The notes under the pieces were generated by a model. That model had not been told where the DNA came from and did not search any database. It saw nothing but the letters and a program-made list of their open reading frames with translations. From NCBI GenBank assembly GCA_016936655.1, contig JAFGXL010000021.1:1-64000 (forward strand): DNA of 64,000 bases, in the 5' to 3' direction. The stretch's first letter is position 1, and each line of letters opens with the position of its first letter. A program made the position numbers and the translations under genes. Source of the DNA: Nitrospirota bacterium. GTDB taxonomy: Bacteria; Nitrospirota; Thermodesulfovibrionia; Thermodesulfovibrionales; Dissulfurispiraceae. Positions 1-64,000 of the stretch are shown piece after piece.

Positions 1-1083
1 ATACACCAGAGGCTTGAATGAAGAACCCGGCTGTCTTAATGCCATGGTAGCCCTGTTGAACTGGGTCGCCCAAAAGTCTGTTCCGCCTACAAGGGCTTTG
101 ATCTGGCCTGTATGCAGATCAATAGCTACCAGAGCTGCCTGAACAGGAGGCTTCACTCTCTTTTCAACCGCCTCTATTCCCTTGGCAACCGCCTCTTCTG
201 CAGCCTGCTGCATATTAGAGTCAATGGTGGATATGAACTTGAGCCCGGATGTATATATTTTTTCTCCGTATTTCAATTCCAGCTGCTGCCTCAGATGCTC
301 CACAAAATATGGAGCCTCGTATTTTCTGAAATATGGCGTAGACGGCAAAGATTCCAGCCTTGCCGTTTCATACTCTTCTGTTGTTATAAATTTATTTGCA
401 AGCATTTTTTTGAGCACAAGCTGTCTGCGTGCAAGAGACTTTCCCGGATTTTTAAAAGGAGAATACACTGAAGGCGCTTTTGTCAGGCCTGCAAGCATTG
501 CAGCCTCTGAAATGCTTAAGCTTGTTACGGACTTATTAAAATAGGTCTGTGCTGCTGCCTCTATACCATAAGCCCTCGTGCCGAAATATGCCTGATTCAG
601 ATACATTCCGATTATTTCATCTTTTGTATATCTGCGCTCAATCTGTGCTGAGAGGACAGCCTCTTTGAACTTTCTTGCAATAGTACGTTCAGGTTTCAGA
701 AAAAGCATCTTTGCGAGCTGCTGGGTTATGGTGCTGCCGCCCTCGACAATGCCTCGTGCGATAAGATCTTTGGCAAGCGCCCTTAGTATGCCTATCATAT
801 CTATTCCCGGATGCGAATAAAAACGCTCATCCTCTATTGCTATAAAGGCATTTTTTACCCTGGCCGGTATATTAAAGTGCTGAACAAACGTCCTGCGCTC
901 CATATAAAACTCTGCCATCACCTTGCCGTCAGATGAGTAGACTATAGAGGTCTCAAGAGGAGCATAAGTTTCTAGCTGGCGGATCTCGGGAAGATCAGAA
1001 AAGTTCCAGTACACAAATCCTGCAAAAGCTCCTAATATTACGGCAGCAATGCTTATAAAGACTATTAATGGCCACTTTTTCAT
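1..1083 (-). CDS. mrcA: Class A penicillin-binding protein 1A, N-terminal part (cut by window edge)
   Basis: Bifunctional peptidoglycan synthase: glycosyltransferase plus transpeptidase, anchored in the inner membrane. I translated 361 codons from the ATG at 1083 down to the window edge. Residues about 5-28 form one membrane anchor. The glycosyltransferase domain follows, with EDERFYSHPGID (catalytic Glu) and EGGSTITQQLAK. The reading frame leaves the window just after RQPGSSFKP, which contains the SxxK transpeptidase motif (Ser about 354), so the rest of the transpeptidase domain is missing here. It diverges from uvrC over 62 bp. A TATAAT box sits only 6 nt before the ATG and there is no Shine-Dalgarno sequence, suggesting a leaderless message. 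Confidence 0.93.
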   Translation of the reverse strand, partial: MKKWPLIVFISIAAVILGAFAGFVYWNFSDLPEIRQLETYAPLETSIVYSSDGKVMAEFYMERRTFVQHFNIPARVKNAFIAIEDERFYSHPGIDMIGILRALAKDLIARGIVEGGSTITQQLAKMLFLKPERTIARKFKEAVLSAQIERRYTKDEIIGMYLNQAYFGTRAYGIEAAAQTYFNKSVTSLSISEAAMLAGLTKAPSVYSPFKNPGKSLARRQLVLKKMLANKFITTEEYETARLESLPSTPYFRKYEAPYFVEHLRQQLELKYGEKIYTSGLKFISTIDSNMQQAAEEAVAKGIEAVEKRVKPPVQAALVAIDLHTGQIKALVGGTDFWATQFNRATMALRQPGSSFKPLVY

Positions 1084-1089
1084 CTATCA

Positions 1090-1095
1090 ATTATA
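1090..1095 (-). promoter_or_regulatory. -10 box of the PBP1A gene, leaderless arrangement
   Basis: Minus-strand TATAAT ends 6 nt before the ATG at 1083. Transcription would begin at or next to the start codon. Confidence 0.5.
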
Positions 1096-1130
1096 CCCGC
1101 TAGCTATACTAATACTCCATACGCCTGAAA

Positions 1131-1139
1131 TGATATTAT
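1131..1139 (+). promoter_or_regulatory. Extended -10 box of uvrC, leaderless arrangement
   Basis: TGATATTAT (TGN plus TATTAT) ends 6 nt before the uvrC ATG at 1146. No ribosome binding site fits in the gap. Confidence 0.5.
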
Positions 1140-1145
1140 TAATGT

Positions 1146-2918
1146 ATGAAAGAGATCGCATCAGCGCCTTCAGCCCCTGGGGTCTATATATTCAAAGGAA
1201 AGAATGAAAATATTCTGTATGTAGGCAAGGCAAAAAATCTGAGAAACAGGATAAGGAGCTATTTTCAGAAATCATCGCAGCTGGACGCAAGAAAAAGCGC
1301 GATGGTAAAACTGATAAAAGACTTTTCATTCATAGCAACCTCAAATGAGCTCGAAGCATTTATTCTTGAAGCCAATCTTATTAAACAGCACAAACCAAAA
1401 TTCAATATTGTATTGCGTGATGATAAAAACTACCCCTACATAAAATTAAACCTTCAACAAAGATGGCCATTCATTGAGGTGGTGCGAAGAGTAAAAAAAG
1501 ATGGAAGCGAATATTTTGGTCCGTATGTGCCTGCTCAGTCCATGCATGAAGCGCTAGCGTTTATCAGAAAGCATTTCATGCTGCGGCCATGCAGATATAA
1601 TCTGGAAAAGCCGATGCGGCCATGCATACAGCACCAGATGAAAAAATGCTTGGCTCCTTGCGAAGGCAAAATAACTGAACAAGAGTACAGAAAAATAGTG
1701 GACGAGGTCATCCTCTTCCTTAAGGGAAAGAGCGCACAGCTTTTATCTGCGCTGCAGGATAGGATGGCAAGACTCTCTGAAGAGATGCAGTACGAAGAAG
1801 CAGCCTCTGCAAGAGATCAGATTATAATGCTCCAGAAGGCATTCGAATCCCAGAAGGTAATCTTTCCGGATCTTGGCGACATTGATGTAATCGCATTTTA
1901 TCAGGGACAAAAAACTGATCTTTTAAAAGCATCAAGCGTACTCTTTATAAGAAACGGGATAATGACAGGGTCGCAGAACTTTAACATAAACGAGCATGTT
2001 TCTGAAGACATAAAACGTTCGGCGTCAAGCTTTATACAGAACCTATACTCAAAAGAAATAATGCCACCGTCTCTTATATTAACAAGATACAGGCCGTCAG
2101 AAAGCAGCCTAGTGGAATGGCTGGCTGAAAAAGCAGGTAGAAAGGTGAGATTCGAATATCCGCAGAGAGGCAAAAAGCTAGAACTGCTTAGAATGGCAGA
2201 ACAAAACGCGAAACTGCTTTACATGATGAACGAAAAAAAGAGTTCCGTGTCAGCAGAAGATGAGCTGGCGGAGAGGCTCGGTATACGCGCTGCGCCTGAC
2301 TCAATAGCTGTCTTTGATGTCTCAACAATTCAGGGCAGCGAATCTGTCGGAGCGCTGATCTACTGGGCTGGAGGAGCCTTCAGAAAGGATTTATACAGAC
2401 ATATTAAAATCAGGAGTGTTGAGGGAGTTGATGACTACGCAATGATGCGCGAAACAGTGCAGAAGATACTTATTAACCTAAATGATGCGCTGCCTGATCT
2501 TGTTCTAATCGACGGCGGCAGAGGACAGCTCGAAGCGGCAAAAGGGGTTGTAACTGAAATGGGTCTTGATCTGAATATAATTGCAGTGGCAAAGAATCCT
2601 GACAGGGCATTCATCAGCTCCAAAAAGTTCATTGATCTGGAAGACAGGTCAAGATCATCGCTCCTGCTGAAGAGATTACGCGACGAAGCTCACAGATTCG
2701 TCATCAGCTTTCATAGAAAATTACGTGACAAGAGATTCACATCCTCCGTGCTGGATAACATTAGCGGTATAGGCCCTAAAAAACGTCTCGAGCTGCTTCG
2801 TCATTTTGGCAGCCTCCAGAAGATCAGAACCGCAACTATAGAAGAGATAGAATCTGTTAACGGATTCAGCTCAAAAACAGCAGAGAAGCTCCTCGCTGAG
2901 CTTAATAAGTTAAAATAA
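1146..2918 (+). CDS. uvrC: Excinuclease ABC subunit C
   Basis: Dual-incision endonuclease of nucleotide excision repair, acting with UvrA and UvrB in the cytoplasm. The 590-residue product has the family's usual length and layout. A GIY-YIG nuclease domain comes first (PGVYIFKGKNENILYVGKAK, residues about 11-30). A UVR interaction motif lies around 195-230, an RNase H-like 3' domain in the C-terminal half (FDVSTIQGSESVGALI; DGGRGQL), and a terminal helix-hairpin-helix pair (NISGIGPKKRLELL and a second one). The ATG at 1146 is chosen because GIY-YIG begins at once. No Shine-Dalgarno is present and an extended -10 abuts the start. Confidence 0.97.
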   Translation: MKEIASAPSAPGVYIFKGKNENILYVGKAKNLRNRIRSYFQKSSQLDARKSAMVKLIKDFSFIATSNELEAFILEANLIKQHKPKFNIVLRDDKNYPYIKLNLQQRWPFIEVVRRVKKDGSEYFGPYVPAQSMHEALAFIRKHFMLRPCRYNLEKPMRPCIQHQMKKCLAPCEGKITEQEYRKIVDEVILFLKGKSAQLLSALQDRMARLSEEMQYEEAASARDQIIMLQKAFESQKVIFPDLGDIDVIAFYQGQKTDLLKASSVLFIRNGIMTGSQNFNINEHVSEDIKRSASSFIQNLYSKEIMPPSLILTRYRPSESSLVEWLAEKAGRKVRFEYPQRGKKLELLRMAEQNAKLLYMMNEKKSSVSAEDELAERLGIRAAPDSIAVFDVSTIQGSESVGALIYWAGGAFRKDLYRHIKIRSVEGVDDYAMMRETVQKILINLNDALPDLVLIDGGRGQLEAAKGVVTEMGLDLNIIAVAKNPDRAFISSKKFIDLEDRSRSSLLLKRLRDEAHRFVISFHRKLRDKRFTSSVLDNISGIGPKKRLELLRHFGSLQKIRTATIEEIESVNGFSSKTAEKLLAELNKLK

Positions 2919-2949
2919 CAGGCATAGTATTTTAAAAGGAGATGATTAA

Positions 2950-3882
2950 ATGAACATTTTTGTATCCGGCTCTCTTGCTTATGACAGGATTATGGATTTC
3001 CCCGGCAGATTCTCCGACCATATACTTCCGGACAAAATACATATTCTGAACGTATGTTTCACAGTAAACGGCATGTCAGAGAAATTTGGAGGAACAGCAG
3101 GGAATATAGCCTATTCGCTTAAGCTTCTTGAGGAAAAGCCCCACATACTTGCAACCATAGGAAAAGATCATCACAATTATATCAGATGGCTTAAAGAGCT
3201 CGATCTTCCGCTTGATGGCGTAAGTATAATCGAAGAAGAATTTACAGCTGGAGCTTATATCACCACAGACAAAGCTGACAACCAGATCACAGGGTTTAAT
3301 CCCGGTGCAATGAAACACAGATCAAAATATAGCTTTGCCGGCGCAGCAGCTTCAGACTCCATAGCCATGATGTCTCCGGGCAATCTGGATGACATGAAAA
3401 TATATGCCAGAGAGTATAAAAAGCTCGGCATAAAATGCATATGCGATCCCGGCCAGTCGCTGACTGCATGGGATGCAGAAAGCCTCAAGGAATGGATCAG
3501 CGGTTCATACATGCTTATAACAAATGACTATGAACTCGAACTGATAATGAAGATGACCTCAATGAAAAAAAGCGATCTAATATCCAAGACAGGCTCAGTT
3601 ATAACAACACTTGGTGAAAAGGGCTCTATAGTAGCCGACTCAACAGGCGAGACAGCAATCCCTGCTGCAAAAATATCAACGGTTGTGGATCCTACTGGTG
3701 CAGGGGATGCTTACAGAGCCGGACTTATTAAAGGCCTCTGCATGGGCAGATCTATTGCAGACTCAGCAAAGCTGGCTTCTGTAGCAGCAGTTTATGCGGT
3801 CGAGAACTACGGCACTCAGGAGCACATATATACATTCGACGAATTCAAACAGAGATACGCTGATAATTTCGGCGCTTTTTAA
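2950..3882 (+). CDS. PfkB-family carbohydrate/adenosine kinase
   Basis: ATP-dependent sugar or nucleoside kinase of the ribokinase/PfkB fold. The 310-residue protein shows the N-terminal glycine segment (FGGTAGNIAYSL, about 46-57) and the C-terminal signature DPTGAGDAYRAG with the catalytic Asp. The compact lid and N-terminus resemble the adenosine-kinase-like branch, but the substrate cannot be read from sequence. A strong ribosome binding site (AAAAGGAG) precedes the ATG. It lies 31 bp after uvrC and 27 bp before another kinase-fold gene, so the three may be co-transcribed. Confidence 0.85.
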   Translation: MNIFVSGSLAYDRIMDFPGRFSDHILPDKIHILNVCFTVNGMSEKFGGTAGNIAYSLKLLEEKPHILATIGKDHHNYIRWLKELDLPLDGVSIIEEEFTAGAYITTDKADNQITGFNPGAMKHRSKYSFAGAAASDSIAMMSPGNLDDMKIYAREYKKLGIKCICDPGQSLTAWDAESLKEWISGSYMLITNDYELELIMKMTSMKKSDLISKTGSVITTLGEKGSIVADSTGETAIPAAKISTVVDPTGAGDAYRAGLIKGLCMGRSIADSAKLASVAAVYAVENYGTQEHIYTFDEFKQRYADNFGAF

Positions 3883-3909
3883 CAACCGCCAACACTATCT
3901 GGAGGCGTT

Positions 3910-4977
3910 ATGATCAATCAAGATGCTATAGTTCGGCATATTCGTACAATTATACCATCTGCGATCGAGATAAAAATATCAAAGCTTGGATCTGGAGTGC
4001 ATGGCGCTGGATTTCTCGCTGATATAACTACACCTTCAGGCAATAAAAGATACGTTCTAAAGGCTATGTTCCCAGAAAATCTGGGGCACGACTACCCCTC
4101 AGACAGAGCTGCTTCGTTTCTGCTAGATCTCGATGAGTTTGGGAATATACCCAAGCATGTAAAAGCCCTGGATGTGCTTGCAGAGCTGAAGGACGGCACT
4201 GTTAAATCAATTGGCGGCGGTATTGAATACTACCTGCTTATGGAAGAGGCATCAGGAACAAGCTATTTTACAGACCTCAAGGCGATGCGTAATCAAGAGT
4301 CTCTTTCAGAGGCGGACAGAATTAAAATTAAGCTGCTTGCTGAATATGTGGCTGAACTCCAGTTTGTAAAAAAAGAGTCCAGGTCTTTATATTGGAGAAA
4401 AATCCGCGACACTATAGGTCATGGCGAATGCCTTATGGGTGTATTTGATACATATCCTGACGGCACGCTCAGCTACAGGCAGATGGCAGAGATAGAAAAG
4501 CTCTGCATAGACTGGAGAGCAAGGCTGAAGCGCAAAAGCCACAGGCTCTGCAGGGTGCATGGTGATTTTCATCCCGGCAATATCTGGTTTGATGAAAATG
4601 GAACAGATTTTATTGTGCTGGACAGAAGCAGAGGATCATGGGGAGATGCTGCTGATGACATCTCGGCTCTGGCAATAAATTTTATCTTCTTTTCGATTAT
4701 GCTCAGGGGCGATTACAGCGGAGCATACAAACAGGCGATGGATGAGTTTATCCGCGCATATATTGATGCCACATCTGACTCTGAACTATTCGAGACAATA
4801 GCGCCGTTTTTTGCTTTTAGGGGAGCTGTTGTTGCAAATCCATTCTTTTATCCTGAGCTGAGCACAGAGAGCAGAAAAAAAATATTCGCATTCATAAAAG
4901 GCGTGCTGCTTGAAGAGAGGTTTGAGCCTGGCAAAATATCTGACTATATAAAATCTGCTTCTATGCTGGCTTTATAA
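3910..4977 (+). CDS. Aminoglycoside-phosphotransferase-like (APH family) small-molecule kinase
   Basis: Protein-kinase-fold phosphotransferase of 355 residues. The catalytic loop VHGDFHPGNIWFDE (about 218-231) and the metal-binding segment VLDRSRGSWGDAADD are intact, so activity is likely. The substrate is unknown; this branch is not evidence for antibiotic resistance. GGAGG lies 6 nt before the ATG. Its last 17 bp overlap the convergent exonuclease gene on the other strand. It follows the PfkB kinase closely, so the two may act on related metabolites (inference). Confidence 0.8.
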   Translation: MINQDAIVRHIRTIIPSAIEIKISKLGSGVHGAGFLADITTPSGNKRYVLKAMFPENLGHDYPSDRAASFLLDLDEFGNIPKHVKALDVLAELKDGTVKSIGGGIEYYLLMEEASGTSYFTDLKAMRNQESLSEADRIKIKLLAEYVAELQFVKKESRSLYWRKIRDTIGHGECLMGVFDTYPDGTLSYRQMAEIEKLCIDWRARLKRKSHRLCRVHGDFHPGNIWFDENGTDFIVLDRSRGSWGDAADDISALAINFIFFSIMLRGDYSGAYKQAMDEFIRAYIDATSDSELFETIAPFFAFRGAVVANPFFYPELSTESRKKIFAFIKGVLLEERFEPGKISDYIKSASMLAL

Positions 4978-5632
4978 ATAAATCCCATACGCTGAACAGC
5001 TCTTTGGTCGCCCTTATATCTCTTGCGCAGTACCTGGCTATATCCACAAAACGCCTGTCAGTATATAACGCCTTGACATCTTTTCCAGATACTCCCTCCT
5101 CCTTTGGACTGACTATACCAAATGTTCTGCACCACATATCCAGGCTGAACCTCCGGCGGGATACGCCATAAAAAGAGAGCTGATCAAATAGATCTATGTG
5201 ATATTTGTCATACCTGTTTGGTATAAGGTTTAATGACGGTTTTATCCTGTGGACAGCTGATCTGACAATTAAAAATGGTGCATCAAACGAGCGGCCGTTA
5301 AATGTTATAACCTGATCATAAGACTTTACAGCTGACCAGAACTTTTCGAGCAGCTCCTTCTCTGTTCCGCACTCGTACCTTATCCCATCATCATCAAACG
5401 GAAGAAGCATATCTCCATCTGCCTGAAAATATACAGCTCCTTTGTTTGTGTCAGGATTAAGCATGCCTATGGCAACAACTTCAGCGGTCTGCGGATAAAG
5501 GCCAAGGCCTTCACGTACTTTCAGCTCCTCTTCAGGAGAATCAGCAGACTTAAGCAGATATTCCTGGACTTCTTGCTCTAAAGAATCAAAATCAACTCCA
5601 ACAGTCTCTATATCAAATACAAGGCGGCTCAT
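4961..5632 (-). CDS. Predicted 3'-5' exonuclease, DEDD/PolB-exonuclease-like
   Basis: Nuclease of the ribonuclease H-like DEDD superfamily, 223 residues, with no polymerase domain. The first acidic motif is FDIETVG (residues 5-11), the second TFNGRSFDAPF, and the third YCARDIRATKEL, matching the predicted PolB-type 3'-5' exonuclease family. Its substrate, DNA or RNA, is undetermined. It starts 4 nt after the ctpA stop and is the last gene of the minus-strand division/wall operon. Its 3' end overlaps the convergent APH-like gene by 17 bp. Confidence 0.8.
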   Translation of the reverse strand: MSRLVFDIETVGVDFDSLEQEVQEYLLKSADSPEEELKVREGLGLYPQTAEVVAIGMLNPDTNKGAVYFQADGDMLLPFDDDGIRYECGTEKELLEKFWSAVKSYDQVITFNGRSFDAPFLIVRSAVHRIKPSLNLIPNRYDKYHIDLFDQLSFYGVSRRRFSLDMWCRTFGIVSPKEEGVSGKDVKALYTDRRFVDIARYCARDIRATKELFSVWDLFIKPA

Positions 5633-5636
5633 CAGA

Positions 5637-6926
5637 TCAGGCCGCCTTTTTCATCTTCTCTAAAACTTTCCATGTATTTATTGTCTCTATAGCTCTTTGA
5701 AGCTGAAGATCGTCCTTCTCATCAACTTCAATAGGCATTTTTTCCTTTTCGCTCTCTCCTTCTTTTACCTGTTCATTCTTAAGATGGCCTTCCAGGTCAC
5801 GTTCTCTAACAACTGTAATCTCCTTGCCGTTTTTAGCCTGGAGCTTTACAACTATATCAGGAGTTATTCCAACGCCCTGTATACTTGTTCCGTTTGGGGT
5901 ATAGTACTTAGCTGTTGTAAGCCTCAAACCGGAACCGTCGCTGAGAGGCAGAAGGCTCTGCACAGATCCCTTTCCGAATGTCTGCATACCCACTATGACT
6001 GCCCTGTTCCAGTCCTTCAAAGCTCCTGCTACAATTTCTGAAGCACTGGCGCTTCCCTGATTAACAAGAACTACCATAGGGATATCAAGATACGAATCCT
6101 TTTTTTCAGTAAAGTATTCTATCTTTTCTTCTTTTCTGTTCTTTATGTAAACAACAAGCTTATTAGCAGGCAAAAACTGCTCTGAAACCTCTACTGCACT
6201 ATTTAGCAGTCCGCCTGGATCGTTTCTTAAATCCAGTATAATAGAGGCCATGCCATCCTTCTTCAGCCTTGCAAGAGCACCCTCAAGCTCAGTACCTGTC
6301 GCTTCCTGAAACTGGGTAATCTTCACATATCCTATCTTGTTAGGCAACATTTTATGTTTTACGCTCTTCACCTTTATAATGTCTCGAACAATCGTAAAAT
6401 CCTTCGTCTCTTTCCAGCCTTCTCTCATGATAGTAAGTATTATCTTTGTGCCTTTAGGCCCTCTCATTTTGGATACAGCATCATGCAGGCTCATCTCTTT
6501 TGTAGAAGCCTGATCTATCTTCACTATCCTGTCTCCAGCTAGTATGCCCGCCTTGTGCGCAGGAGTGTCTTCAATTGGAGCGATTACTGTCAATATGCCG
6601 TCCTTTATGGCTATCTGTATGCCGAGACCGCCGAACTCTCCCTTAGTCTCAACCCGCATCTCCTTGTAAGCTTCGGGCGTCATATATGATGAGTGTGGAT
6701 CGAGCGAGCTTACCATGCCTTTTACAGCATTTCTGATCAGATCTTTTATCTTTACATCTTCAACATAATTCTTTTTTATCTGCGTAATAACCTCTGTAAA
6801 AACTCTGAGGTCTTCATAGTCACTCTCTGCGTTGACAGTAGCTATCGCCCACTTTCCTGCGAAGATGCCGCCTATGCAGAGCAGCAGTATCAACCCCGTT
6901 ATAAAAAGCTTCCTTTTAAACTGCAT
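5637..6926 (-). CDS. ctpA: Carboxy-terminal processing protease, S41 family
   Basis: Periplasmic serine protease that trims C-termini and is often involved in regulating wall hydrolases. The 429-residue product has a signal/anchor helix (about 7-24), a PDZ domain (about 90-180) and the S41 catalytic core. The Ser-Lys dyad is visible as Ser294 in NQGSASASEIV and Lys319 in TFGKGSVQ, 25 residues apart as expected. A charged tail rich in Glu and Lys follows about residue 375. GGAGGA precedes the ATG. It lies directly downstream of the envC-like gene, a linkage conserved in many Gram-negative bacteria. Confidence 0.95.
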   Translation of the reverse strand: MQFKRKLFITGLILLLCIGGIFAGKWAIATVNAESDYEDLRVFTEVITQIKKNYVEDVKIKDLIRNAVKGMVSSLDPHSSYMTPEAYKEMRVETKGEFGGLGIQIAIKDGILTVIAPIEDTPAHKAGILAGDRIVKIDQASTKEMSLHDAVSKMRGPKGTKIILTIMREGWKETKDFTIVRDIIKVKSVKHKMLPNKIGYVKITQFQEATGTELEGALARLKKDGMASIILDLRNDPGGLLNSAVEVSEQFLPANKLVVYIKNRKEEKIEYFTEKKDSYLDIPMVVLVNQGSASASEIVAGALKDWNRAVIVGMQTFGKGSVQSLLPLSDGSGLRLTTAKYYTPNGTSIQGVGITPDIVVKLQAKNGKEITVVRERDLEGHLKNEQVKEGESEKEKMPIEVDEKDDLQLQRAIETINTWKVLEKMKKAA

Positions 6927-6998
6927 CAGTCCTCCGAAATAGAAACAAAAACGAGCAGCCTAACAGCTTATCGCTTTATGGTTAGGCGCTGGATTATA

Positions 6999-8213
6999 TT
7001 ATTTTTTGAGCCACTGCTGAGGATCCAGGGGCTTGCCTCTATAACGTATCTCGAAATAGAGACCATGACTGCCAAGAGCATCTGAATCGCCTACTTCTCC
7101 AAGCTGCTGGCCTTCCTTAATTATACTCCCATTCTTTGTAAAAATTCTTGAGAGGTTCCCGTAGAGCGTGTGGTAGCCATCGCCATGACTCAGTATAACC
7201 ATCTGTCCATAGCCCTTGAATTCATCAGCAAATACCACCTTGCCCTCATTCACAGCTTTTACAGGAGCTGCTGATGCTGCTTTTATATGAACACCGCTCC
7301 TGAATACAGGCAGGTTAAATACAGGATCAAGCTGCGAACCATATTTTATAGCCACATGTCCATTTACCGGCCAGGGCAGATGTCCTTTGAGTTTGCTGAA
7401 ATTGCTGTCAGTATCGTCATCATCCCTTGCATCTTTTTTCTGTTGTTTGCCTCTGGATATTTCCTTGCGTTTACGCTCTTTTTCCAGCCTTTCTGATTCA
7501 CGAATTATGCGCAGCATCCTTTTTGATGATTCATTCAAATCGCTTATCATTTTTTGGTATACGCTCTTTTCCTTCCTTACAGACGACAAAAGCGATTCAT
7601 GCTCCCTCTTTTTTTCAGCCAGATCATTGTTAAGCTTCGCAAGATGAGCCTCCTCTTTTTTCAACTCATCAAGGTTTGCATTTAGATGGTGCTGTTTTTC
7701 ATTCAGTATTTTTACAGCCAAATTATAGCTATCAATCGCCTTTTTATCGTAAGCAGCAATATCGCTGAGATAGCGCACTATTCTTAATGATTCAGTAACA
7801 TCTTCCCTGCTCAGAAGCACCAGCATAGCGTCCTGTTCAAGATTATACCTCTGCAGCGCCTTAAGTCTTCTTTGAAGATGTTTTTTTTGAGCGTTAAGGC
7901 TCGCTTCCTTCAGCCGTATCTCGGCCTGAACGGACGTTATTGACTTTTGAAGCTTTGCTACCTTTGCTTTTTGTTCAGATAGCTGAGCTTCAATATCCTT
8001 AAGCTCAGAAGAGACCTTTCTAATCTCATTTAGCACATTTCGTTCTGTTTTCGAGGCTGTAGCCAACTTCTTTCTGCTTTCTCTTAGCTCTTTCTGTATC
8101 TTGCTATACTCGTCTTTCGCATTACTTGGATATACAGGAGCTGTATAGGCAATGCAGCACAGGAGTACAGATATGCAGAGTGAAGCCTTTTTTATAAGGC
8201 CGTAGGTTGGCAT
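6999..8213 (-). CDS. envC: EnvC-like murein hydrolase activator (M23/LytM domain, degenerate)
   Basis: Secreted coiled-coil protein that activates amidases at the division site. The 404 residues comprise a signal peptide (about 8-30), a long coiled coil (about 33-250) and a C-terminal LytM domain (about 285-404). The zinc ligands of active M23 peptidases are lost: the HxGxD position reads RSGVH and the HLHFE position reads GLYFE. An activator without its own hydrolase activity, like E. coli EnvC, is therefore likely. Its start is 3 nt past the ftsX stop, which fits the known FtsEX-EnvC partnership. Confidence 0.9.
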   Translation of the reverse strand: MPTYGLIKKASLCISVLLCCIAYTAPVYPSNAKDEYSKIQKELRESRKKLATASKTERNVLNEIRKVSSELKDIEAQLSEQKAKVAKLQKSITSVQAEIRLKEASLNAQKKHLQRRLKALQRYNLEQDAMLVLLSREDVTESLRIVRYLSDIAAYDKKAIDSYNLAVKILNEKQHHLNANLDELKKEEAHLAKLNNDLAEKKREHESLLSSVRKEKSVYQKMISDLNESSKRMLRIIRESERLEKERKRKEISRGKQQKKDARDDDDTDSNFSKLKGHLPWPVNGHVAIKYGSQLDPVFNLPVFRSGVHIKAASAAPVKAVNEGKVVFADEFKGYGQMVILSHGDGYHTLYGNLSRIFTKNGSIIKEGQQLGEVGDSDALGSHGLYFEIRYRGKPLDPQQWLKK

Positions 8214-8216
8214 AGC

Positions 8217-9095
8217 TTAGAGCTTTAGTCTCCCTATAGCTATAGCAGACCCGATTATCCCGAGCACAAGTCCGGCCAATGGAAGAGCTGCGAGCATCTC
8301 CAGAGGGAAAACCAGCTTGTTTAAAAGAGGGATAACAGAGCTGAGTCTATAAGTTATACCTATATAAAAAACAAATGCGCCCAGCACTCCGAGCCCCCCT
8401 CCTAGAAGACCTATTATCCCGCCCTCTATGAGAAATGGCTGTCTAATAAAACCTCTGGTTGCACCAAGAAGTTTTAGTGTCTCTATCTCGTCAGTGCGTC
8501 TGTAAAAAAGAATTTTAACAGTACTGTAAATAACAAAAATAACACCAAAAGCTATAGCAAAAAATATTATAACGCTGCTGTTCTGTATAGATCTCTGCAC
8601 AAGGTGAAATGCGGAAACCACCTTTTCGCCATAATAGACATCATCAACTCCGGGCATTTTTACAATCTCGTTATAGATCTTCTTGACTGCGCTCTGAGTA
8701 AGCGCTGCCTGACGCGTAAGCTTCAGCTCAAAAGAGGATGAGAGCGGATTTTCATCAAGGCCATCCAGCAGAAACCTCGATGTGCCCAGCTTCTGCTTCA
8801 GCTCTTCCATAGCATTCTCTTTTGAATTGTATTTTGCAATCTCTATATCCTTGCGTCTCTTAAATTCCTCAAAAAGCGCCTGCGTCTCTTCCTGATTTAT
8901 GCCGTTTTTCAGACACACCACCATAGAAAACCTTTCCGGCAGCTTTTGAACAAGCACATGTGTGTTATAGAGAAATAGAAATACGAATATAAGCATCAAA
9001 AGACTTGATGCCACTGTAAATACAGACAATAGATTTATCCACTTTTCCTTTGCAAGGCTTCTGGCAGCTGATTTAAAAGCGTACGCAAGACTCAT
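8217..9095 (-). CDS. ftsX: Cell division protein FtsX
   Basis: Inner-membrane partner of FtsE; passes ATPase signals to a periplasmic hydrolase activator. With the ATG at 9095 the protein has 292 residues and four predicted membrane helices (about 22-44, 170-195, 215-245, 260-285) plus a periplasmic loop between the first two. An earlier in-frame start at 9137 exists. I prefer 9095 because GGTGGG lies just before it and the ATG overlaps the ftsE stop (TAATG), indicating translational coupling. It is followed directly by its probable partner, the envC-like gene. Confidence 0.93.
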   Translation of the reverse strand: MSLAYAFKSAARSLAKEKWINLLSVFTVASSLLMLIFVFLFLYNTHVLVQKLPERFSMVVCLKNGINQEETQALFEEFKRRKDIEIAKYNSKENAMEELKQKLGTSRFLLDGLDENPLSSSFELKLTRQAALTQSAVKKIYNEIVKMPGVDDVYYGEKVVSAFHLVQRSIQNSSVIIFFAIAFGVIFVIYSTVKILFYRRTDEIETLKLLGATRGFIRQPFLIEGGIIGLLGGGLGVLGAFVFYIGITYRLSSVIPLLNKLVFPLEMLAALPLAGLVLGIIGSAIAIGRLKL

Positions 9096-9814
9096 TATCC
9101 CACCACCTCTCTTGCAAGTTCTCCCGAGTCTAGGCAAAAAACCCTTTTCCCTGAATTTGTGAAGACATCCATATTATGAGTAGCGATCAGCATAGTGCAG
9201 CCGCTAAGATTAATTTCTGAAAAAAGTTTCCATATGCCTGAAGCTGTATCCCAGTCAAGATTTCCTGTAGGTTCATCAGCAAGTATAATCTGCGGCTTTG
9301 TGACTATCGCCCTTGCTATAGCTATCCTCTGCTGCTCACCACCTGATAGTGTACGCGGATAACTGTCAGCCTTATGCCTCAAATGCACACGCTTAAGCGC
9401 TTCGGACACCATAGCCTTTATCTCTGAATCCTTTTCTCCTCTAACCCTGAGAGCCAGAGCAATATTTTCGAAAATTGTCCTGTTGGGAAGCAGCTTGAAG
9501 TCCTGAAACACTATGCCTATGTCTCGCCTCAGGAATGGAATGTCAGATATTTTGAAAGGCTTGCATTGAGAGATGTCCGATTTGGAGACCTCCCATCCGA
9601 GCTTTGAATCCCAGAAAGAAAGGTGGAAATCTCCTATAGTCATCTCTCCCTCATCCGGCCATTCTGCAAGATATATCATCTTAAGGAGGGTTGTCTTTCC
9701 AGCGCCGCTAGGACCGGTTATGTATACCAGCTCTCCTTTTTCAACGCTTAAACTTATGTTCTTAAGTACAGACTGGCTCTCATACAGCTTGGATACATTC
9801 TGCAGGGAGATCAA
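9095..9814 (-). CDS. ftsE: Cell division ATP-binding protein FtsE (TTG start)
   Basis: ABC-type ATPase that drives FtsX at the divisome. Of its 239 residues, Walker A is GPSGAGKTT (about 34-42), the signature is LSGGEQQR, Walker B is IILADEPTG and the H-loop is IATHNMD. Compared with the usual family there is an insertion of roughly 17 residues (FWDSKLGWEVSKSDISQ and following) between the Walker A region and FLRRDIGIVFQDF. The start is TTG at 9814, supported by GGAGGG six nt upstream and by placement right after the transketolase stop. Confidence 0.94.
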   Translation of the reverse strand: MISLQNVSKLYESQSVLKNISLSVEKGELVYITGPSGAGKTTLLKMIYLAEWPDEGEMTIGDFHLSFWDSKLGWEVSKSDISQCKPFKISDIPFLRRDIGIVFQDFKLLPNRTIFENIALALRVRGEKDSEIKAMVSEALKRVHLRHKADSYPRTLSGGEQQRIAIARAIVTKPQIILADEPTGNLDWDTASGIWKLFSEINLSGCTMLIATHNMDVFTNSGKRVFCLDSGELAREVVG

Positions 9815-9815
9815 A

Positions 9816-10805
9816 TCAGCCCTCCATCAGGAATTTTCTCGCTTTCTCCGCTATGTCTGCCGCAGTCAGCTTAAACAGCTTAAGCAGCTCATTCGGTCTG
9901 CCTGAGCAGCCAAATGTGTCATTTGTACCAACCCTTATCAACGGCTTTGGGCAGTTTTCAGAAAGACACTCTGCAACAGCGCCGCCAAGTCCGCCAATTA
10001 CAGAATGTTCTTCAGCTGTAATAATCAGTCTCGATGCCTTTGCTGCTGCAATAACAGCGTCTGTATCAAGCGGCTTTATGCAGGCCATGTTAATAACTCC
10101 TGCATCAATACCCTCTTTCATAAGAAGCTCCTTTGCCTCAAGAGCCTCAGACACCATTATGCCTGCAGCTATTATTGTCACATCTTTACCAAGGCCAAAT
10201 ACATGCGCCTTGCCTATTCTGAATTTATAGTCAGCAGGCATTACCGCAGGCACCTTTGCCCTGCCTAGCCTTATATAAACCGAGCCTTCATATTCAGCGG
10301 CAGCATTAATCACCTGAACAGTCTCGAATCCGTCTGCAGGCACAACAACTGTCATGTTAGGCAGAGCCCTTGTAATAGCTATATCTTCAAGAGATTGGTG
10401 TGATGCTCCGTCCTCTCCCACAGTAAGGCCGCCGTGAGTAGCTGCTATCTTCACATTAAGATTTGAGTAGCATACGCTCTGCCTAAGCTGTTCCCATGCC
10501 CTGCCTGTAGCAAAGACGGCAAATGTGGATGCAAAAGGGATTTTTCCAGTAAGCGAGAGTCCGCAAGCTGTGCCGACCATATCCTGCTCTGATATTCCTA
10601 TATTGAAAAACCTTTCAGGAAAAGCCTTAGCGAAATTATTGGTTTTTGTGGAGCAGGAAAGATCCGCATCAAGCACAACAACATTCGGTTTTTTGCTGCC
10701 AAGTTGCGCGAGAGCTTCACCATAGGCGTCTCTAGTGGCAACAGCTGCTCCTGCAAAGCTGTCTGCACCGCTCTTTTTTTCTTCTGCTGCTTCTTTACTG
10801 CCCAT
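9816..10805 (-). CDS. Transketolase, C-terminal subunit (split enzyme)
   Basis: Second half of a two-subunit, thiamine-diphosphate-dependent transketolase of the pentose phosphate pathway. The 329 residues contain the pyrimidine-binding domain (GISEQDMVGTACGLSL, with the catalytic Glu; about 70-85; THGGLTVGEDGASHQS follows) and the C-terminal transketolase domain from about 200 on. A short low-complexity leader (about 1-16, rich in Ala, Glu and Lys) precedes the domain. Its first 11 bp overlap the N-terminal subunit gene, so equal co-translation is likely. It has also been seen in 1-deoxyxylulose-like roles, but the split partner argues for transketolase. Confidence 0.93.
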   Translation of the reverse strand: MGSKEAAEEKKSGADSFAGAAVATRDAYGEALAQLGSKKPNVVVLDADLSCSTKTNNFAKAFPERFFNIGISEQDMVGTACGLSLTGKIPFASTFAVFATGRAWEQLRQSVCYSNLNVKIAATHGGLTVGEDGASHQSLEDIAITRALPNMTVVVPADGFETVQVINAAAEYEGSVYIRLGRAKVPAVMPADYKFRIGKAHVFGLGKDVTIIAAGIMVSEALEAKELLMKEGIDAGVINMACIKPLDTDAVIAAAKASRLIITAEEHSVIGGLGGAVAECLSENCPKPLIRVGTNDTFGCSGRPNELLKLFKLTAADIAEKARKFLMEG

Positions 10806-11643
10806 CGCTATTTAACTCCTCCAGCGCTTTATTTAGTTCATCAGGCGTGGGCGGTGTGCCGTGATACTGCACCTTGCCCTCAAAAAATGATACTCCTTTG
10901 CCCTTTACTGTTCTAGCAAGAATTACAGTCGGCCTGCCTTTAGCATCTTCAGCAGCATCAAGAGCATCCGTTATCTGTGCCATATCATGGCCGTTAATCT
11001 CTATAACATTCCAGCCGAATGCCTTCCATTTGTCAGGCACAGGCTCTATTTTCATAACATCTTCGCAAGGCCCATCTATCTGTAGCCCGTTGAGATCAAT
11101 AATAGCGCATAGATTATCCAGACCATAATGGTGGGCTGTCATTGCAGCTTCCCATACCTGCCCTTCCTGCGTCTCTCCGTCTCCAAGCAGGCAGTAGACC
11201 TTTGCAGGATTTTTATCCAGCTTCAAACCTAAAGCTATTCCATTTGCGATTGACAAGCCCTGGCCAAGCGACCCTGTAGACACCTCAACACCCTGGACCA
11301 TTTTTGAGCATGGATGTCCCTGAAGATTGCTGCCAACACTTCTGAGAGTACAGAGATTATCCGTCTCCATATATCCGCAGAGCGCAAGCGCTGAATATAA
11401 AAGAGGCGCAGCATGTCCTTTGGAGAGTATAAACCTGTCTCTCTGAGGCCACGATGCGTCTGATGGATTATGCTTCATCTTGTAGAAATAAAGCGCAGCC
11501 ACAATGTCTGCTGAAGAGAGTGAGCCGCCCGTATGTCCTGATGCAGCAGATGTGAGCATCTTGAGAATCTCGATCCTGATCTGGCGGGCTTTTTCTTTTA
11601 AAAATAAAGCATCCCGCGACTGTTTAAGCTTAGTGTCGATCAT
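10795..11643 (-). CDS. Transketolase, N-terminal subunit (split enzyme)
   Basis: First half of the split transketolase, carrying the pyrophosphate-binding domain of thiamine diphosphate. The 282 residues include SGHTGGSLSSADIVAALYF and the ThDP/Mg motif GDGETQEGQVWEAAM with NLCAIIDLNGLQ. GGGGAAGG lies upstream of the ATG. This is the first gene of a seven-gene minus-strand run (transketolase halves, ftsE, ftsX, envC-like, ctpA, exonuclease) with gaps or overlaps mostly under 15 bp. A TTTACA-18-TATAAT promoter precedes it. Confidence 0.93.
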   Translation of the reverse strand: MIDTKLKQSRDALFLKEKARQIRIEILKMLTSAASGHTGGSLSSADIVAALYFYKMKHNPSDASWPQRDRFILSKGHAAPLLYSALALCGYMETDNLCTLRSVGSNLQGHPCSKMVQGVEVSTGSLGQGLSIANGIALGLKLDKNPAKVYCLLGDGETQEGQVWEAAMTAHHYGLDNLCAIIDLNGLQIDGPCEDVMKIEPVPDKWKAFGWNVIEINGHDMAQITDALDAAEDAKGRPTVILARTVKGKGVSFFEGKVQYHGTPPTPDELNKALEELNSDGQ

Positions 11644-11678
11644 AAATGCATCCTTCCCCTTTATTGGTACATCACAAT

Positions 11679-11708
11679 ATTATATAAAAGAGGGAGATGA
11701 AATGTAAA
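11679..11708 (-). promoter_or_regulatory. Sigma-70-type promoter of the transketolase/fts operon
   Basis: Minus strand: TTTACA (11703-11708), 18-bp spacer, TATAAT (11679-11684), about 35 bp before the ATG at 11643. Confidence 0.55.
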
Positions 11709-11715
11709 AGCAGTG

Positions 11716-12222
11716 TTATTTGCCTTTAGGAAGGATCTGGTAGACCTTTTCTTTCATCTTGGGAGAACCCCAGGGGCGGTCGCCTATAAGTTTTTCAGCC
11801 ACAATGCCGTCAGGTCTTATAAGAAAAGTGGCCGGCAGTCCGTATGTCCTGTATTTGCTGCTTGCAACATCCTTTTTCTTGTCATGCAAAATCGGGAATG
11901 CGAGCTTTTTCTGCTTCACAAAATATTTTATAGAATCTGCTGACACATCAACAGATACGCCGATCACAACAAAGCCTTTGCCCTTCAGCTTAATATACAG
12001 GTCATTAAAATCCGACATCTCTTTAACGCATGGACCGCACCAGGTCGCCCAGAAATTAAGAAGGACAGCCTTTCCTCTGAAGTCAGACAGCCTTACCTGT
12101 TTGCCATTAAGATCAGGAAGAACAAAATCAGGAGCAGCCACACCAGCTTGGTATGCATGAGCAGAAGGAGCTAAAACATACAGCATAAAAAAAACTGCGG
12201 TTATAAAAAATGTCCTTCTCAT
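11716..12222 (-). CDS. TlpA-like periplasmic thiol-disulfide oxidoreductase
   Basis: Thioredoxin-fold protein of the AhpC/TSA-Redoxin/TlpA group, 168 residues. A signal peptide (about 1-24, ending SAHA) exports it. The redox motif is WATWCGPCVKEM with Cys62 and Cys65. It probably reduces or resolves periplasmic thiols, for example in cytochrome c maturation; no ccm genes lie nearby to confirm this. It ends 72 bp before the transketolase operon, whose own promoter is in that gap. The start lies 6 nt after an extended -10 box and lacks a ribosome binding site. Confidence 0.9.
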   Translation of the reverse strand: MRRTFFITAVFFMLYVLAPSAHAYQAGVAAPDFVLPDLNGKQVRLSDFRGKAVLLNFWATWCGPCVKEMSDFNDLYIKLKGKGFVVIGVSVDVSADSIKYFVKQKKLAFPILHDKKKDVASSKYRTYGLPATFLIRPDGIVAEKLIGDRPWGSPKMKEKVYQILPKGK

Positions 12223-12228
12223 GTTTTA

Positions 12229-12237
12229 AGTATATCA
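12229..12237 (-). promoter_or_regulatory. Extended -10 box of the tlpA-like gene, leaderless arrangement
   Basis: Minus strand TGATATACT, then 6 nt, then the ATG at 12222. Confidence 0.5.
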
Positions 12238-12304
12238 TGGAGATAAAAAAATCTGAAAACCTGATTTTACTCTTTTTTGTCTTGAGATTTAATTAGCAGT
12301 CAAA

Positions 12305-12313
12305 TGATATAAT
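12305..12313 (+). promoter_or_regulatory. Extended -10 box of the 12320 gene, leaderless arrangement
   Basis: TGATATAAT, then 6 nt (AAGGCC), then the ATG at 12320. It mirrors the divergent tlpA promoter in the same 97-bp gap. Confidence 0.5.
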
Positions 12314-12319
12314 AAGGCC

Positions 12320-12799
12320 ATGGAACTTCACCGCGAAATTCGCGCGCTTTACATAAAAATGCCTGCTTCACAAGACCAGATAAGAAAAGATGTTATTGAT
12401 AGCGTCTGGAATATGTCTAATGAACTGCTCATAACATCCGTAGACCTCACATCTGAAGCAGAGCTGATAATCCATTCAGACATATCGTTCTCTCTCAAGC
12501 ACTGGAATGATACTGTGAATTTTGTGAGAGATGTGATGAACCTGACAGCTGCAAAAAGCGGATTTATTATAATAAGAAAAATTCTAGGCACAGCGGACAA
12601 ATTAAATACAGAAATTGAAACATACAAGGTCACTAAAAGAGGCGTATACAACTCAGACACCCCTGAGTCTCCGGATTTTATAGAAGATGTCATCAGATAC
12701 TCAGGCGGCAACAAAAGATTGAAGCAGATTGATGCCATGGACAATCTCTTCAGGTTCATTGAAGAAAAAGAGAACGACGATAAAACTCAGGAAACTTAA
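12320..12799 (+). CDS. Hypothetical protein, no family recognised
   Basis: A 159-residue soluble, mostly charged protein with no signal peptide, membrane segment or cysteine motif. I do not recognise the family. The middle (about 45-100) alternates hydrophobic and polar stretches and looks alpha/beta; the last 20 residues are very acidic and basic (EEKENDDKTQ). It is a solitary gene: divergent from tlpA, ended by a strong intrinsic terminator, and convergent with the acyl-CoA synthetase. Coding status is supported by a promoter at the start, a terminator after the stop, and normal codon use. Confidence 0.7.
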   Translation: MELHREIRALYIKMPASQDQIRKDVIDSVWNMSNELLITSVDLTSEAELIIHSDISFSLKHWNDTVNFVRDVMNLTAAKSGFIIIRKILGTADKLNTEIETYKVTKRGVYNSDTPESPDFIEDVIRYSGGNKRLKQIDAMDNLFRFIEEKENDDKTQET

Positions 12800-12815
12800 G
12801 ATTGTACCCAAGTAA

Positions 12816-12850
12816 CAAAAAAGGCCTCTCACGAGGCCCTTTTTGTTTTC
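12816..12850. terminator. Intrinsic terminator after the 12320 gene
   Basis: Stem GGCCTC/GAGGCC (12823-12828 with 12833-12838), preceded by an A-run and followed by CTTTTTGTTTT. It can serve both the plus-strand hypothetical gene and the convergent acyl-CoA synthetase. Confidence 0.85.
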
Positions 12851-12853
12851 TTC

Positions 12854-12891
12854 GTGCCTTCTACTTCTCTATGTGCCTTCTACTTCTCTAT
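12854..12891. repeat. Perfect 19-bp tandem duplication at the acyl-CoA synthetase 3' end
   Basis: The 19-bp unit at 12854-12872 is repeated exactly at 12873-12891. The second copy covers the last codons and stop of the acyl-CoA synthetase, so the first is a duplicate of the gene end left downstream. Confidence 0.9.
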
Positions 12892-14556
12892 GCCGTCAAA
12901 ATTCTTTCCGATCTTCTTGTCAAACTCCATCTTTCTAAGCACAGCTCTTTTAATCTTTCCGCTAGTCGTTTTTGGCAATTCCTCTACAAATTCTATCTCA
13001 CGAGGATATTTATACGGAGCTGTATTCTTCTTCACATACTCCTGTATGTCATGCATCAGTTCATCAGAAGGTTTATGGCCTGGAGCAAGTATTATAAAAG
13101 CCTTTACTATCTCTCCCCTTATATCATCAGGGCTGCCGACAACAGCACTCTCTGCAACAGCAGGATGCTCCTGCAGAACGCTCTCTACCTCAAACGGCCC
13201 TATTCTGTAACCAGATGCCTTAATAACATCATCAGCTCTTCCGAAAAAATATAAATATCCGTCATGATCCTTATATGCCTTGTCTCCAGTAAAGTACCAG
13301 CCGTCTTTGAACACCCTCAAGTTCTCTTCAGGCTCATCAAGATACTCATCAAAAATTCCTACCGGCTTTTCAGGCTTTACCCTCACAGCTATATACCCAG
13401 CCTCTCCAGACGGCAAAGGCATATTATTGTCATCAAGTATCTCAATTTGCAGATCTGGAGAAGGCTTGCCCATTGATCCTGGTTTTACAGGCAGAAATCT
13501 GTAGTTGCCTACTAGCATGGTTGTCTCTGTCTGGCCGTATGCCTCGCGTATGGTCAGCCCTGATGCATCACGCCATGCCTTTATAACCTCGGGATTAAGC
13601 GGCTCACCTGCTGATGTGCTGACGCGCAGGCTCGAAAAATCATACACAGAAAGATCTTCGAGTATCAGCATCCTGTATACAGTAGGAGGCGCACAGAATA
13701 TTGTGACACCATGATCCTGCATAAGCTTCATGGTCAACTTGGCATTGAACCTGCCCTCAGCATTATGTATGAAAAGACATGTGCCTAAAACCCACTGTCC
13801 GTAAAATCCCCAGGCTGCCTTTGCCCAGCCAGTATCAGACAGCACCCATATAAGGTCACTGCTCTGCGCATCATGCCAGAGGCCGGCTGTTCGAACATGG
13901 CCAAGAGGATATGTGCATCTGTGCAGAACCATCTTAGGATATTTAGTTGTTCCTGATGTGAAATATAAAAGGAATGGATCGCTTGCTGCTGTCTGCTCTA
14001 CATCCTCCTTTTTAAGGTTAGGAGAAGCACTATCCAGCATAGGCTCAAATCCTCTCCATCCCTCGACCTCTCCATCCAGAAGTATCTTATGCCTGAGATG
14101 CGGGAATTCGGTCTTGTTGCACTCTTCTTCAACCTTCAGATAGTTAGAGACATTTGTGATTATCACATTAGCCTTTGCCTTAAGCAGTCTATACTCTATA
14201 TCTGCTGAGGTGAGAAGACCGGGTGACGGTATAACAACAGCTCCAATCTTGTGACAGCCTACAATTATGCCGTACCATTCCGGTATGCGTGGGAGCATTA
14301 GAAATACCCTGTCCCCCTTTTTTATGCCGATCTCTTTTAGCGCATTGACCACCTTGTTCGAATATCTTGTAAAATCCCAGAATGTATACTTCTTAACCTC
14401 TTTGCCTGCAGAATCTGTCCAGATCATCGCGAGCCTTGATCTGTCCTTTGCATACTTATCAATAACATCAAATCCGAAATTAAACTTATCCGGAGCTTCT
14501 ATCCTGAATTTCTTTTTGGCGCTTTCATAATCATGCAGTTCGTCAATAGAGTACAT
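12880..14556 (-). CDS. AMP-forming acyl-CoA synthetase (medium-chain/benzoate-type)
   Basis: Activates a carboxylic acid to its CoA thioester through an acyl-adenylate. The 558 residues show the adenylate-forming family motifs: phosphate loop YFTSGTTKYPKM, EAYGQTETT, YFTGDKAYKDHDGYLYFFGR, and the C-terminal catalytic lysine in KTTSGKIKR. Overall similarity is to the medium-chain acyl-CoA synthetase branch. The exact acid is unknown. GGAGGG precedes the ATG. It follows the Pit transporter gene on the same strand with a 64-bp gap and ends at the shared terminator. Confidence 0.9.
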   Translation of the reverse strand: MYSIDELHDYESAKKKFRIEAPDKFNFGFDVIDKYAKDRSRLAMIWTDSAGKEVKKYTFWDFTRYSNKVVNALKEIGIKKGDRVFLMLPRIPEWYGIIVGCHKIGAVVIPSPGLLTSADIEYRLLKAKANVIITNVSNYLKVEEECNKTEFPHLRHKILLDGEVEGWRGFEPMLDSASPNLKKEDVEQTAASDPFLLYFTSGTTKYPKMVLHRCTYPLGHVRTAGLWHDAQSSDLIWVLSDTGWAKAAWGFYGQWVLGTCLFIHNAEGRFNAKLTMKLMQDHGVTIFCAPPTVYRMLILEDLSVYDFSSLRVSTSAGEPLNPEVIKAWRDASGLTIREAYGQTETTMLVGNYRFLPVKPGSMGKPSPDLQIEILDDNNMPLPSGEAGYIAVRVKPEKPVGIFDEYLDEPEENLRVFKDGWYFTGDKAYKDHDGYLYFFGRADDVIKASGYRIGPFEVESVLQEHPAVAESAVVGSPDDIRGEIVKAFIILAPGHKPSDELMHDIQEYVKKNTAPYKYPREIEFVEELPKTTSGKIKRAVLRKMEFDKKIGKNFDGIEK

Positions 14557-14620
14557 TTGAGCCCTCCTGATTTATAGCAATATGTTTTTGCATCAGAATT
14601 AGTTAAAGCAAAAAAATATT

Positions 14621-15616
14621 TTAGCCGGATATCATGATGCAGAGCTTACAAATAGCCCAAGCAAGAAATCCGCAAAGCGGTATGGTTATAATCCATGCCA
14701 TTACTATATTACCGCCAACACCCCATCTTACACATGAAAAACGCTTTGATGCTCCAACACCCATAATTGTTGATGAGATTACATGTGTTGTTGAGAGGGG
14801 TAGCCCTATTCTTGAGGCCACCTCTATAAGTGTGGCTGCGGATGCCTCAGCTGCAAAACCGTTTATAGGCCTAAGATTCACCAGCTTCACACCAAGAGTC
14901 TTTATAATTCTCCAACCGCCGGCAGCAGTACCAAGCGCCATTACTGAGGCGCATGTGACAACCACCCAGAAAGGCACATGAAAATCCGAAAGGCCATAAT
15001 AACTTACAAGAGCCATTGTAATAATACCCATAGTCTTCTGAGCATCATTGCTGCCATGGCTAAATGCCATATATGCAGCAGATACTATCTGAAGCCTGCT
15101 GAACAATCCGCTTACAGAAGACGGAGAGGATTTTTTGAATATTCGCAGCAGAAAAATCATAAGCAGATATCCGAGTATAAAACCTATTATTGGTGATACC
15201 AGAAGTCCGCCTAATACCTTGTAAACTCCCTTCCCGATCACATGCTCAATGCCCACAGAAGCTATGGCTGCTCCGACTATGCTGGATATCAAGGCATGGC
15301 TTGATGATGTAGGGAGGCCAAAATACCATGTAAACAGCCCCCATATTATCGCAGACAGAAGAGCTGCTATTATTGTTATCTGATTTATCGCAGTTGCATC
15401 AACAATGCCTGAACCCATGGTCTTAGCAACGGCTGTACCAGAAAGAGCGCCAACAAGATTAAGCACTGCTGCCATTGCAACTGCTATTTTTGGAGAAAGG
15501 ACTCTGGTAGATACAGATGTGGCTATCGCGTTTGCGGTGTCATGGAATCCGTTTATGAAATCAAATACTAGGGCAAGGAAAATTACAATAAGCAGAAGGG
15601 TAAATGTCTCATGCAT
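14621..15616 (-). CDS. pit: Inorganic phosphate transporter, Pit family
   Basis: Multi-pass inner-membrane phosphate:cation symporter of 331 residues with about ten helices. Both copies of the family signature are visible: FDFINGFHDTANAIATSV near the N-terminus and AFSHGSNDAQKTMGI in the middle. GLPTSSSHALISSIVG and GLPLSTTHVISSTIMG are the paired inverted-repeat segments. Its start overlaps the end of the upstream DUF47 gene by 8 bp, the usual pairing of a PhoU-like protein with a Pit transporter. Confidence 0.95.
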   Translation of the reverse strand: MHETFTLLLIVIFLALVFDFINGFHDTANAIATSVSTRVLSPKIAVAMAAVLNLVGALSGTAVAKTMGSGIVDATAINQITIIAALLSAIIWGLFTWYFGLPTSSSHALISSIVGAAIASVGIEHVIGKGVYKVLGGLLVSPIIGFILGYLLMIFLLRIFKKSSPSSVSGLFSRLQIVSAAYMAFSHGSNDAQKTMGIITMALVSYYGLSDFHVPFWVVVTCASVMALGTAAGGWRIIKTLGVKLVNLRPINGFAAEASAATLIEVASRIGLPLSTTHVISSTIMGVGASKRFSCVRWGVGGNIVMAWIITIPLCGFLAWAICKLCIMISG

Positions 15617-16148
15617 ACTTAAGCATTATGGCTTCAAGAATATTGGCAACATCTTCACACCTATCAGATGCGTCCTCAAGCAGCTCATATATTTCCTTCC
15701 ATTTGATTATATAAATAGCATCTGTTGTGTTATTAAAGAGATCGCAAAGAGCGGTTCTAAAGTCGCGGTCTATCTTGTTCTCGAGCCTGTTTATCTCTAT
15801 ACAGTACTCTTGAACATGCTGGTAGTTCTTTCCTCTAAGCTCCTTGATCGCCTTGACGATAACCTCAGTTGTGAGCAGCAGATCTTTTGATATCGCAACA
15901 ACTGATGGAGTGGGAGCATCGAGTTTAAAGAGCACCAGCCTGTCAACAGCTGCCCATATCATATCCAGCACATCATCCAGCCGAGAGGCTAGTGCATGAA
16001 GGTCTTCCCTGTCTATAGGTGTAACAAATGTGCTGTTTAACTTTTTCATTATGTCATGCGTTACCATATCACCGTCCTGCTCAACTTCATAAAGCTGCTT
16101 GCATAGCTGATCAAGATTGTCATAATGCTGCATGAGTTCGACAAGCAC
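15609..16148 (-). CDS. DUF47 PhoU-like Pit accessory protein, 5' end damaged or shortened
   Basis: Helical protein of the DUF47/PhoU-like family that accompanies Pit transporters, perhaps as a regulator. The open frame gives 179 residues from a GTG at 16148; full-length relatives have about 205-215. The core is intact (GDMVTHDIMKKLN, then DREDLHALASRLDDVLDMIWAA). The first helix is missing: upstream in frame lies a TGA at 16167-16169, only 10 bp from the end of the nifX-like gene. Another frame just there reads SSEYAAAQACL, which looks like the lost helix, so a frameshift plus truncation is plausible. It may be translated in shortened form or be a recent pseudogene. Confidence 0.75.
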   Translation of the reverse strand: MLVELMQHYDNLDQLCKQLYEVEQDGDMVTHDIMKKLNSTFVTPIDREDLHALASRLDDVLDMIWAAVDRLVLFKLDAPTPSVVAISKDLLLTTEVIVKAIKELRGKNYQHVQEYCIEINRLENKIDRDFRTALCDLFNNTTDAIYIIKWKEIYELLEDASDRCEDVANILEAIMLKYA

Positions 16149-16176
16149 GCCTGCGCTGCTGCATATTCAGAACTTT

Positions 16177-16512
16177 TTAATGGTCGCAGGCATTTGCGCC
16201 GGTCTTTAGCGTTCCAGCGAAATAATCATCAACCAAGCTCTCTGGACTCTGCGATGGTGCCCCTACAACAACCTTTATGCCCTGTTGGGTAAAAAGCTGC
16301 TGCGCCATCTGCCCCATTCCGCCGGCGATTATAACATTTACTCCCTGCTCTGCCAGCCATGCCGGCAGCACTCCAGGAGCATGCGGCGGAGGGACTACAT
16401 CTACACGGTTAACAACCTTGCTAGATGAGTCCGCCTCAATTATCGCAAAGCTCTCACAATGGCCAAAATGCATTGTAAGTTTGTTTTCTGCAACCGGAAT
16501 AGCGATCTTCAT
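16177..16512 (-). CDS. NifX/NifB-type Fe-Mo cofactor domain protein
   Basis: Small single-domain protein (111 residues) of the dinitrogenase iron-molybdenum cofactor biosynthesis family, which binds metal-sulfur clusters. It begins KIAIPVAENKLTMHFGHCES, with the family's phosphate-loop-like start, and ends GTLKTGANACDH, giving possible Cys/His ligands. AAAAGGAGG lies 6 nt before the ATG. It is the last intact member of the sigma-54 driven NifX/MinD cluster. No nif structural genes occur here, so a role in nitrogenase assembly is not implied. Confidence 0.87.
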   Translation of the reverse strand: MKIAIPVAENKLTMHFGHCESFAIIEADSSSKVVNRVDVVPPPHAPGVLPAWLAEQGVNVIIAGGMGQMAQQLFTQQGIKVVVGAPSQSPESLVDDYFAGTLKTGANACDH

Positions 16513-16580
16513 TTTTAATTCCTCCTTTTAGAAATCTCTTCTATGAATTTAAATCCGGACTTCTGTTAAGATTTTTTCAG

Positions 16581-17090
16581 TCAGCCCTGACCTCTTCTGT
16601 TTTCAAGCTTTCCAAGCCTTATCACCTTCATACTGTCTTTCACCTGGCGCCACTCTTCTGATTCATGCAGCTCATTAGCAATCTGGTTTTGAATCTCTGC
16701 CCCTGTTTTTCTGCTGCCTTCGTAGTCCATGCATGCTGTTTTTAAAGTAACAGCAGCAAGCAGAGCGCAGTGTCTCATCTCTGGAGACAGACCGCCAAGC
16801 GCATCAAGTATCTCCCTCTTGTCCATAGCCGCGGCCTGATCCAACTTTCTGCCCTCTGCAAGTACAGATGCCATGCTGCCGCATGCGAGTGAAGAGCCGC
16901 ATCCGTCCGTCTCAAAAGAGATTTTTTCTATTATGTCATCCTGCACATACAACCAGAACTCCATCACATCGCCGCAGGGACCTGTTACACGGCTATGGCA
17001 GTTAAATTTATCAAGCTGGCCCCTGTTTCTTGGGTTATCTGCATGATCACGGGCTGTTTCGCCAAAACCTTCCTGATCATGATCAGCCAT
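16581..17090 (-). CDS. NifU/IscU-like iron-sulfur scaffold protein
   Basis: Fe-S cluster assembly scaffold of the IscU/NifU N-terminal family, 169 residues. The three cluster-ligand cysteines and the family Asp are in GPCGDVMEFW, DGCGSSLACGSMAS and HCALLAAVTLK. Residues beyond about 130 form a charged tail specific to this branch. It lies between the NifX-type gene at 16177 and the MinD ATPase at 17106 in one operon, so it probably supplies or holds a cluster for those proteins (inference). There is no iscS in the window. Confidence 0.85.
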   Translation of the reverse strand: MADHDQEGFGETARDHADNPRNRGQLDKFNCHSRVTGPCGDVMEFWLYVQDDIIEKISFETDGCGSSLACGSMASVLAEGRKLDQAAAMDKREILDALGGLSPEMRHCALLAAVTLKTACMDYEGSRKTGAEIQNQIANELHESEEWRQVKDSMKVIRLGKLENRRGQG

Positions 17091-17105
17091 ATGTATTTGC
17101 GCCTC

Positions 17106-17978
17106 CTAAAGATTCAGGTAACTCCAAATGCTGCGTATATCTTCAGCTGAAGGAGCATCTGTCTCTACAACTGTCTTCTCCTGAATTTGTGCTTGCGTGA
17201 CTGCACGGTCATACCGTATGCGTCCTGCTACTGCTGCGCCGGCTGCCTTGGCTTTTTCTTCAATTGAAGCTGTCATTTCGGGATTAAGATCCCACTTGTT
17301 AACACAAACAGCAGCAGGCACACGAAAGTGTTTAGCCAGTGACAGCACTCTCTGCATATCATGCTCCCCTGAAAGCGTCGGCTCTGTAACAATGAGCGCC
17401 ATTGATGTGCCTGTCAGAGATGCTATAACAGGGCATCCTATGCCAGGAGGCCCGTCTACTATCACAATACCATAACCGCCATCTTCTGCAATACTTTTTG
17501 CCTTTTGACGCACCGTAGAAACAAGCTTGCCAGAGTTTTCAGCTGCGACGCCAAGCTTTGCATGAACCATAGGCCCGCATCGTGTCTCTGAAACCATCCA
17601 TTCTCCGCAGAGCCTCTCTGGAAAATCAATGGCCTGTACAGGACAAAAACGCACACATACACCACAGCCTTCACATGCCACAGGATCTATTTTAAAATAC
17701 CTTGCGCCGTCTATTTTTGCATGTTGGCTAACAGCCTCAAACCTGCAGTTAGCCAAGCAGACCCCGCAGCCTGTGCATTTATCAATATCTATTACAGCCT
17801 CATGTCCGCTTTTAAACTCATGATGCTCTTTAATCTGCGGCGCCAGCACCAGATGCATATCCGCTGCGTCAACATCACAATCCGCTATTACAGAATTGCC
17901 CGCCAGAACAGCCAACGAAGCTGCAACACTCGTCTTGCCTGTACCGCCCTTGCCGCTGATAACAACCAGCTCCTTCAT
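17106..17978 (-). CDS. MinD-superfamily P-loop ATPase with inserted ferredoxin domain (first of two)
   Basis: Cytoplasmic ATPase of the MinD/Mrp type, 290 residues. The deviant Walker A is SGKGGTGKTSVAASL at the N-terminus. Residues about 62-115 hold an inserted 2[4Fe-4S] ferredoxin with CTGCGVCLANC and CEGCGVCVRFC motifs. The switch DGPPGIGCPVIASLTG follows. Such proteins occur in pairs with NifX-type proteins in anaerobes, including the ORP complex of Desulfovibrio. A second, diverged copy is at 19622. It starts 22 bp after the methyltransferase stop. Confidence 0.93.
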   Translation of the reverse strand: MKELVVISGKGGTGKTSVAASLAVLAGNSVIADCDVDAADMHLVLAPQIKEHHEFKSGHEAVIDIDKCTGCGVCLANCRFEAVSQHAKIDGARYFKIDPVACEGCGVCVRFCPVQAIDFPERLCGEWMVSETRCGPMVHAKLGVAAENSGKLVSTVRQKAKSIAEDGGYGIVIVDGPPGIGCPVIASLTGTSMALIVTEPTLSGEHDMQRVLSLAKHFRVPAAVCVNKWDLNPEMTASIEEKAKAAGAAVAGRIRYDRAVTQAQIQEKTVVETDAPSAEDIRSIWSYLNL

Positions 17979-18000
17979 ATTTTATATCTCCCTTTGCAAT

Positions 18001-18615
18001 TCAAAATTTTGTCCCTTTTACAACAAACAAGGCTGCAGCCGTATCATCAGATGTATCAAACAGTTCCTCCCCCTTGATGCCGAGAAAATATTCTGTCTCC
18101 ACACTAAATTGTTTTGCGATCGCATACACAATAGACATCATATCAGTATGCTTAACCTTGCTCACATACGATTCAGAATTCTGCACTCTGTTTTTAAAAT
18201 ACTCTGATTCAGGATTCAGCATAAGAACAATAAGCTTTCCGCCATCACGCAGAACATTGGCTGTTTTATTTACAGCTTCTGCATAATTATGAATAAACTG
18301 CATTGAAGCAACATAGATTGCAGCATCAAATGATTTAGGAGGGAAAGGCATATCCTCTGCCCTGCCGGCAACCTTTCTTATGCTGTCAGGAGCGCACCTT
18401 AGACACTCCTCAGAAACATCAAGCCCTGTTACATTAAAACCGAGCTCAACAAGTTTTGCCTCTATATCAGCAGGTCCGCATCCTACACTAAGCAGATCCC
18501 TGCATCCTTTCAGCTCTGATGCAAGATACTGAAGCTCTTTGTCAAATACCTTCTGCCAGAAATCCTTTTTGCAGGAGTCCGAATATTTGTCTCCAGCACC
18601 TGTGTTATCTGTCAT
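18001..18615 (-). CDS. Class I SAM-dependent methyltransferase
   Basis: Small-molecule or protein methyltransferase of 204 residues. SAM-binding motif I is LLSVGCGPADIEAKL (about 41-55), motif II is GLDVSEECL, and the AEDMPFPPKSFDAAIYVASM segment is typical of the Methyltransf_11 group. Several cysteines (Cys15, 38, 46, about 72) are unusual but unexplained. It lies inside the NifX/MinD cluster between the radical SAM enzyme and a MinD ATPase. The substrate is unknown. Confidence 0.85.
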   Translation of the reverse strand: MTDNTGAGDKYSDSCKKDFWQKVFDKELQYLASELKGCRDLLSVGCGPADIEAKLVELGFNVTGLDVSEECLRCAPDSIRKVAGRAEDMPFPPKSFDAAIYVASMQFIHNYAEAVNKTANVLRDGGKLIVLMLNPESEYFKNRVQNSESYVSKVKHTDMMSIVYAIAKQFSVETEYFLGIKGEELFDTSDDTAAALFVVKGTKF

Positions 18616-18645
18616 GTTAGCTCCGTTATACTTATCATCATCTTT

Positions 18646-19605
18646 TCAGTTTCTGCTGAACTTCCTTTGATAAAATTCATGGTTATTGTAGATTGTTTTA
18701 ACAATAAGTCCTTTAGCCACCATCTTTTCCAGCAGATCAATCGGCTCTCCAGCCCTCGCAAAGAGAGCCTCAACTGCATCTCTCCTCATAGGATGAACTG
18801 CTGTTATACTCAGCAGATCCTTCTCAACATCTCCGGTAAAAGCAAATGCATTGCCTTCATAGCCTGCAAGATATTCTGCAGCAGAAACTCTTTCAGCCAA
18901 CAGGTTGTACATTCTGTTTAGCGTCTCCTCATTAGGTATGCTTACGCTCTTTTCCTGGGGCGGGCGTGTAGGCACACTCAGATATGCTGTATGTGGATTA
19001 AGCCTGCTTATAAAATCAGCTGTATCAATCATGCACTTGTCATTATCATTTATGCCTTTTATAAGCATAGTTTCTGTAACGAGCTTGCCTCTGAAAATTC
19101 TCGAAAAAGCCTCGATGCCCTGAAGCATCTGCACAAAATCTATCTCTTTATGGGGCCTGTTTATTTTTTTCCACAACTCCTTAGCAACTGTATCCACCTT
19201 CACAGATACCCAGTCTGCCCTGCTGAGCTCCTCCCGCACATCATTGCGCCACAAGTGCGTGCTGTTTGTGATAACTCCGACAGGAACTCCAAGTCTTTTT
19301 AGCAGAATGATCTCTTTGCCAAGATTCAGGTCGAGTGTTGGCTCTCCATCAGGCACAAAAGCAACATAATCAATTCGTTCTGATCTGTTCTGCGCCCGCT
19401 GCACCCTGTTTTTAATATCATCAAATATATCCTGCGGCTCATAAAATATTGATCTGTTGTTTTCGAGTCTTGTTGTTCTGCCTGCCTGACAATATATGCA
19501 TGAATACGAACAGACCTTTGCCGGTATGTTGTTTATGCCCAGGCTTCTGCCTAAGCGTCTTGAGGGCACAGGGCCATATGAATATCTGATACCGTCAGCT
19601 GTCAT
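18646..19605 (-). CDS. Radical SAM protein (COG0731/wyosine-like branch)
   Basis: Fe-S enzyme that cleaves S-adenosylmethionine to a radical. The 319 residues start with SYGPVPSRRLGRSLGIN, and the [4Fe-4S] site is CSYSCIYCQAG (CxxxCxxC, about 32-39). The family-typical VPDGEPTLDLNLG follows. A C-terminal winged-helix-like region (about 255-319) may bind nucleic acid or protein. The branch is the one near TYW1/COG0731; the actual reaction here is unknown. It overlaps no neighbour and sits between the second MinD ATPase and the methyltransferase. Confidence 0.88.
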   Translation of the reverse strand: MTADGIRYSYGPVPSRRLGRSLGINNIPAKVCSYSCIYCQAGRTTRLENNRSIFYEPQDIFDDIKNRVQRAQNRSERIDYVAFVPDGEPTLDLNLGKEIILLKRLGVPVGVITNSTHLWRNDVREELSRADWVSVKVDTVAKELWKKINRPHKEIDFVQMLQGIEAFSRIFRGKLVTETMLIKGINDNDKCMIDTADFISRLNPHTAYLSVPTRPPQEKSVSIPNEETLNRMYNLLAERVSAAEYLAGYEGNAFAFTGDVEKDLLSITAVHPMRRDAVEALFARAGEPIDLLEKMVAKGLIVKTIYNNHEFYQRKFSRN

Positions 19606-19621
19606 ATCAAAGCCTCTATTT

Positions 19622-20473
19622 TCATTTGGACAGAGCCTGTTCTTTTAATTCTGAAATTTTATTTATCAATCCCTTGAAAATTCCCCTGTATTCAGGAAGC
19701 GCCTCTATAATCAGGCTTCCTCTTGAATATGCCTCTGCAATCTTGCGGTCATCAGGTATCTCCATAAGCAGAGGTATCTGTTCTTCATAACAATACGCAT
19801 GCACCCTGTCATCGCCAGCTCCAGATCGGTTTATAACAACTCCAAAAGGTATGCCAAGCTGCCTGACCATATCAACAGCCAGCCTTAAATCATTCAGACC
19901 AAAAGGTGTGGGTTCGGTAACAAGAACCACAAAATCAACATCCCTTAGCGTTGCTATAACCGGACATGATGTACCTGGAGGAGCATCAAGAATAGCCGGC
20001 AGGTTTTTGTTTAAAGATGACTTTACTGCACGTATTAGCGGCGGAGCCATAGCAACCCCAACATCAAGCACTCCTTCTATCAAAACTATATTGCCCGCCT
20101 CTGAGCTTTTAACAACACCTATGCGCTTTTGAACCTCATGGATAGCATTCTTTGGGCAGACCCTTGCGCAGCCACCACAGCCATGGCACATCTCAGGAAA
20201 CACAAGCGGTTTTGAGCCAAAAGAGACAATAGCGCTGTATTCACAAAATCTGCTGCATTCGCCGCAGCCATCGCAACGCGTTTCATCAACTTCTGGCACA
20301 AGAATATTGACAACCTTCTCTGAAGATACAGAAGGATTAAGGAAAATATGCGCATTTGGCTCCTCAACATCACAGTCAAGAAGCTGAACTGCTGAACCGA
20401 ATGCTTTGGCAAGATTAACCGATACAGTAGTCTTGCCTGTGCCTCCTTTGCCTGAAGCAACAGCTATTACCAT
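19622..20473 (-). CDS. MinD-superfamily P-loop ATPase with inserted ferredoxin domain (second of two)
   Basis: Paralogue of the ATPase at 17106, 283 residues. Walker A is SGKGGTGKTTVSVNL. The ferredoxin insert (about 62-115) has CDGCGECSRFC and CHGCGGCARVC. The switch DAPPGTSCPVIATLRDV is intact. The two ATPases may form a heterodimer, as proposed for ORP-complex proteins of Desulfovibrio (inference). It starts 16 bp after the NifX-type gene at 20490. Confidence 0.93.
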   Translation of the reverse strand: MVIAVASGKGGTGKTTVSVNLAKAFGSAVQLLDCDVEEPNAHIFLNPSVSSEKVVNILVPEVDETRCDGCGECSRFCEYSAIVSFGSKPLVFPEMCHGCGGCARVCPKNAIHEVQKRIGVVKSSEAGNIVLIEGVLDVGVAMAPPLIRAVKSSLNKNLPAILDAPPGTSCPVIATLRDVDFVVLVTEPTPFGLNDLRLAVDMVRQLGIPFGVVINRSGAGDDRVHAYCYEEQIPLLMEIPDDRKIAEAYSRGSLIIEALPEYRGIFKGLINKISELKEQALSK

Positions 20474-20489
20474 TATTTATCCCCCTGTC

Positions 20490-20852
20490 TCATGCCCAAT
20501 GCCCTTCAACATCCGCGTTATCCAGCTGCTGAAGCTTTCCGGATTTATAACTCTCTAAAGCATCAGCTACTGTTGATGCTTTAGTGTTGAATATCATAAT
20601 ACCTGCAGCATTAAGCACTTTAAACGCATTAGGTCCACAGTGTCCAGTAATAAGCGCCCCTGCGCCAAGCCTTGCAATTGTTTCTGCTGATTGTATCCCG
20701 GCGCCTTGTGCAGCATTGAGATTCTGCTGGTTGTCAAAAACTTCAAAAGAGTTTTTATCGAGATCATAAATCAAAAACTTTGGAGATCTTCCAAACCTGC
20801 TGTCAAAAGGCGCATTAAGATCATCTCCTGATGTTGTGAATGCTATTTTCAA
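20490..20852 (-). CDS. NifX-type Fe-Mo cofactor domain protein
   Basis: Single NifX/NifB-type domain, 120 residues, starting KIAFTTSGDDLNAPFDSRFG, which is the typical start of this family in anaerobes. GALITGHCGPNAFKVLNAAG in the middle carries a conserved Cys. It is the closest candidate here to the cluster-binding orange protein of Desulfovibrio, on size and context only. A ribosome binding site (AAGGAG) precedes it. A hairpin in the 98-bp gap upstream may shape its mRNA. Confidence 0.9.
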   Translation of the reverse strand: MKIAFTTSGDDLNAPFDSRFGRSPKFLIYDLDKNSFEVFDNQQNLNAAQGAGIQSAETIARLGAGALITGHCGPNAFKVLNAAGIMIFNTKASTVADALESYKSGKLQQLDNADVEGHWA

Positions 20853-20884
20853 TTTTACTCTCCTTATGCTGTCTTTTTATGTTG

Positions 20885-20925
20885 TCCGGCAGCAAGAGGA
20901 CCTTCATGACCCGGATGCTGCCGGA
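20885..20925. other. Intercistronic hairpin in the NifX/MinD operon
   Basis: Perfect 10-bp inverted repeat TCCGGCAGCA/TGCTGCCGGA (20885-20894 and 20916-20925) with a 21-nt loop. There is no U-run after it in the minus direction, so it looks like a processing or stabilising structure rather than a terminator. Confidence 0.6.
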
Positions 20926-20950
20926 ATTGAGTGCGCGCTACTCAGCAAAA

Positions 20951-21316
20951 TTACTCTGCGGATGTCTTTGCTTCAATCTCTTCTATGCGTTTCCTTATTA
21001 TCTCCAGCTCTGACTGTAGAGCATCCGCCTGAGTCTTTAGCGCTGCGCGTTCTGCATCAGGGCCTGGCTTCTGAAATGTTGCAGCATTTGCACCAAATCC
21101 AAAAAAACCCGGAATGCCTGTGGCATTAAAGATATTACGCCAGCCAAAACCTCCATACCTCAAGCCTATTCCGCGGCCGCGTCCAAATCCTCTTCCCATG
21201 CCTCTGCCGCCGGCATTATTCATAGAGCCAGGGGCATTAAACCCGGCACAGTATCCAGCTGCGCGTCCTGTCATTGAGCCCATTCCCATAGGGCCTGTTC
21301 CATTTCCTCTTGGCAT
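20951..21316 (-). CDS. DUF5320-type Gly/Met/Arg-rich protein
   Basis: Small protein of 121 residues. The N-terminus MPRGNGTGPMGMGSMTGRAA matches the DUF5320 start. A Gly/Arg/Phe-rich low-complexity stretch (about 35-60) follows, and a coiled coil (about 90-121) closes the protein. Function is unknown; the family commonly sits beside NifX-type and MinD-type genes in anaerobes. It lies 28 bp after the NifX-zinc-ribbon gene in the same operon, and GGAGGA precedes the ATG. Confidence 0.85.
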   Translation of the reverse strand: MPRGNGTGPMGMGSMTGRAAGYCAGFNAPGSMNNAGGRGMGRGFGRGRGIGLRYGGFGWRNIFNATGIPGFFGFGANAATFQKPGPDAERAALKTQADALQSELEIIRKRIEEIEAKTSAE

Positions 21317-21344
21317 AATCTTATCCTCCTTTTGCCAAAGATTT

Positions 21345-21980
21345 TTACTGTCTTGTCATTAAGGTTCCGCATTTGGGGCATTTGCGTTCTACGCAAGGCA
21401 CTCCCCTCTCATGCGGAAGGTTCTCACCACAGCTCGGGCAGACGCAATTGCCTGTTATTCCAGCGCCAAAACCTGCTGCCTGACCAATTCCGATATTGCG
21501 ACCCTGCTGACCTACGCGCCCCATACCACGTCCGCCTCTGCCCATTCCACTACCTGCACCCATTCCACGACCTCTTGTGTTAACCATGCTCACCTCCTGC
21601 CCTATGCCTGTTCTCCTTTGGTTTCTACCGCAGCAGCCGGGCATTGAAAATGCATCATTTACCAGCCTGCCGCTAATCCATGCATCAATAACTTCCCGCA
21701 GGCCTCCGGCAACAAAGGATACAACCTGTATCCCGTACGCAGATACAAGTCCTTGTGTCAATCTCGATATAGCCCCGCATACAAGTGTATTAATGCCGAG
21801 GCCAGCAAGCCTTAGAGCTTTTTGAGCAGGCATCTGATCAGAAATAACTTCCTGTCTCTCGCTCAATATCCGGCCATCTTCAACATCAACTATCGCTATC
21901 TGATCTGCAGTATCAAAAACTGGAGCTACCCTGCTTTCCCAGATAGAAAATGCGACTATATTTTTTCTTGGTCTGTTCAT
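21345..21980 (-). CDS. NifX-type domain fused to Gly/Arg/Met-rich linker and zinc ribbon
   Basis: First gene of the sigma-54 operon; 211 residues in three parts. Residues about 8-115 are a NifX-type domain (FSIWESRVAPVFDTADQ). Residues about 128-172 are a low-complexity linker of Gly, Arg and Met. Residues 180-211 are a zinc ribbon with CPSCG and CPKCG pairs. This fusion suggests a metallochaperone or partner-binding protein; its function is not known. A near-perfect -24/-12 promoter lies 18 bp before the ATG. Confidence 0.85.
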   Translation of the reverse strand: MNRPRKNIVAFSIWESRVAPVFDTADQIAIVDVEDGRILSERQEVISDQMPAQKALRLAGLGINTLVCGAISRLTQGLVSAYGIQVVSFVAGGLREVIDAWISGRLVNDAFSMPGCCGRNQRRTGIGQEVSMVNTRGRGMGAGSGMGRGGRGMGRVGQQGRNIGIGQAAGFGAGITGNCVCPSCGENLPHERGVPCVERKCPKCGTLMTRQ

Positions 21981-21997
21981 AATTTATAAATTATAGA

Positions 21998-22013
21998 TGC
22001 AAGCCTTATGCCA
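21998..22013 (-). promoter_or_regulatory. Sigma-54 (RpoN) promoter of the NifX/MinD cluster
   Basis: Minus-strand TGGCATAAGGCTTGCA. GG and GC are exactly 10 bp apart, and both the TGGCA and TTGCA boxes match the -24/-12 consensus. It lies 18 bp before the start at 21980 and next to the gene for a sigma-54 activator. Confidence 0.88.
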
Positions 22014-22100
22014 TTTTGGCGAATTGCGCCAGCAAGAGTTCATATCATTGAATTAAAAGAGGAAATATTGAAATATGATGAAATGTATTAAAAAGGTTAG

Positions 22101-22147
22101 TTGCGCTAATGCTACTAATTATATTTTCGATGTTGCAGTAATGCTAC
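22101..22147. promoter_or_regulatory. Paired upstream activator sites for the sigma-54 activator
   Basis: Two copies of a 15-bp element, TTGCGCTAATGCTAC (22101-22115) and TTGCAGTAATGCTAC (22133-22147), 13 of 15 bases alike and 32 bp (three helical turns) apart. The first lies in an imperfect inverted repeat TTAGTTGC/GCTACTAA. They sit 88-134 bp upstream of the -24/-12 promoter, the usual distance for enhancer-binding protein sites. Confidence 0.65.
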
Positions 22148-22151
22148 TGTT

Positions 22152-23525
22152 TCAGCCGCTTTTTTTTCTGCCGTTCTGCTCAGGCAGAGCTATCCCGAGC
22201 TTTTTTATCCTTCTAAAGAGTGTGGTCTTGTGAATGCCTAGCTCTCTTGCTGCAGCCTGCCTGTTAAATGCGTTTCTCTGAAGCGCTGCTCTTATTGTCT
22301 GTGCGTCAAATATATCATGAGCAGATCTGATATCCCTTCCAGCGCTGACTTTGCTGCCTGCTGTTATCTCTGGCGGCAGATGAGCGATGCTTATGCTGCA
22401 GTCGCTGCAGAGTATGAAAGACCTCTCTATAACATTTTCAAGTTCGCGTATGTTGCCGGGCCAGTCATAAGCCATCAGCAGAGACAATGCTTCGGGCTCG
22501 ATGCCTTTTACAGACTTCTGGAAAAGCCGGTTGAATCTCGCTATAAAGTGGTCTGCCAGCAGCTGGATATCTTCTTTTCTGTTTTTAAGGGGGGGCAGTT
22601 CTATACGAACAACATTGATACGGTAGTAGAGATCTTCCCTAAAATGTCCAAGCCTCACCTGCTCAGAAAGGTCCCTGTTTGTAGCCACTATAATCCTGAC
22701 ATCAGCGGTTTCAGATCTTGTGCATCCAAGAGGCTCATAAGTGCGCTCCTGAAGCACACGCAGCAGCTTTACCTGCATGGAGGTGCTTATCTCTCCTATC
22801 TCATCCAGAAAAATAGTGCCGCCTCTTGCAAGGTCAAAACGACCCGGCTTGTTCTTCACAGCTCCTGTAAAAGCGCCTGCCTTGTATCCAAAAAGTTCTG
22901 ACTCTAGAAGCGTATCAGGCAAAGCCCCGCAATTAACTGCCACAAAAGGACCTCTGTTTCTTGGACTAAGAGAGTGTATTGTTCTTGCCATCAACTCCTT
23001 GCCTGTGCCCGTCTCTCCTAGTATTAGCACTGTGCTCGGACTGGCTGCTACAGCAGGAAGCACCTCAAGAACTCTCTGCATAAGCGGGCTCCGGCTATTA
23101 ATGTCTCCAACACGAGCCTTGCTCTGAAGCTCTTCCCTCAGAGCCTCAATCTCAGAAAGATCACGAAATGTCTCTGCTCCTCCGATTACATTTCCGCTTC
23201 CATCACGCAGCACAGCTGTAGATATACTTATTGGGATGCGGCTGCCTTCAGAATCAATTATATACCCCGATTTGCCTATGATTGGCCTGCCTGTCTTCAG
23301 TGTCTGTTTTAGAGCACACGCTGGTCCGCACATGCTGGAGCGAAACACCTCGGAACATCTGCGGCCAATAGCCTCTTTACGCTTAACGCCTGTTATCTCT
23401 TCAGCAGCGCGGTTAAATGATGTGACTCTCCAGTCCAGATCAACAGTAAAAACACCGTCAGATATGCTCTCAAGGACAGCCTCGGTCGGCGACAAAGCAT
23501 TTTGCTGCCTCTGCTTACTGCTCAT
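22152..23525 (-). CDS. Sigma-54-dependent transcriptional activator (PAS, AAA+, Fis HTH)
   Basis: Enhancer-binding protein of 457 residues. An N-terminal PAS domain (about 15-125) carries a cysteine group CSEVFRSSMCGPACAL that could hold a redox or Fe-S sensor. The AAA+ domain has Walker A GETGTGKE, the sigma-54 contact loop GAFTGA and Walker B GGTIFLDE. A Fis-type helix-turn-helix (RQAAARELGIHKTTLFRRIK) closes it. There is no receiver domain. The ATG at 23525 is preferred; a TTG at 23531 is possible. It probably binds the repeats just beyond its own 3' end and drives the operon downstream. Confidence 0.93.
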   Translation of the reverse strand: MSSKQRQQNALSPTEAVLESISDGVFTVDLDWRVTSFNRAAEEITGVKRKEAIGRRCSEVFRSSMCGPACALKQTLKTGRPIIGKSGYIIDSEGSRIPISISTAVLRDGSGNVIGGAETFRDLSEIEALREELQSKARVGDINSRSPLMQRVLEVLPAVAASPSTVLILGETGTGKELMARTIHSLSPRNRGPFVAVNCGALPDTLLESELFGYKAGAFTGAVKNKPGRFDLARGGTIFLDEIGEISTSMQVKLLRVLQERTYEPLGCTRSETADVRIIVATNRDLSEQVRLGHFREDLYYRINVVRIELPPLKNRKEDIQLLADHFIARFNRLFQKSVKGIEPEALSLLMAYDWPGNIRELENVIERSFILCSDCSISIAHLPPEITAGSKVSAGRDIRSAHDIFDAQTIRAALQRNAFNRQAAARELGIHKTTLFRRIKKLGIALPEQNGRKKSG

Positions 23526-23552
23526 AGCCAATGCTCTGCCTTAACATATTAT

Positions 23553-25523
23553 CTAATCTCCCTGAAGCGCATGCCTAAGCTTTTCCAGAGTGAATGGCTT
23601 TTGTATAAACATTGAGTTTTCAAACCCGGGGAAACGCTTTCTTATGTTTTCTGTGCTGTAACCAGTAGATACAATTATCTTTATGTCTGGGTTTAACTCC
23701 CTAAGCTTCTCAAATGTCTCTGCACCATCCATTACAGGCATAGTGGCATCAAGGATGACGCAGCTTATGTCTTGGCTATGCTCTTTGAAAATCTCAATTG
23801 CTTCAGCTCCGTTGCACGCAGCAAATACCCCAAATCCGCAATACTTAATAATATCAACACATACGCTGCGAACCATATCTTCATCATCAACAACCATTAT
23901 TTTGCCGGCTGCAGAGCCTGTTTTTTTGATCTCCTGACCGTCCTTTTTCTGCTCTTCAATAACCTCTGCAGCAGCATGCTGCATTAGAGCAGGGAACAGC
24001 ACCTGCATTACTGTGCCTTCACCCGGAGCGCTCTCGACCATAATCGCTCCGTTATGACTCTTGATTATGCCCAGCACAGCGCTCATGCCCAGCCCTCTGC
24101 CTGTAAACTTTGTTGTAAAGAAAGGGTCGAAAATCTTCTCCTGAACGCCCTCGTCCATACCGCATCCTGTATCAGAAACCATTACCCACACAAAATGGCC
24201 TGGATCAGGCTTTTTATTAAGACGGCTTTTTTCTATTTCCTTAACTCCAAAATAACCTGCGCCAGTAGTTACAGTAACAGTGCCTATGCCGTCTCCTATT
24301 GATTCTGAGGCATTTGTTATCAGATTAAGAACTATCTGCTGTATCTGCCCTGAATCTCCTTCAATAAGAGACAGATCAGGCTCTGTTTTCAGGTTGAATG
24401 TAACGCTTTTTGATATGCTGCTTTTTAAAATATCAAAATTATCCTGCACTAATCTGTTAAGATCAATCTGTTCAATCTGGAAATAACCCTTGCCTGAATA
24501 GGCGAGCATCTGCCTTGTAAGTTCGCTTGCGCTTTTTGCGCCCTTCATGGCGTTAATAATATTGTTGACTACAGGAGAATCAACAGACAGCTTCTTCTGC
24601 GCCAGAGCCAGATTGCCTATAATAGTTGTCAATACATTATTAAAATCATGAGCTATTCCGCTGGCCATTACGCCCAGACTCTCCAGCTTCTGAGCATGCA
24701 GAAGCCTCCGATCCATCTCATTCTTCTCTTCTTCTGCCCTATGGAGCTGCTGCATATACTTTTTTGTGCGATTGCCAGCCATCAATATTCCGGCAAGACA
24801 TACAGCCCATATCCCAATAAATGTTGCGATATCTGCCTTTACATGCCGCATAAACATATTGTGATATCTTGACCACTCGATAGATATACTAATCCCACCG
24901 CGTATATCCCCCTCTCTATGGCCTTGGGCTTCATGACACTTTAGACAGGGTTTCTTTGTTTTCATACCCTCGATGTACCGAAATTTTTTAGAGCCATTAA
25001 TCTCCTGAAAATCCCACACTGCCTTTTTGCCGTTTGCTATCTGACGTAGTGCCTCGCTTTCCCACTCATCAGGCTGATTTGCTGGACGCAGCGGCTTTAG
25101 ACTGGTTATTCGAGTACTTGATCCAAACTGGTTTCCAAGTAGTTCATAAACCTGTCTAGCCATATAAGCGCCATTTATCAAGGTCAGGCTTCTGCCTGAT
25201 GGTGTTTTTATATCTCTTTCAGAAATATCTTCAAGATAAGGATTGGGTGGAGACTGTTCAGTTATCGGAGCATAAACTCCGCCATGATTATTCACCCATT
25301 GTCTGTATGCAACATCTTTTGCAAAGGCTGTCTGAGCCTCAGTAATCGCCTGATTAAGTGTCTCGCGAGACATTCTATGGTAATTCCATATCATAAGTGC
25401 AGCTATCAGAAGAGTCCAGCCTATCGCAATAAAAATAAAAACTCTTCCGAATTTTTTTGCACTTAACTCAGAGAGTGCTTTTTGCATAAATAATTCGCTT
25501 TTTACTCTATTTTTATTCATCAT
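23553..25523 (-). CDS. Hybrid sensor histidine kinase with periplasmic c-heme (DUF3365/Tll0287-like) domain
   Basis: Membrane sensor of about 656 residues. A first helix (about 27-46) and a second (about 230-250) flank a periplasmic DUF3365/Tll0287-like domain. The heme-binding CLKCH (Cys193, Cys196, His197) is near its end. The cytoplasmic part has the H-box GIAHDFNNVL (His292), a HATPase with DTGCGMDEG and GRGLGMSAV, and a C-terminal receiver (VVDDEDMVRS; CVILDATMPVMDG). It probably senses redox state or a gas and signals toward the neighbouring activator, which lacks a receiver, so the link is unproven. The exact start is uncertain within 6 nt. Confidence 0.9.
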   Translation of the reverse strand: MMNKNRVKSELFMQKALSELSAKKFGRVFIFIAIGWTLLIAALMIWNYHRMSRETLNQAITEAQTAFAKDVAYRQWVNNHGGVYAPITEQSPPNPYLEDISERDIKTPSGRSLTLINGAYMARQVYELLGNQFGSSTRITSLKPLRPANQPDEWESEALRQIANGKKAVWDFQEINGSKKFRYIEGMKTKKPCLKCHEAQGHREGDIRGGISISIEWSRYHNMFMRHVKADIATFIGIWAVCLAGILMAGNRTKKYMQQLHRAEEEKNEMDRRLLHAQKLESLGVMASGIAHDFNNVLTTIIGNLALAQKKLSVDSPVVNNIINAMKGAKSASELTRQMLAYSGKGYFQIEQIDLNRLVQDNFDILKSSISKSVTFNLKTEPDLSLIEGDSGQIQQIVLNLITNASESIGDGIGTVTVTTGAGYFGVKEIEKSRLNKKPDPGHFVWVMVSDTGCGMDEGVQEKIFDPFFTTKFTGRGLGMSAVLGIIKSHNGAIMVESAPGEGTVMQVLFPALMQHAAAEVIEEQKKDGQEIKKTGSAAGKIMVVDDEDMVRSVCVDIIKYCGFGVFAACNGAEAIEIFKEHSQDISCVILDATMPVMDGAETFEKLRELNPDIKIIVSTGYSTENIRKRFPGFENSMFIQKPFTLEKLRHALQGD

Positions 25524-25662
25524 CACACCCTAAAGGAATTAATTATGAATAAAGAATTTGTATTAAGCAGCATACTCATTTAAGTAAGTATATAACAAAA
25601 AAGAGAAATATAGAAAAAAGAGAAGCAAAACTAATGATAAAAGCCAGATGCGGGAAGTAAAG

Positions 25663-25735
25663 CTCCCGGGGAGGGATTCGAACCCCCGACAGGGTGGTTA
25701 ACAGCCACCTGCTCTGCCGGCTGAGCTACCCGGGA
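25663..25735 (-). tRNA. tRNA-Asn (anticodon GTT)
   Basis: 73-nt cloverleaf on the minus strand. The acceptor stem TCCCGGG/CCCGGGA is perfect and the discriminator base is G, as expected for Asn. The D-arm has GCTC/GAGC, the anticodon arm GGTGG-CTGTTAA-CCACC gives GTT, and the T-arm is GGGGG-TTCGAAT-CCCTC. No CCA is encoded. In the surrounding stretch 25524-25839 I see only this tRNA and the hsp20 terminator. Confidence 0.97.
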
Positions 25736-25799
25736 AATCTGATTACGCAGAAAAACCGAAAGGATTTTATATCAGAAAATGTCTTAAGTTGTCAAATTA

Positions 25800-25831
25800 A
25801 GCAGCGGGCCGGCTGCAGCCGGCCCGCTGCT
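25800..25831. terminator. Terminator of hsp20 (32-bp perfect palindrome)
   Basis: Fully self-complementary GC-rich stem (14 bp arms with a TGCA centre) immediately 3' of hsp20, followed on the minus strand by TTAATTTG. It separates the heat-shock block from the tRNA. Confidence 0.75.
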
Positions 25832-25839
25832 TCTGATTA

Positions 25840-26304
25840 TCATTTGACCTCTATTTTTATCTCTTTTGACTTTGCCTCTTCCTTTTTGGGCAGCACTATC
25901 TCGAGGACGCCATTTTCAAAAGATGCCTTTGCCTTTTCGCTCTCAACTTCAACAGGCAGGGCAAGTGAGCGGGTGAATGTGCCGTAGCTCCTTTCAGAGA
26001 AGTAGTAGTTTTCCTGCTTCACCTCCTCCTCTTTTTTAACCTCGCCTTTTATAGTGAGTGAATCTTTGGTAATTGTCAGGTCAAGCCCATCCTTCTTCAC
26101 TCCAGGCACTTCCGCCTTTACTACAATCTCGTTCTTTCTGTCATACATCTCCACATTGGGCACCACAAGTCCTGCCTCTGCCTGTACAGGCCAAGCGTGC
26201 TGTCTTCTTCTTCCGGAGGGAACGAAGAATTCTTCAAAAATTCTGTCCATATCCCTTCTCATATCCTCCAACTCCCTGAGAGGGCCCCACTTTACGATCG
26301 ACAT
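25840..26304 (-). CDS. hsp20: Small heat shock protein, Hsp20/alpha-crystallin family
   Basis: ATP-independent holdase chaperone of 154 residues that keeps unfolding proteins soluble. The alpha-crystallin domain (about 45-140) has the usual PGVKKDGLDLTITKDSLTIKG segment in shorter blocks and the closing FENGVLEIVLPK (G-x-L motif). An N-terminal arm (LEDMRRDMDRIFEEFF) and a Lys-rich tail flank it. It lies 65 bp after clpB on the same strand, so the set dnaJ-hspR-clpB-hsp20 is probably one heat-shock unit. Confidence 0.95.
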   Translation of the reverse strand: MSIVKWGPLRELEDMRRDMDRIFEEFFVPSGRRRQHAWPVQAEAGLVVPNVEMYDRKNEIVVKAEVPGVKKDGLDLTITKDSLTIKGEVKKEEEVKQENYYFSERSYGTFTRSLALPVEVESEKAKASFENGVLEIVLPKKEEAKSKEIKIEVK

Positions 26305-26369
26305 GTTCGACCTCCATTGTCCGGCTCAGATTCGTCCGGACATCTTTTATTTATCAGGCCAAAGGCCTG

Positions 26370-29015
26370 TTACTGAACAAATTCCGCAACAGCCGTCTTT
26401 TCAAAAACCAGTTCGCTGCCGTTGTAATCAACCTCTACAGCATCTCCCTCGTTGAATGCGCCGGAGAGCAGCTTTACTGCAAGAGGATTGAGTATTTCCC
26501 TCTGTATTGTCCTCTTTAGCGGTCTTGCGCCGTACACAGGATCATATCCGGCAGATGCTATATAAGCCTTCGCTGCATCTGTAAGAGTGATATCTATCTT
26601 TTTGTCTTCGAGATACTTTTTCATCCTGCCAACCTGTATATCAACAACCTGACGCAGCAGATCTTCGCTCAACGGATTGAAGATGATCACCTCATCTATC
26701 CTGTTGATGAACTCGGGCCTAAAGAATGATCTAAGATCTTCCATCACCTTGTCGCGCAGGTCTTTGTTGCTGCTGCCTGACCAGTGAGCTGGCGCCTTTT
26801 TAGTTTCGCGTTCTAGTATCTCCTGTATATGCCCACTGCCTATGTTTGATGTCATTATCACCACTGTATTTCTGAAGTCCACTGTCCTGCCGTGTCCGTC
26901 AGTTAGCCTGCCGTCATCCAGAAGCTGAAGGAGTACATTGAATACCTCCTGGTGCGCCTTTTCGACCTCATCAAACAATACTACCGCATATGGTTTTCTG
27001 CGGATCGCCTCTGTAAGCTGTCCGCCTTCATCATAACCAACATAGCCTGGAGGTGCTCCAATCATCCTGGCGACCGTATGCCTTTCCTGATACTCAGACA
27101 TATCTATACGCACAAGGGCTGTCTCATCATCAAACATAAATTCAGCAAGCGCCTTTGCGAGCTCTGTCTTGCCAACTCCTGTCGGCCCCAGAAATAGAAA
27201 TGAACCTATCGGCCTGTTTGGGTCCTGAAGTCCTGCTCGCGACCGCCTTATGGCATCTGACACAGCCCTTATGGCATCATCCTGTCCAACCACCCTTGTG
27301 ACTATGGATGACTCCATATTGATAAGTTTATGCACCTCGCTCTCTAACATTCTTGCCACAGGTATGCGAGTCCATTTGGAGACCACCTGTGCAATATCTT
27401 CTTCATCCACCTGTTCTTTAAGCATCTTCCTTGTCTGCTGAGCTGCATTGAGCCTGCTGCTCTCTGCCTCAAGTTCTTTATGTAGTTCAGTAAGCCTGCC
27501 GTATCTAAGTTCAGCTGCCTTGCTGAGATCTCCCTCACGCTCTGCTTTATCAGACTCGATCTTTGCTGTCTCTATATGCTCTTTTATGTCTCGTATTTTT
27601 TTGATGATCTCTTTTTCGCTCATCCACTGCGCGCGCAGCTCATTGCGCTGCCCCTGCAGCTCTGCTGACTCCTGGCCTATCTTTTCAATCTTTCGTTTTG
27701 CGTCAGAGCTGCCGTCCTTAACAAGTGCCTGACGCTCGATCTCAAGCTGCCTGAGCCTCCGCTCAATCTCATCCAGCTCAACAGGCATGCTGTCAATCTC
27801 CATTCTGAGTTTTGCTGATGCCTCGTCAATAAGATCTATCGCCTTGTCCGGCAGAAAACGCTCTGTTATATATCTGTTTGAGAGCATAACAGCAGCTATA
27901 AGAGCAGCATCCTTTATCTTTACTCCATGATGCACTTCATATTTATCTTTGAGTCCTCTTAAAATCGATATCGTATCCTCAACTGTCGGCTCATTAATCA
28001 TCACCGGCTGAAACCTGCGCTCTAAAGCAGCGTCTTTTTCTATATACTTTCTGTACTCATCAACAGTTGTGGCGCCTATGCACCTGAGTTCTCCTCTTGC
28101 AAGTGCCGGCTTGAGCATATTGGATGCGTCCATCGCTCCCTCGGCAGCGCCTGCTCCGACAAGAGTATGCAGTTCGTCGATGAACATTATCACCTCGCCT
28201 TCTGACTGCTCCACCTCTTTGAGAACAGCCTTAAGCCTCTCTTCAAACTCGCCCCTGTACTTTGCGCCTGCTATAAGATTGCCAAGATCAAGAACAATAA
28301 CCTGTTTGTTCCGAAGAGTCTCGGGTACGTCGCCTGCAACTATTCTCTGGGCGAGACCCTCGACTATGGCTGTTTTGCCAACGCCGGGATCGCCAATAAG
28401 CACGGGGTTGTTTTTTGTCCTTCTGGACAGCACCTGTACAATCCTTCTTATCTCCTCATCTCTGCCAATTACAGGATCGAGCTTGCCTTTTTTTGAAAGA
28501 TCAGTCAGGTTTTTGCCGTACTTTTTAAGCGCCTGATACTTTTCCTCTGGATTTGGGTCTGTTACCCTATGACTGCCTCTTATCTCCTGCATCGCTGCAA
28601 GAATGCTGTCCGGTTTTGCCCCGTTTCTCTTGAGTATTTCCGATGCCTTGTCATCAGAGTCAGCAACAGCGAGCAGAAGATGCTCAACGCTTATATACTC
28701 ATCGCTCATATGGTCAGCGCGCTTCTCTGCATCTTCGAGCGATGACTTTAATCTGGGTGAAATATACACCTGATCCATAGGCACAGCGCCTGACACCTTC
28801 GGCAGTCTGTCTAGCTCTTTTTCGAGATCAGCATTTATAGCCCCAAGATCAGCGCCCACGCGCTTCAAAATCTGAACAGCAAGTCCTTCCTCATTCTGCA
28901 TAAGCCCGTATAGCAGATGCAGCACCTCGAGCTGCTGGTTCCCCTTTTTAGCTGCAACAGATTGTGCTTCCTGTATAACTTCCTGGCTTTTTAGTGTTAG
29001 CTTGTCGAGTCTCAT
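26370..29015 (-). CDS. clpB: ATP-dependent disaggregase ClpB
   Basis: Hexameric AAA+ chaperone that rescues aggregated proteins with DnaK/DnaJ. The 881 residues have the full layout: N-terminal Clp repeats (about 1-150), first AAA+ module ([30 protein letters not shown]), the ClpB-type middle coiled coil (about 400-540), and second AAA+ module ([27 protein letters not shown]). The middle domain separates ClpB from ClpA/ClpC. It starts 15 bp after hspR, so HspR probably controls it. Confidence 0.97.
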
Positions 29016-29030
29016 ATTTTCCTCCTCATC

Positions 29031-29384
29031 TTATTCATCTGAAAATATCCGCCTTAACCTTCTCTCAAAATCCTTGCGCATTTCTTCTTCCATGCTATCC
29101 ATAAACTCCCAAAGTTCATCCTGGAGAGACTCAAACCTGCTGCGCATCTGGAGTATCACATCTACACCAGCTTTATTCACTCCTAGTTTTTTTGTAAGCT
29201 TTATCACCATATTAAGCGTATCAACATCTTGCTGTGTGTAGAGCCTCTGCTGATTAACTCTGTGAGGCTGAACAAAACCTTCTCTTTCATACATCCTGAG
29301 AGTCTGTGGATGCACATCGAGCATCTCGGAAACAACGCTTATCATAAAGAGCGGACTTTTTTTATCCTTTCTTCCCCTGCTCAT
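29031..29384 (-). CDS. hspR: HspR-type MerR heat-shock repressor
   Basis: DNA-binding repressor of 117 residues. The MerR helix-turn-helix begins FMISVVSEMLDVHPQTLRMY and continues with the wing. The C-terminal half is a coiled coil (about 75-110) for dimer formation. Its place between dnaJ and clpB is characteristic of HspR, which works with DnaK as co-repressor in other bacteria. Its ATG is adjacent to the dnaJ stop. No clear HAIR operator was found upstream of dnaJ. Confidence 0.92.
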   Translation of the reverse strand: MSRGRKDKKSPLFMISVVSEMLDVHPQTLRMYEREGFVQPHRVNQQRLYTQQDVDTLNMVIKLTKKLGVNKAGVDVILQMRSRFESLQDELWEFMDSMEEEMRKDFERRLRRIFSDE

Positions 29385-30458
29385 TTATCTGCTCCCAAGC
29401 CTTTTGCGAGGACTCTCCTTATAGGATGCTTCTATAGTTTCTATGGCTTCCTTTGCCTTTTCGCTGATGTTTTTAGGCACAGCAATTATTATGTCAACAT
29501 ACTGATTGCCCCGCGCCTTTGTCTTTGCTGATATAAAGCCCTTACCGCTCAGCTTAAACCTCTGACCACTCTGAGTTCCTGCGGGAATCTTCATTATTGC
29601 CTCACCATCTATTGTAGGCACCTCAACTTTTGCGCCTAGGGCTGCCTCTCCAAATGTAATTGGAAGCTGTATAAATATGTCACTGCCCTTGCGTTTAAAA
29701 AGAGGATGCGGCCTCAGCAACACCCTCAGCAGAAGATCTCCTTCAGGTCCACCGCCTATGCCGGCATCTCCCTTGCCTCTCAGCTTCACAATAGAATCAT
29801 TGTCAACGCCAGCAGGTATCTTCACCTTCAGACTCTCTGATGATGGAATACTGCCATGCCCACCGCATTTACGGCAGAGAGCTGTTGCTGATCTTCCCGC
29901 GCCTCCGCACTCCGCACAAGGCTGCGCCATCTTGAAAAAACCTTTTGAAGCATCCGTATGCCCTGTGCCTTTGCATCTGGCACATGCCTCAAACGATTCT
30001 GCACCAGTGCCCCCGCATGCCTTACAGGCAATATTTCTAGAGAGTGATACAGACTTTGTAACCCCGTTGTATGCTTCCTCAAGAGTAAGCTCTATCGGGT
30101 ACTCTATATCAGAGCCGCGCCTCTGCATCGAGCTTTCTCGAAACCCGCGCATACCGAAAATATCGCCGAACATATCTGTAAAGTCAAAAGGCTGCCCCTG
30201 CGCCTGGCCATATCCGCCAAAACCCTCAAACTTGAATGAATCACCTGCTGTGTCATATTCCTGCCTCTTCTGGGGGTCTCCAAGCACAGCATACGCCTCA
30301 TTAATTTCCTTGAACTTACCCTCAGCGCTCTTGCTGTCAGGATTCATATCCGGATGATATTTGCGAGCAAGCTTTCTATAAGCCTTTTTGATATCATCCT
30401 GAGACGCCTTTTTATCAACATCCAGTATCTTGTAGTACTCTTTTACGCCAGTTGTCAT
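29385..30458 (-). CDS. dnaJ: Chaperone protein DnaJ (type I, with zinc domain)
   Basis: Hsp40 co-chaperone of DnaK, 357 residues. The J-domain (about 6-70) contains HPD in [21 protein letters not shown] Gly/Phe-rich linker follows. The zinc domain has four CxxCxGxG-like repeats ([32 protein letters not shown]). The substrate-binding C-terminal domains and a short tail end the protein. It heads the heat-shock operon and has a near-consensus sigma-70 promoter; dnaK and grpE are not in the window. Confidence 0.96.
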
Positions 30459-30478
30459 ATTCCGGCCCCCTTTTCTAA

Positions 30479-30507
30479 ATCATAAGACATTAGTCGATTC
30501 GTGTCAA
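30479..30507 (-). promoter_or_regulatory. Sigma-70-type promoter of the dnaJ-hspR-clpB block
   Basis: Minus strand TTGACA (30502-30507), 17-bp spacer, TATGAT (30479-30484), about 20 bp before the dnaJ start. Direct repeats of ACNCGAATC overlap and flank the -35 region and may be a repressor site. Confidence 0.75.
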
Positions 30508-30613
30508 GTGCCTTATATGATTCGAGTAAGGTTATCGAGCCATTTATAAAATGTGCAGAATGCTCGGCTGTCAATAACAAGACAAAGGCGCTGTTAAAAT
30601 ATTATGATTCCAA

Positions 30614-30628
30614 AACAGGCTGCCTGTT
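30614..30628. promoter_or_regulatory. 15-bp palindrome at the hisA promoter
   Basis: AACAGGCTGCCTGTT, a perfect inverted repeat about 25 bp before the hisA -10 box, placed where a regulator would cover the -35 region. Its binding protein is unknown. Confidence 0.4.
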
Positions 30629-30648
30629 AGTCCGGCTTTTAGGGGTTG

Positions 30649-30657
30649 TGTTATATT
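30649..30657 (+). promoter_or_regulatory. Extended -10 box of hisA, leaderless arrangement
   Basis: TGTTATATT, then 5 nt, then the ATG at 30663. No ribosome binding site is present. Confidence 0.45.
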
Positions 30658-30662
30658 AGACA

Positions 30663-31382
30663 ATGATAATAATACCGGCAATTGATCTAAAAGACGGACA
30701 GTGCGTGAGGCTTCTTCAGGGGAAAAAAGAGGATGCCACAGTATACTCTGATAACCCTGCATCAACAGCTAAAAAATGGCAGTCCTGCGGCGCCCAGCTG
30801 CTGCATGTTGTGGATCTTGACGGCGCATTCACAGGCAGCCAGTCAAACATAGAGAGCATAATCGAGATAAGGAAAGCTGTATCAATGAAGATACAGGTCG
30901 GCGGCGGCATAAGGGATATGGAAAAGATTGACAGCCTCTTTTCCGTGGGCATAGAACGCGTAATCCTCGGCACCGCAGCAATAAATAATCCTGATCTTGT
31001 CAGCAAGGCCTGCTCAAAATATCCGGGCAGAGTGCTAGTGGGCATTGACGCAAAAAATGGTTTTGTAGCTATCAAAGGATGGACAGAGACAACAAACACA
31101 ACAGCAGTGGAGTTGGGCAAAAAGATGGCTGAACACGGAGCGGCAGGCATCATCTATACAGACATATCGAGGGATGGGATGCTCCAGGGTCCTAACATAG
31201 AGACCACAAAAGAGATGGCTTACGAGCTGCCGATACCTGTAATAGCATCAGGCGGCATATCTGTAATGGATGACATAAACAACCTCCTTACAATAAAAGG
31301 GCTATGGGGCGCGATAACAGGCAAGGCAATATATTCCGGAACTCTTGACCTGACAGAAGCGATAAAAACAGCAGAGGCATGA
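30663..31382 (+). CDS. hisA: Phosphoribosylformimino-5-aminoimidazole carboxamide ribotide isomerase
   Basis: TIM-barrel isomerase of histidine biosynthesis (ProFAR to PRFAR). The 239 residues have the standard length. The N-terminal IIPAIDLKDGQCVRLLQG holds the first catalytic Asp, and VLVGIDAKNGFVAIKGWTE and YTDISRDGML the second catalytic Asp region. The barrel's phosphate-binding VGGGIR and ASGGIS are present. It is separated from hisF by a 317-bp gap that contains an inverted-repeat element; no other his genes are in the window. Confidence 0.97.
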   Translation: MIIIPAIDLKDGQCVRLLQGKKEDATVYSDNPASTAKKWQSCGAQLLHVVDLDGAFTGSQSNIESIIEIRKAVSMKIQVGGGIRDMEKIDSLFSVGIERVILGTAAINNPDLVSKACSKYPGRVLVGIDAKNGFVAIKGWTETTNTTAVELGKKMAEHGAAGIIYTDISRDGMLQGPNIETTKEMAYELPIPVIASGGISVMDDINNLLTIKGLWGAITGKAIYSGTLDLTEAIKTAEA

Positions 31383-31473
31383 TAGCCTGTGGATGAATAA
31401 TTAAGGTATGTGCGTTCAGATTTTTTAAGCATACTGAAATTATCCTGTAATCTGGATAAATGTTTAATGGAAT

Positions 31474-31638
31474 ATAAAGTAAGAATGTTTTTTTGAGGTT
31501 ACTACACGGGTCTATTTAACAGGGGCAAGTAACGCCTTGCCCCTTCACAGACTGACGCTGAACGCAAGTTAATAAACAAGTCTGGATTAAATTGTTAAAG
31601 ATAGCTTCAGTGAACTCAAAAAAACATTCTTACTTTAT
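31474..31638. mobile_element. MITE-like 165-bp element with 24-bp perfect terminal inverted repeats
   Basis: Arms 31474-31497 and 31615-31638 are exact reverse complements. Between them is a strong hairpin (9-bp stem AGGGGCAAG/CTTGCCCCT, 31521-31544). It carries no gene and fills most of the 31383-31699 gap between hisA and hisF. No second copy was noticed in the window and target-site duplications are unclear, so a large RNA fold is an alternative. Confidence 0.55.
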
Positions 31639-31699
31639 GACATTAATCAAGTTTAACTTTTAATAATATTTGGCACATGTATTTTTTTTGGAGGATTGA

Positions 31700-32545
31700 T
31701 TGTTCACAAAAAGAATCATCCCATGTCTTGATGTTAAAGACGGCCGTGTTGTAAAAGGCGTAAGTTTTGTTAATCTGCGCGATGCCGGAGATCCTGTGGA
31801 AAACGCACTCTTTTATGATGAGCAGGGCGCGGATGAACTCGTGTTCCTTGACATCACAGCTTCACACGAAAAAAGAAACATCATCCTCGATATAGTGGAA
31901 AAGACTGCTACCGATGTCTTTATGCCGCTTACAGTGGGCGGAGGCATACGCACATTTGATGACATAAGAAACCTTCTCAATTCAGGTTGCGATAAAGTGT
32001 CTCTGAATACAACTGCTGTTAATGATCCTGAATTTGTCGGGCAGGCAGCAACAAGATTCGGCTCGCAGTGCATAGTAGTTGCTATTGACGCAAAAAAATG
32101 CGCAGGCGCTAAAGGTGAACCTCCAGCATGGCTCGCATCCGCAAACAGAGAAATGCAGGAACAGCTCCTTATACCGGCAGGCACATCAGACACACACAGG
32201 TGGGAAGTCTATACACACGGCGGGAGAAACGCAAAGCATATTGACGCTGTGCAGTGGGCGCGTTATATGGAAAAGCTCGGCGCAGGCGAGATACTGCTTA
32301 CGAGTATGGATGAGGACGGCAGAAAAGACGGTTATGACCTTGAACTGACACGCGCAATATCAGAGGCTGTCTCGATACCGGTAATCGCATCCGGCGGAGC
32401 AGGCAACCTGGAGCACCTTTATGATGGACTTGTAAAAGGCAAAGCTGACGCTGTGCTTGCCGCATCAATATTTCACTTCAGAGAATACACAATAAAAGAG
32501 GCAAAGGAATACCTGAGATCAAAAGGCGTTGCAGTAAGGCTGTAA
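31700..32545 (+). CDS. hisF: Imidazole glycerol phosphate synthase, cyclase subunit (TTG start)
   Basis: TIM-barrel cyclase that, with HisH, makes imidazole glycerol phosphate and AICAR. The 281 residues include [17 protein letters not shown] with the first catalytic Asp, [24 protein letters not shown] with the second Asp, and [11 protein letters not shown]. It is about 28 residues longer than usual because of an insert after VVAIDAKK (about residues 133-165). Start TTG at 31700 is supported by GGAGG five nt upstream. hisH is not in the window. Confidence 0.96.
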
Positions 32546-32567
32546 GACTTTTACAGAATAACTGCTG

Positions 32568-35204
32568 TTAGTTTAGTTCTGAAACAGATGAGATCGGGCC
32601 TTTAAATTTCACATCCTCAAACTGTTCAAAGTGCGCTTTGCCGCATTTAATTTTGATCTTTTCGCTTGGCCGCAACTCCTGCCCGCTGCCTTTTGTCTCA
32701 GCCACGAAATATATCTTTCTTTCTCCCTTGAAGACTATGGCCCAGTCGGGATTATAAGTGCCTATAGGCGTATTTATCTTAAACCATGATGGGAGTTTGA
32801 AAAAGAACTCTATGTTCTCGCTGCTCTCACAATCTTTTGCAAACTGGTTTTCAATGGATGAATCAAGAGGAATGTAGTTCTCATAAATAGTTTTCTCCTG
32901 CCTGCTGACAGAAAAGGTGAACTGATCGAGATAAACATCCAGGTCTTTGTCATCGAACAAGGCCATTTCGTACACCTTGTTGCCAATCTTTTCGTATTTA
33001 ATTCCATCCACTATCAGGCTGTTCAGCTCGGATTTTATGGCTGCCGCCGCATTATCCATGAAAAGCTGCGGATTCAAAAGCATATCGCCAATACGCCCAG
33101 ATTTTTTCAATATTTCGAGAATTGTATGCCGTGTCAACTCGGTCTTTGACTGAATATATGAAAGCATATCAGGCAGCTCAAATTTGTTACGGTAATCGTT
33201 ATTAACACTGTCGCTTATCAACTGCCCGTCAACTCCCGCACTTGTTATGACAACCCTTTTCTTTGTTGATCTGATAGCCGGCCTTTTAGTTTCCGGCTGA
33301 TCCTTAACAGCCTTTGCAGCCTGAGCAATCAATTCTCCAGTATCGTACTCAACTCGATATCGGGTGTGGTATTTAATCTTATTCCATATTTCCATAAAAA
33401 CTTCAGAGCCATAACCTTTTCCAAGTTTGACTTTTTTCCTATCACCTTTGTTCTTTACCCTCCCTGTAAAATCCACTCCGCAATCTTCCTGAATCTCTTT
33501 CTGCAGCGCCTTTGCAAAATCCTCGTACCGCTCGTTTGCCACAACCGTCAGCTTGTTTATAGTGCGGTCAAATATCCGTTCTCCGTTGTAATTTACCGGC
33601 AAACGCAAGCCCCGGCCTATCTCCTGCCGCTTTTTCAGTTCTGATCGAGTCTCGTTCAGCGTGCAGATCTGAAAAACATTCGGATTGTCCCATCCCTCAC
33701 GCAAAGCAGAATGGCTGAATATGAAGCGCAGCGGCACAGCAGGGTCAAGGAGCTTCTCTTTATCCTGCATGATGAGCTTATAGGTATCATCATCAGCCTG
33801 AGTTTCGCCTCCTGTGTCTTTAACCCTTCCTTTAGTGTCCTGAGAGAAATACCCGTTGTGCAGTTCATCAACCGAGTAAGGCAGCAGTCCTTCATACGCG
33901 GGCCTGGCGATCTCCTGCTGATATATATCTTCAAACCAGCGGGCAAACTTGCCTTTTACAGGACTGCCGTTGGTGTCATATTCGCGGTAATTCTTCACCT
34001 TGTCAATAAAAATCAGCGAAAGCACTTTTATGCCTCTGCCCTTATAAGCCCTCTCTCTTTTCAGATGTTCTTCAACAGTCCGACGGAGCATAAACTTCAT
34101 CACCTCATCATTCATTCCGCCTCTTGTTTCACCAAGAGAAAGCATCAAGCCGTTGGTGAGGGTTATGGTTTTATTATCTGCATCTATTTCATCGATAATG
34201 AAACCTTCTTTGTAAATCTCCCGTCCTTTGCTCAGCGCATACACATCATCTCCGGATTTGACAGTAAAAGATTTCTTCGTCACTCCCTTATCAGTGTTGC
34301 AGTCGATCTTCACTTTAGCAGTGAGTCTGGTTTTTGCTGCCTTTATACTTTCGAGCTGTATAAATGCTTCATTCATGGCATTTTCACTCACCACCGAATC
34401 AACCTCTATCTGCTTGACCAGTCCAAGATCATACGCCCTTACAGGATTCAGTGAATAGACAAGGTTGTAAAGGTTGGTGTGTGTGGCTGAATAGCGGAGC
34501 GTGCAGAGTGGATTTAGATTGGCAATCGCCTTTCTTCTTATCTCTGTCTCCATATTCTGAGGCTCATCCACTATAACAATCGGGTTTGTGCTTCGGATAA
34601 ACTCTATCGGCATTTTGCCTGTAAGTTTGTCATTCGGTCTGTTGATTATGTTTTCATCTTTTGCAAAAGAATCAATATTCAAAACCAGAATCTGTATAGA
34701 ATTACTTGCTGCAAATCCTCTAAGGTTTGAGACTTTTTTGCTGTCATACAGATCGTAGTTAACCTGCGCCTTGTCATAAAGGGACTGGAAGTGTTCATGC
34801 GTAATCTGCAGATTTTTTAAAACACCCTCGCGAATCGCAATGGATGGCACAACAATCACAAACTTGGTGAAGCCATAAAGCCTGTAAAGCTCGTAGATAG
34901 TCCGCAGGTACACATATGTTTTACCAGTACCTGTCTCCATCTCTACAGAGAAGTTCATCCCCTGCAATTCCGTTGTCTCGCCCTCTATGTCATTGCGCTG
35001 CTGAATTCCCTTTACATTCTCCCATATCTGCTCTTCAGAAAGCGTCAGCATATTGCCCACGCCATTTTCAGTAAGCAGTGAGCCTGCGCCTGACAATGAG
35101 AACTCAAAAGCCCCGCCATTAAGAGGCTGTCCCTCGAATATGTCCGTAATGGCCTTTATCGCCTCGAGCTGGTATTCCTGATTACTGTCGAAGTGGAGTT
35201 TCAT
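32568..35204 (-). CDS. res: Type III restriction endonuclease, Res subunit
   Basis: ATP-dependent translocase/nuclease of a type III restriction system, 878 residues. The superfamily II helicase motifs are METGTGKTYVYLRT (Walker A), VDEPQNME (motif II) and RQEIGRGLRLPVN (motif VI). The C-terminal nuclease reads NPDWAIVFKG...AETKG, a PD-(D/E)xK site. I take the ATG at 35204; an earlier in-frame start at 35273 would overlap the upstream gene by 47 bp. It follows the BRO-like gene and mod in one minus-strand operon and converges on hisF. Confidence 0.94.
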   Translation of the reverse strand: MKLHFDSNQEYQLEAIKAITDIFEGQPLNGGAFEFSLSGAGSLLTENGVGNMLTLSEEQIWENVKGIQQRNDIEGETTELQGMNFSVEMETGTGKTYVYLRTIYELYRLYGFTKFVIVVPSIAIREGVLKNLQITHEHFQSLYDKAQVNYDLYDSKKVSNLRGFAASNSIQILVLNIDSFAKDENIINRPNDKLTGKMPIEFIRSTNPIVIVDEPQNMETEIRRKAIANLNPLCTLRYSATHTNLYNLVYSLNPVRAYDLGLVKQIEVDSVVSENAMNEAFIQLESIKAAKTRLTAKVKIDCNTDKGVTKKSFTVKSGDDVYALSKGREIYKEGFIIDEIDADNKTITLTNGLMLSLGETRGGMNDEVMKFMLRRTVEEHLKRERAYKGRGIKVLSLIFIDKVKNYREYDTNGSPVKGKFARWFEDIYQQEIARPAYEGLLPYSVDELHNGYFSQDTKGRVKDTGGETQADDDTYKLIMQDKEKLLDPAVPLRFIFSHSALREGWDNPNVFQICTLNETRSELKKRQEIGRGLRLPVNYNGERIFDRTINKLTVVANERYEDFAKALQKEIQEDCGVDFTGRVKNKGDRKKVKLGKGYGSEVFMEIWNKIKYHTRYRVEYDTGELIAQAAKAVKDQPETKRPAIRSTKKRVVITSAGVDGQLISDSVNNDYRNKFELPDMLSYIQSKTELTRHTILEILKKSGRIGDMLLNPQLFMDNAAAAIKSELNSLIVDGIKYEKIGNKVYEMALFDDKDLDVYLDQFTFSVSRQEKTIYENYIPLDSSIENQFAKDCESSENIEFFFKLPSWFKINTPIGTYNPDWAIVFKGERKIYFVAETKGSGQELRPSEKIKIKCGKAHFEQFEDVKFKGPISSVSELN

Positions 35205-35226
35205 ATGCAATCTGTTCGGGAGTCTT

Positions 35227-36087
35227 TCATGGGCGGCCCCTCTTTTTCTGCTCCAGCCGTGGTCTGGCCGCACCGGGCTTAAGGAAGTTCTCTCCAGTCA
35301 CTACCTTTCTACCGGTCTTTGCTTCCAATTCTCGCCTTGCTTTCCTCGCAATACTGCCGCCTTTTTTTCCTGCAGCCTTGTTTTCTCCCATCCCTGTAGC
35401 CTCTATGCTTTCTGCTATCTGCCGCGTGGAAAGTTCAGCAAGAGCGGTAAATATCAGCTCCGCCTCATTCATATGGTCTCTGAGGTTCTGCGTTTTAAGA
35501 CCTTTTAGTTCCTTGTGCTTCTTAACTGATACTCCAGCCCATTCCTGATGAATAAGGTTGGTCAGTATCGCGTATTCCTCTTCTTTTGTTATCTCATGGT
35601 TCTGCCAGTAGTCGGTCAGTTTGTTGCGGGTTTCCTGCCCCATCATCCGTTGCTGAATCCACTTTTCGCTTCTGCCATGCTGCTGCCAGTACTCGCGCGC
35701 CCTGTCCAGCGAGCGCTCCGGGTCTGCAATGTCCCGCATGCGTTCATAGCCGACTTTAGCAAGCCAGAGCTTGATCGGCTCGGCCTTTGGGCTCGGAACA
35801 GACTGTATAAGGCGAAGAAGCGTCTCAGGATCAGCAGCATCGGTTAATCGCATTTTCCCATCTTCTGCCACCATTTTCAACTGGTGACAATTTGTCACCG
35901 TTTGACTGCCTTCAGCTTTCAGACGCTCTTTTAGTTTATTCCAGTATTTCCGCGCAGTTTTATGGTCAGGCTGCTGAAGAAGCACCTTCAGAATATCTAC
36001 GACTGAGAAGTACCACGTTTCAGTTTTCTTATCGTAATGACGACGTATTTTGTTACCTTCAAAAATTGCCAGACTGTTTTCTATCAT
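35227..36087 (-). CDS. BRO-N/DinD-like protein embedded in the type III RM operon
   Basis: 286-residue protein with an N-terminal BRO domain (IRRHYDKKTETWYFSVVDIL, about 13-32; KTARKYWNKLKERL), known from phage antirepressors and the SOS-induced DinD. The C-terminal half includes KGGSIARKARRELEAKTGRK, as in DinD-type proteins, and a very basic tail. Its ATG overlaps the mod stop by 4 bp and res begins 22 bp later, so it is a true operon member. It may regulate the system, counter phage proteins, or sense DNA damage; none of these is shown by sequence. Confidence 0.8.
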   Translation of the reverse strand: MIENSLAIFEGNKIRRHYDKKTETWYFSVVDILKVLLQQPDHKTARKYWNKLKERLKAEGSQTVTNCHQLKMVAEDGKMRLTDAADPETLLRLIQSVPSPKAEPIKLWLAKVGYERMRDIADPERSLDRAREYWQQHGRSEKWIQQRMMGQETRNKLTDYWQNHEITKEEEYAILTNLIHQEWAGVSVKKHKELKGLKTQNLRDHMNEAELIFTALAELSTRQIAESIEATGMGENKAAGKKGGSIARKARRELEAKTGRKVVTGENFLKPGAARPRLEQKKRGRP

Positions 36088-38012
36088 ATCGTCTTAAAAT
36101 CCACTCCCGCATCGCGCATCTGCAGGACAGTGTTGGTTTTAAGCTGGTCATTGCCTTTAAACAGAATGTCGAGTGTGATGACTTTGAGGGGTTTGGATAC
36201 GATGATCTGTTCAACAAGCTGCTCATTCATCACATCCAGTGCGATGACAAGCTCATTATTGCTGATGCTGTAATAGCCTGAGCGGTCAGCTCCCTTGCCT
36301 TTGGCTGCTGCGACATACTGCACAGGACAGGTGAGCGTATAGCCGGACTTGAGCATAAGCTCATAGAGCATATTTTCTTTTTCTGCACCAGGACGCAGGG
36401 GATCGACAAAAACATCGAGCTGTTGAAGCAGCCTTTCTTCTCCGTCAATTTCGCTGCCTCTCCAGATTTTGAAATTGGATGGCGCAAGCTTGAAGACCTT
36501 GAACCCTAAATCCTGCTTCTTCTGCTCAAGATCGAGCTTGCCCTCTTTGTCAGCCTGAATCTTTTTGATAACCCGCCTGATGCGCTCCTTACCAATATCT
36601 GCAATGGTCTTATAGCCTGCCTTGAACGCCTCGCTGCCTTCATCGCAAGGCTCAGGCATCTGCACTAAAATAAACTTGCGGTTACCGCCATCTTCTTTAT
36701 TGAGTTCCAAAACAGCATGGGCTGTGGTAGCAGAACCAGCAAAGAAGTCGAGAATTATGTCATTTTGGGTATCAATTATTGATAAAAATTCAACAATTAT
36801 TTCATAAGGTTTAGAATACTTGAATACATTAAAGTTAAAAAGGGAATTTAGTTCTGATGAACTGCGTCCTGTTTTTATTTCTGTTATTAGATTCTTATAG
36901 GTAGAACCTCTTTCTATAACATTGCCTTCATTGTCAACATTTAAGTAGACTTTGTAATATGCTTTCCATTCACTATTTCCATTTTTTTGTTTCTTTATTT
37001 CAATAAATTTATTTTCAATTCCCCATTTTATTTTTCCTAAACTCCATTTAAAAGTCCAACCATCATTAACAAATTCTGTTCTTCCATTTGGAAAAACTTT
37101 AGTCCCATCAGGACAATCAACTCCAAAATTTAAAGAATCACTATATCTCAAACCACCTCTATCTAAAGTATCTAAATAATACGGTCCTCTTGTTTCAAAA
37201 AAATCATCCTTGTACTTATACCTTGAAATACTATATCCAGCATTGTTTTTACTAAATTCAACAGTAGAAATATTTTTAGCAAATACAAGAATGTATTCAG
37301 TAGTTATGTCAATTGCTTTCGCATCATTAGAGCCTGTTTTGCTCTGCCAAATTATTTGAGCCACAAAATTCTCTTCTCCAAATATCTCATTCATCACCAT
37401 GCGCAGGTTATGCACTTCGTTATCGTCGATATGCACAAAGATCACGCCGTCATCGCGCAGCAGGTTTTTGGCCAGGAAGAGGCGCGGGTAGATCATGCTG
37501 AGCCAGTTGCTGTGAAAGTGGCCGCTCTCTTTGCTGTTTTTTCTGAACAGGCCCTCTTTCATCAAAAAGCCTTCTTCGTCTTTGTCGCCGATGCGTTTGA
37601 GATAATCTTCCTTACGCTCGCTGAATTTGTCAGGATAGATAAAGCTGTCGCTGCCTGTGTTGTAGGGCGGGTCTATGATAATGCACTTTACTTTGTTGTA
37701 ATAAGCTTTTTGCAGCGCTTTGAGAACTTCGAGGTTTTCGCCTTCGATGAAGAGGTTTTCGGTGGTATCAAAATCAACTGATTCTTCAGGCACAGGTTTC
37801 AGCGTGGCTGTGGTTGGCTGCTGCAATATCTTAAAGGCGTCGGATTTGCCTGCCCAGTTGAGCACATAGCGCTCATTGGCAAAATTGATGTCATCGCCAA
37901 ATGCTGCTTTCAGCTTTTCCCAGTCAAGCTGCTCCTCTGCAAAGAGTTCAGGGAATTGCTCTTTCAGCTTTTGCAGTCTGTCCTGCTTGATGTCCATTGA
38001 TTCGCCGTGCAT
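36084..38012 (-). CDS. mod: Type III modification methyltransferase, Mod subunit
   Basis: Site-specific adenine methyltransferase and specificity subunit, 642 residues. The order is beta-class: catalytic motif IV IIIDPPYNTGSDSF first (about 112-125), the target-recognition region in the middle, then SAM motif I ILDFFAGSATTAHAV (about 425-440). The middle, coded by roughly 36760-37380, is much more AT-rich than both flanks, as expected for an exchanged recognition domain. The start may instead be the ATG at 37997 (MDIKQ). It heads the mod-BRO-res operon. Confidence 0.94.
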   Translation of the reverse strand: MHGESMDIKQDRLQKLKEQFPELFAEEQLDWEKLKAAFGDDINFANERYVLNWAGKSDAFKILQQPTTATLKPVPEESVDFDTTENLFIEGENLEVLKALQKAYYNKVKCIIIDPPYNTGSDSFIYPDKFSERKEDYLKRIGDKDEEGFLMKEGLFRKNSKESGHFHSNWLSMIYPRLFLAKNLLRDDGVIFVHIDDNEVHNLRMVMNEIFGEENFVAQIIWQSKTGSNDAKAIDITTEYILVFAKNISTVEFSKNNAGYSISRYKYKDDFFETRGPYYLDTLDRGGLRYSDSLNFGVDCPDGTKVFPNGRTEFVNDGWTFKWSLGKIKWGIENKFIEIKKQKNGNSEWKAYYKVYLNVDNEGNVIERGSTYKNLITEIKTGRSSSELNSLFNFNVFKYSKPYEIIVEFLSIIDTQNDIILDFFAGSATTAHAVLELNKEDGGNRKFILVQMPEPCDEGSEAFKAGYKTIADIGKERIRRVIKKIQADKEGKLDLEQKKQDLGFKVFKLAPSNFKIWRGSEIDGEERLLQQLDVFVDPLRPGAEKENMLYELMLKSGYTLTCPVQYVAAAKGKGADRSGYYSISNNELVIALDVMNEQLVEQIIVSKPLKVITLDILFKGNDQLKTNTVLQMRDAGVDFKTI

Positions 38013-38130
38013 ACGCTGCGTGCCCCCTCTGTAAACCCTGTCATTAACTCAATCAGCACAAATTACAAACATTTTACTCTGCTTACCTGACTGATGCAAG
38101 ATAAAATATCTTATGAACAGCTAAACAAAC

Positions 38131-38159
38131 AGAGGGGCGGTCATGCTGACCGCCCCTCT
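38131..38159. terminator. Terminator of tpsA
   Basis: 13-bp perfect stem AGAGGGGCGGTCA with TGC loop, with T-rich tails on both sides. It closes the minus-strand tps operon and lies between it and the restriction operon. Confidence 0.88.
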
Positions 38160-38195
38160 TTGTTATTCTTATCTGAATTTTACTTATCAGGTTTT

Positions 38196-41100
38196 TTATT
38201 TGCCTGTTACATACAACAGCAGCTTCTTTGATGATCTGTTGCCTTTGCTATCAACAACCTCAATCTCAAACGGGAATATACCGTTCAGAAAAGGCACGCC
38301 CCTCAATTCTCCGGAGAGAGGATCAAGTGTTACTCCCTGCGGCAGGCTTCCGGATACCAGTCGCCATGTATAAGGCATTGAGCCGCCTTCTGCTGCAAGC
38401 GGCTGGCTAAGCGCCTGACCTTCTGTTACTGTTTGCAGCTGTGTGGTTGTTGTGAGTATGGCCGGGCCGCCTGCTGATGTTATGCGCGGCACAACTGCTG
38501 CTGCCATGCCTGTTGGCAAAGATGCCTGCTGCGCAGCCGCTGGCTCGGATGCAGCTGCCGGAGATTGCTGCTGCGCCGGAATCTGCGGCGGTGTTGGAGG
38601 CACATATGGGGTGAATGCTGCATCACTTATTGTGAGCACTCCATCAACAAATGAAAGTGTGTAGTTGCTGCTTGTTAGTCCTCCGGGCGTTATTGCATAT
38701 GTACCGGCATTTACAGCGCCCTGGCTTGTGCCTCCATAGCTGAGCAAACCGCCAAGCACAGCGCTCGTCTCGCTGTTAACAAAGCCGGAATATGTGACGC
38801 CATTGCCTCCGCTGTACGCCAATCCATCATATGTCTTGCTCGCGTTGTTTGAGGTGATTGTTAGGGCTGCCTTGTTAACTGTCAGGCTGCCGTTGCTGTA
38901 TGCCAATGCATATCCCAATCCATTTGAGTATCCGCTCGGAACAATAGTATATGTGCCGGCATTTACAGCGCCCTGGCTTGTGCCTCCGTATGAGAGCACA
39001 CCACTGAGTGCTGCTGAGGTATCGCCATTCACAAATCCGCTGTATGTAACACCATTGCCACCGCTGTATGCAAGACCATCGTATGTCTTTGATGCGTTTG
39101 ATGCTGTAACAGTTACAGTGGGCTGCTCACGGTAGACCGCATTGGCAGCAGCACTAAGCGCAGTCCATCCGCCAGCTGAAAAGTCGGTGGTTTCATCAGC
39201 ATTATAACGAAACCTGCTGCTGCCGGAACCAACAAGCGCTGTCAGCCCTGTGCTTCCCGACACGCTGCCTGTGAAGAGCTGTGCCGTGCCTCCTGCTCCT
39301 GCACTTACTGATCCGCCGCTCACTATGATGTTGCCGCCGGTGGATGTGCCTGCTGCTGTACTCTTGCCTGCGTTAAGCTTGATTGCATTCGCAGTAGCAT
39401 TGGTTGTGTTTACAGCTCCGGTAAGTGTCAGGTCATTTGTTAATGTGGCGATATCAACCAGGCCTGAAGATGTTACTGCACCCAGTGTCATCGCATTGCT
39501 GTCTATAATGGATACATCGTTTCCTGAGATAACCGAGACCGCGCCGGTAAAGTTGTTGGAGGTGTTGGTCAGAGTAACATTATTAGCAGCGCCGGCTGTA
39601 ATTGATGTAGTGCCTGTAACAGCCAGAGCAGCGTTCTGTGTGATTGCTCCATTGCCGGTTAATGTCAGATTTTCATTAGCGGTAATTGCGCCATTGACAG
39701 CTATTGTCGAATTATTCAGCAGAGTTGCGCTGTCATTAAATGTAGTTGCACCGCCAACAGTAATTGCTCCGGCAGTTGCATTGCCGATAGTGATGCCGGA
39801 GAACCCGTTAGTAAAGTTTGTAGAGAAGTAGCTCGATGCGATGTCCAGTGTGCCAGCGCCGGCGGTGCCTATGTTAATCGCTCGAGCTGCTGTATATGGT
39901 TCGATGGCCAGCGTACCGCTGCTGCTAAATGTATGGTTTGCGCCAATGCTAAGGGTATTTGTTCTGAGGGTCGTATTCCCGGTTCCTGCATTAAAACTGT
40001 GAGCATTAGCGCCGGCATAGATGGCAACATAGTTTGGAGATTCAACAATAATATTCCCACTGCTTGTAGTTGTAGCATTGAGGGAGATCTCAACGCCTTT
40101 GGCTGTGTTGGCTGTGTTGTGGCCATAAAGGGTGATGCCGCCTGCGCCTGCGGTGATGCGCGCATATTTAGTATTGAGCTGTGAGCTGGACAGGCCGTGA
40201 TAGTTTGCGTTTGAACTTGTTCCGCTGATATTTATGGTATTGGCGTTGATGTCTAAATAACTATTGGCCGGGACGCTGTTAAGCCATGCTGCCAGCTCAA
40301 TGCCCGCATATGATGAGGATTCGCCAATCATCGTCAGATTACCGCTGCCCGCGTCGAGCGTTCCATAGTATGAGTAATGGATACCCATGCCATTGCCTGC
40401 TCCTGCAGTTGACTTTCCTTTAATAAAGATGTTGCCGCCATTTGAAATAATCGAGGTTGCCCCTGCGGGAACATTTGTTCCGAGTCTGCCGATGCTGACA
40501 CCGCTGTATGTTGCTGTTGCTGTAGCAAAACCATCCGGCCGGCCATCAGCATTGGTATCTGCCCCGCCTGCCATGACGATGTCTCCACCGTTGGTGCTGA
40601 TAGTGTTGCCGTCGTAAATAAAAATATAACCGTTGGCTGAATTATCCGAGTCTGACCATAAAATGGTATTCAGCTTGCCTGAAGAAGAGCTGATGGAGGT
40701 GTTGGCGTTCATCAAGATATTGCCGGTTGTCTTGATGGTTAATGATGAATCAGCGCCATAGGCATTGGTGATTGTCTTGCCGGTTTGGACGGTAAAATCA
40801 GTATCAGCTGTTGTCTGGGTCAATGTAGTTGCAGCAGAACTGAGCGTAACATTCCCGTTATAGGTCTGCAGCCCTTCTGTTGTGACTGCGCCGCCGTTGA
40901 TGGCAATATTGTTTGTAGAGGTAACATTCAGCGATGCCAGAGCCTTGCTGCTGCCCACAGCCCCGGAAAAGGTGACAGTGCCTGAGCCGGCATTGATTGT
41001 TAAAGGAGATGCCGCAAGGTTGGTCTCTTTAACATAATAATCCAGTGTGTGCGCAGCAAGAGCTGTAACAGGACCACCCGGAAGGTCATTCCATAAACCG

Positions 41101-43439
41101 GTAGTTCCTGTAAATTGGAGTACAGATTCATACTCTAAAGATAGATTTGTTCCTGTTCCTGTTCCTGTATAATTATTTGGCTCGTTACTGCTCCAGTTTG
41201 AGTATCCACCATTATAGGCAGTGCCGCTGCCGCTTGTGCTTTGGGTGAAGAAGCCAAGGCCGTTGCCGCTATCTTGCAAACCCTCAGGGCCTGTGACCCA
41301 GCGCCATAATGAATTAGTTCCAATACCTGTTACACGCCGCCCACCAAGCCAGGATTGTGCGTAATTTACAGCCTTACCTGCAATCGCGTTTTCGAGTCGT
41401 GATGTAATTGTTGCAAGATAAGTATCACCCGCCGCGCTGCCAGTGCCTGATGTTGCATTCGTTTTAGCCTGTTCCCAAGTGCCTGTGTATGTCATACCTG
41501 TATAGCTGTTTCCTGAATTCAGCAGGCCGTAGAAGCGAATATTGCCATTGTTTGAGTTGATTGTAAGGCCGTTTGTATTGGCTATTATCATCTCTCCCTT
41601 GACATCAACACTTCCTCCATTTGTCGAGAGCGTGCGCGCGCCAGCGCCCGCAACATAGACATCACCTCCAACAAGCGTTGAAAAACTGTTGATGGTTGCT
41701 GTCCTGCCTGTGCCAAAGCTGAGGTTGCCGCCGTTTGTAGTAATATCTGCATTCAGCATTACAATGCCTGCTCCGTCACCTGTGCCATTATTGTTGTCAG
41801 CATCCAGTACAACATTAAGCTTGCCTGTGCCGCCTGTATTGCTTATCGCCTGGTCAACCACAATAGAGTTTGCTGCATTAAGCGTGAGGGTTACATCAGT
41901 GTCACCTGAAGCTTTTGTTATAGCGCTGCTTACTGTAATGTCTCCAATGCTGGAGCCTGCTGTGCCCGTAGTAATAGTTACGCTGGTGCCTGACTGAAGT
42001 GTTGTTGCGATATCTGAAGCCAGAATAGTCGAATCAGCGCTCGGTATAAATGGGTTTGCATAAGCAGTTCCGCTCGTAACAGCACCGATTATTACATTAT
42101 AAGGATCGAGCAGCCAGAGCCCGGTCTTTCCGCTGACTGCACTTGCATCTGCCTTTATGCCCGCAACATCGAGCCAGTGCCCTGATGTCTCTATCCTTCC
42201 ACCGTCTCCGCCATTTGGTCCGCCCTTGGCTTCAAATATGCCATAAGCGCGTGTGACTGACAATGGATTGGTTATATCTGACCAGGCCACTACTGTGCCG
42301 CCATTGCCTGTATCTGTTGCATTTGCCTGAAGCAGCGCCCCGGACTCTATGACTGTGGCTGTTGCCTGTCTTACTGTTGTGTCGCTGTTCTGCCAACTGC
42401 CGCCGATCAGCACCTCGCCGCCGCCCAATGCGCCGGATGCTGTAAGGAGAGCGCCTGATTTAACAAGCACGCGTTCGCCTGTTGCTATAATGCGTCCGCC
42501 TCTGCTGTCTGTTGATGATGCATCGAGAGTGCCGCTTATTGTTGTGAGTCCATTGTCTCCGCTGTCAAGAACGATTACTCCATTTTTTTCCTGTATTGTT
42601 CTGGCTCTTACTATGCCTTCGTTGTTTATTGCTGAAAGTGCGAGTTCATTTGCAGCCCTCGCTGTCATAAGCACTGCGCCGCCATCTGCCTGTATCAGAT
42701 TTTTATTCTCTATTAGCGCATTCAGCGCGCCTTCTTCTACAGTTATGCCGAGCAGGCTGTTTCCGCTGAAGTTGAGGGTCATCTTATCTCCGGCTCCAAA
42801 TGCTACTGTGCCAAGGTCTGCTGCTACTATGCCTTCGTTTCTTATCTCAGGAGCGAGCATTGCTATAAATCCTGCTGCTTTTGCCGAGAGCATTCCCAGG
42901 TTATGTATGCTGCCTGCTGTGCCGTCTTTGTAAAAGTTGTAGCTGCCGATAAGAAAGTCGCTGTCTTTCATATTGAGGGTTGATGCCACCATGCCGCCAA
43001 CATCAACTCTTGCTGTTGAGCCGAAGATTATTCCTGATGGATTGAGCAGAAATACTCTGCCGTTTGCTGTGAGTGAGCCATATATGCCTGATGGGTCTGA
43101 TCCAACAACCCTGTTTAAAGCTGTTGATGTGCTGCCGGGCTGCACAAAATTGACTGACGCGTTCTGGCCTATATTAAAGCTCTGCCAGTTCATTATCATC
43201 TTGTCGCTCTGCTGTATTATTTGCATGCTGCTGCCGCTTGTACTGACACTTCCCTGGCCTGATGTAATCTGGCCTCCGGATGGAAGCGCATTAGGCGCGG
43301 GTATTTCTGCAGCGCTGAGCGGAACTGTCATATGCAGGCTGAATAGTATGCCAAGGGCTGCTGCTGTTGCCCTGAATGAACTGCTATTGCACCTCTTTGA
43401 TGCGCGATCTGCCTTAACACTTCCCATAGTGATCTTCAT
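38196..43439 (-). CDS. TpsA filamentous-hemagglutinin-like exoprotein with lectin-like and YDG domains
   Basis: Large secreted adhesin, 1747 residues. A long signal peptide (about 1-45) is followed by the TPS secretion domain (about 50-290; NRVVGSDPSGIYG, then LLNPSGIIFG). Then come beta-helix repeats. Residues about 655-805 form a C-type-lectin-like domain (WLGGRRVTG, YSNWSSNEPNNY, GLWNDLPGG). Two YDG/MBG repeats (NASKTYDGLAYSGGNGVTYS, about 1440-1600) and an Ig-like putative domain at the end (LPQGVTLDPLSGELRGVP) follow. The ATG at 43439 is chosen over 43463 because AAGGAG lies 7 nt before it. Its exporter is directly upstream. Confidence 0.9.
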   Translation of the reverse strand: MKITMGSVKADRASKRCNSSSFRATAAALGILFSLHMTVPLSAAEIPAPNALPSGGQITSGQGSVSTSGSSMQIIQQSDKMIMNWQSFNIGQNASVNFVQPGSTSTALNRVVGSDPSGIYGSLTANGRVFLLNPSGIIFGSTARVDVGGMVASTLNMKDSDFLIGSYNFYKDGTAGSIHNLGMLSAKAAGFIAMLAPEIRNEGIVAADLGTVAFGAGDKMTLNFSGNSLLGITVEEGALNALIENKNLIQADGGAVLMTARAANELALSAINNEGIVRARTIQEKNGVIVLDSGDNGLTTISGTLDASSTDSRGGRIIATGERVLVKSGALLTASGALGGGEVLIGGSWQNSDTTVRQATATVIESGALLQANATDTGNGGTVVAWSDITNPLSVTRAYGIFEAKGGPNGGDGGRIETSGHWLDVAGIKADASAVSGKTGLWLLDPYNVIIGAVTSGTAYANPFIPSADSTILASDIATTLQSGTSVTITTGTAGSSIGDITVSSAITKASGDTDVTLTLNAANSIVVDQAISNTGGTGKLNVVLDADNNNGTGDGAGIVMLNADITTNGGNLSFGTGRTATINSFSTLVGGDVYVAGAGARTLSTNGGSVDVKGEMIIANTNGLTINSNNGNIRFYGLLNSGNSYTGMTYTGTWEQAKTNATSGTGSAAGDTYLATITSRLENAIAGKAVNYAQSWLGGRRVTGIGTNSLWRWVTGPEGLQDSGNGLGFFTQSTSGSGTAYNGGYSNWSSNEPNNYTGTGTGTNLSLEYESVLQFTGTTGLWNDLPGGPVTALAAHTLDYYVKETNLAASPLTINAGSGTVTFSGAVGSSKALASLNVTSTNNIAINGGAVTTEGLQTYNGNVTLSSAATTLTQTTADTDFTVQTGKTITNAYGADSSLTIKTTGNILMNANTSISSSSGKLNTILWSDSDNSANGYIFIYDGNTISTNGGDIVMAGGADTNADGRPDGFATATATYSGVSIGRLGTNVPAGATSIISNGGNIFIKGKSTAGAGNGMGIHYSYYGTLDAGSGNLTMIGESSSYAGIELAAWLNSVPANSYLDINANTINISGTSSNANYHGLSSSQLNTKYARITAGAGGITLYGHNTANTAKGVEISLNATTTSSGNIIVESPNYVAIYAGANAHSFNAGTGNTTLRTNTLSIGANHTFSSSGTLAIEPYTAARAINIGTAGAGTLDIASSYFSTNFTNGFSGITIGNATAGAITVGGATTFNDSATLLNNSTIAVNGAITANENLTLTGNGAITQNAALAVTGTTSITAGAANNVTLTNTSNNFTGAVSVISGNDVSIIDSNAMTLGAVTSSGLVDIATLTNDLTLTGAVNTTNATANAIKLNAGKSTAAGTSTGGNIIVSGGSVSAGAGGTAQLFTGSVSGSTGLTALVGSGSSRFRYNADETTDFSAGGWTALSAAANAVYREQPTVTVTASNASKTYDGLAYSGGNGVTYSGFVNGDTSAALSGVLSYGGTSQGAVNAGTYTIVPSGYSNGLGYALAYSNGSLTVNKAALTITSNNASKTYDGLAYSGGNGVTYSGFVNSETSAVLGGLLSYGGTSQGAVNAGTYAITPGGLTSSNYTLSFVDGVLTISDAAFTPYVPPTPPQIPAQQQSPAAASEPAAAQQASLPTGMAAAVVPRITSAGGPAILTTTTQLQTVTEGQALSQPLAAEGGSMPYTWRLVSGSLPQGVTLDPLSGELRGVPFLNGIFPFEIEVVDSKGNRSSKKLLLYVTGK

Positions 43440-43465
43440 GGCAATGCTCCTTGTCTTTGGCATCT

Positions 43466-45199
43466 TTATAAGAATGAAAAATACTTTGTAACCTGAAACC
43501 AGAATCTGCCTGACAGGCTTCTGGCATCAACATCATTACCGTTTGCATCAGCGCCGTCATTGTGTCCGATCTTCCATGCTGCAACAGCGCGGCCAACAAA
43601 GTCATTTGCCTTGAAAATCGTGAGGCTCAGGCCGGCTCCCTGGAGGTTGTATGAATTTTTGAGAGATGCGTTTGATCCCTGCCATCCGCTCCATGTGTTG
43701 TGGTGCAGTCTGGTGCGCGCATAATCATAAAATGCTGTGAGTACTGTTGTGCTGCCCCAGGGCTTAAACGGAGTAAACCAGCGCAGCTCTGCTGTAAGCA
43801 TATGACCAGAGTCTCCATCACCCTCTGTGCTGGAGAATGCTCTTACTCCAAAAGGGTCTCCGACAGAAAACTTCTCTGATGAATCGAGATTGTTGAATGA
43901 TATCTGCGCAGAATAGGCAACAAACAATGTAAGGTTCTCCGCAACCTGCTGGTTGCGCGAAATGTTATACGAGATCTTGTGATAAAAACCAGCTGCCCTT
44001 GCTGTTGCTGCGTCTGAATTTGCATCAGACTGCACACGCGCGAGCCTGAGGTCTCCGGCTGTATAGTTGAGAGCTATGCTGTTTGATCCTCCGCCCATAA
44101 ATCTGTCGGCCATATCAATAGCGCCGCCTGCTGTTACAACATTAATATCTTTGTCGCTCGTTTTGCTGTCAAGAGCTTCGTTTGTTAGGCGCTTATAGTC
44201 ATAGTTAATGGTGAGCCATGTGTTAAGAGTCTGGCTCCTCACAACAGGATACGCAGCATTAAGACTGAATGTCTGCGCCCTGCCTTTGCCATCAAGAGTG
44301 TCAAAAGGCTTCAGCAGCTCATAATCCATATATGAATAAGCAGCGCCTATTTTTAATCCCTGATGACCGACCGGAATTGCGTAGTTAAGCCGTATGTAAT
44401 TTAGTCCATCTGCTGCTGTATATCTTAAGCCAGCCAGGTCTCCGCGGCCTGATGGATTGTTTATGTCCATGCGCGCTGTACCGCGCTCGCGTCCTGTAAA
44501 ACGGCTGCCATATGTATCGAACTCAACAGCTGCCCTTACCAGTGGGCCGTCAGAAACCTTTACCAAAAGATCCGAAGCGCCTGGGGTTGCTCCAGGAGTC
44601 AGAGTTGATTTGATCTGCACCTCCGGCTGATCACTAAGCAGAAGAAGTCCGCGCTCAAGTCCGGAGGACACAATAGAGCCTGATAAGGCTGATGCTGATA
44701 TCCATGATTTTGCTGTATCTGCTGATGTCCTTTTGCCCGGCTCGATCTTTATATCTCCGAGCCTGCCTTCAATAATCTGCAAGGTTACTATGCCGTTTTT
44801 TACTTCCTGCTGCGGCACTATTGCTGATGCCAGCAGATAGCCCTTTGAGTGGTAGTATCTGGCGAGTCTGAGCGTCGCACCTTCAAGGTCAGCCATTGTG
44901 AGGTTCTGACCTGCAAGATCAATCAGAAGCTGGGTAAGCTCTGTCTCGCTGAATACGGTTGCTCCTGTGATTCTGAACTGTTTGACTTGTATGGAAGCCC
45001 CTGCTTTTTTGGCTGGTTCAGACTTCTGTATTTCGGGCAGGCCCTCTTTTGATGGAGGAGCAGGCTGCTGCTGCGGGGTCTGTTCTCTTAAAATAGTACC
45101 TGCATCAGGTGAGGCACCAAAAACATCCGTAATAAATAAACTGTTGAACATGACTATTAAAAATACAAGCGCTCTGAATCTTGTAAAAATACTGACCAT
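43466..45199 (-). CDS. TpsB outer-membrane exporter (ShlB/FhaC family)
   Basis: Outer-membrane pore that exports the TpsA protein, 577 residues. A signal peptide (about 10-28) is followed by a Pro-rich linker, a POTRA domain (about 72-150; FRITGATVFSETEL, then LEGATLRLARYYHSKGYLLA), a second POTRA-like region, and a 16-stranded barrel. The loop-6 motif reads FGVRAF, close to the usual VRGY. It ends with aromatic residues (FSFL), as usual for barrel recognition. The gap before tpsA is about 26 bp. In the 214 bp before its start (45200-45413) I see no gene or clear promoter. Confidence 0.92.
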   Translation of the reverse strand: MVSIFTRFRALVFLIVMFNSLFITDVFGASPDAGTILREQTPQQQPAPPSKEGLPEIQKSEPAKKAGASIQVKQFRITGATVFSETELTQLLIDLAGQNLTMADLEGATLRLARYYHSKGYLLASAIVPQQEVKNGIVTLQIIEGRLGDIKIEPGKRTSADTAKSWISASALSGSIVSSGLERGLLLLSDQPEVQIKSTLTPGATPGASDLLVKVSDGPLVRAAVEFDTYGSRFTGRERGTARMDINNPSGRGDLAGLRYTAADGLNYIRLNYAIPVGHQGLKIGAAYSYMDYELLKPFDTLDGKGRAQTFSLNAAYPVVRSQTLNTWLTINYDYKRLTNEALDSKTSDKDINVVTAGGAIDMADRFMGGGSNSIALNYTAGDLRLARVQSDANSDAATARAAGFYHKISYNISRNQQVAENLTLFVAYSAQISFNNLDSSEKFSVGDPFGVRAFSSTEGDGDSGHMLTAELRWFTPFKPWGSTTVLTAFYDYARTRLHHNTWSGWQGSNASLKNSYNLQGAGLSLTIFKANDFVGRAVAAWKIGHNDGADANGNDVDARSLSGRFWFQVTKYFSFL

Positions 45200-45413
45200 T
45201 CCTTATGCCTCCATGCGCAGCCTCAGGATATATCGACCTATGCGCCGATTTAAAGAACAGCACCTATATATAATCGGTCTTAAAAACGAAATATTTAACT
45301 GTAACTCAAGGTGATACTGAACAGTTATCAATAAAATAATATCACAAAAAAAGCTTGGCTTGCACCAATATATAAGAGCAATAGAAGATTGAATTTATCG
45401 GATCAGGTTGAGA

Positions 45414-46412
45414 CTATCCCCTGTATTTTTCGATAAGCGGCTTGGCTGCGGGGGGTGTTGTGATTACTCGCCTGCCTTCTCTGGACTGGATAGTCACTTC
45501 AACAAAAGGCAGTTTTTTTGCGCCTGAATACGCAGCGCATATTGATGCAGCCAGCTTTATAATCTCTTCGTCAATATAGCCGCGTATAACAACAAGCGGA
45601 CTGCCGTGTGTATCTACCCAGATGCGGATATCATCTTCAGAAAGTAACGATTCGATCAGATCATTATCCTTTTCATCTCTGCCGAGAATGATTTTTGTCT
45701 TGTCAGAAATCCTGAAGTGCCTGCCTGTTTTAAGCAGATTAATATCTTTTATCTCAGGGGCAGGATTGTATTTGAGCAGGTCTTCGAGTCTTTCTGAATA
45801 TACAGGATCTGTGAGCAGGCAGCCGCCTGCAGGAGCCGGATACTCTGTAAGCCCGAGCTCTTTTGCGAGAGCCATCTGCGGCTTTCTCGATCTGCCGTTG
45901 AATCCATAGAGCATGTCTCTGTTAACCAGTCCGGACTCTTCCGCAAATGTTGGTTTAAGCAGTTTTGCTGAGAGCGGCCTTAGCAGATATCCATTAACAT
46001 CTGCCTCTCGGTCTATCACAGTCAATGTGTCTCTCCTCTGGCTCATCGGTCTCTGCCCCAGCACCTCGCCTGTGATAATAAAGTCTGCGCCGAGCTGCTG
46101 CATCACTTTTTTTGCCTCTTTGATCATCAGTATCTTGCAGTCAATACATGGGTTCATGTTTTTGCCATGCCCAAACTTCGGATTTTTCACAATATCAATG
46201 AACTTGTCTCCAAGATGCACAACCTGCACACTGAATCCGAACTTCTCAGCAGCAGGAAAATTTTTCAAAGGTATGCCTGATTTGTCTGTTATCGTGCAGC
46301 CGAAGTTGTTTATAAAGTGCAGGGCTGTAACCTCAACACCCTGTTTGAGCATAACGAGTATTGCGAGAATGCTGTCGAGTCCGCCTGAATATAGTGCGAT
46401 GGCCTTTGGCAT
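45414..46412 (-). CDS. PP-loop tRNA-thiolation-type enzyme (ThiI/MnmA-like) with C-terminal RNA-binding domain
   Basis: ATP-pyrophosphatase family protein of 332 residues. The PP-loop SGGLDSILAI is at the N-terminus. NMNPCIDCKILMIKEA and a second Cys in APAGGCLLTDP could form the sulfur-transfer pair used in tRNA thiolation. The C-terminal half (about 200-332) looks like the NFACT-R-type RNA-binding domain found on some such enzymes. The specific base modified is not known. It lies 11 bp after the hldA-like gene on the same strand. Confidence 0.8.
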   Translation of the reverse strand: MPKAIALYSGGLDSILAILVMLKQGVEVTALHFINNFGCTITDKSGIPLKNFPAAEKFGFSVQVVHLGDKFIDIVKNPKFGHGKNMNPCIDCKILMIKEAKKVMQQLGADFIITGEVLGQRPMSQRRDTLTVIDREADVNGYLLRPLSAKLLKPTFAEESGLVNRDMLYGFNGRSRKPQMALAKELGLTEYPAPAGGCLLTDPVYSERLEDLLKYNPAPEIKDINLLKTGRHFRISDKTKIILGRDEKDNDLIESLLSEDDIRIWVDTHGSPLVVIRGYIDEEIIKLAASICAAYSGAKKLPFVEVTIQSREGRRVITTPPAAKPLIEKYRG

Positions 46413-46423
46413 GAACTATTTTA

Positions 46424-47404
46424 CTACGCTTCGAGAGATTTGATGAGCTCTTCTGGAGTTGCTGCTGCTGTGCCAACCTGACCAACAACTATTCCCGCTG
46501 CATGATTGGCTATAAGAGCGGATATTTTGAGTGATGAGCCTGCTGCGTGTGCCAGAGTGAATGCTGCTATAACCGTATCGCCTGCTCCGGTAACATCAAA
46601 AACCTTTTTGGCAACTGTCGGTATATGCACAACATCAAGGTCTTTCGCTGACGACTTTTTCTGGAAGAGGCTCATGCCGTCCTCACCCCTTGTTATGAGT
46701 ACTGCTCCGCACTTAAGCCTGTTAAGCAGGTTTTTGCCGGCGGTCATCAGGCTCTTTTCATCCTTGATCTCAATGCCTGAGCCCTGGGATGCTTCCATAA
46801 GGTTTGGAGTAATGAGTGAAACATTTTTATAGAAATGAAAGTGTCCCACCTTCGGGTCAACAGCAACGAATGTATTGTTCTGTTTTGCGTATTTAACAAT
46901 AGACTTCATGAGCTGGCCGGAGATTACGCCCTTTGCATAGTCTGAGATTATGACAGCATCATGCAGAGGAAGCGCGTATTTAAGATACTCGATCATTGCG
47001 TCATAGTGTTTGCCTTCGAGCTTTCTGCGCTCCTCTTTATCAAACCTCACAATCTGCTGATTATGAGCTATGACCCTGCTCTTTATGCTTGTTGGTCTTT
47101 TGTCTGTTATTATGCCTTCGCAATCAATTCCGCGCTCTCTAAAAAGATTATGCATTATGCCGCCTGCTGCGTCATTGCCTGTTATGCCTGCTATTGAAAC
47201 CTTGCCGCCGAGTGATATTATGTTGTTCGCCACATTGGCAGCGCCGCCCAGCAGGTATGTCTCTTTAACCACCTCAACAACAGGCACAGGAGCCTCTGGT
47301 GATATCCTCTGCACTTTGCCGAACAGATAGTGGTCGAGAATCAGATCACCAACAATTAATACCCTCTTTTTGGCAAATGTTTTTATTATTTTCTCTGCGC
47401 GCAT
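46424..47404 (-). CDS. hldA: D-glycero-beta-D-manno-heptose-7-phosphate kinase (RfaE1/HldA)
   Basis: PfkB-type kinase that makes heptose-1,7-bisphosphate for LPS core synthesis. The 326 residues start with the typical VGDLILDHYLFGKVQRISPE and carry LLGGAANVANNI and the catalytic DVTGAGDTVIAAF. The adenylyltransferase half of HldE is absent, so this is the single-domain form. It indicates an LPS-bearing outer membrane. Its promoter region (47405 on) is shared with a repeated 76-nt element. Confidence 0.94.
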   Translation of the reverse strand: MRAEKIIKTFAKKRVLIVGDLILDHYLFGKVQRISPEAPVPVVEVVKETYLLGGAANVANNIISLGGKVSIAGITGNDAAGGIMHNLFRERGIDCEGIITDKRPTSIKSRVIAHNQQIVRFDKEERRKLEGKHYDAMIEYLKYALPLHDAVIISDYAKGVISGQLMKSIVKYAKQNNTFVAVDPKVGHFHFYKNVSLITPNLMEASQGSGIEIKDEKSLMTAGKNLLNRLKCGAVLITRGEDGMSLFQKKSSAKDLDVVHIPTVAKKVFDVTGAGDTVIAAFTLAHAAGSSLKISALIANHAAGIVVGQVGTAAATPEELIKSLEA

Positions 47405-47465
47405 ACCATTGAAAATACATTATGCTGCTTCATCAAATCAAGAGGAACCAGGACTATAAAGGGAT

Positions 47466-47541
47466 ATGGTTCGATTTCCGTGGCTTGTACGGGTAACTGC
47501 TACTCAGTCGGGAGTCGAAGCGGGAGACTGAGGCTGGCTAT
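47466..47541 (+). repeat. Conserved non-coding element, copy 1
   Basis: 76-nt element also found at 52469-52545, with four substitutions and a one-base insertion. It can fold: a CCGT/ACGG hairpin, then a CTCAGTC/GACTGAG stem enclosing a purine-rich loop. It lies in the 47405-47771 gap between hldA and tolQ, where I see no gene. The orientation is arbitrary. I do not recognise it as a known riboswitch. Confidence 0.75.
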
Positions 47542-47564
47542 TTGGATATTGCTTTAATGTCTAT

Positions 47565-47580
47565 CAAGCGTTAACGCTTG
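47565..47580. promoter_or_regulatory. 16-bp perfect palindrome upstream of tolQ
   Basis: CAAGCGTTAACGCTTG is self-complementary and lies between the repeated element and tolQ. It looks like an operator for a dimeric regulator; the protein is unknown. Confidence 0.45.
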
Positions 47581-47771
47581 TACTAAGGTAGTTCACAAGA
47601 TTAGGAAATTGAAGCCATCTGCCTTTGTTATTTGCTTTGTTGTTTTTGGTTTGTGCTGGCATACTATAGCACTGTCGCACTACTGCCTACCGTTCTGTCA
47701 TTACTGTTGTTTGACTTTTAACCTTTGTATTGGATAAAGTTTTTTATTCTTATCTGTTAAAAGGAGATGCA

Positions 47772-48392
47772 ATGGAGCACTCAGCTATACAGCTAATTTT
47801 GCAGGCAGGACCGATGGTAAAAGCAGTGCTTTTAATACTCCTGCTCTTTTCTCTTGTATCATGGACCATCATCTTTTACAAATGGAGATATTTTTCAAAA
47901 GCTGACAGAGAGTCTTACACATTTATGCGCACCTTTGATTCAACAAAAGATCCTAAAGACCTTTTTACTGTATCTAAAAAATATGCTGTAACTCCGCTCG
48001 CATCACTATTCAGATCTGTATATTCTGAGAAGACCTACTCAGACAGAGATGAGTTAAAGCGGATGCTCAAAAGATACTCAACACTTGAGGCAGCAAAACT
48101 CGAACGCTATCTGAACTTTCTCGCCACAACCGGCTCAACAACACCATTCATAGGTTTGTTCGGAACTGTCTGGGGAATAATGAACTCATTTCGCGGCATC
48201 GGTGCAGCAGGCTCTGCATCTTTGGCGATTGTCGCGCCTGGCATTGCAGAAGCGCTTATCGCTACTGCAGTCGGACTTGCAGCAGCCATACCTGCTGTTA
48301 TCGCCTACAACTACTATCTCAGCCGTGCCAACAGAATGATCATAGAGATGGATGATTTTTCAGAAGAACTCGTTGATTATATAATGAGGTGA
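47772..48392 (+). CDS. tolQ: Tol-Pal system protein TolQ
   Basis: Inner-membrane proton-channel subunit (MotA/TolQ/ExbB family), 206 residues. One N-terminal helix (about 15-35) and two later helices (about 115-140 and 160-185) are visible, with GLFGTVWGIMNSFRGIG in the second and APGIAEALIATAVGL in the third. I start at the ATG at 47772 because AAAAGGAG lies just before it; a TTG at 47730 is less likely. It heads tolQ-tolR-tolA-tolB. Confidence 0.93.
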   Translation: MEHSAIQLILQAGPMVKAVLLILLLFSLVSWTIIFYKWRYFSKADRESYTFMRTFDSTKDPKDLFTVSKKYAVTPLASLFRSVYSEKTYSDRDELKRMLKRYSTLEAAKLERYLNFLATTGSTTPFIGLFGTVWGIMNSFRGIGAAGSASLAIVAPGIAEALIATAVGLAAAIPAVIAYNYYLSRANRMIIEMDDFSEELVDYIMR

Positions 48393-48396
48393 TTTT

Positions 48397-48798
48397 TTGA
48401 AATCGCACAGAGACAGACGGGTTATGTCAGAGATTAATGTTACTCCACTTGTGGATGTTATGCTCGTTCTGCTCATCATATTTATGGTTACTGCTCCGCT
48501 GCTTCAGCAGGGCATTGATGTAAACCTGCCTCAGGCAAAGGGTAAAGACCTGCCCTCAGAAGAGCGCCTCACTATATCTATCAGAAAAGGCGGAGTCATA
48601 TTTCTGAATGATACCCAGATGCAGCTTAAAGAACTCTCCGGCAAACTTGCTGCAATAAGCAGCAGAAACCCAAATGTCTTTCTTAAGTCTGACAAGGATG
48701 TTCCTTACGGACTTGTTGTGCAGGTGATGGCAGAAGTAAAGGAGGCTGGGATAGAAAAACTCGGTATGATTACCGAGCCAAAGATTCTTTTACCATGA
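48397..48798 (+). CDS. tolR: Tol-Pal system protein TolR (ExbD family, TTG start)
   Basis: Inner-membrane anchored partner of TolQ, 133 residues. The N-terminal helix with the proton-carrying Asp is in NVTPLVDVMLVLLIIFMV; the rest is the periplasmic ExbD domain. The start is TTG at 48397, preceded by GAGGTG, and lies 4 bp after the tolQ stop. Its end overlaps the next gene by 4 bp. Confidence 0.93.
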   Translation: MKSHRDRRVMSEINVTPLVDVMLVLLIIFMVTAPLLQQGIDVNLPQAKGKDLPSEERLTISIRKGGVIFLNDTQMQLKELSGKLAAISSRNPNVFLKSDKDVPYGLVVQVMAEVKEAGIEKLGMITEPKILLP

Positions 48799-49463
48799 AC
48801 AAGCCGCGTGTTTTTAATGCCTTTGCTTTCTCATTTCTAATCCATATTCTTTTAGCAGCTGCCGGTCTTTTGATAATGACTTCACACCAGTATCGACAGC
48901 CGACTCCTTATGTTGTATCTATTGTTGAAGAGATTGCATCACAATCTTCTGCGCCTGCTCAGGCTCCATCTGCACCAGCAGCTGAAATACCAAAGCCGCA
49001 GCCCCCAAAAAATGAGGCCATGAAGCTGCCTTCAAAAGAGACCAAGACCACAAAAGCAGAGGAGGACAGAGCCAAAGAACAGATACAAGCTCTGGCTGCA
49101 AAAAAGAGGCTCGAAAAACTCGCTCGCCTCAGAAAGGTTATTGATGTATCCGGCTCAAAATCATCATCACAAAAAACAGCTGCCCTGCCAGCTTCAAAAC
49201 AGGGCATGCTCGCATCTGACTATGAATCTGCTGTTACTTCATTGATCAGACAGCAATGGAACTATCCAGAAGCACTGGACAAGGACCTCGAAGCAGTTGT
49301 ATTGATTACGATTGCGCTTGATGGCAAAATCACAATTCACGGGTTCGAGAAAAAATCAGGCAGCGCTCTCTTTGACCGCTCCGTTCTCAGAGCAATCAAT
49401 CTTGCAAGTCCACTTCCTAAACCCCAAAAAGAGATGGATATGGGTGTAAAATTCAGACCATGA
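48795..49463 (+). CDS. tolA: TolA/TonB-like periplasmic-spanning protein
   Basis: 222-residue energy transducer. An N-terminal helix (about 10-28) is followed by an Ala/Pro/Lys-rich spacer with a charged helix (about 40-140) and a C-terminal TonB/TolA domain (about 140-222; SLIRQQWNYPEAL, then VLITIALDGKI). By position between tolR and tolB it is TolA, although the C-terminal domain is TonB-like. It is shorter than E. coli TolA (421 residues). The ATG overlaps the tolR stop. Confidence 0.85.
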   Translation: MNKPRVFNAFAFSFLIHILLAAAGLLIMTSHQYRQPTPYVVSIVEEIASQSSAPAQAPSAPAAEIPKPQPPKNEAMKLPSKETKTTKAEEDRAKEQIQALAAKKRLEKLARLRKVIDVSGSKSSSQKTAALPASKQGMLASDYESAVTSLIRQQWNYPEALDKDLEAVVLITIALDGKITIHGFEKKSGSALFDRSVLRAINLASPLPKPQKEMDMGVKFRP

Positions 49464-49474
49464 GGTATATATAG

Positions 49475-50749
49475 ATGAAAACAGAGAGCAGAACTTATCT
49501 TTCAATCAGCTATTTTATTTATATTTTTGCAGCACTCATTTTTTTTGCTTCTTCTTCATCAGAGGCAAGAATTTATATTGATATCAATTCACCGGGCGAC
49601 AAAAAACTGCCTATCGCTGTGCAGCCTTTTATAGGCAACGCTGAAATATCTAACATCATAAAAGATGACCTCACTTTTACAGGCATGTTCGACTGCATAA
49701 GCGACGCAACTCAAATTGAAAGGCCTGACCAGCCTTTTAACCGTAACAACTGGCAGGGTCTCGGCATTGAACTTGTTGTAAAAGGGACTGTTACACAGTC
49801 CAGGGATATTAATGTTGTGATCTCAGCTTATGACATGAATAACGGCAAAGAGGTTCTCAGAAAAGAGTACTCAGCAGCTTCATCTCTAATTCGTCCGATT
49901 GCTCACACAATTGCCAATGACATATATAAGCTGCTCACTGGTCAACAAAGCATGTTCAGAACCAAAATAGCATATGTATGCGATAAGGGCGCAAAAAAAG
50001 AGTTATGCATTATGGACTGGGATGGCCACCGTAACCAGTCAATAGGGCTTGCATCAGATATTATGCTCACACCGCGCTGGTCTCCAGACGGCGCCAGACT
50101 CATCTATTCTGCACAGAGAAATCAGCAATGGGCAATCTACTCCCTTGTTACATCTACAATGCGCGAGCAATCACTAATACGGCTCTCAGGCCTGAGTATG
50201 GCAGGCAACTTCTTTCCAGATAACAAGCAATTTGTCTTCACATACACAAAAGACGGCAAGTCAGATATCTATGTTTCTGAAGTTGGCGCATCATCAGCAA
50301 CAAAGCTTGTTACATCTTCATGGATAGAGGTATCGCCAACAGTTTCGCCGGACGGCAAGAGCATACTTTTTGTATCCAACAGATCCGGCGGGCCGCAGAT
50401 ATTCATCTCTGACCAGAGGGGCGACAATGTAAGAAGAGTAACCTTTCAAGGCAGCTACAACACATCACCAGCCTGGTCGCCAAAAGGCGATCGGATCGCA
50501 TATGTGAGCATGATGTCAGGCAGGAATCAGATCTTCACTGTAAAACCTGATGGATCAGGAGCAACTCAACTCACTGACAAAGGCAGCAACGAAGACCCCT
50601 CATTTTCTCCTGATGGAATGTTCATCACTTTCACGTCAAACAGAGATGGAGTGAAAGGCATCTATATAATGAGCATAAATGGTAAAAACCAGGTACGTAT
50701 AACTCCAAAATCATCCAGAGCAACTAACAGCAACTGGTCGCCGCAATAA
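49475..50749 (+). CDS. tolB: Tol-Pal system protein TolB
   Basis: Periplasmic beta-propeller that links TolA, Pal and the outer membrane, 424 residues. A signal peptide (about 10-33) precedes the N-terminal TolB domain (about 35-160) and the propeller with repeated blades such as LTPRWSPDGARLIYSA, SPTVSPDGKSILFVSN and DPSFSPDGMFITFTSN. It starts 11 bp after tolA and ends before a strong terminator. pal and cpoB, which usually follow, are not here. Confidence 0.95.
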   Translation: MKTESRTYLSISYFIYIFAALIFFASSSSEARIYIDINSPGDKKLPIAVQPFIGNAEISNIIKDDLTFTGMFDCISDATQIERPDQPFNRNNWQGLGIELVVKGTVTQSRDINVVISAYDMNNGKEVLRKEYSAASSLIRPIAHTIANDIYKLLTGQQSMFRTKIAYVCDKGAKKELCIMDWDGHRNQSIGLASDIMLTPRWSPDGARLIYSAQRNQQWAIYSLVTSTMREQSLIRLSGLSMAGNFFPDNKQFVFTYTKDGKSDIYVSEVGASSATKLVTSSWIEVSPTVSPDGKSILFVSNRSGGPQIFISDQRGDNVRRVTFQGSYNTSPAWSPKGDRIAYVSMMSGRNQIFTVKPDGSGATQLTDKGSNEDPSFSPDGMFITFTSNRDGVKGIYIMSINGKNQVRITPKSSRATNSNWSPQ

Positions 50750-50781
50750 ATTATCTGCAACAATAGCAGCACTAAATAAAT

Positions 50782-50825
50782 ACAAGCAAGAGGGGATGCG
50801 CAGTAGCGCATCCCCTCTTGCTTGT
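50782..50825. terminator. Bidirectional terminator between tolB and the PEP-CTERM gene
   Basis: Perfect 20-bp stem (50782-50801 with 50806-50825) and a four-base loop, between two convergent genes. Confidence 0.9.
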
Positions 50826-50847
50826 TAACTCTTTATACTTCTGCTAG

Positions 50848-51972
50848 TTATTTGGTTATTCTTCTTCTGATCAGAGCTGCTCCAACAAGACCAGCGCCAA
50901 ACAGTATAAATGTTGAAGGCTCGGGTACAGCAGAGTTATTCACAGGAGCATTCATAAGATCACCAAGCTCCCAAGCTAACAATACACCTGTTCCGTTATC
51001 ATTAACTATAACAGGGCCAAAAGTTGATGAAAAATCCGAAAGTGAAGATGCTATGCCATATGCACTGTTATAAACACTCAAATATTCAAAAAGACTGTAG
51101 GTATTACCAACAATAACATCAAAAACGAGATCCAGCACCCCTGTATCAAATCCGAAGTTATGGTCAACAGTTGCATCAAGAAAAATACTGGTTACATTAT
51201 TAGAGTCTCTCTGCACCTGATAAACACCTGTATTGGTGCTGACTCCCCATGCCCAATCAAGATCACTCGAATACGAATACGGCCAGTAGTTAATATTTAC
51301 AGGTCCTGCATCTATCTTTGCATTTGCGTCAAACATAACAACTCTTTCACGGGTTGAAGTATCCCTGATTGTCAATCCAGCCATCATCTCCGGATAAGCA
51401 TGTCCAGTTTCTGGCCAGCTCCTGCCGGTTGCTGACAAGAAGCCATCAAGACGGAAGCTCAGCCTTATACGGGCTGTATCTCCATTTGCCAAGTTTGAAG
51501 AGCCGGCTCCTACTGTAAAGCTGTTGCTCAGATCACTTTTTGATATAGACTCTGAAATATATGGCGCGTTTGTCGCGCCATTAGATATGATTGCCGCGTT
51601 GCCGCGGAGCGTGCGGGTGGCAGCATCAGAATATCCGCTCGCAAAAGTGGCTGAGTGGCCAGGTGTAACAACAACTGCACTCGGAACTAACCCACTTGGG
51701 TAGCTGTTGTAGCTTACACTGCCTGTTGAAGACTGGTACTCCCTCTCCATCCAATAATAAGCATCTGAGCCCAACACAATTTTACCGCTGTCAGAATATG
51801 TTAGTGAAGAATCAGTGCCTGTATACGAAAAAGGCATTGTTCCGGATGTTGAGTCATGGTCATAACTTCCCTGAGATATTTCAACATACGAAACAGCAGC
51901 AGCAAAAGAGGCGCTTACAGAGAAAAGCAGGAGCAGGACAACAAATAGACTGAGTTTTAATTTATGCATCAT
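50848..51972 (-). CDS. PEP-CTERM sorting-domain protein
   Basis: Exported protein, 374 residues, with a signal peptide (about 1-24) and the C-terminal sorting signal VPEPSTFILFGAGLVGAALI followed by RRR. Such proteins are cut and anchored by exosortase (EpsH family) and are linked to exopolysaccharide. The body is rich in Ser, Tyr, Asn and Asp with no recognised domain. The ATG at 51972 is preferred: GAGGTG lies just upstream, while the GTG at 51978 would overlap it. It has a probable sigma-54 promoter. Confidence 0.88.
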   Translation of the reverse strand: MMHKLKLSLFVVLLLLFSVSASFAAAVSYVEISQGSYDHDSTSGTMPFSYTGTDSSLTYSDSGKIVLGSDAYYWMEREYQSSTGSVSYNSYPSGLVPSAVVVTPGHSATFASGYSDAATRTLRGNAAIISNGATNAPYISESISKSDLSNSFTVGAGSSNLANGDTARIRLSFRLDGFLSATGRSWPETGHAYPEMMAGLTIRDTSTRERVVMFDANAKIDAGPVNINYWPYSYSSDLDWAWGVSTNTGVYQVQRDSNNVTSIFLDATVDHNFGFDTGVLDLVFDVIVGNTYSLFEYLSVYNSAYGIASSLSDFSSTFGPVIVNDNGTGVLLAWELGDLMNAPVNNSAVPEPSTFILFGAGLVGAALIRRRITK

Positions 51973-52005
51973 ATTCACCTCGTAATTATTTTAGTGTCTT
52001 ACAGG

Positions 52006-52022
52006 TTGCAATATTCATTCCA
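52006..52022 (-). promoter_or_regulatory. Probable sigma-54 promoter of the PEP-CTERM gene
   Basis: Minus strand TGGAATGAATATTGCAA: GG and GC are 10 bp apart and the TTGCA -12 box is exact, 34 bp before the ATG. The -24 box departs from TGGCA at one position. Confidence 0.6.
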
Positions 52023-52086
52023 TTTGTTCAATCTGTTGTTTTATCTATATAAAAATAATAACTACATAATAGTTTTGTACAATATG

Positions 52087-52101
52087 CCGACAAAGTGTCG
52101 G
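52087..52101. promoter_or_regulatory. 15-bp palindrome upstream of the PEP-CTERM sigma-54 promoter
   Basis: CCGACAAAGTGTCGG (six-base arms, AAG centre), about 65 bp upstream of the -24 box, where a PrsR-like activator could bind. Confidence 0.45.
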
Positions 52102-52223
52102 AAAGACTTACAATCTGCAATATTAAATACTAAATATCTCCAATTCTCGTAACCCAATCCGCTCCACAATAAAAAGGTTTTAAAGCAGTTGGCCTCGATT
52201 TATAGAAACACCAAATTGAATTC

Positions 52224-52407
52224 AAGAAGGGATGGACTGCTCTCGTTCATGAGCCTGGTTTTGACACTACTATATGCTCGATCCGCTCCAGCCGCAAAAC
52301 TCGCCGCCTCTGGCGACTCAGACAGTTGCGGCTGTATTTCGCTTCTCTTCGCAAAGTAGTGTTACCAAAACCGAGCCTAAATCTCTCAAGTCACTCCATC
52401 CCTTCTT
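52224..52407. repeat. Nested fold-back (long imperfect palindrome), 184 bp
   Basis: Nested stems: outer 52224-52239 with 52392-52407 (15 of 16), middle 52257-52271 with 52355-52372, inner 52289-52297 with 52326-52334 (perfect), and innermost TCGCC/GGCGA at 52301-52316. It carries no gene and occupies part of the 51973-52633 gap. It lies 61 bp before the second copy of the repeated element. Confidence 0.7.
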
Positions 52408-52468
52408 TGTTTTGTTATTACTTCTTGCTTCTATTTTTCATTTTTCATTTTTATTTTAATAAAGGCAG

Positions 52469-52545
52469 ATGGGTTCGATTTTCGTGGCTTGTACGGGTAA
52501 CTTCTACTCAGTCGGGAGTCGAAGCGGGAGACTGAGGCTTTCTAT
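52469..52545 (+). repeat. Conserved non-coding element, copy 2
   Basis: 77-nt partner of the element at 47466-47541, with four substitutions and one extra G. It lies between the fold-back structure and the tetR promoter, in the same strand sense relative to tetR as copy 1 is to tolQ. Confidence 0.75.
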
Positions 52546-52561
52546 ATCGTACTATTTCTCC

Positions 52562-52589
52562 TTGACAAAAACTCTGAATTGCTTATAAT
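52562..52589 (+). promoter_or_regulatory. Sigma-70 promoter of the TetR-family gene
   Basis: TTGACA (52562-52567), 16-bp spacer, TATAAT (52584-52589): both boxes match consensus, about 45 bp before the ATG. Confidence 0.8.
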
Positions 52590-52608
52590 TTAACTAAGTT
52601 CAGGTTTA

Positions 52609-52621
52609 TGAACAGTGTTCA
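52609..52621. promoter_or_regulatory. Probable TetR self-operator
   Basis: TGAACAGTGTTCA, a perfect 13-bp inverted repeat, just downstream of the -10 box and 13 bp before the start codon, where binding would block its own promoter. Confidence 0.65.
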
Positions 52622-52633
52622 TCAGAAAATGAT

Positions 52634-53272
52634 ATGAGACTGAAAAATAAGCGGTTACAGTACAAAGACGAGTTTAGAGCCGAGGTTATCGAGGCAGGCC
52701 GAACTTTGCTGCTTGATGATAGCTATGAAGGCCTCTCTATGCGCAAACTGGCTGCAAAAATCGGATGTTCTCCCCCATCATTATACCTGTATTTCAAAGA
52801 TAAGGATGCGCTAGTAAAAGCGATATGTGACTCTGACAACAACCAGCTTCTCCAAGACCTTGAAGCCTTTGCACAGGATGAGAGCAACAAGCCAATTGAC
52901 AGGCTCAGAGATGCCCTGCTGTTTTGCTATGAATTTTCAGCAAAAAATCCCAATCAATACAGAATGGCATTTTTTTCACCACTGACAAGCAGCGGCATAC
53001 CTAAAGACCTGATTCAAAAAGATTCTGTTGTAAAACAATCATATATTATTTTCAGATCTGTGGTGCAGAACTGCATTGAGGCAGGCGAGCTGATGGATAT
53101 GGATATAGATATGTTAACTCACGCACTCACAACATCCATGCATGGCTTTAATATAATGTTGTTACATAACAAGCACTTTCTGCGTATTGACCGCAATCAG
53201 CTAGCTAACATATTTGTGACCGGACTGCTTGATGGCTATAAAAAGAGGCAGGATGAACATCCTGCCTCTTGA
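52634..53272 (+). CDS. TetR/AcrR-family transcriptional regulator
   Basis: DNA-binding regulator of 212 residues. The helix-turn-helix is GLSMRKLAAKIGCSPPSLYLY (about 36-56) followed by FKDKDALVKAI. The C-terminal ligand domain (about 80-205) is of the TetR_C_33-like type. It has its own consensus promoter and a palindromic operator, so it is probably autoregulated. There is no efflux or target gene next to it. Its last codons form a hairpin that doubles as a terminator for the opposite gene. Confidence 0.92.
   Translation: MRLKNKRLQYKDEFRAEVIEAGRTLLLDDSYEGLSMRKLAAKIGCSPPSLYLYFKDKDALVKAICDSDNNQLLQDLEAFAQDESNKPIDRLRDALLFCYEFSAKNPNQYRMAFFSPLTSSGIPKDLIQKDSVVKQSYIIFRSVVQNCIEAGELMDMDIDMLTHALTTSMHGFNIMLLHNKHFLRIDRNQLANIFVTGLLDGYKKRQDEHPAS
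53243..53270 (-). terminator. Terminator of the 53306 gene, embedded in the 3' end of tetR
   Basis: Perfect 13-bp stem with a two-base centre. On the minus strand it is followed by TTTTTATAG, giving a U-run. It overlaps the last codons of the plus-strand tetR gene. Confidence 0.75.
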
Positions 53273-53305
53273 AGTTTGTACCAATTGGCTGCACTGCCTC
53301 TGCCT

Positions 53306-53773
53306 TCAGTTTCCTTTACCTTTGCCTTGACCTTTGTCTTTGTTTTTATTATTATTTTTGGCTTTTCCCTTGCTGCCTGAACCATCAAAACCGCGGAGAT
53401 CATGTCCGCGCTTAAGTGCATGAAACTCTTTTGATCCCGGCTTTATACCGAGGCTTTTTGCCAAAACTCCCCAGCCTTTGCCTCTATTTTCTGAATACCT
53501 GTCAACAACATAGCCAACCGGTTTGCCGGACATCTCACCCAGTCTGAATGCCATATATGCATCTGCATATCTGCCAACTTTGCCAAATACAGCCTCAACT
53601 TCAGCGTTTCCAACCTTGAACCGAGCTGCAACTTGCCCAAAAAAATCATTCGGGCTTACGCCAGCTTTTACATTAAGCGCATCCATCCAGGCAAAGTCTT
53701 TTGCTGCTGAGGCAATAGAAACTACTGCAAAAAACATCAATAAAACAACAAGAAAACCTTTTAATCCTTTCAT
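53306..53773 (-). CDS. Small secreted protein with Lys/Gly/Asn-rich tail, function unknown
   Basis: 155 residues with a signal peptide (about 1-23, ending ASAA). A conserved-looking middle reads DRYSENRGKGWGVLAKSLGI and PGSKEFHALKRG; similar secreted proteins occur in Geobacter-type bacteria, from memory. The C-terminal 30 residues are almost only Lys, Gly, Asn, Asp and Gln and may bind a polymer or nucleic acid. It lies 25 bp after cysK with AAAGGAGG before the ATG, so it is the last gene of a sui1-cysK operon. Confidence 0.75.
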   Translation of the reverse strand: MKGLKGFLVVLLMFFAVVSIASAAKDFAWMDALNVKAGVSPNDFFGQVAARFKVGNAEVEAVFGKVGRYADAYMAFRLGEMSGKPVGYVVDRYSENRGKGWGVLAKSLGIKPGSKEFHALKRGHDLRGFDGSGSKGKAKNNNKNKDKGQGKGKGN

Positions 53774-53798
53774 TTTACTCCTCCTTTTTTTATTGCAA

Positions 53799-54731
53799 CT
53801 ACTGCTCTTCCTTGAAAAGCCATGTGGATAGGTAGCGCTCTCCTGTATCAGGCAGTATTACAACAATCATTTTGCCTTCTGACTCGGGTCTTGCTGCAAC
53901 CTTAAGCGCAGCAGCCATTGCAGCTCCGCCGGATATGCCTGTGAGTATGCCCTCTGCACGGGCAAGCTGCTTCGCAGTCTCTCCAGCCTCATCACTTGAG
54001 ATCTGTAAAATCTCATCATAAATTGATGTATTAAGTATCTGGGGCACAAACCCTGCGCCAATGCCCTGTATCTTATGCGACCCGGGCTTGCCACCGGAAA
54101 GCACTGGAGAATCAATTGGTTCTACTGCTATTACCTTGATCCCTTGATTGCGTTTTTTTAGCTCCTCGCCAATGCCGGTTATGGTGCCGCCGGTGCCAAC
54201 CCCTGCCACTATAATATCAACCTTCCCGTCAGTGTCGTTCCAGATCTCCTGCGCTGTTGTACATCTGTGCGCCTCTGGATTAGCAGGGTTCTGGAACTGC
54301 TGGGGAATGAATGAGTTTGGCGTGCTCCTAGCTATTTCCTCTGCTTTTTCTATCGCACCTCGCATGCCTTTTGCACCCTCAGTAAGCACGATTTCAGCTC
54401 CCAAAATAGTGAGCAGCTGCCTGCGCTCCATGCTCATTATGTCAGGCATGGTGAGTATTAGTTTATACCCTTTTGCAGAGCAGACAAATGCGAGCGCAAT
54501 GCCTGTGTTGCCGCTTGTTGGTTCGACTATAACACTGTTTTTATTAATAATTTCCTGCTGCTCAGCAGCCTCTATCATCGCAACTCCGACCCTGTCTTTA
54601 ATGCTGGATAAAGGATTAAATGATTCGAGCTTTGCCAATATCAAAGCCCCGCCCTTGCTGTTGAGTCTGTTGATCCTTACAAGCGGAGTGTTGCCCACTG
54701 TTTTTGTGATGTCTTCAAATATTCGCGCCAT
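53799..54731 (-). CDS. cysK: Cysteine synthase (O-acetylserine sulfhydrylase)
   Basis: Pyridoxal-phosphate enzyme that makes cysteine from O-acetylserine and sulfide, 310 residues. The PLP lysine is Lys45 in LSSIKDRVG. The substrate loop [11 protein letters not shown] and the phosphate cup [15 protein letters not shown] are intact. I start at the ATG at 54731 with GGAGG just upstream; the longer start at 54755 would overlap the sui1 stop. It lies between sui1 and the small secreted protein gene. Confidence 0.95.
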
Positions 54732-54751
54732 AGCGCCTCCTGCTTGATAGC

Positions 54752-55090
54752 TCAACTGCCAGAGCGTTTTGGGTTGAAGCCCTCTTTTTTAAGAAGATTA
54801 AGAACTGCCGTGCAGTGATCGCCCTGGATTTCGAAAGACCCCTCTTTTATCGTGCCGCCGGTGGCGAGTCTTGTTTTGAGTCTCTTGAGCAGCGCTTCCA
54901 TATCCTTTTGAGACATCTGGATGCCTTCTAATATAGTTACAGCCTTGCCTGCCCTCGCCTTTTTGTCGAGTCTTACTATTACTCTCTGTTTGGCTACAGG
55001 CAGTATCGGGATATCCCGTTTTTCAGAATGATCTTCTTTGCGGGGCATCCTCTTCTCTGTTGAGTATACAAGTTTTGAATTATTGGCCAT
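54752..55090 (-). CDS. yciH: SUI1/YciH-family translation factor
   Basis: eIF1-like protein, 112 residues, related to bacterial YciH, which affects start-codon choice. The conserved core runs from [20 protein letters not shown] to [15 protein letters not shown] and ends near [11 protein letters not shown]. The N-terminal 25 residues are basic and disordered. The start codon lies 6 nt after an extended -10 box with no ribosome binding site. Notably, several genes in this window look leaderless, and eIF1-like proteins affect initiation (a coincidence worth testing, not a claim). Confidence 0.92.
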
Positions 55091-55096
55091 TACTGA

Positions 55097-55105
55097 ATTT
55101 TATCA
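55097..55105 (-). promoter_or_regulatory. Extended -10 box of sui1/yciH, leaderless arrangement
   Basis: Minus strand TGATAAAAT, then 6 nt, then the ATG at 55090. Confidence 0.45.
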
Positions 55106-55181
55106 CAGCATACAGTACAAAAAAGAGGCAGGGAGGCTCATTCGAGTCTCCCTGCCTAATAATTAATACTTTTAAAAAATG

Positions 55182-56504
55182 TTATCCGCTAACTTCAAAC
55201 TTGCCGTCTGATCCTATCTCAATATCAGCCTTAAGAAATTTGACATTATACCCCTTCTCTTTGAGTATCTCATATGCCATTTCTGCTCTTACGCCTGTTG
55301 AGCAGTGAACAATTATTAGCTTATCCTTTGGCAGCTCATTATATCTGGCTGCTATGTCATCAGCAGGAATATTTATAGATTTTTTAACAGCGCCTGCTGC
55401 TGCCTCATCCTTTGAGCGAACATCCAGAACAACAGCCTTGCCTGACTGGACAGCCTCGACAAATTCAGCAATCGTTATCTCGCCTGGTCCATACTGCCTT
55501 GTATACTTGATCTTTGGAAGGGCATCTCCGCTTTTTATTGCATAGCCTTTTTCCTTCCACTTAGCCAGACCGCCGTCAAGGCCTGTAACATTTTTATATC
55601 CCCAGTCCCTTATGGTCTTTACAGCAGAAGCAACATCAGATTCTTTGTCTGCATAAAATACTATCGCTGCTCCCCTGTATGCAGGAAAATCATCTCTGTC
55701 TTCAAGCTTTGCCAGCGGAACAGCTACTGCGCCATCAATATGACCCTGTTTTACTGCATCAGCCGCGCGCAGGTCTATTACTACAGCTGTGTTGGCCTTA
55801 AGATTTTTGTGAACAAAATCTGGTGATGATACTGTGTGATGTCCTGATGATATCCATACAGGCTCACCTTCTGCATAAACCTTAACATTCTGATATCCCA
55901 TCTTTTTCGCCAGACCGGCGGATTTAGGGCTCATGCCTCACGTTACACCGCCGCAATAGAAGATCAAAATTTTTGACTTGTCAGCAGGTAGAACCTTTTC
56001 ACCCTGTTTTTCGAGAACTGGCACAGGTATATTCACAGCTGTAGGTATGTATCCTTCACTGCATTTTCCTGCAGGCCTTGAATCTACCAAAAAGTAGTTG
56101 CCTGCATCTGGACCTTTGGCCACCAGAGCAGCAAGCTCCGTTGTGTTAATCGCTGTAACTCCGGCAGGCAGTTTTGCAACAACACGGGTTATTACAACCG
56201 CAACATTGTCAGCCCCAACCTGCTTATAATCAACACCGACAGCATCTTCCGTAAGAAACTCTTTTGTACTTTTTGCATTCACAAGGGCTGTCTGGTCATT
56301 GAACTTAAAAACCATTGTCCCCTTGCCGGCAACAGCTATTGAAAGAGTTTTTGATTTGTTTGCCAATGCCTTGAGATTGCCCTTTACTGATTGAAGTTTA
56401 ACCTCATCAGCAGCTACAGGCTGAACAAAGACATTGCTCATGCTGAATGCTAAAAACAAAAATAGTGTAAAAACTACCAATAAACCACTTCTTTTGATTC
56501 GCAT
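55182..56504 (-). CDS. Triple-rhodanese exported protein with in-frame TGA, probable selenocysteine (Sec189)
   Basis: Sulfurtransferase-type protein of 440 residues if the TGA at 55938-55940 is read. A signal peptide (about 7-32) is followed by a small N-terminal domain (33-110) and three rhodanese domains (about 115-222, 225-325, 340-440). The first active-site loop reads YCGGVT, then TGA, then GMSPKSAG, where I expect Cys in relatives, giving Cys184-x4-Sec189. The second domain lacks a catalytic Cys; the third has HCSTGVR. The frame is open on both sides of the TGA (188 and 251 codons). A SECIS-like hairpin follows at once. Alternatives are a fresh nonsense mutation or two genes (56504-55938; ATG at 55934). 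Confidence 0.75.
55897..55929 (-). other. SECIS-like hairpin after the rhodanese TGA
   Basis: On the minus strand, starting 9 nt after the TGA: lower stem CCC/GGG, a purine-rich internal loop, upper stem CGCC/GGCG (55920-55908) and apical loop GGUCU. The GU in the loop is 26-27 nt from the U of UGA. The E. coli fdhF SECIS has the same GGUCU sequence in its loop at nearly the same distance. Confidence 0.6.
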
Positions 56505-56799
56505 TGCTTAACCTCCTGATTTATAGAATTTATTTGTTAACCTTCGTTACTACGCCCTTGAGTCCCTTTTCAATTATATAAATTGTTGCATAATAACGCA
56601 ACTGTTAAACAATGGGCATTAAAAAGACTTATATCTAAACTATAACTATTTTTTCGGCTGATAACTAGAGACTTAATAAAAGCAATCTACACCTGATCAG
56701 CCAACATCCCTATTCTGGTAATACTACTATTTATGTTTGATAATATAGGACGGATTGCCTTAGAATTATGTCTTAATCAACAAATATGGAGGATTATAG

Positions 56800-57282
56800 A
56801 TGGAACTAACCCATTTTGATAAAGACGGCAAGGCAATAATGGTGGATGTCTCGGCAAAAGCAGCCACTGAAAGAGAGGCGATTGCCGGAGGTTCTATTAC
56901 AATGAAGCCTGAGACACTTGCTCATATAAAAGAGGGCGATATAAAAAAAGGTGATGTATTAGGCGTTGCCAGAGTTGCCGGAATAATGGCAGCAAAAAAA
57001 ACTTTTGAGCTTATACCAATGTGCCATCCACTTAACATAACTTCTGTTAAAGTGGATTTTATAATTGATGACACTGCATCAAGAGTCGATATAACGGCTA
57101 CTGCAAAGGTTGTTGGCCAAACCGGTATAGAGATGGAGGCGCTGACAGCTGTTTCAGTTGCTGCACTCACAATTTACGATATGTGCAAGGCTGTTGACAA
57201 GGGCATGATAATTTCTGACATCAGGCTGCTCGAAAAACGGGGCGGCAAAAGCGGAGAGTATATAGCTCCATTGAAACCTTAA
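56800..57282 (+). CDS. moaC: Cyclic pyranopterin monophosphate synthase (molybdenum cofactor)
   Basis: Second step of molybdopterin synthesis, working with the radical SAM enzyme MoaA. The 160 residues have the family length and motifs: [29 protein letters not shown] with the substrate-binding His, and [20 protein letters not shown] with the catalytic region. TGGAGGA precedes the ATG. In the 295 bp upstream (56505-56799) I see only weak hairpins (for example GGCTGAT/ATCAGCC), not a clear Moco riboswitch. Its end overlaps the convergent REC-PilZ gene by 4 bp. Confidence 0.96.
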
Positions 57283-58001
57283 CCGCCATTTTTGAGCGAT
57301 TTTATATACCCATGTATTGCAGATTGCTTTGAATCATTCAGGTCAATAAACTTGACTGCAAGCTTTATGAACTCAGACTCCTGAAATGCATCCGCTGCCT
57401 GAAGCCTCAGCACAAATGCATCAATATCCGTAATCGAATTTTTATCCTCAGGCTCAATATGCGTTGTGACAGATTCAAGTATTTTTGGAAATTTGTATTT
57501 ACTGTCAAAAATAGCGAGCAGGCCTCCCTGACTCACATCAATAAGTTTGCCGTCTATCCTGTTGCCTCCAAACTCAATTGATACAGGTCCTGTAGCATTA
57601 ACCCTCTCGTACTGTCTTCTGTCGAACCTGTCAACAACAGTGGTCATCTTCTGCACAAGGCTGTCTATTGTGAAGGGCTTTACAATATAGCCGGTAACAC
57701 CCTCCTGTATAGCCTTCATAACATCATCTTTTTCGCTCTTTGCGGTAACCATTATAAAAGGAGTTGAGCGGAGGGTTGGATGCTGCTTGAGCCACTTCAG
57801 CAGCTCTTCGCCATTCATGCCGGGCATCTCCCAGTCGCAGAGCACAAGAGAGTAGTGATGATTTTCGAGCTTTGCCTTTGCAGCAATACCATTGGCTGCT
57901 TCGTCTATTTCAATATTAGGGAAGCTCTTCTCTATGCCGAGCCGGATAAACCTGCGCACAGATGGCGTGTCGTCAACTAGCAGAACCTTAATTTTTTCCA
58001 T
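57279..58001 (-). CDS. Response regulator with PilZ domain (REC-PilZ)
   Basis: Signalling protein of 240 residues. The receiver domain (about 3-122) has the acidic pair DD, the phospho-acceptor Asp in [13 protein letters not shown], and the conserved Lys in YIVKPF. The PilZ domain (about 133-235) has RRQYERV and DVSQGG, the c-di-GMP binding residues. It could join phosphorelay input to c-di-GMP output, for example in motility. No kinase is adjacent. It is the last gene of the mgtE-mtnA run. Confidence 0.93.
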
Positions 58002-58007
58002 AAGAAC

Positions 58008-58517
58008 CTATTTATACCTCTGGACAGAGAATCTGGATATACTTATATTATCATCGTCCGTAGCAATGCAAGCTTTAATCTTTGCTATTCTGAGCTGCTC
58101 CTGCACACTATCCACTCCTTCAAGATCAGGCAGCAGCAGGCTCCTGCAATTTCCTTTTGAAACAATAACTCCATACCTCTTCGGATCGAGTTCTGATATG
58201 TCATTAACTTCTTGCGGCTCTGAAAGAACATCTACTGTGTACTCTATATCTCCAAGCTCATCAGCAGATACAGGTTCGAACCTCGGATCTTTTGTTGAAG
58301 CAGCAATTGAGTTGTGTACTATTTCGTGAAAAAGATTTTTATATGCAGGCAGCAATGTGCCTATGCATCCCCTGAGATCTCCATGCGACTTGAGGCAGAT
58401 GAAAACAGCTGCTTTTGATTGCAGGTCACTGCTTAAATCATCAGGCTCAGGAAGAATTTTGCGGCTGCGCACATACTCTTCAACAGCTGCCTTTGCAAGC
58501 TCTGCATAAGGATGCAT
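58008..58517 (-). CDS. AMMECR1 domain protein (AmmeMemoRadiSam system protein A)
   Basis: 169-residue AMMECR1-fold protein with the family hallmark GDLRGCIGTL (about 48-57) and SIAASTKDPRFEPVSADEL. In many bacteria it accompanies a Memo-like protein and a radical SAM protein as the AmmeMemoRadiSam set, of unknown chemistry. Neither partner is beside it here. AGGAGG precedes the ATG, inside the end of the polyprenyl synthase gene, and the stop is 6 nt before the REC-PilZ start. Confidence 0.9.
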   Translation of the reverse strand: MHPYAELAKAAVEEYVRSRKILPEPDDLSSDLQSKAAVFICLKSHGDLRGCIGTLLPAYKNLFHEIVHNSIAASTKDPRFEPVSADELGDIEYTVDVLSEPQEVNDISELDPKRYGVIVSKGNCRSLLLPDLEGVDSVQEQLRIAKIKACIATDDDNISISRFSVQRYK

Positions 58518-58519
58518 AG

Positions 58520-59500
58520 CTACCTCCTGCGTTTCATGGAGTAGTCAGCCATTACACAGAGCGCCTCTTTTGCCTGGTGATCAGGAAATACCGAAAGCTC
58601 TGCCTTTGCTTCCTCTATCAACGCCTGGGCTGTTTTCATCGACTCTTCTATAACATTATACTTTGAAAAGAGCTTCAGTATGCGCCTCAGATTCTTCTGG
58701 CTCCCTTTTTTTGCATGATTTTTGATCATCTCTTCAAGCTCTTCTCTCTCTTCAGCAGAAACCGCTCTTAGCAGACATATCATAGGTAAAGTTATCTTGC
58801 CTTCGCCAAGGTCTTTGCCGAGTTTTTTGCCAAGATTGTCAGGGTCTGCTGTGTAGTCGAGTATGTCATCAGCGAGCTGAAACGCTATGCCTGTCTTTAG
58901 GCCGAATATAGCAAGCGCCTGTTCTTTGTTATCATCAACTCCCGCAAGTACGCCGCCTATTCTGCATGCAGCTGATATGAGTATGCCTGTCTTTGCGGAG
59001 ACGATTGTATAATAGTCATCCATTGTGATGGACGGATCCGCTATTCTGTGCAACTGGAGAATCTCTCCCTCTGTCATTCTTGTTGTTGCCTCTGCAAGAG
59101 ACTCCATTATCTTCTGGCTCTTCTGTGCAACAGCAAGCCTTAGCGCGTTTGAGTAGAGATAGTCTCCAACTAGTATAACTATCTGGTTGCCCCATAACGC
59201 ATGAGCTGTGGGCTTGCCCCTTCTTGTGTCAGCGCTGTCAATAACATCATCATGAAGCAGCGAGGCTGTATGGATTGACTCGATTATTGCGGCAAGGTGG
59301 TCGCGCCTGGCATCTTTGTATCCGCAGAGATCAGCGCTCAGCAAAAGAAAGAGCGGTCTTATCCTCTTGCCGCCGCCGCTCACAATATGCCTGCCTATTA
59401 TCGTGATAGGCGCAGCTGTGCTCTTGAATATATCTAAAAGTTCTTTCTCAACATGCTTAAGCTCTTCAGCATATCTGCTGAAGATATCCTGTGTCTTCAT
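58520..59500 (-). CDS. Polyprenyl diphosphate synthase (trans-isoprenyl, octaprenyl-type)
   Basis: Elongates isoprenoid chains for quinones or lipid carriers. The 326 residues have the first Asp-rich motif LLHDDVIDSADTRRG and the second LADDILDYTAD, plus GGGKRIRP at the N-terminus. Chain length cannot be told with certainty; the size and residues before the first motif suggest a long-chain product such as the quinone tail. Its start overlaps the mtnA stop by one base and the next gene starts 2 bp after it. Confidence 0.93.
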   Translation of the reverse strand: MKTQDIFSRYAEELKHVEKELLDIFKSTAAPITIIGRHIVSGGGKRIRPLFLLLSADLCGYKDARRDHLAAIIESIHTASLLHDDVIDSADTRRGKPTAHALWGNQIVILVGDYLYSNALRLAVAQKSQKIMESLAEATTRMTEGEILQLHRIADPSITMDDYYTIVSAKTGILISAACRIGGVLAGVDDNKEQALAIFGLKTGIAFQLADDILDYTADPDNLGKKLGKDLGEGKITLPMICLLRAVSAEEREELEEMIKNHAKKGSQKNLRRILKLFSKYNVIEESMKTAQALIEEAKAELSVFPDHQAKEALCVMADYSMKRRR

Positions 59501-60561
59501 TAATTTCCTATCCTTATTTTTGAGAGGTCGGTCTTCTCATTCGCTAATTTGAAGAGGTCAGCAGGCCTGAATGCACCCTTCTGGGTTATTATAGCGCTCA
59601 CATATTTTGCTGGTGTGACATCAAAAGCCATATTTATTACTTTAACACCTTCCGGCGCTACCCTGTGCCCCCATATGGTCGTAACCTCTTCCGAGGCACG
59701 CTCTTCAATGGGTATCTCATCGCCAGACTCCATATTAAAGTCTATGCTGCTTAATGGCGCAGAAACATAAAGAGGTATTCCGTGCTCTTTACAGAGAACT
59801 GCAACAGAGTATGTGCCTATCTTGTTTGCTACATCTCCATTTCTGGTTGTCCTGTCTGTACCCACGATTGCGAGATTAATCATGCCTTTTTTCATTAATG
59901 CGCCTGCTGAGTTGTCTGTAATAAGCGTAACATCTATGCCTGACTGCATAAGCTCCCATGCAGTTAGCCTTGCTCCCTGCAGCACAGGCCTCGTCTCGTC
60001 AGCAAAGACTCTGAACTTTTTGCCCTGCTCTTTTGCGATCAGCATTGGTGCGGTTGCAGTGCCGTATCCGCCTGTGGCGAGGCTGCCAGCATTACAGTGC
60101 GTCAGAACAGTGTCCCCGTCATGTATGAACTGAGCGCCCCACTCTCCTATGGCCTTATTTATCTCTATATCTTCATTGAGAACATTTATAGACTCCAGTA
60201 CAAGCATCTCCTTAAGCTCGCTTACAGGCTTGTCGCTGTTTGTGTCTATAAATTTTTTAAATCTCTCTACTGCCCATTTTATGTTTACAGCGGTCGGTCT
60301 TGTGTTCAATAGATTATCCATAACTGGACTTATCTTTTTCTTAAACTCATCTGTATCAGATGCACTTATGCTTAGGCCGCCTATCGCTATACCCATGGAT
60401 GCAGCTATACCTATGGCCGGAGCTCCGCGTACAAGCAGTCTGCTTATTGCATCAGCCACGCACTCGTAACTGCTGCACTCAATATATGAAACTTCAAGCG
60501 GCAGCCTGCTCTGATCCAGCATTACAACTTTATTGTCCTTCCAATAGATTGTTTGTACCAT
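59500..60561 (-). CDS. mtnA: Methylthioribose-1-phosphate isomerase
   Basis: Methionine salvage enzyme (eIF2B-like fold), 353 residues, aldose-ketose isomerase. Conserved segments [32 protein letters not shown] (catalytic Cys) and [18 protein letters not shown] (catalytic Asp) are intact. AAAGGA lies before the ATG. It follows the mgtE gene by 9 bp. No mtnK or mtnB is present here, though an APH-like kinase lies elsewhere in the window. Confidence 0.95.
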
Positions 60562-60570
60562 AAAATTCCT

Positions 60571-62394
60571 TTAAGTAAGATAACGGATAAATATGCTCGC
60601 AACTGTAAAATATATGCTCAGGCCGAGTATGTCATTGAAAACCGTAACGAATGGGCCTGCTGTTACAGCAGGATCAATGCCGAGCTTGTCCGCTATCTTT
60701 GGTGTAAGCAGCGCCAGTATTGTTGAGCTGCTTATCGCAAGAAACATAGAGAGTCCCACAACCACGCCGAGTATCGGCATGCCCTTTAGCAGTCCGGCCA
60801 AAATAGCTATTATTGTGCCTGTTATAAAAGCGATAAGACAGCCTGCAACAAGCTCTTTTGCAACATATTTCCAGTAGCTGTTTATCGAGTTAAGAGCGAT
60901 ATTGCGAACAAGGGTTGTGGATACCTGAAGCCCTGAGTTTCCGGCCATACCCATTATCACAGGTATGAATGCAGCTATAACAACAACTGTGGTAAGAGTC
61001 TCTTCAAAGTGGTGGATAACCATGCTCGATATAAGCCCGCCGACAAGACATAGGATCAGCCATGGCAGCCTGCTCTTTACAATAGCAACCGGATTTGCAT
61101 CCTCAATGCTGCCATACCTAAGCTCTGATGTACCAGCAACATGATAAATGTCCTCAGTAGCCTCCTCTTCCATAACATCCATGATGTCATCAACAGTAAC
61201 TATTCCGTGAAACACTCCCTCTGAATCGACAACCGGCATCGCAACAAGGTCGTACTTTGACATCATGTCAGCAACAGTCTCAACATCCTCGTCAGGAGTT
61301 GTGGACTTTATCTTTGTCTCCATTATGTCGAGCAGCTTTGCCGAAGGCTCAGCAAGCAGCAGCTCCCTCAGTGATGTTACGCCAACAAGCCGCTCCTGCT
61401 CGTCAACCACATATATGTAATAAACCGTCTCTATATCTTCCGCATCTTTTTTGAATCTGCCTATCGCCTCAGCAACACTCATATCAGGAGGATATGAGAT
61501 GAACTGGTTTGTCATAAGACCGCCGGCAGAATTCTCTTCATGAACCAGCAGCTCCTGAATGTCGGCAGCCTCTTCCTTTTCTATCTTCTGGAGTATCTCT
61601 TGAGCCTTCTCCTCCGGCAGCTCGCCCAAAAGGTCAGCAGCCTCATCAGGAGGCATCTCCTCGATAAGATCAGCAGCCTTGTCAGCATCCATCTCGCTAA
61701 TAATCTCTGTCTGCATCTCTGGAGAAAGTTCAGATATAGCCTCAGCAGCAGTCTCTATGTCGAGGGTCTTTAAGAGGTCGCGTCCCTCTTCTTTTGTTAC
61801 TTTGCTTATAATCTCTGCCAGGTCAGCAGGATGCAGTTCTGAAATTATCTGCTGCGGCACAGTGAGTGCAATTCTTTTGAGATTTGGTTTGAGCGGCTGT
61901 ATGTAGTTCCAGCTTATCAGGCTTGCTGTTCTCTCTAATTTGAATGCCTTGAGAAGCTTCTGGTTGATATTCTCTATACCAAGCCGCCTCAGCACTCCGC
62001 TTATGCCTATGTCTACTGCAATAAGCACAGCCTCGCCGTCATACCCTTCGAGCTTCACATCCTTTGCTCTAACAACAGTCGCGCCGTTTGCGTCAACAAT
62101 CTGCTTGTTGATCAGATCCCTCTGTGCAAGCAGATCATTCTCATCCTCTTCGTATGGCGTTAGTTCTTCAGATGAAAGGTAGCTTGATATGATGCGCCTG
62201 TTAAAGAGCGCAAGCTGCTCCCAAAGGATCTTGTACTGATGGTGTTTTTTTTCGATGATTAGCGCGGCTATTCTTGGCAGCGGGTCGCCTTTTACAACGA
62301 TAACATCCCTGACCCTGCCGAGCACATCACCCTTTGGATCAAGAACAGGCTTCTTCACAACCTCGCTGATAAAAAGCTCTCCGAATAGAGGCAT
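60571..62394 (-). CDS. mgtE: MgtE-type magnesium transporter with N-terminal PRC-barrel domains
   Basis: Magnesium channel of 607 residues, longer than the usual 450. Residues about 1-165 form two PRC-barrel-like repeats (DPKGDVLGRVRDVIV; DANGATVVRAKDVKL). The MgtE_N helical domain (about 190-300; ELSPEMQTEIISEMDADKAA) comes next, then a CBS pair (about 305-420; LVAMPVVDSEGVFHGIVTVD) and five membrane helices (about 440-607; MGMAGNSGLQ). A TATACT box lies 8 nt before the ATG, close to leaderless. Confidence 0.92.
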   Translation of the reverse strand: MPLFGELFISEVVKKPVLDPKGDVLGRVRDVIVVKGDPLPRIAALIIEKKHHQYKILWEQLALFNRRIISSYLSSEELTPYEEDENDLLAQRDLINKQIVDANGATVVRAKDVKLEGYDGEAVLIAVDIGISGVLRRLGIENINQKLLKAFKLERTASLISWNYIQPLKPNLKRIALTVPQQIISELHPADLAEIISKVTKEEGRDLLKTLDIETAAEAISELSPEMQTEIISEMDADKAADLIEEMPPDEAADLLGELPEEKAQEILQKIEKEEAADIQELLVHEENSAGGLMTNQFISYPPDMSVAEAIGRFKKDAEDIETVYYIYVVDEQERLVGVTSLRELLLAEPSAKLLDIMETKIKSTTPDEDVETVADMMSKYDLVAMPVVDSEGVFHGIVTVDDIMDVMEEEATEDIYHVAGTSELRYGSIEDANPVAIVKSRLPWLILCLVGGLISSMVIHHFEETLTTVVVIAAFIPVIMGMAGNSGLQVSTTLVRNIALNSINSYWKYVAKELVAGCLIAFITGTIIAILAGLLKGMPILGVVVGLSMFLAISSSTILALLTPKIADKLGIDPAVTAGPFVTVFNDILGLSIYFTVASIFIRYLT

Positions 62395-62468
62395 AGCGCT
62401 TTAGTATATCCTATCAGCAGAGGTTTGAGAAACCTAAAACATCAGAATATCATCTTTAAAATGAATAT

Positions 62469-63374
62469 TTAATTCGCAACATCAGGCTCAAAGAAGAGCC
62501 ATCTCACCTCTGGGAATGTCTGTTTGAAATGGACTTCTACCCGATTCATATCATCAATCAGCTTTTTTGCGCTCTCTGACTCGCTCATCCTCACCTTTGC
62601 AGAGACCATAAGCTCCTGCCCGAGTTGCAGCGTAATCAGTGAATATAGTTCTGAAATCTCAGGCTGGTCACTTATAAACTTTTTCATTGATTCTACTGTG
62701 TCAGGGTCCGCGCTCTCTCCTATAAGCAGACTCTTCACCTCAATGCTCAGCACAACAGCAACAAGCACCAGCACAACGCCGATCGCTATTGTTCCCAATG
62801 CATCATAAATAGGGTTTGAAGTTATGATTGTCAGAAGCACTGCAAAAAATGCGAGCACAAGACCGACAAGAGCTGCTATATCTTCGCCAACAACAACTAT
62901 AAGCTCGCTCTGCCTGCTCGACCTAAACCATTTGAACAATGAACGCCTGCCCTGCACCTTTCGCACCTCTGTAAGCGCAGCGTTCAGAGAGAAGATTTCG
63001 AGTATTATCGCAACTCCAAGCACGCCAACAGCAACCCATGGAGCATTCGGCATTTCAGGACTCTGGAGTTTATGCACTCCTTCGTAGATCGAGAATATAC
63101 CACCCATGCTGAAGAGCATCAGCGCCACAATAAATGACCAAAAATAGATAGCCTTGCCATAACCGAGCGGATGATCCTGTGTTGTAGGTCGCTTTGCTCT
63201 TTTTAGCCCAAGCAGAAGCAGCAGCTGATTTGCTGAATCAGCAAATGAGTGTATTGCCTCGGCAAGCATTGCTCCGGATTTTGTGTACCATGCAGCAGCG
63301 CTTTTTGCGATAGCAATACCGAGATTCGCACCAAGCGCGTAAAATATAGCCTTTACAGATCCATTTGCAGACAT
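62469..63374 (-). CDS. Cation diffusion facilitator (CDF) family transporter
   Basis: Divalent-metal/proton antiporter of the inner membrane, 301 residues. About six helices are visible. The metal sites appear as AEAIHSFADSANQ in the second helix and GEDIAALVGLVLA in the fifth; HPLGYGKA follows helix 2. The metal cannot be assigned. The AGGAGG before the ATG sits directly after the carB terminator. Confidence 0.92.
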   Translation of the reverse strand: MSANGSVKAIFYALGANLGIAIAKSAAAWYTKSGAMLAEAIHSFADSANQLLLLLGLKRAKRPTTQDHPLGYGKAIYFWSFIVALMLFSMGGIFSIYEGVHKLQSPEMPNAPWVAVGVLGVAIILEIFSLNAALTEVRKVQGRRSLFKWFRSSRQSELIVVVGEDIAALVGLVLAFFAVLLTIITSNPIYDALGTIAIGVVLVLVAVVLSIEVKSLLIGESADPDTVESMKKFISDQPEISELYSLITLQLGQELMVSAKVRMSESESAKKLIDDMNRVEVHFKQTFPEVRWLFFEPDVAN

Positions 63375-63382
63375 GTTTCCTC

Positions 63383-63423
63383 CTAAAAAAATCTCTCCCC
63401 GGTTGTTAAAACGGAGAGAGATT
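63383..63423 (-). terminator. Terminator of carB, immediately upstream of the CDF gene
   Basis: Imperfect 12-bp stem (63390-63401 with 63412-63423) followed on the minus strand by a T-run (63383-63389), ending just before the CDF ribosome binding site. Confidence 0.75.
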
Positions 63424-63459
63424 CATATACAAAAGTATTAACTCTCACTTTGCCTGAAT

Positions 63460-64000
63460 TTATTTTATATCCTTATGATATGCCTGAAGGGATTTAACCT
63501 CAGACTTGCCTTCCCGCCTTGCTGCTATGCCCTTGGCTGCAGCTACGCTTGCAGCTGTAGTAGTGATATTAAGAACCTTGTACTTAATAGCTGCTTTCCT
63601 TATATATGAATCATCCTCTTTTGCTGTCTGGCCGCCCGGCGTATTTATAACGAGCTGCACTTCCTTGTTCTTTATGGCATCAACAACATTCGGTCTGCCC
63701 TGGCCAACTTTTAGTACAAGCTTTGTCTCTATGCCATGCTTGGCAAGAAATGCGCTTGTGCCTTCTGTTGCCATAATGCCAAACCCAAGGTCTCTGAATC
63801 TGCGAGCTGCCTCAACTATGCCGGGCTTGTCCTTGTCAGCGGCAGTTATCAGAACATTGCCCTCAACCGGCAGTGATGCCTGTGTAGCTTCCTGCGATTT
63901 GAAGTATGCCATGCCAAAACTGCTTGCCATGCCGAGCACTTCTCCTGTTGAGCGCATCTCAGAACCGAGAACAGGATCAACCTCAGGGAACATATTAAAT
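63460..64000 (-). CDS. carB: Carbamoyl-phosphate synthase large subunit, C-terminal part (cut by window edge)
   Basis: About 180 C-terminal residues of the carbamoyl-phosphate synthase large chain, running off the window's right edge. The visible part begins FNMFPEVDPVLGSEMRSTGE, the conserved end of the second ATP-grasp half. The allosteric MGS-like domain follows (about 47-150: GNVLITAADKDKPGIVEAAR, then VINTPGGQTAKEDDSYIRKA). Its reaction feeds arginine and pyrimidine synthesis. The frame is open to base 64000, so the apparent start at 63993 is not real. Confidence 0.95.
   Translation of the reverse strand, partial: FNMFPEVDPVLGSEMRSTGEVLGMASSFGMAYFKSQEATQASLPVEGNVLITAADKDKPGIVEAARRFRDLGFGIMATEGTSAFLAKHGIETKLVLKVGQGRPNVVDAIKNKEVQLVINTPGGQTAKEDDSYIRKAAIKYKVLNITTTAASVAAAKGIAARREGKSEVKSLQAYHKDIK

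Follow-up and report, generated by a model that had tools for sequence, protein, structure and literature searches.

Gene organisation and domain architecture

The analysed window is a stretch of 64,000 nucleotides from a Nitrospirota bacterium (contig JAFGXL010000021.1), taken from an assembly of 42 contigs which is 97% complete (GCA_016936655.1). On the minus strand at positions 55182–56504, a reading frame starts with ATG, comprises 440 codons and ends with TAA; its sole interruption is a TGA at codon 189 (55938–55940, minus strand). The original prediction, which was made from the DNA sequence, had described one TGA in an otherwise continuous frame of 440 codons, and translation of the minus strand bore this out. 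The strand had been left unstated; read on the plus strand, the same region contains many stops. As anticipated, standard reading with translation table 11 yields two ORFs, which encode 188 aa (55938–56504) and 250 aa (55182–55934). An AGGAGG ribosome binding site was read from the sequence at 56512–56517 (minus strand), 7 nt 5′ of the ATG. From the translation and from 91 full-length homologues of the same architecture, the whole region was assigned as the gene of a probably exported triple-rhodanese selenoprotein.

Codons 1–33 (56406–56504, minus strand) read as MRIKR, a hydrophobic core and VAA/DE, and probably encode a Sec-type signal peptide. The product is thus probably exported. The AlphaFold2 model, calculated from five input sequences (mean pLDDT 74, pTM 0.51), consists of a strand-rich N-terminal domain followed by three rhodanese-like units, with low pLDDT at residues 1–34 and in the loop 185–188. 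The secondary structure of the model places the N-terminal β-strand domain at residues 38–107 (56184–56393, minus strand), and a Pfam search of the protein matched no family to these residues. In 63 of the 91 relatives the N-terminal part carries a CXXCH heme-binding motif, which is missing in the window protein (56184–56504) and its closest clade; some members of the family may bind heme.

The Pfam rhodanese family PF00581 matched the protein in three stretches with 147.1 bits (gathering score 22.2). Rhodanese domain 1, delimited by Pfam and the model, comprises residues 116–222 (55839–56159, minus strand) and contains the active-site loop C184-GGVT-U189. The codon of its active-site residue Cys184 (55953–55955, minus strand) corresponds to an invariant column in alignment A1, and the TGA follows five residues past Cys184, so that the predicted Cys184-GGVT-TGA motif in the first rhodanese loop was found as described. 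Domain 2, residues 228–325 (55530–55823, minus strand), was recognised by Pfam, the model and the alignment, and has the sequence FYADKESD in place of a loop with an active-site Cys. Domain 3, residues 343–430 (55215–55478, minus strand; best Pfam stretch 345–426), carries a canonical CX4R loop, C401-STGV-R406, with the Cys401 codon at 55302–55304 and with His400, Cys401, Gly404 and Arg406 invariant in the alignment. A CX4R-type catalytic loop is hence present in domain 3 and absent from domain 2, whereas in domain 1 the loop begins with Cys184 and Sec replaces the Arg.

Two elements of the original prediction need to be refined accordingly. The designation triple-rhodanese holds for the three Pfam stretches, but domain 2 lacks the active-site Cys and is therefore probably not a third catalytic domain. 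A Cys had been expected at position 189, and Sec or Cys is indeed found there in nearly all homologues; the catalytic Cys of the domain, however, is Cys184, and the TGA occupies the loop-end position that is Arg406 in domain 3. The top Foldseek matches of the model were multidomain sulfurtransferases (EanB, YnjE, 1yt8); the global TM-scores were low, which would follow from an uncertain arrangement of the domains in the model.

Conservation of the in-frame TGA and selection around it

Relatives were collected by stop-readthrough searches of the family (31 genomes), the phylum (296 genomes) and, with a Desulfobulbaceae relative as the query, a second phylum (395 genomes). The full-length relatives obtained mostly contain exactly one internal TGA. 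Among 91 non-redundant full-length relatives, the column of residue 189 holds TGA in 75, Cys (TGC or TGT) in 13 and Gly, Arg or Trp in three, which amounts to Sec or Cys in 88/91. The nearest comparison is a same-genus relative, 79% identical, in which the TGA likewise stands at codon 189. A Sec form with the loop YCGGPTUGMS (L050) is also present in the cultured Desulfogranum japonicum DSM 18378. Both forms of the gene occur side by side as paralogues in one genome (G003; Sec copy L046, Cys copy L031), and at least nine changes between the Sec and Cys labels were counted on a maximum-likelihood tree by a quick method, with some forks weakly resolved. A plasmid search revealed no relative on plasmids.

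Pairwise comparison of the window gene with the same-genus relative gave dN/dS values of 0.06 in codons 111–188 and of 0.10 over the 251 codons past the TGA, which indicates constraint on the amino-acid sequence encoded downstream. In codons 190–230 dS drops to 0.41, compared with 1.26–2.03 elsewhere, which points to an additional constraint at the nucleotide level directly behind the TGA.

Several related genes were also noted. The same-genus relative carries the Sec copy and, immediately behind it, a Cys tandem paralogue with a shortened loop (YCVGG--CLSP; L117, G019:C40:8855-10183), which is missing from the window genome. The first half of another relative (G030:C102:4828-6185) is interrupted by two to three in-frame TGAs, and its downstream half stands apart; this gene may be decaying or may encode several Sec residues. 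Sister genomes also encode small single-domain rhodaneses of about 145 aa with one in-frame TGA each (L041, L040, G024:C33:12094-12360, G028:C12:163294-163578 and G025:C57:52895-53173). The motif YCRGVGUVLS of L041 places Sec at the same loop position as in the triple-rhodanese, and by their sequences these small proteins are probably further Sec rhodaneses.

A SECIS hairpin downstream of the TGA

The bacterial SECIS (bSECIS) element, CGCC-GGUCU-GGCG, lies at 55905–55923 on the minus strand (core 55908–55920, apical loop 55912–55916) and consists of a 4-bp stem with the 5-nt loop GGUCU, which is located 21 nt past the UGA. It is supported by covariation, a synonymous-codon null, the contrast between Sec and Cys forms and the suppressed dS. 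The published bSECIS model specifies a loop of 3–9 nt, a stem of 4–16 bp, G in the first two loop positions and a distance of 16–37 nt from the UGA (PMC13188914); with 4 bp, 5 nt, GG and 21 nt the window element falls within these limits. A GGUCU loop may also be suitable for SelB of E. coli.

Judged from its own sequence alone, the window hairpin would be weak evidence. It has a folding energy of −6.4 kcal/mol by itself, another pairing is preferred in the minimum-energy structure when a longer stretch is folded (z about 0), and its five of seven possible pairs are equalled by 9% of synonymous shuffles. The evidence becomes strong because the same hairpin occupies this position in 73/75 Sec-containing relatives, and in this respect the predicted SECIS-like hairpin behind the TGA was confirmed. 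In these 73 Sec forms all four core pairs are complete, compared with a mean of 10.7 and a maximum of 21 under the synonymous-codon null, and with only 3 of the 13 Cys forms. On average 6.21 of seven positions are paired in the Sec forms, against 4.51 under the synonymous null (z = 13.8). A G in the first two loop positions was found in 74/75 Sec forms; this count is less telling since the amino acids alone give loop G in 87% of synonymous shuffles (first set of 50). Changes on both sides occur at six of seven pairs among 59 distinct sequences, and the covariation score was reached by 0 of 500 shuffles, a test that is inflated by the relatedness of the sequences. Relatedness is preserved in a slide control, in which shifting the partner by 1–3 columns abolished the covariation signal, and the contrast between Sec and Cys forms is independent of it.

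Selenocysteine machinery of the genome

The original prediction had called for a search for selA, selB, selC and selD, and all four genes were found in the genome. The tRNA-Sec with the anticodon UCA scored 69.7 bits, above the cut-off, and ARAGORN called it as tRNA-SeC(tca). Homologues of selA (E = 1.4e-184), selB (E = 7.5e-109) and selD (E = 1.7e-98) were identified as well, and the rhodanese gene shares its contig with selA, at a distance of about 20 kb. The selD gene (L051, G000:C18:12193-13125) contains an in-frame TGA of its own in the context KAAGUAGK with the hairpin AGGUCC-GGC-GGACCU directly behind it, and SelD is therefore probably a selenoprotein in this genome.

Decoding of UGA189

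These observations are best explained as a whole by a functional selenoprotein gene, a conclusion that we hold with high confidence. As judged from the sequence evidence, UGA189 is almost certainly decoded as selenocysteine by SelA, SelB, SelC and SelD of the genome, directed by the hairpin with the GGUCU loop. A one-base error of sequencing or assembly might be suspected in an assembly of 42 contigs; yet dozens of independent genomes in two phyla share the TGA, several of them with the gene on one genome-sized contig (e.g. G009, G171 and G186), and an error was for this reason excluded, its probability being practically nil. It is likewise extremely improbable that the TGA is a nonsense mutation which inactivated a Cys-encoding gene. 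The two separate ORFs obtained with table 11 and the existence of Cys homologues would agree with a pseudogene, but the TGA is common to 75/91 homologues in two phyla, including the nearest relative, so that neither an error nor a recent nonsense mutation offers an explanation. Moreover, purifying selection continues downstream of the TGA and the hairpin covaries; the shared TGA together with this selection led us to reject the pseudogene.

Translation could also stop at the UGA and restart at the ATG of codon 191, which opens the ORF of 250 aa, so that two proteins would be produced. We regard this as very unlikely: Met191 is not conserved and is Leu in many relatives of the URLS and UALS types, a Shine-Dalgarno sequence at a usable distance from this ATG is missing, and the break would cut through the active-site loop of a rhodanese domain. 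The frame stays open whichever residue the UGA encodes, and this would also hold for its reading as another amino acid, in the manner of genetic code 4, or for nonspecific readthrough. Such decoding is most improbable, however, given a genome with a UCA-anticodon tRNA-Sec and a full Sec system, a covarying hairpin behind the UGA, an alternative residue in the relatives that is nearly always Cys, and neighbouring genes that are intact under table 11.

Relation to known rhodanese selenoproteins

A 2026 review lists five forms of rhodanese selenoproteins, including form 1 (PF00581, UxxS, WP_010941598.1) and TsoB with the motif UxxxxU (PMC13188914). The window protein shares the UxxS motif of form 1 as U189-G-M-S192, a likeness seen at the level of the motif, and URLS, UAMS and UMLS occur as motifs of this type in other family members. 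The rhodanese part of TsoB (NF045694, rhodanese/DsbD fusion-like) aligns to residues 115–228 (E = 9.5e-19 for the whole protein), and its UxxxxU motif has the same X4 spacing as Cys184-X4-Sec189. TsoB differs in being a DsbD-like fusion listed with two Sec residues, and has domain 1 alone in common with the window protein, which scored 66.9 bits with the TsoB model, far below its cut-off of 805. The form 3 model NF041203, rhodanese_LYCAU (seleno)protein, also describes a rhodanese family that includes selenoproteins; its motif is CxU instead of CX4U, its best match is domain 2 (residues 230–323) and not the Sec domain, and the score of 65.7 bits lies below the cut-off of 115. By description, the family resembles ExtH of Geobacter (extHIJKL), an exported rhodanese-like lipoprotein of similar size (49 kDa) from anaerobic Desulfobacterota. 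Unlike the window protein, ExtH is not reported as a selenoprotein. Variable rhodaneses have been reported for the extHIJKL locus (PMC6148476).

In the NCBIfam profile search the window protein reached no cut-off, and the best matches of 15–16 aligned family members were the same general models, compared by E-values only. The claim of a new selenoprotein is therefore justified, with respect to NCBIfam, for the triple-domain family, which has no model there, but not for the UxxS and UxxxxU motifs, since rhodanese selenoproteins with these motifs are already catalogued (PMC13188914). As a model for the family is lacking, the gene would probably appear in annotations as two fragments, and automated annotation would probably divide the genes of its relatives in the same way.

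Proposed function

Gene context was examined at about 40 Nitrospirota and about 20 Desulfobacterota loci. Apart from frequent two-component regulators and kinases, no neighbour was conserved across the family at these loci. The Sec forms are mostly solitary and often located near two-component regulators, so the gene context says little about them. At four loci of one genus (L115, L116, L129 and L132; family f5, genus g20), a multiheme cytochrome of about 630 aa and small single-domain rhodaneses are encoded beside the gene. In three Cys-form relatives (L173, L181 and L187), an ORF of about 735 aa directly follows the rhodanese gene. Pfam identified this ORF in L173 as a molybdopterin oxidoreductase with a TAT signal, and the ORF of L181 is alike by eye. 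The order in L173 (4839–11894) is DUF3373, a small ORF, rhodanese, Mo oxidoreductase and an NrfD/polysulphide reductase anchor, and the ORFs of L181 and L187 are similarly ordered; this apparent operon looks like a cluster for an extracytoplasmic sulfur-compound reductase.

Since the Sec forms have no conserved operon partner, we infer from the fold and the gene neighbourhood of the Cys forms that the most likely role of the protein is the handling of sulfane sulfur in the periplasm. There, polysulfide or thiosulfate would donate sulfane sulfur to Cys401, Cys184 or both, where it would be bound as a persulfide. Sec189 would then attack the persulfide of Cys184, whereby sulfide would be released or the sulfur passed on, and the remaining Cys184-Sec189 selenylsulfide would be reset by a periplasmic reductant. 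We give this mechanism, in which Cys184 and Sec189 act as a persulfide-resolving redox pair, an even chance of being correct.

The selenoprotein might instead serve in the redox chemistry of selenite, tellurite or metals rather than in the transfer of sulfane sulfur. The mostly solitary position of the Sec forms leaves room for such a task, and the rhodanese lipoprotein ExtH is encoded in the Geobacter locus extHIJKL together with the porin ExtI, which is required for the reduction of selenite and tellurite (PMC5877670, PMC6148476). The CXXCH motif in the N-terminal part of most relatives and the multiheme cytochrome adjoining the gene in one genus point in the same direction. The window gene, however, has neither a CXXCH motif nor a cytochrome neighbour, and ExtH was likened to the family by description and not by sequence; we consider this task unlikely, if far from negligible.

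Returning to sulfane sulfur, we tentatively suggest for the family as a whole that it represents an unmodelled, widespread group of exported triple-rhodanese selenoproteins in Nitrospirota and Desulfobacterota, mostly in the Sec form. Replacement of the loop-end Arg by Sec would create a persulfide-reducing Cys-X4-Sec centre, and the proteins would act as selenium-dependent extracytoplasmic polysulfide or thiosulfate reductases instead of plain sulfurtransferases, a proposal that we think possible but somewhat short of probable.

The gene described here illustrates how an intact and widespread selenoprotein may escape annotation. The repeated exchange of Sec and Cys, together with the occurrence of both kinds of paralogues in one genome, constitutes a natural experiment on the retention of selenocysteine, and the Cys-X4-Sec loop suggests a form of selenium-dependent persulfide chemistry that can be put to the test. 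Correct annotation would give back a periplasmic rhodanese to many sulfur-cycling anaerobes.
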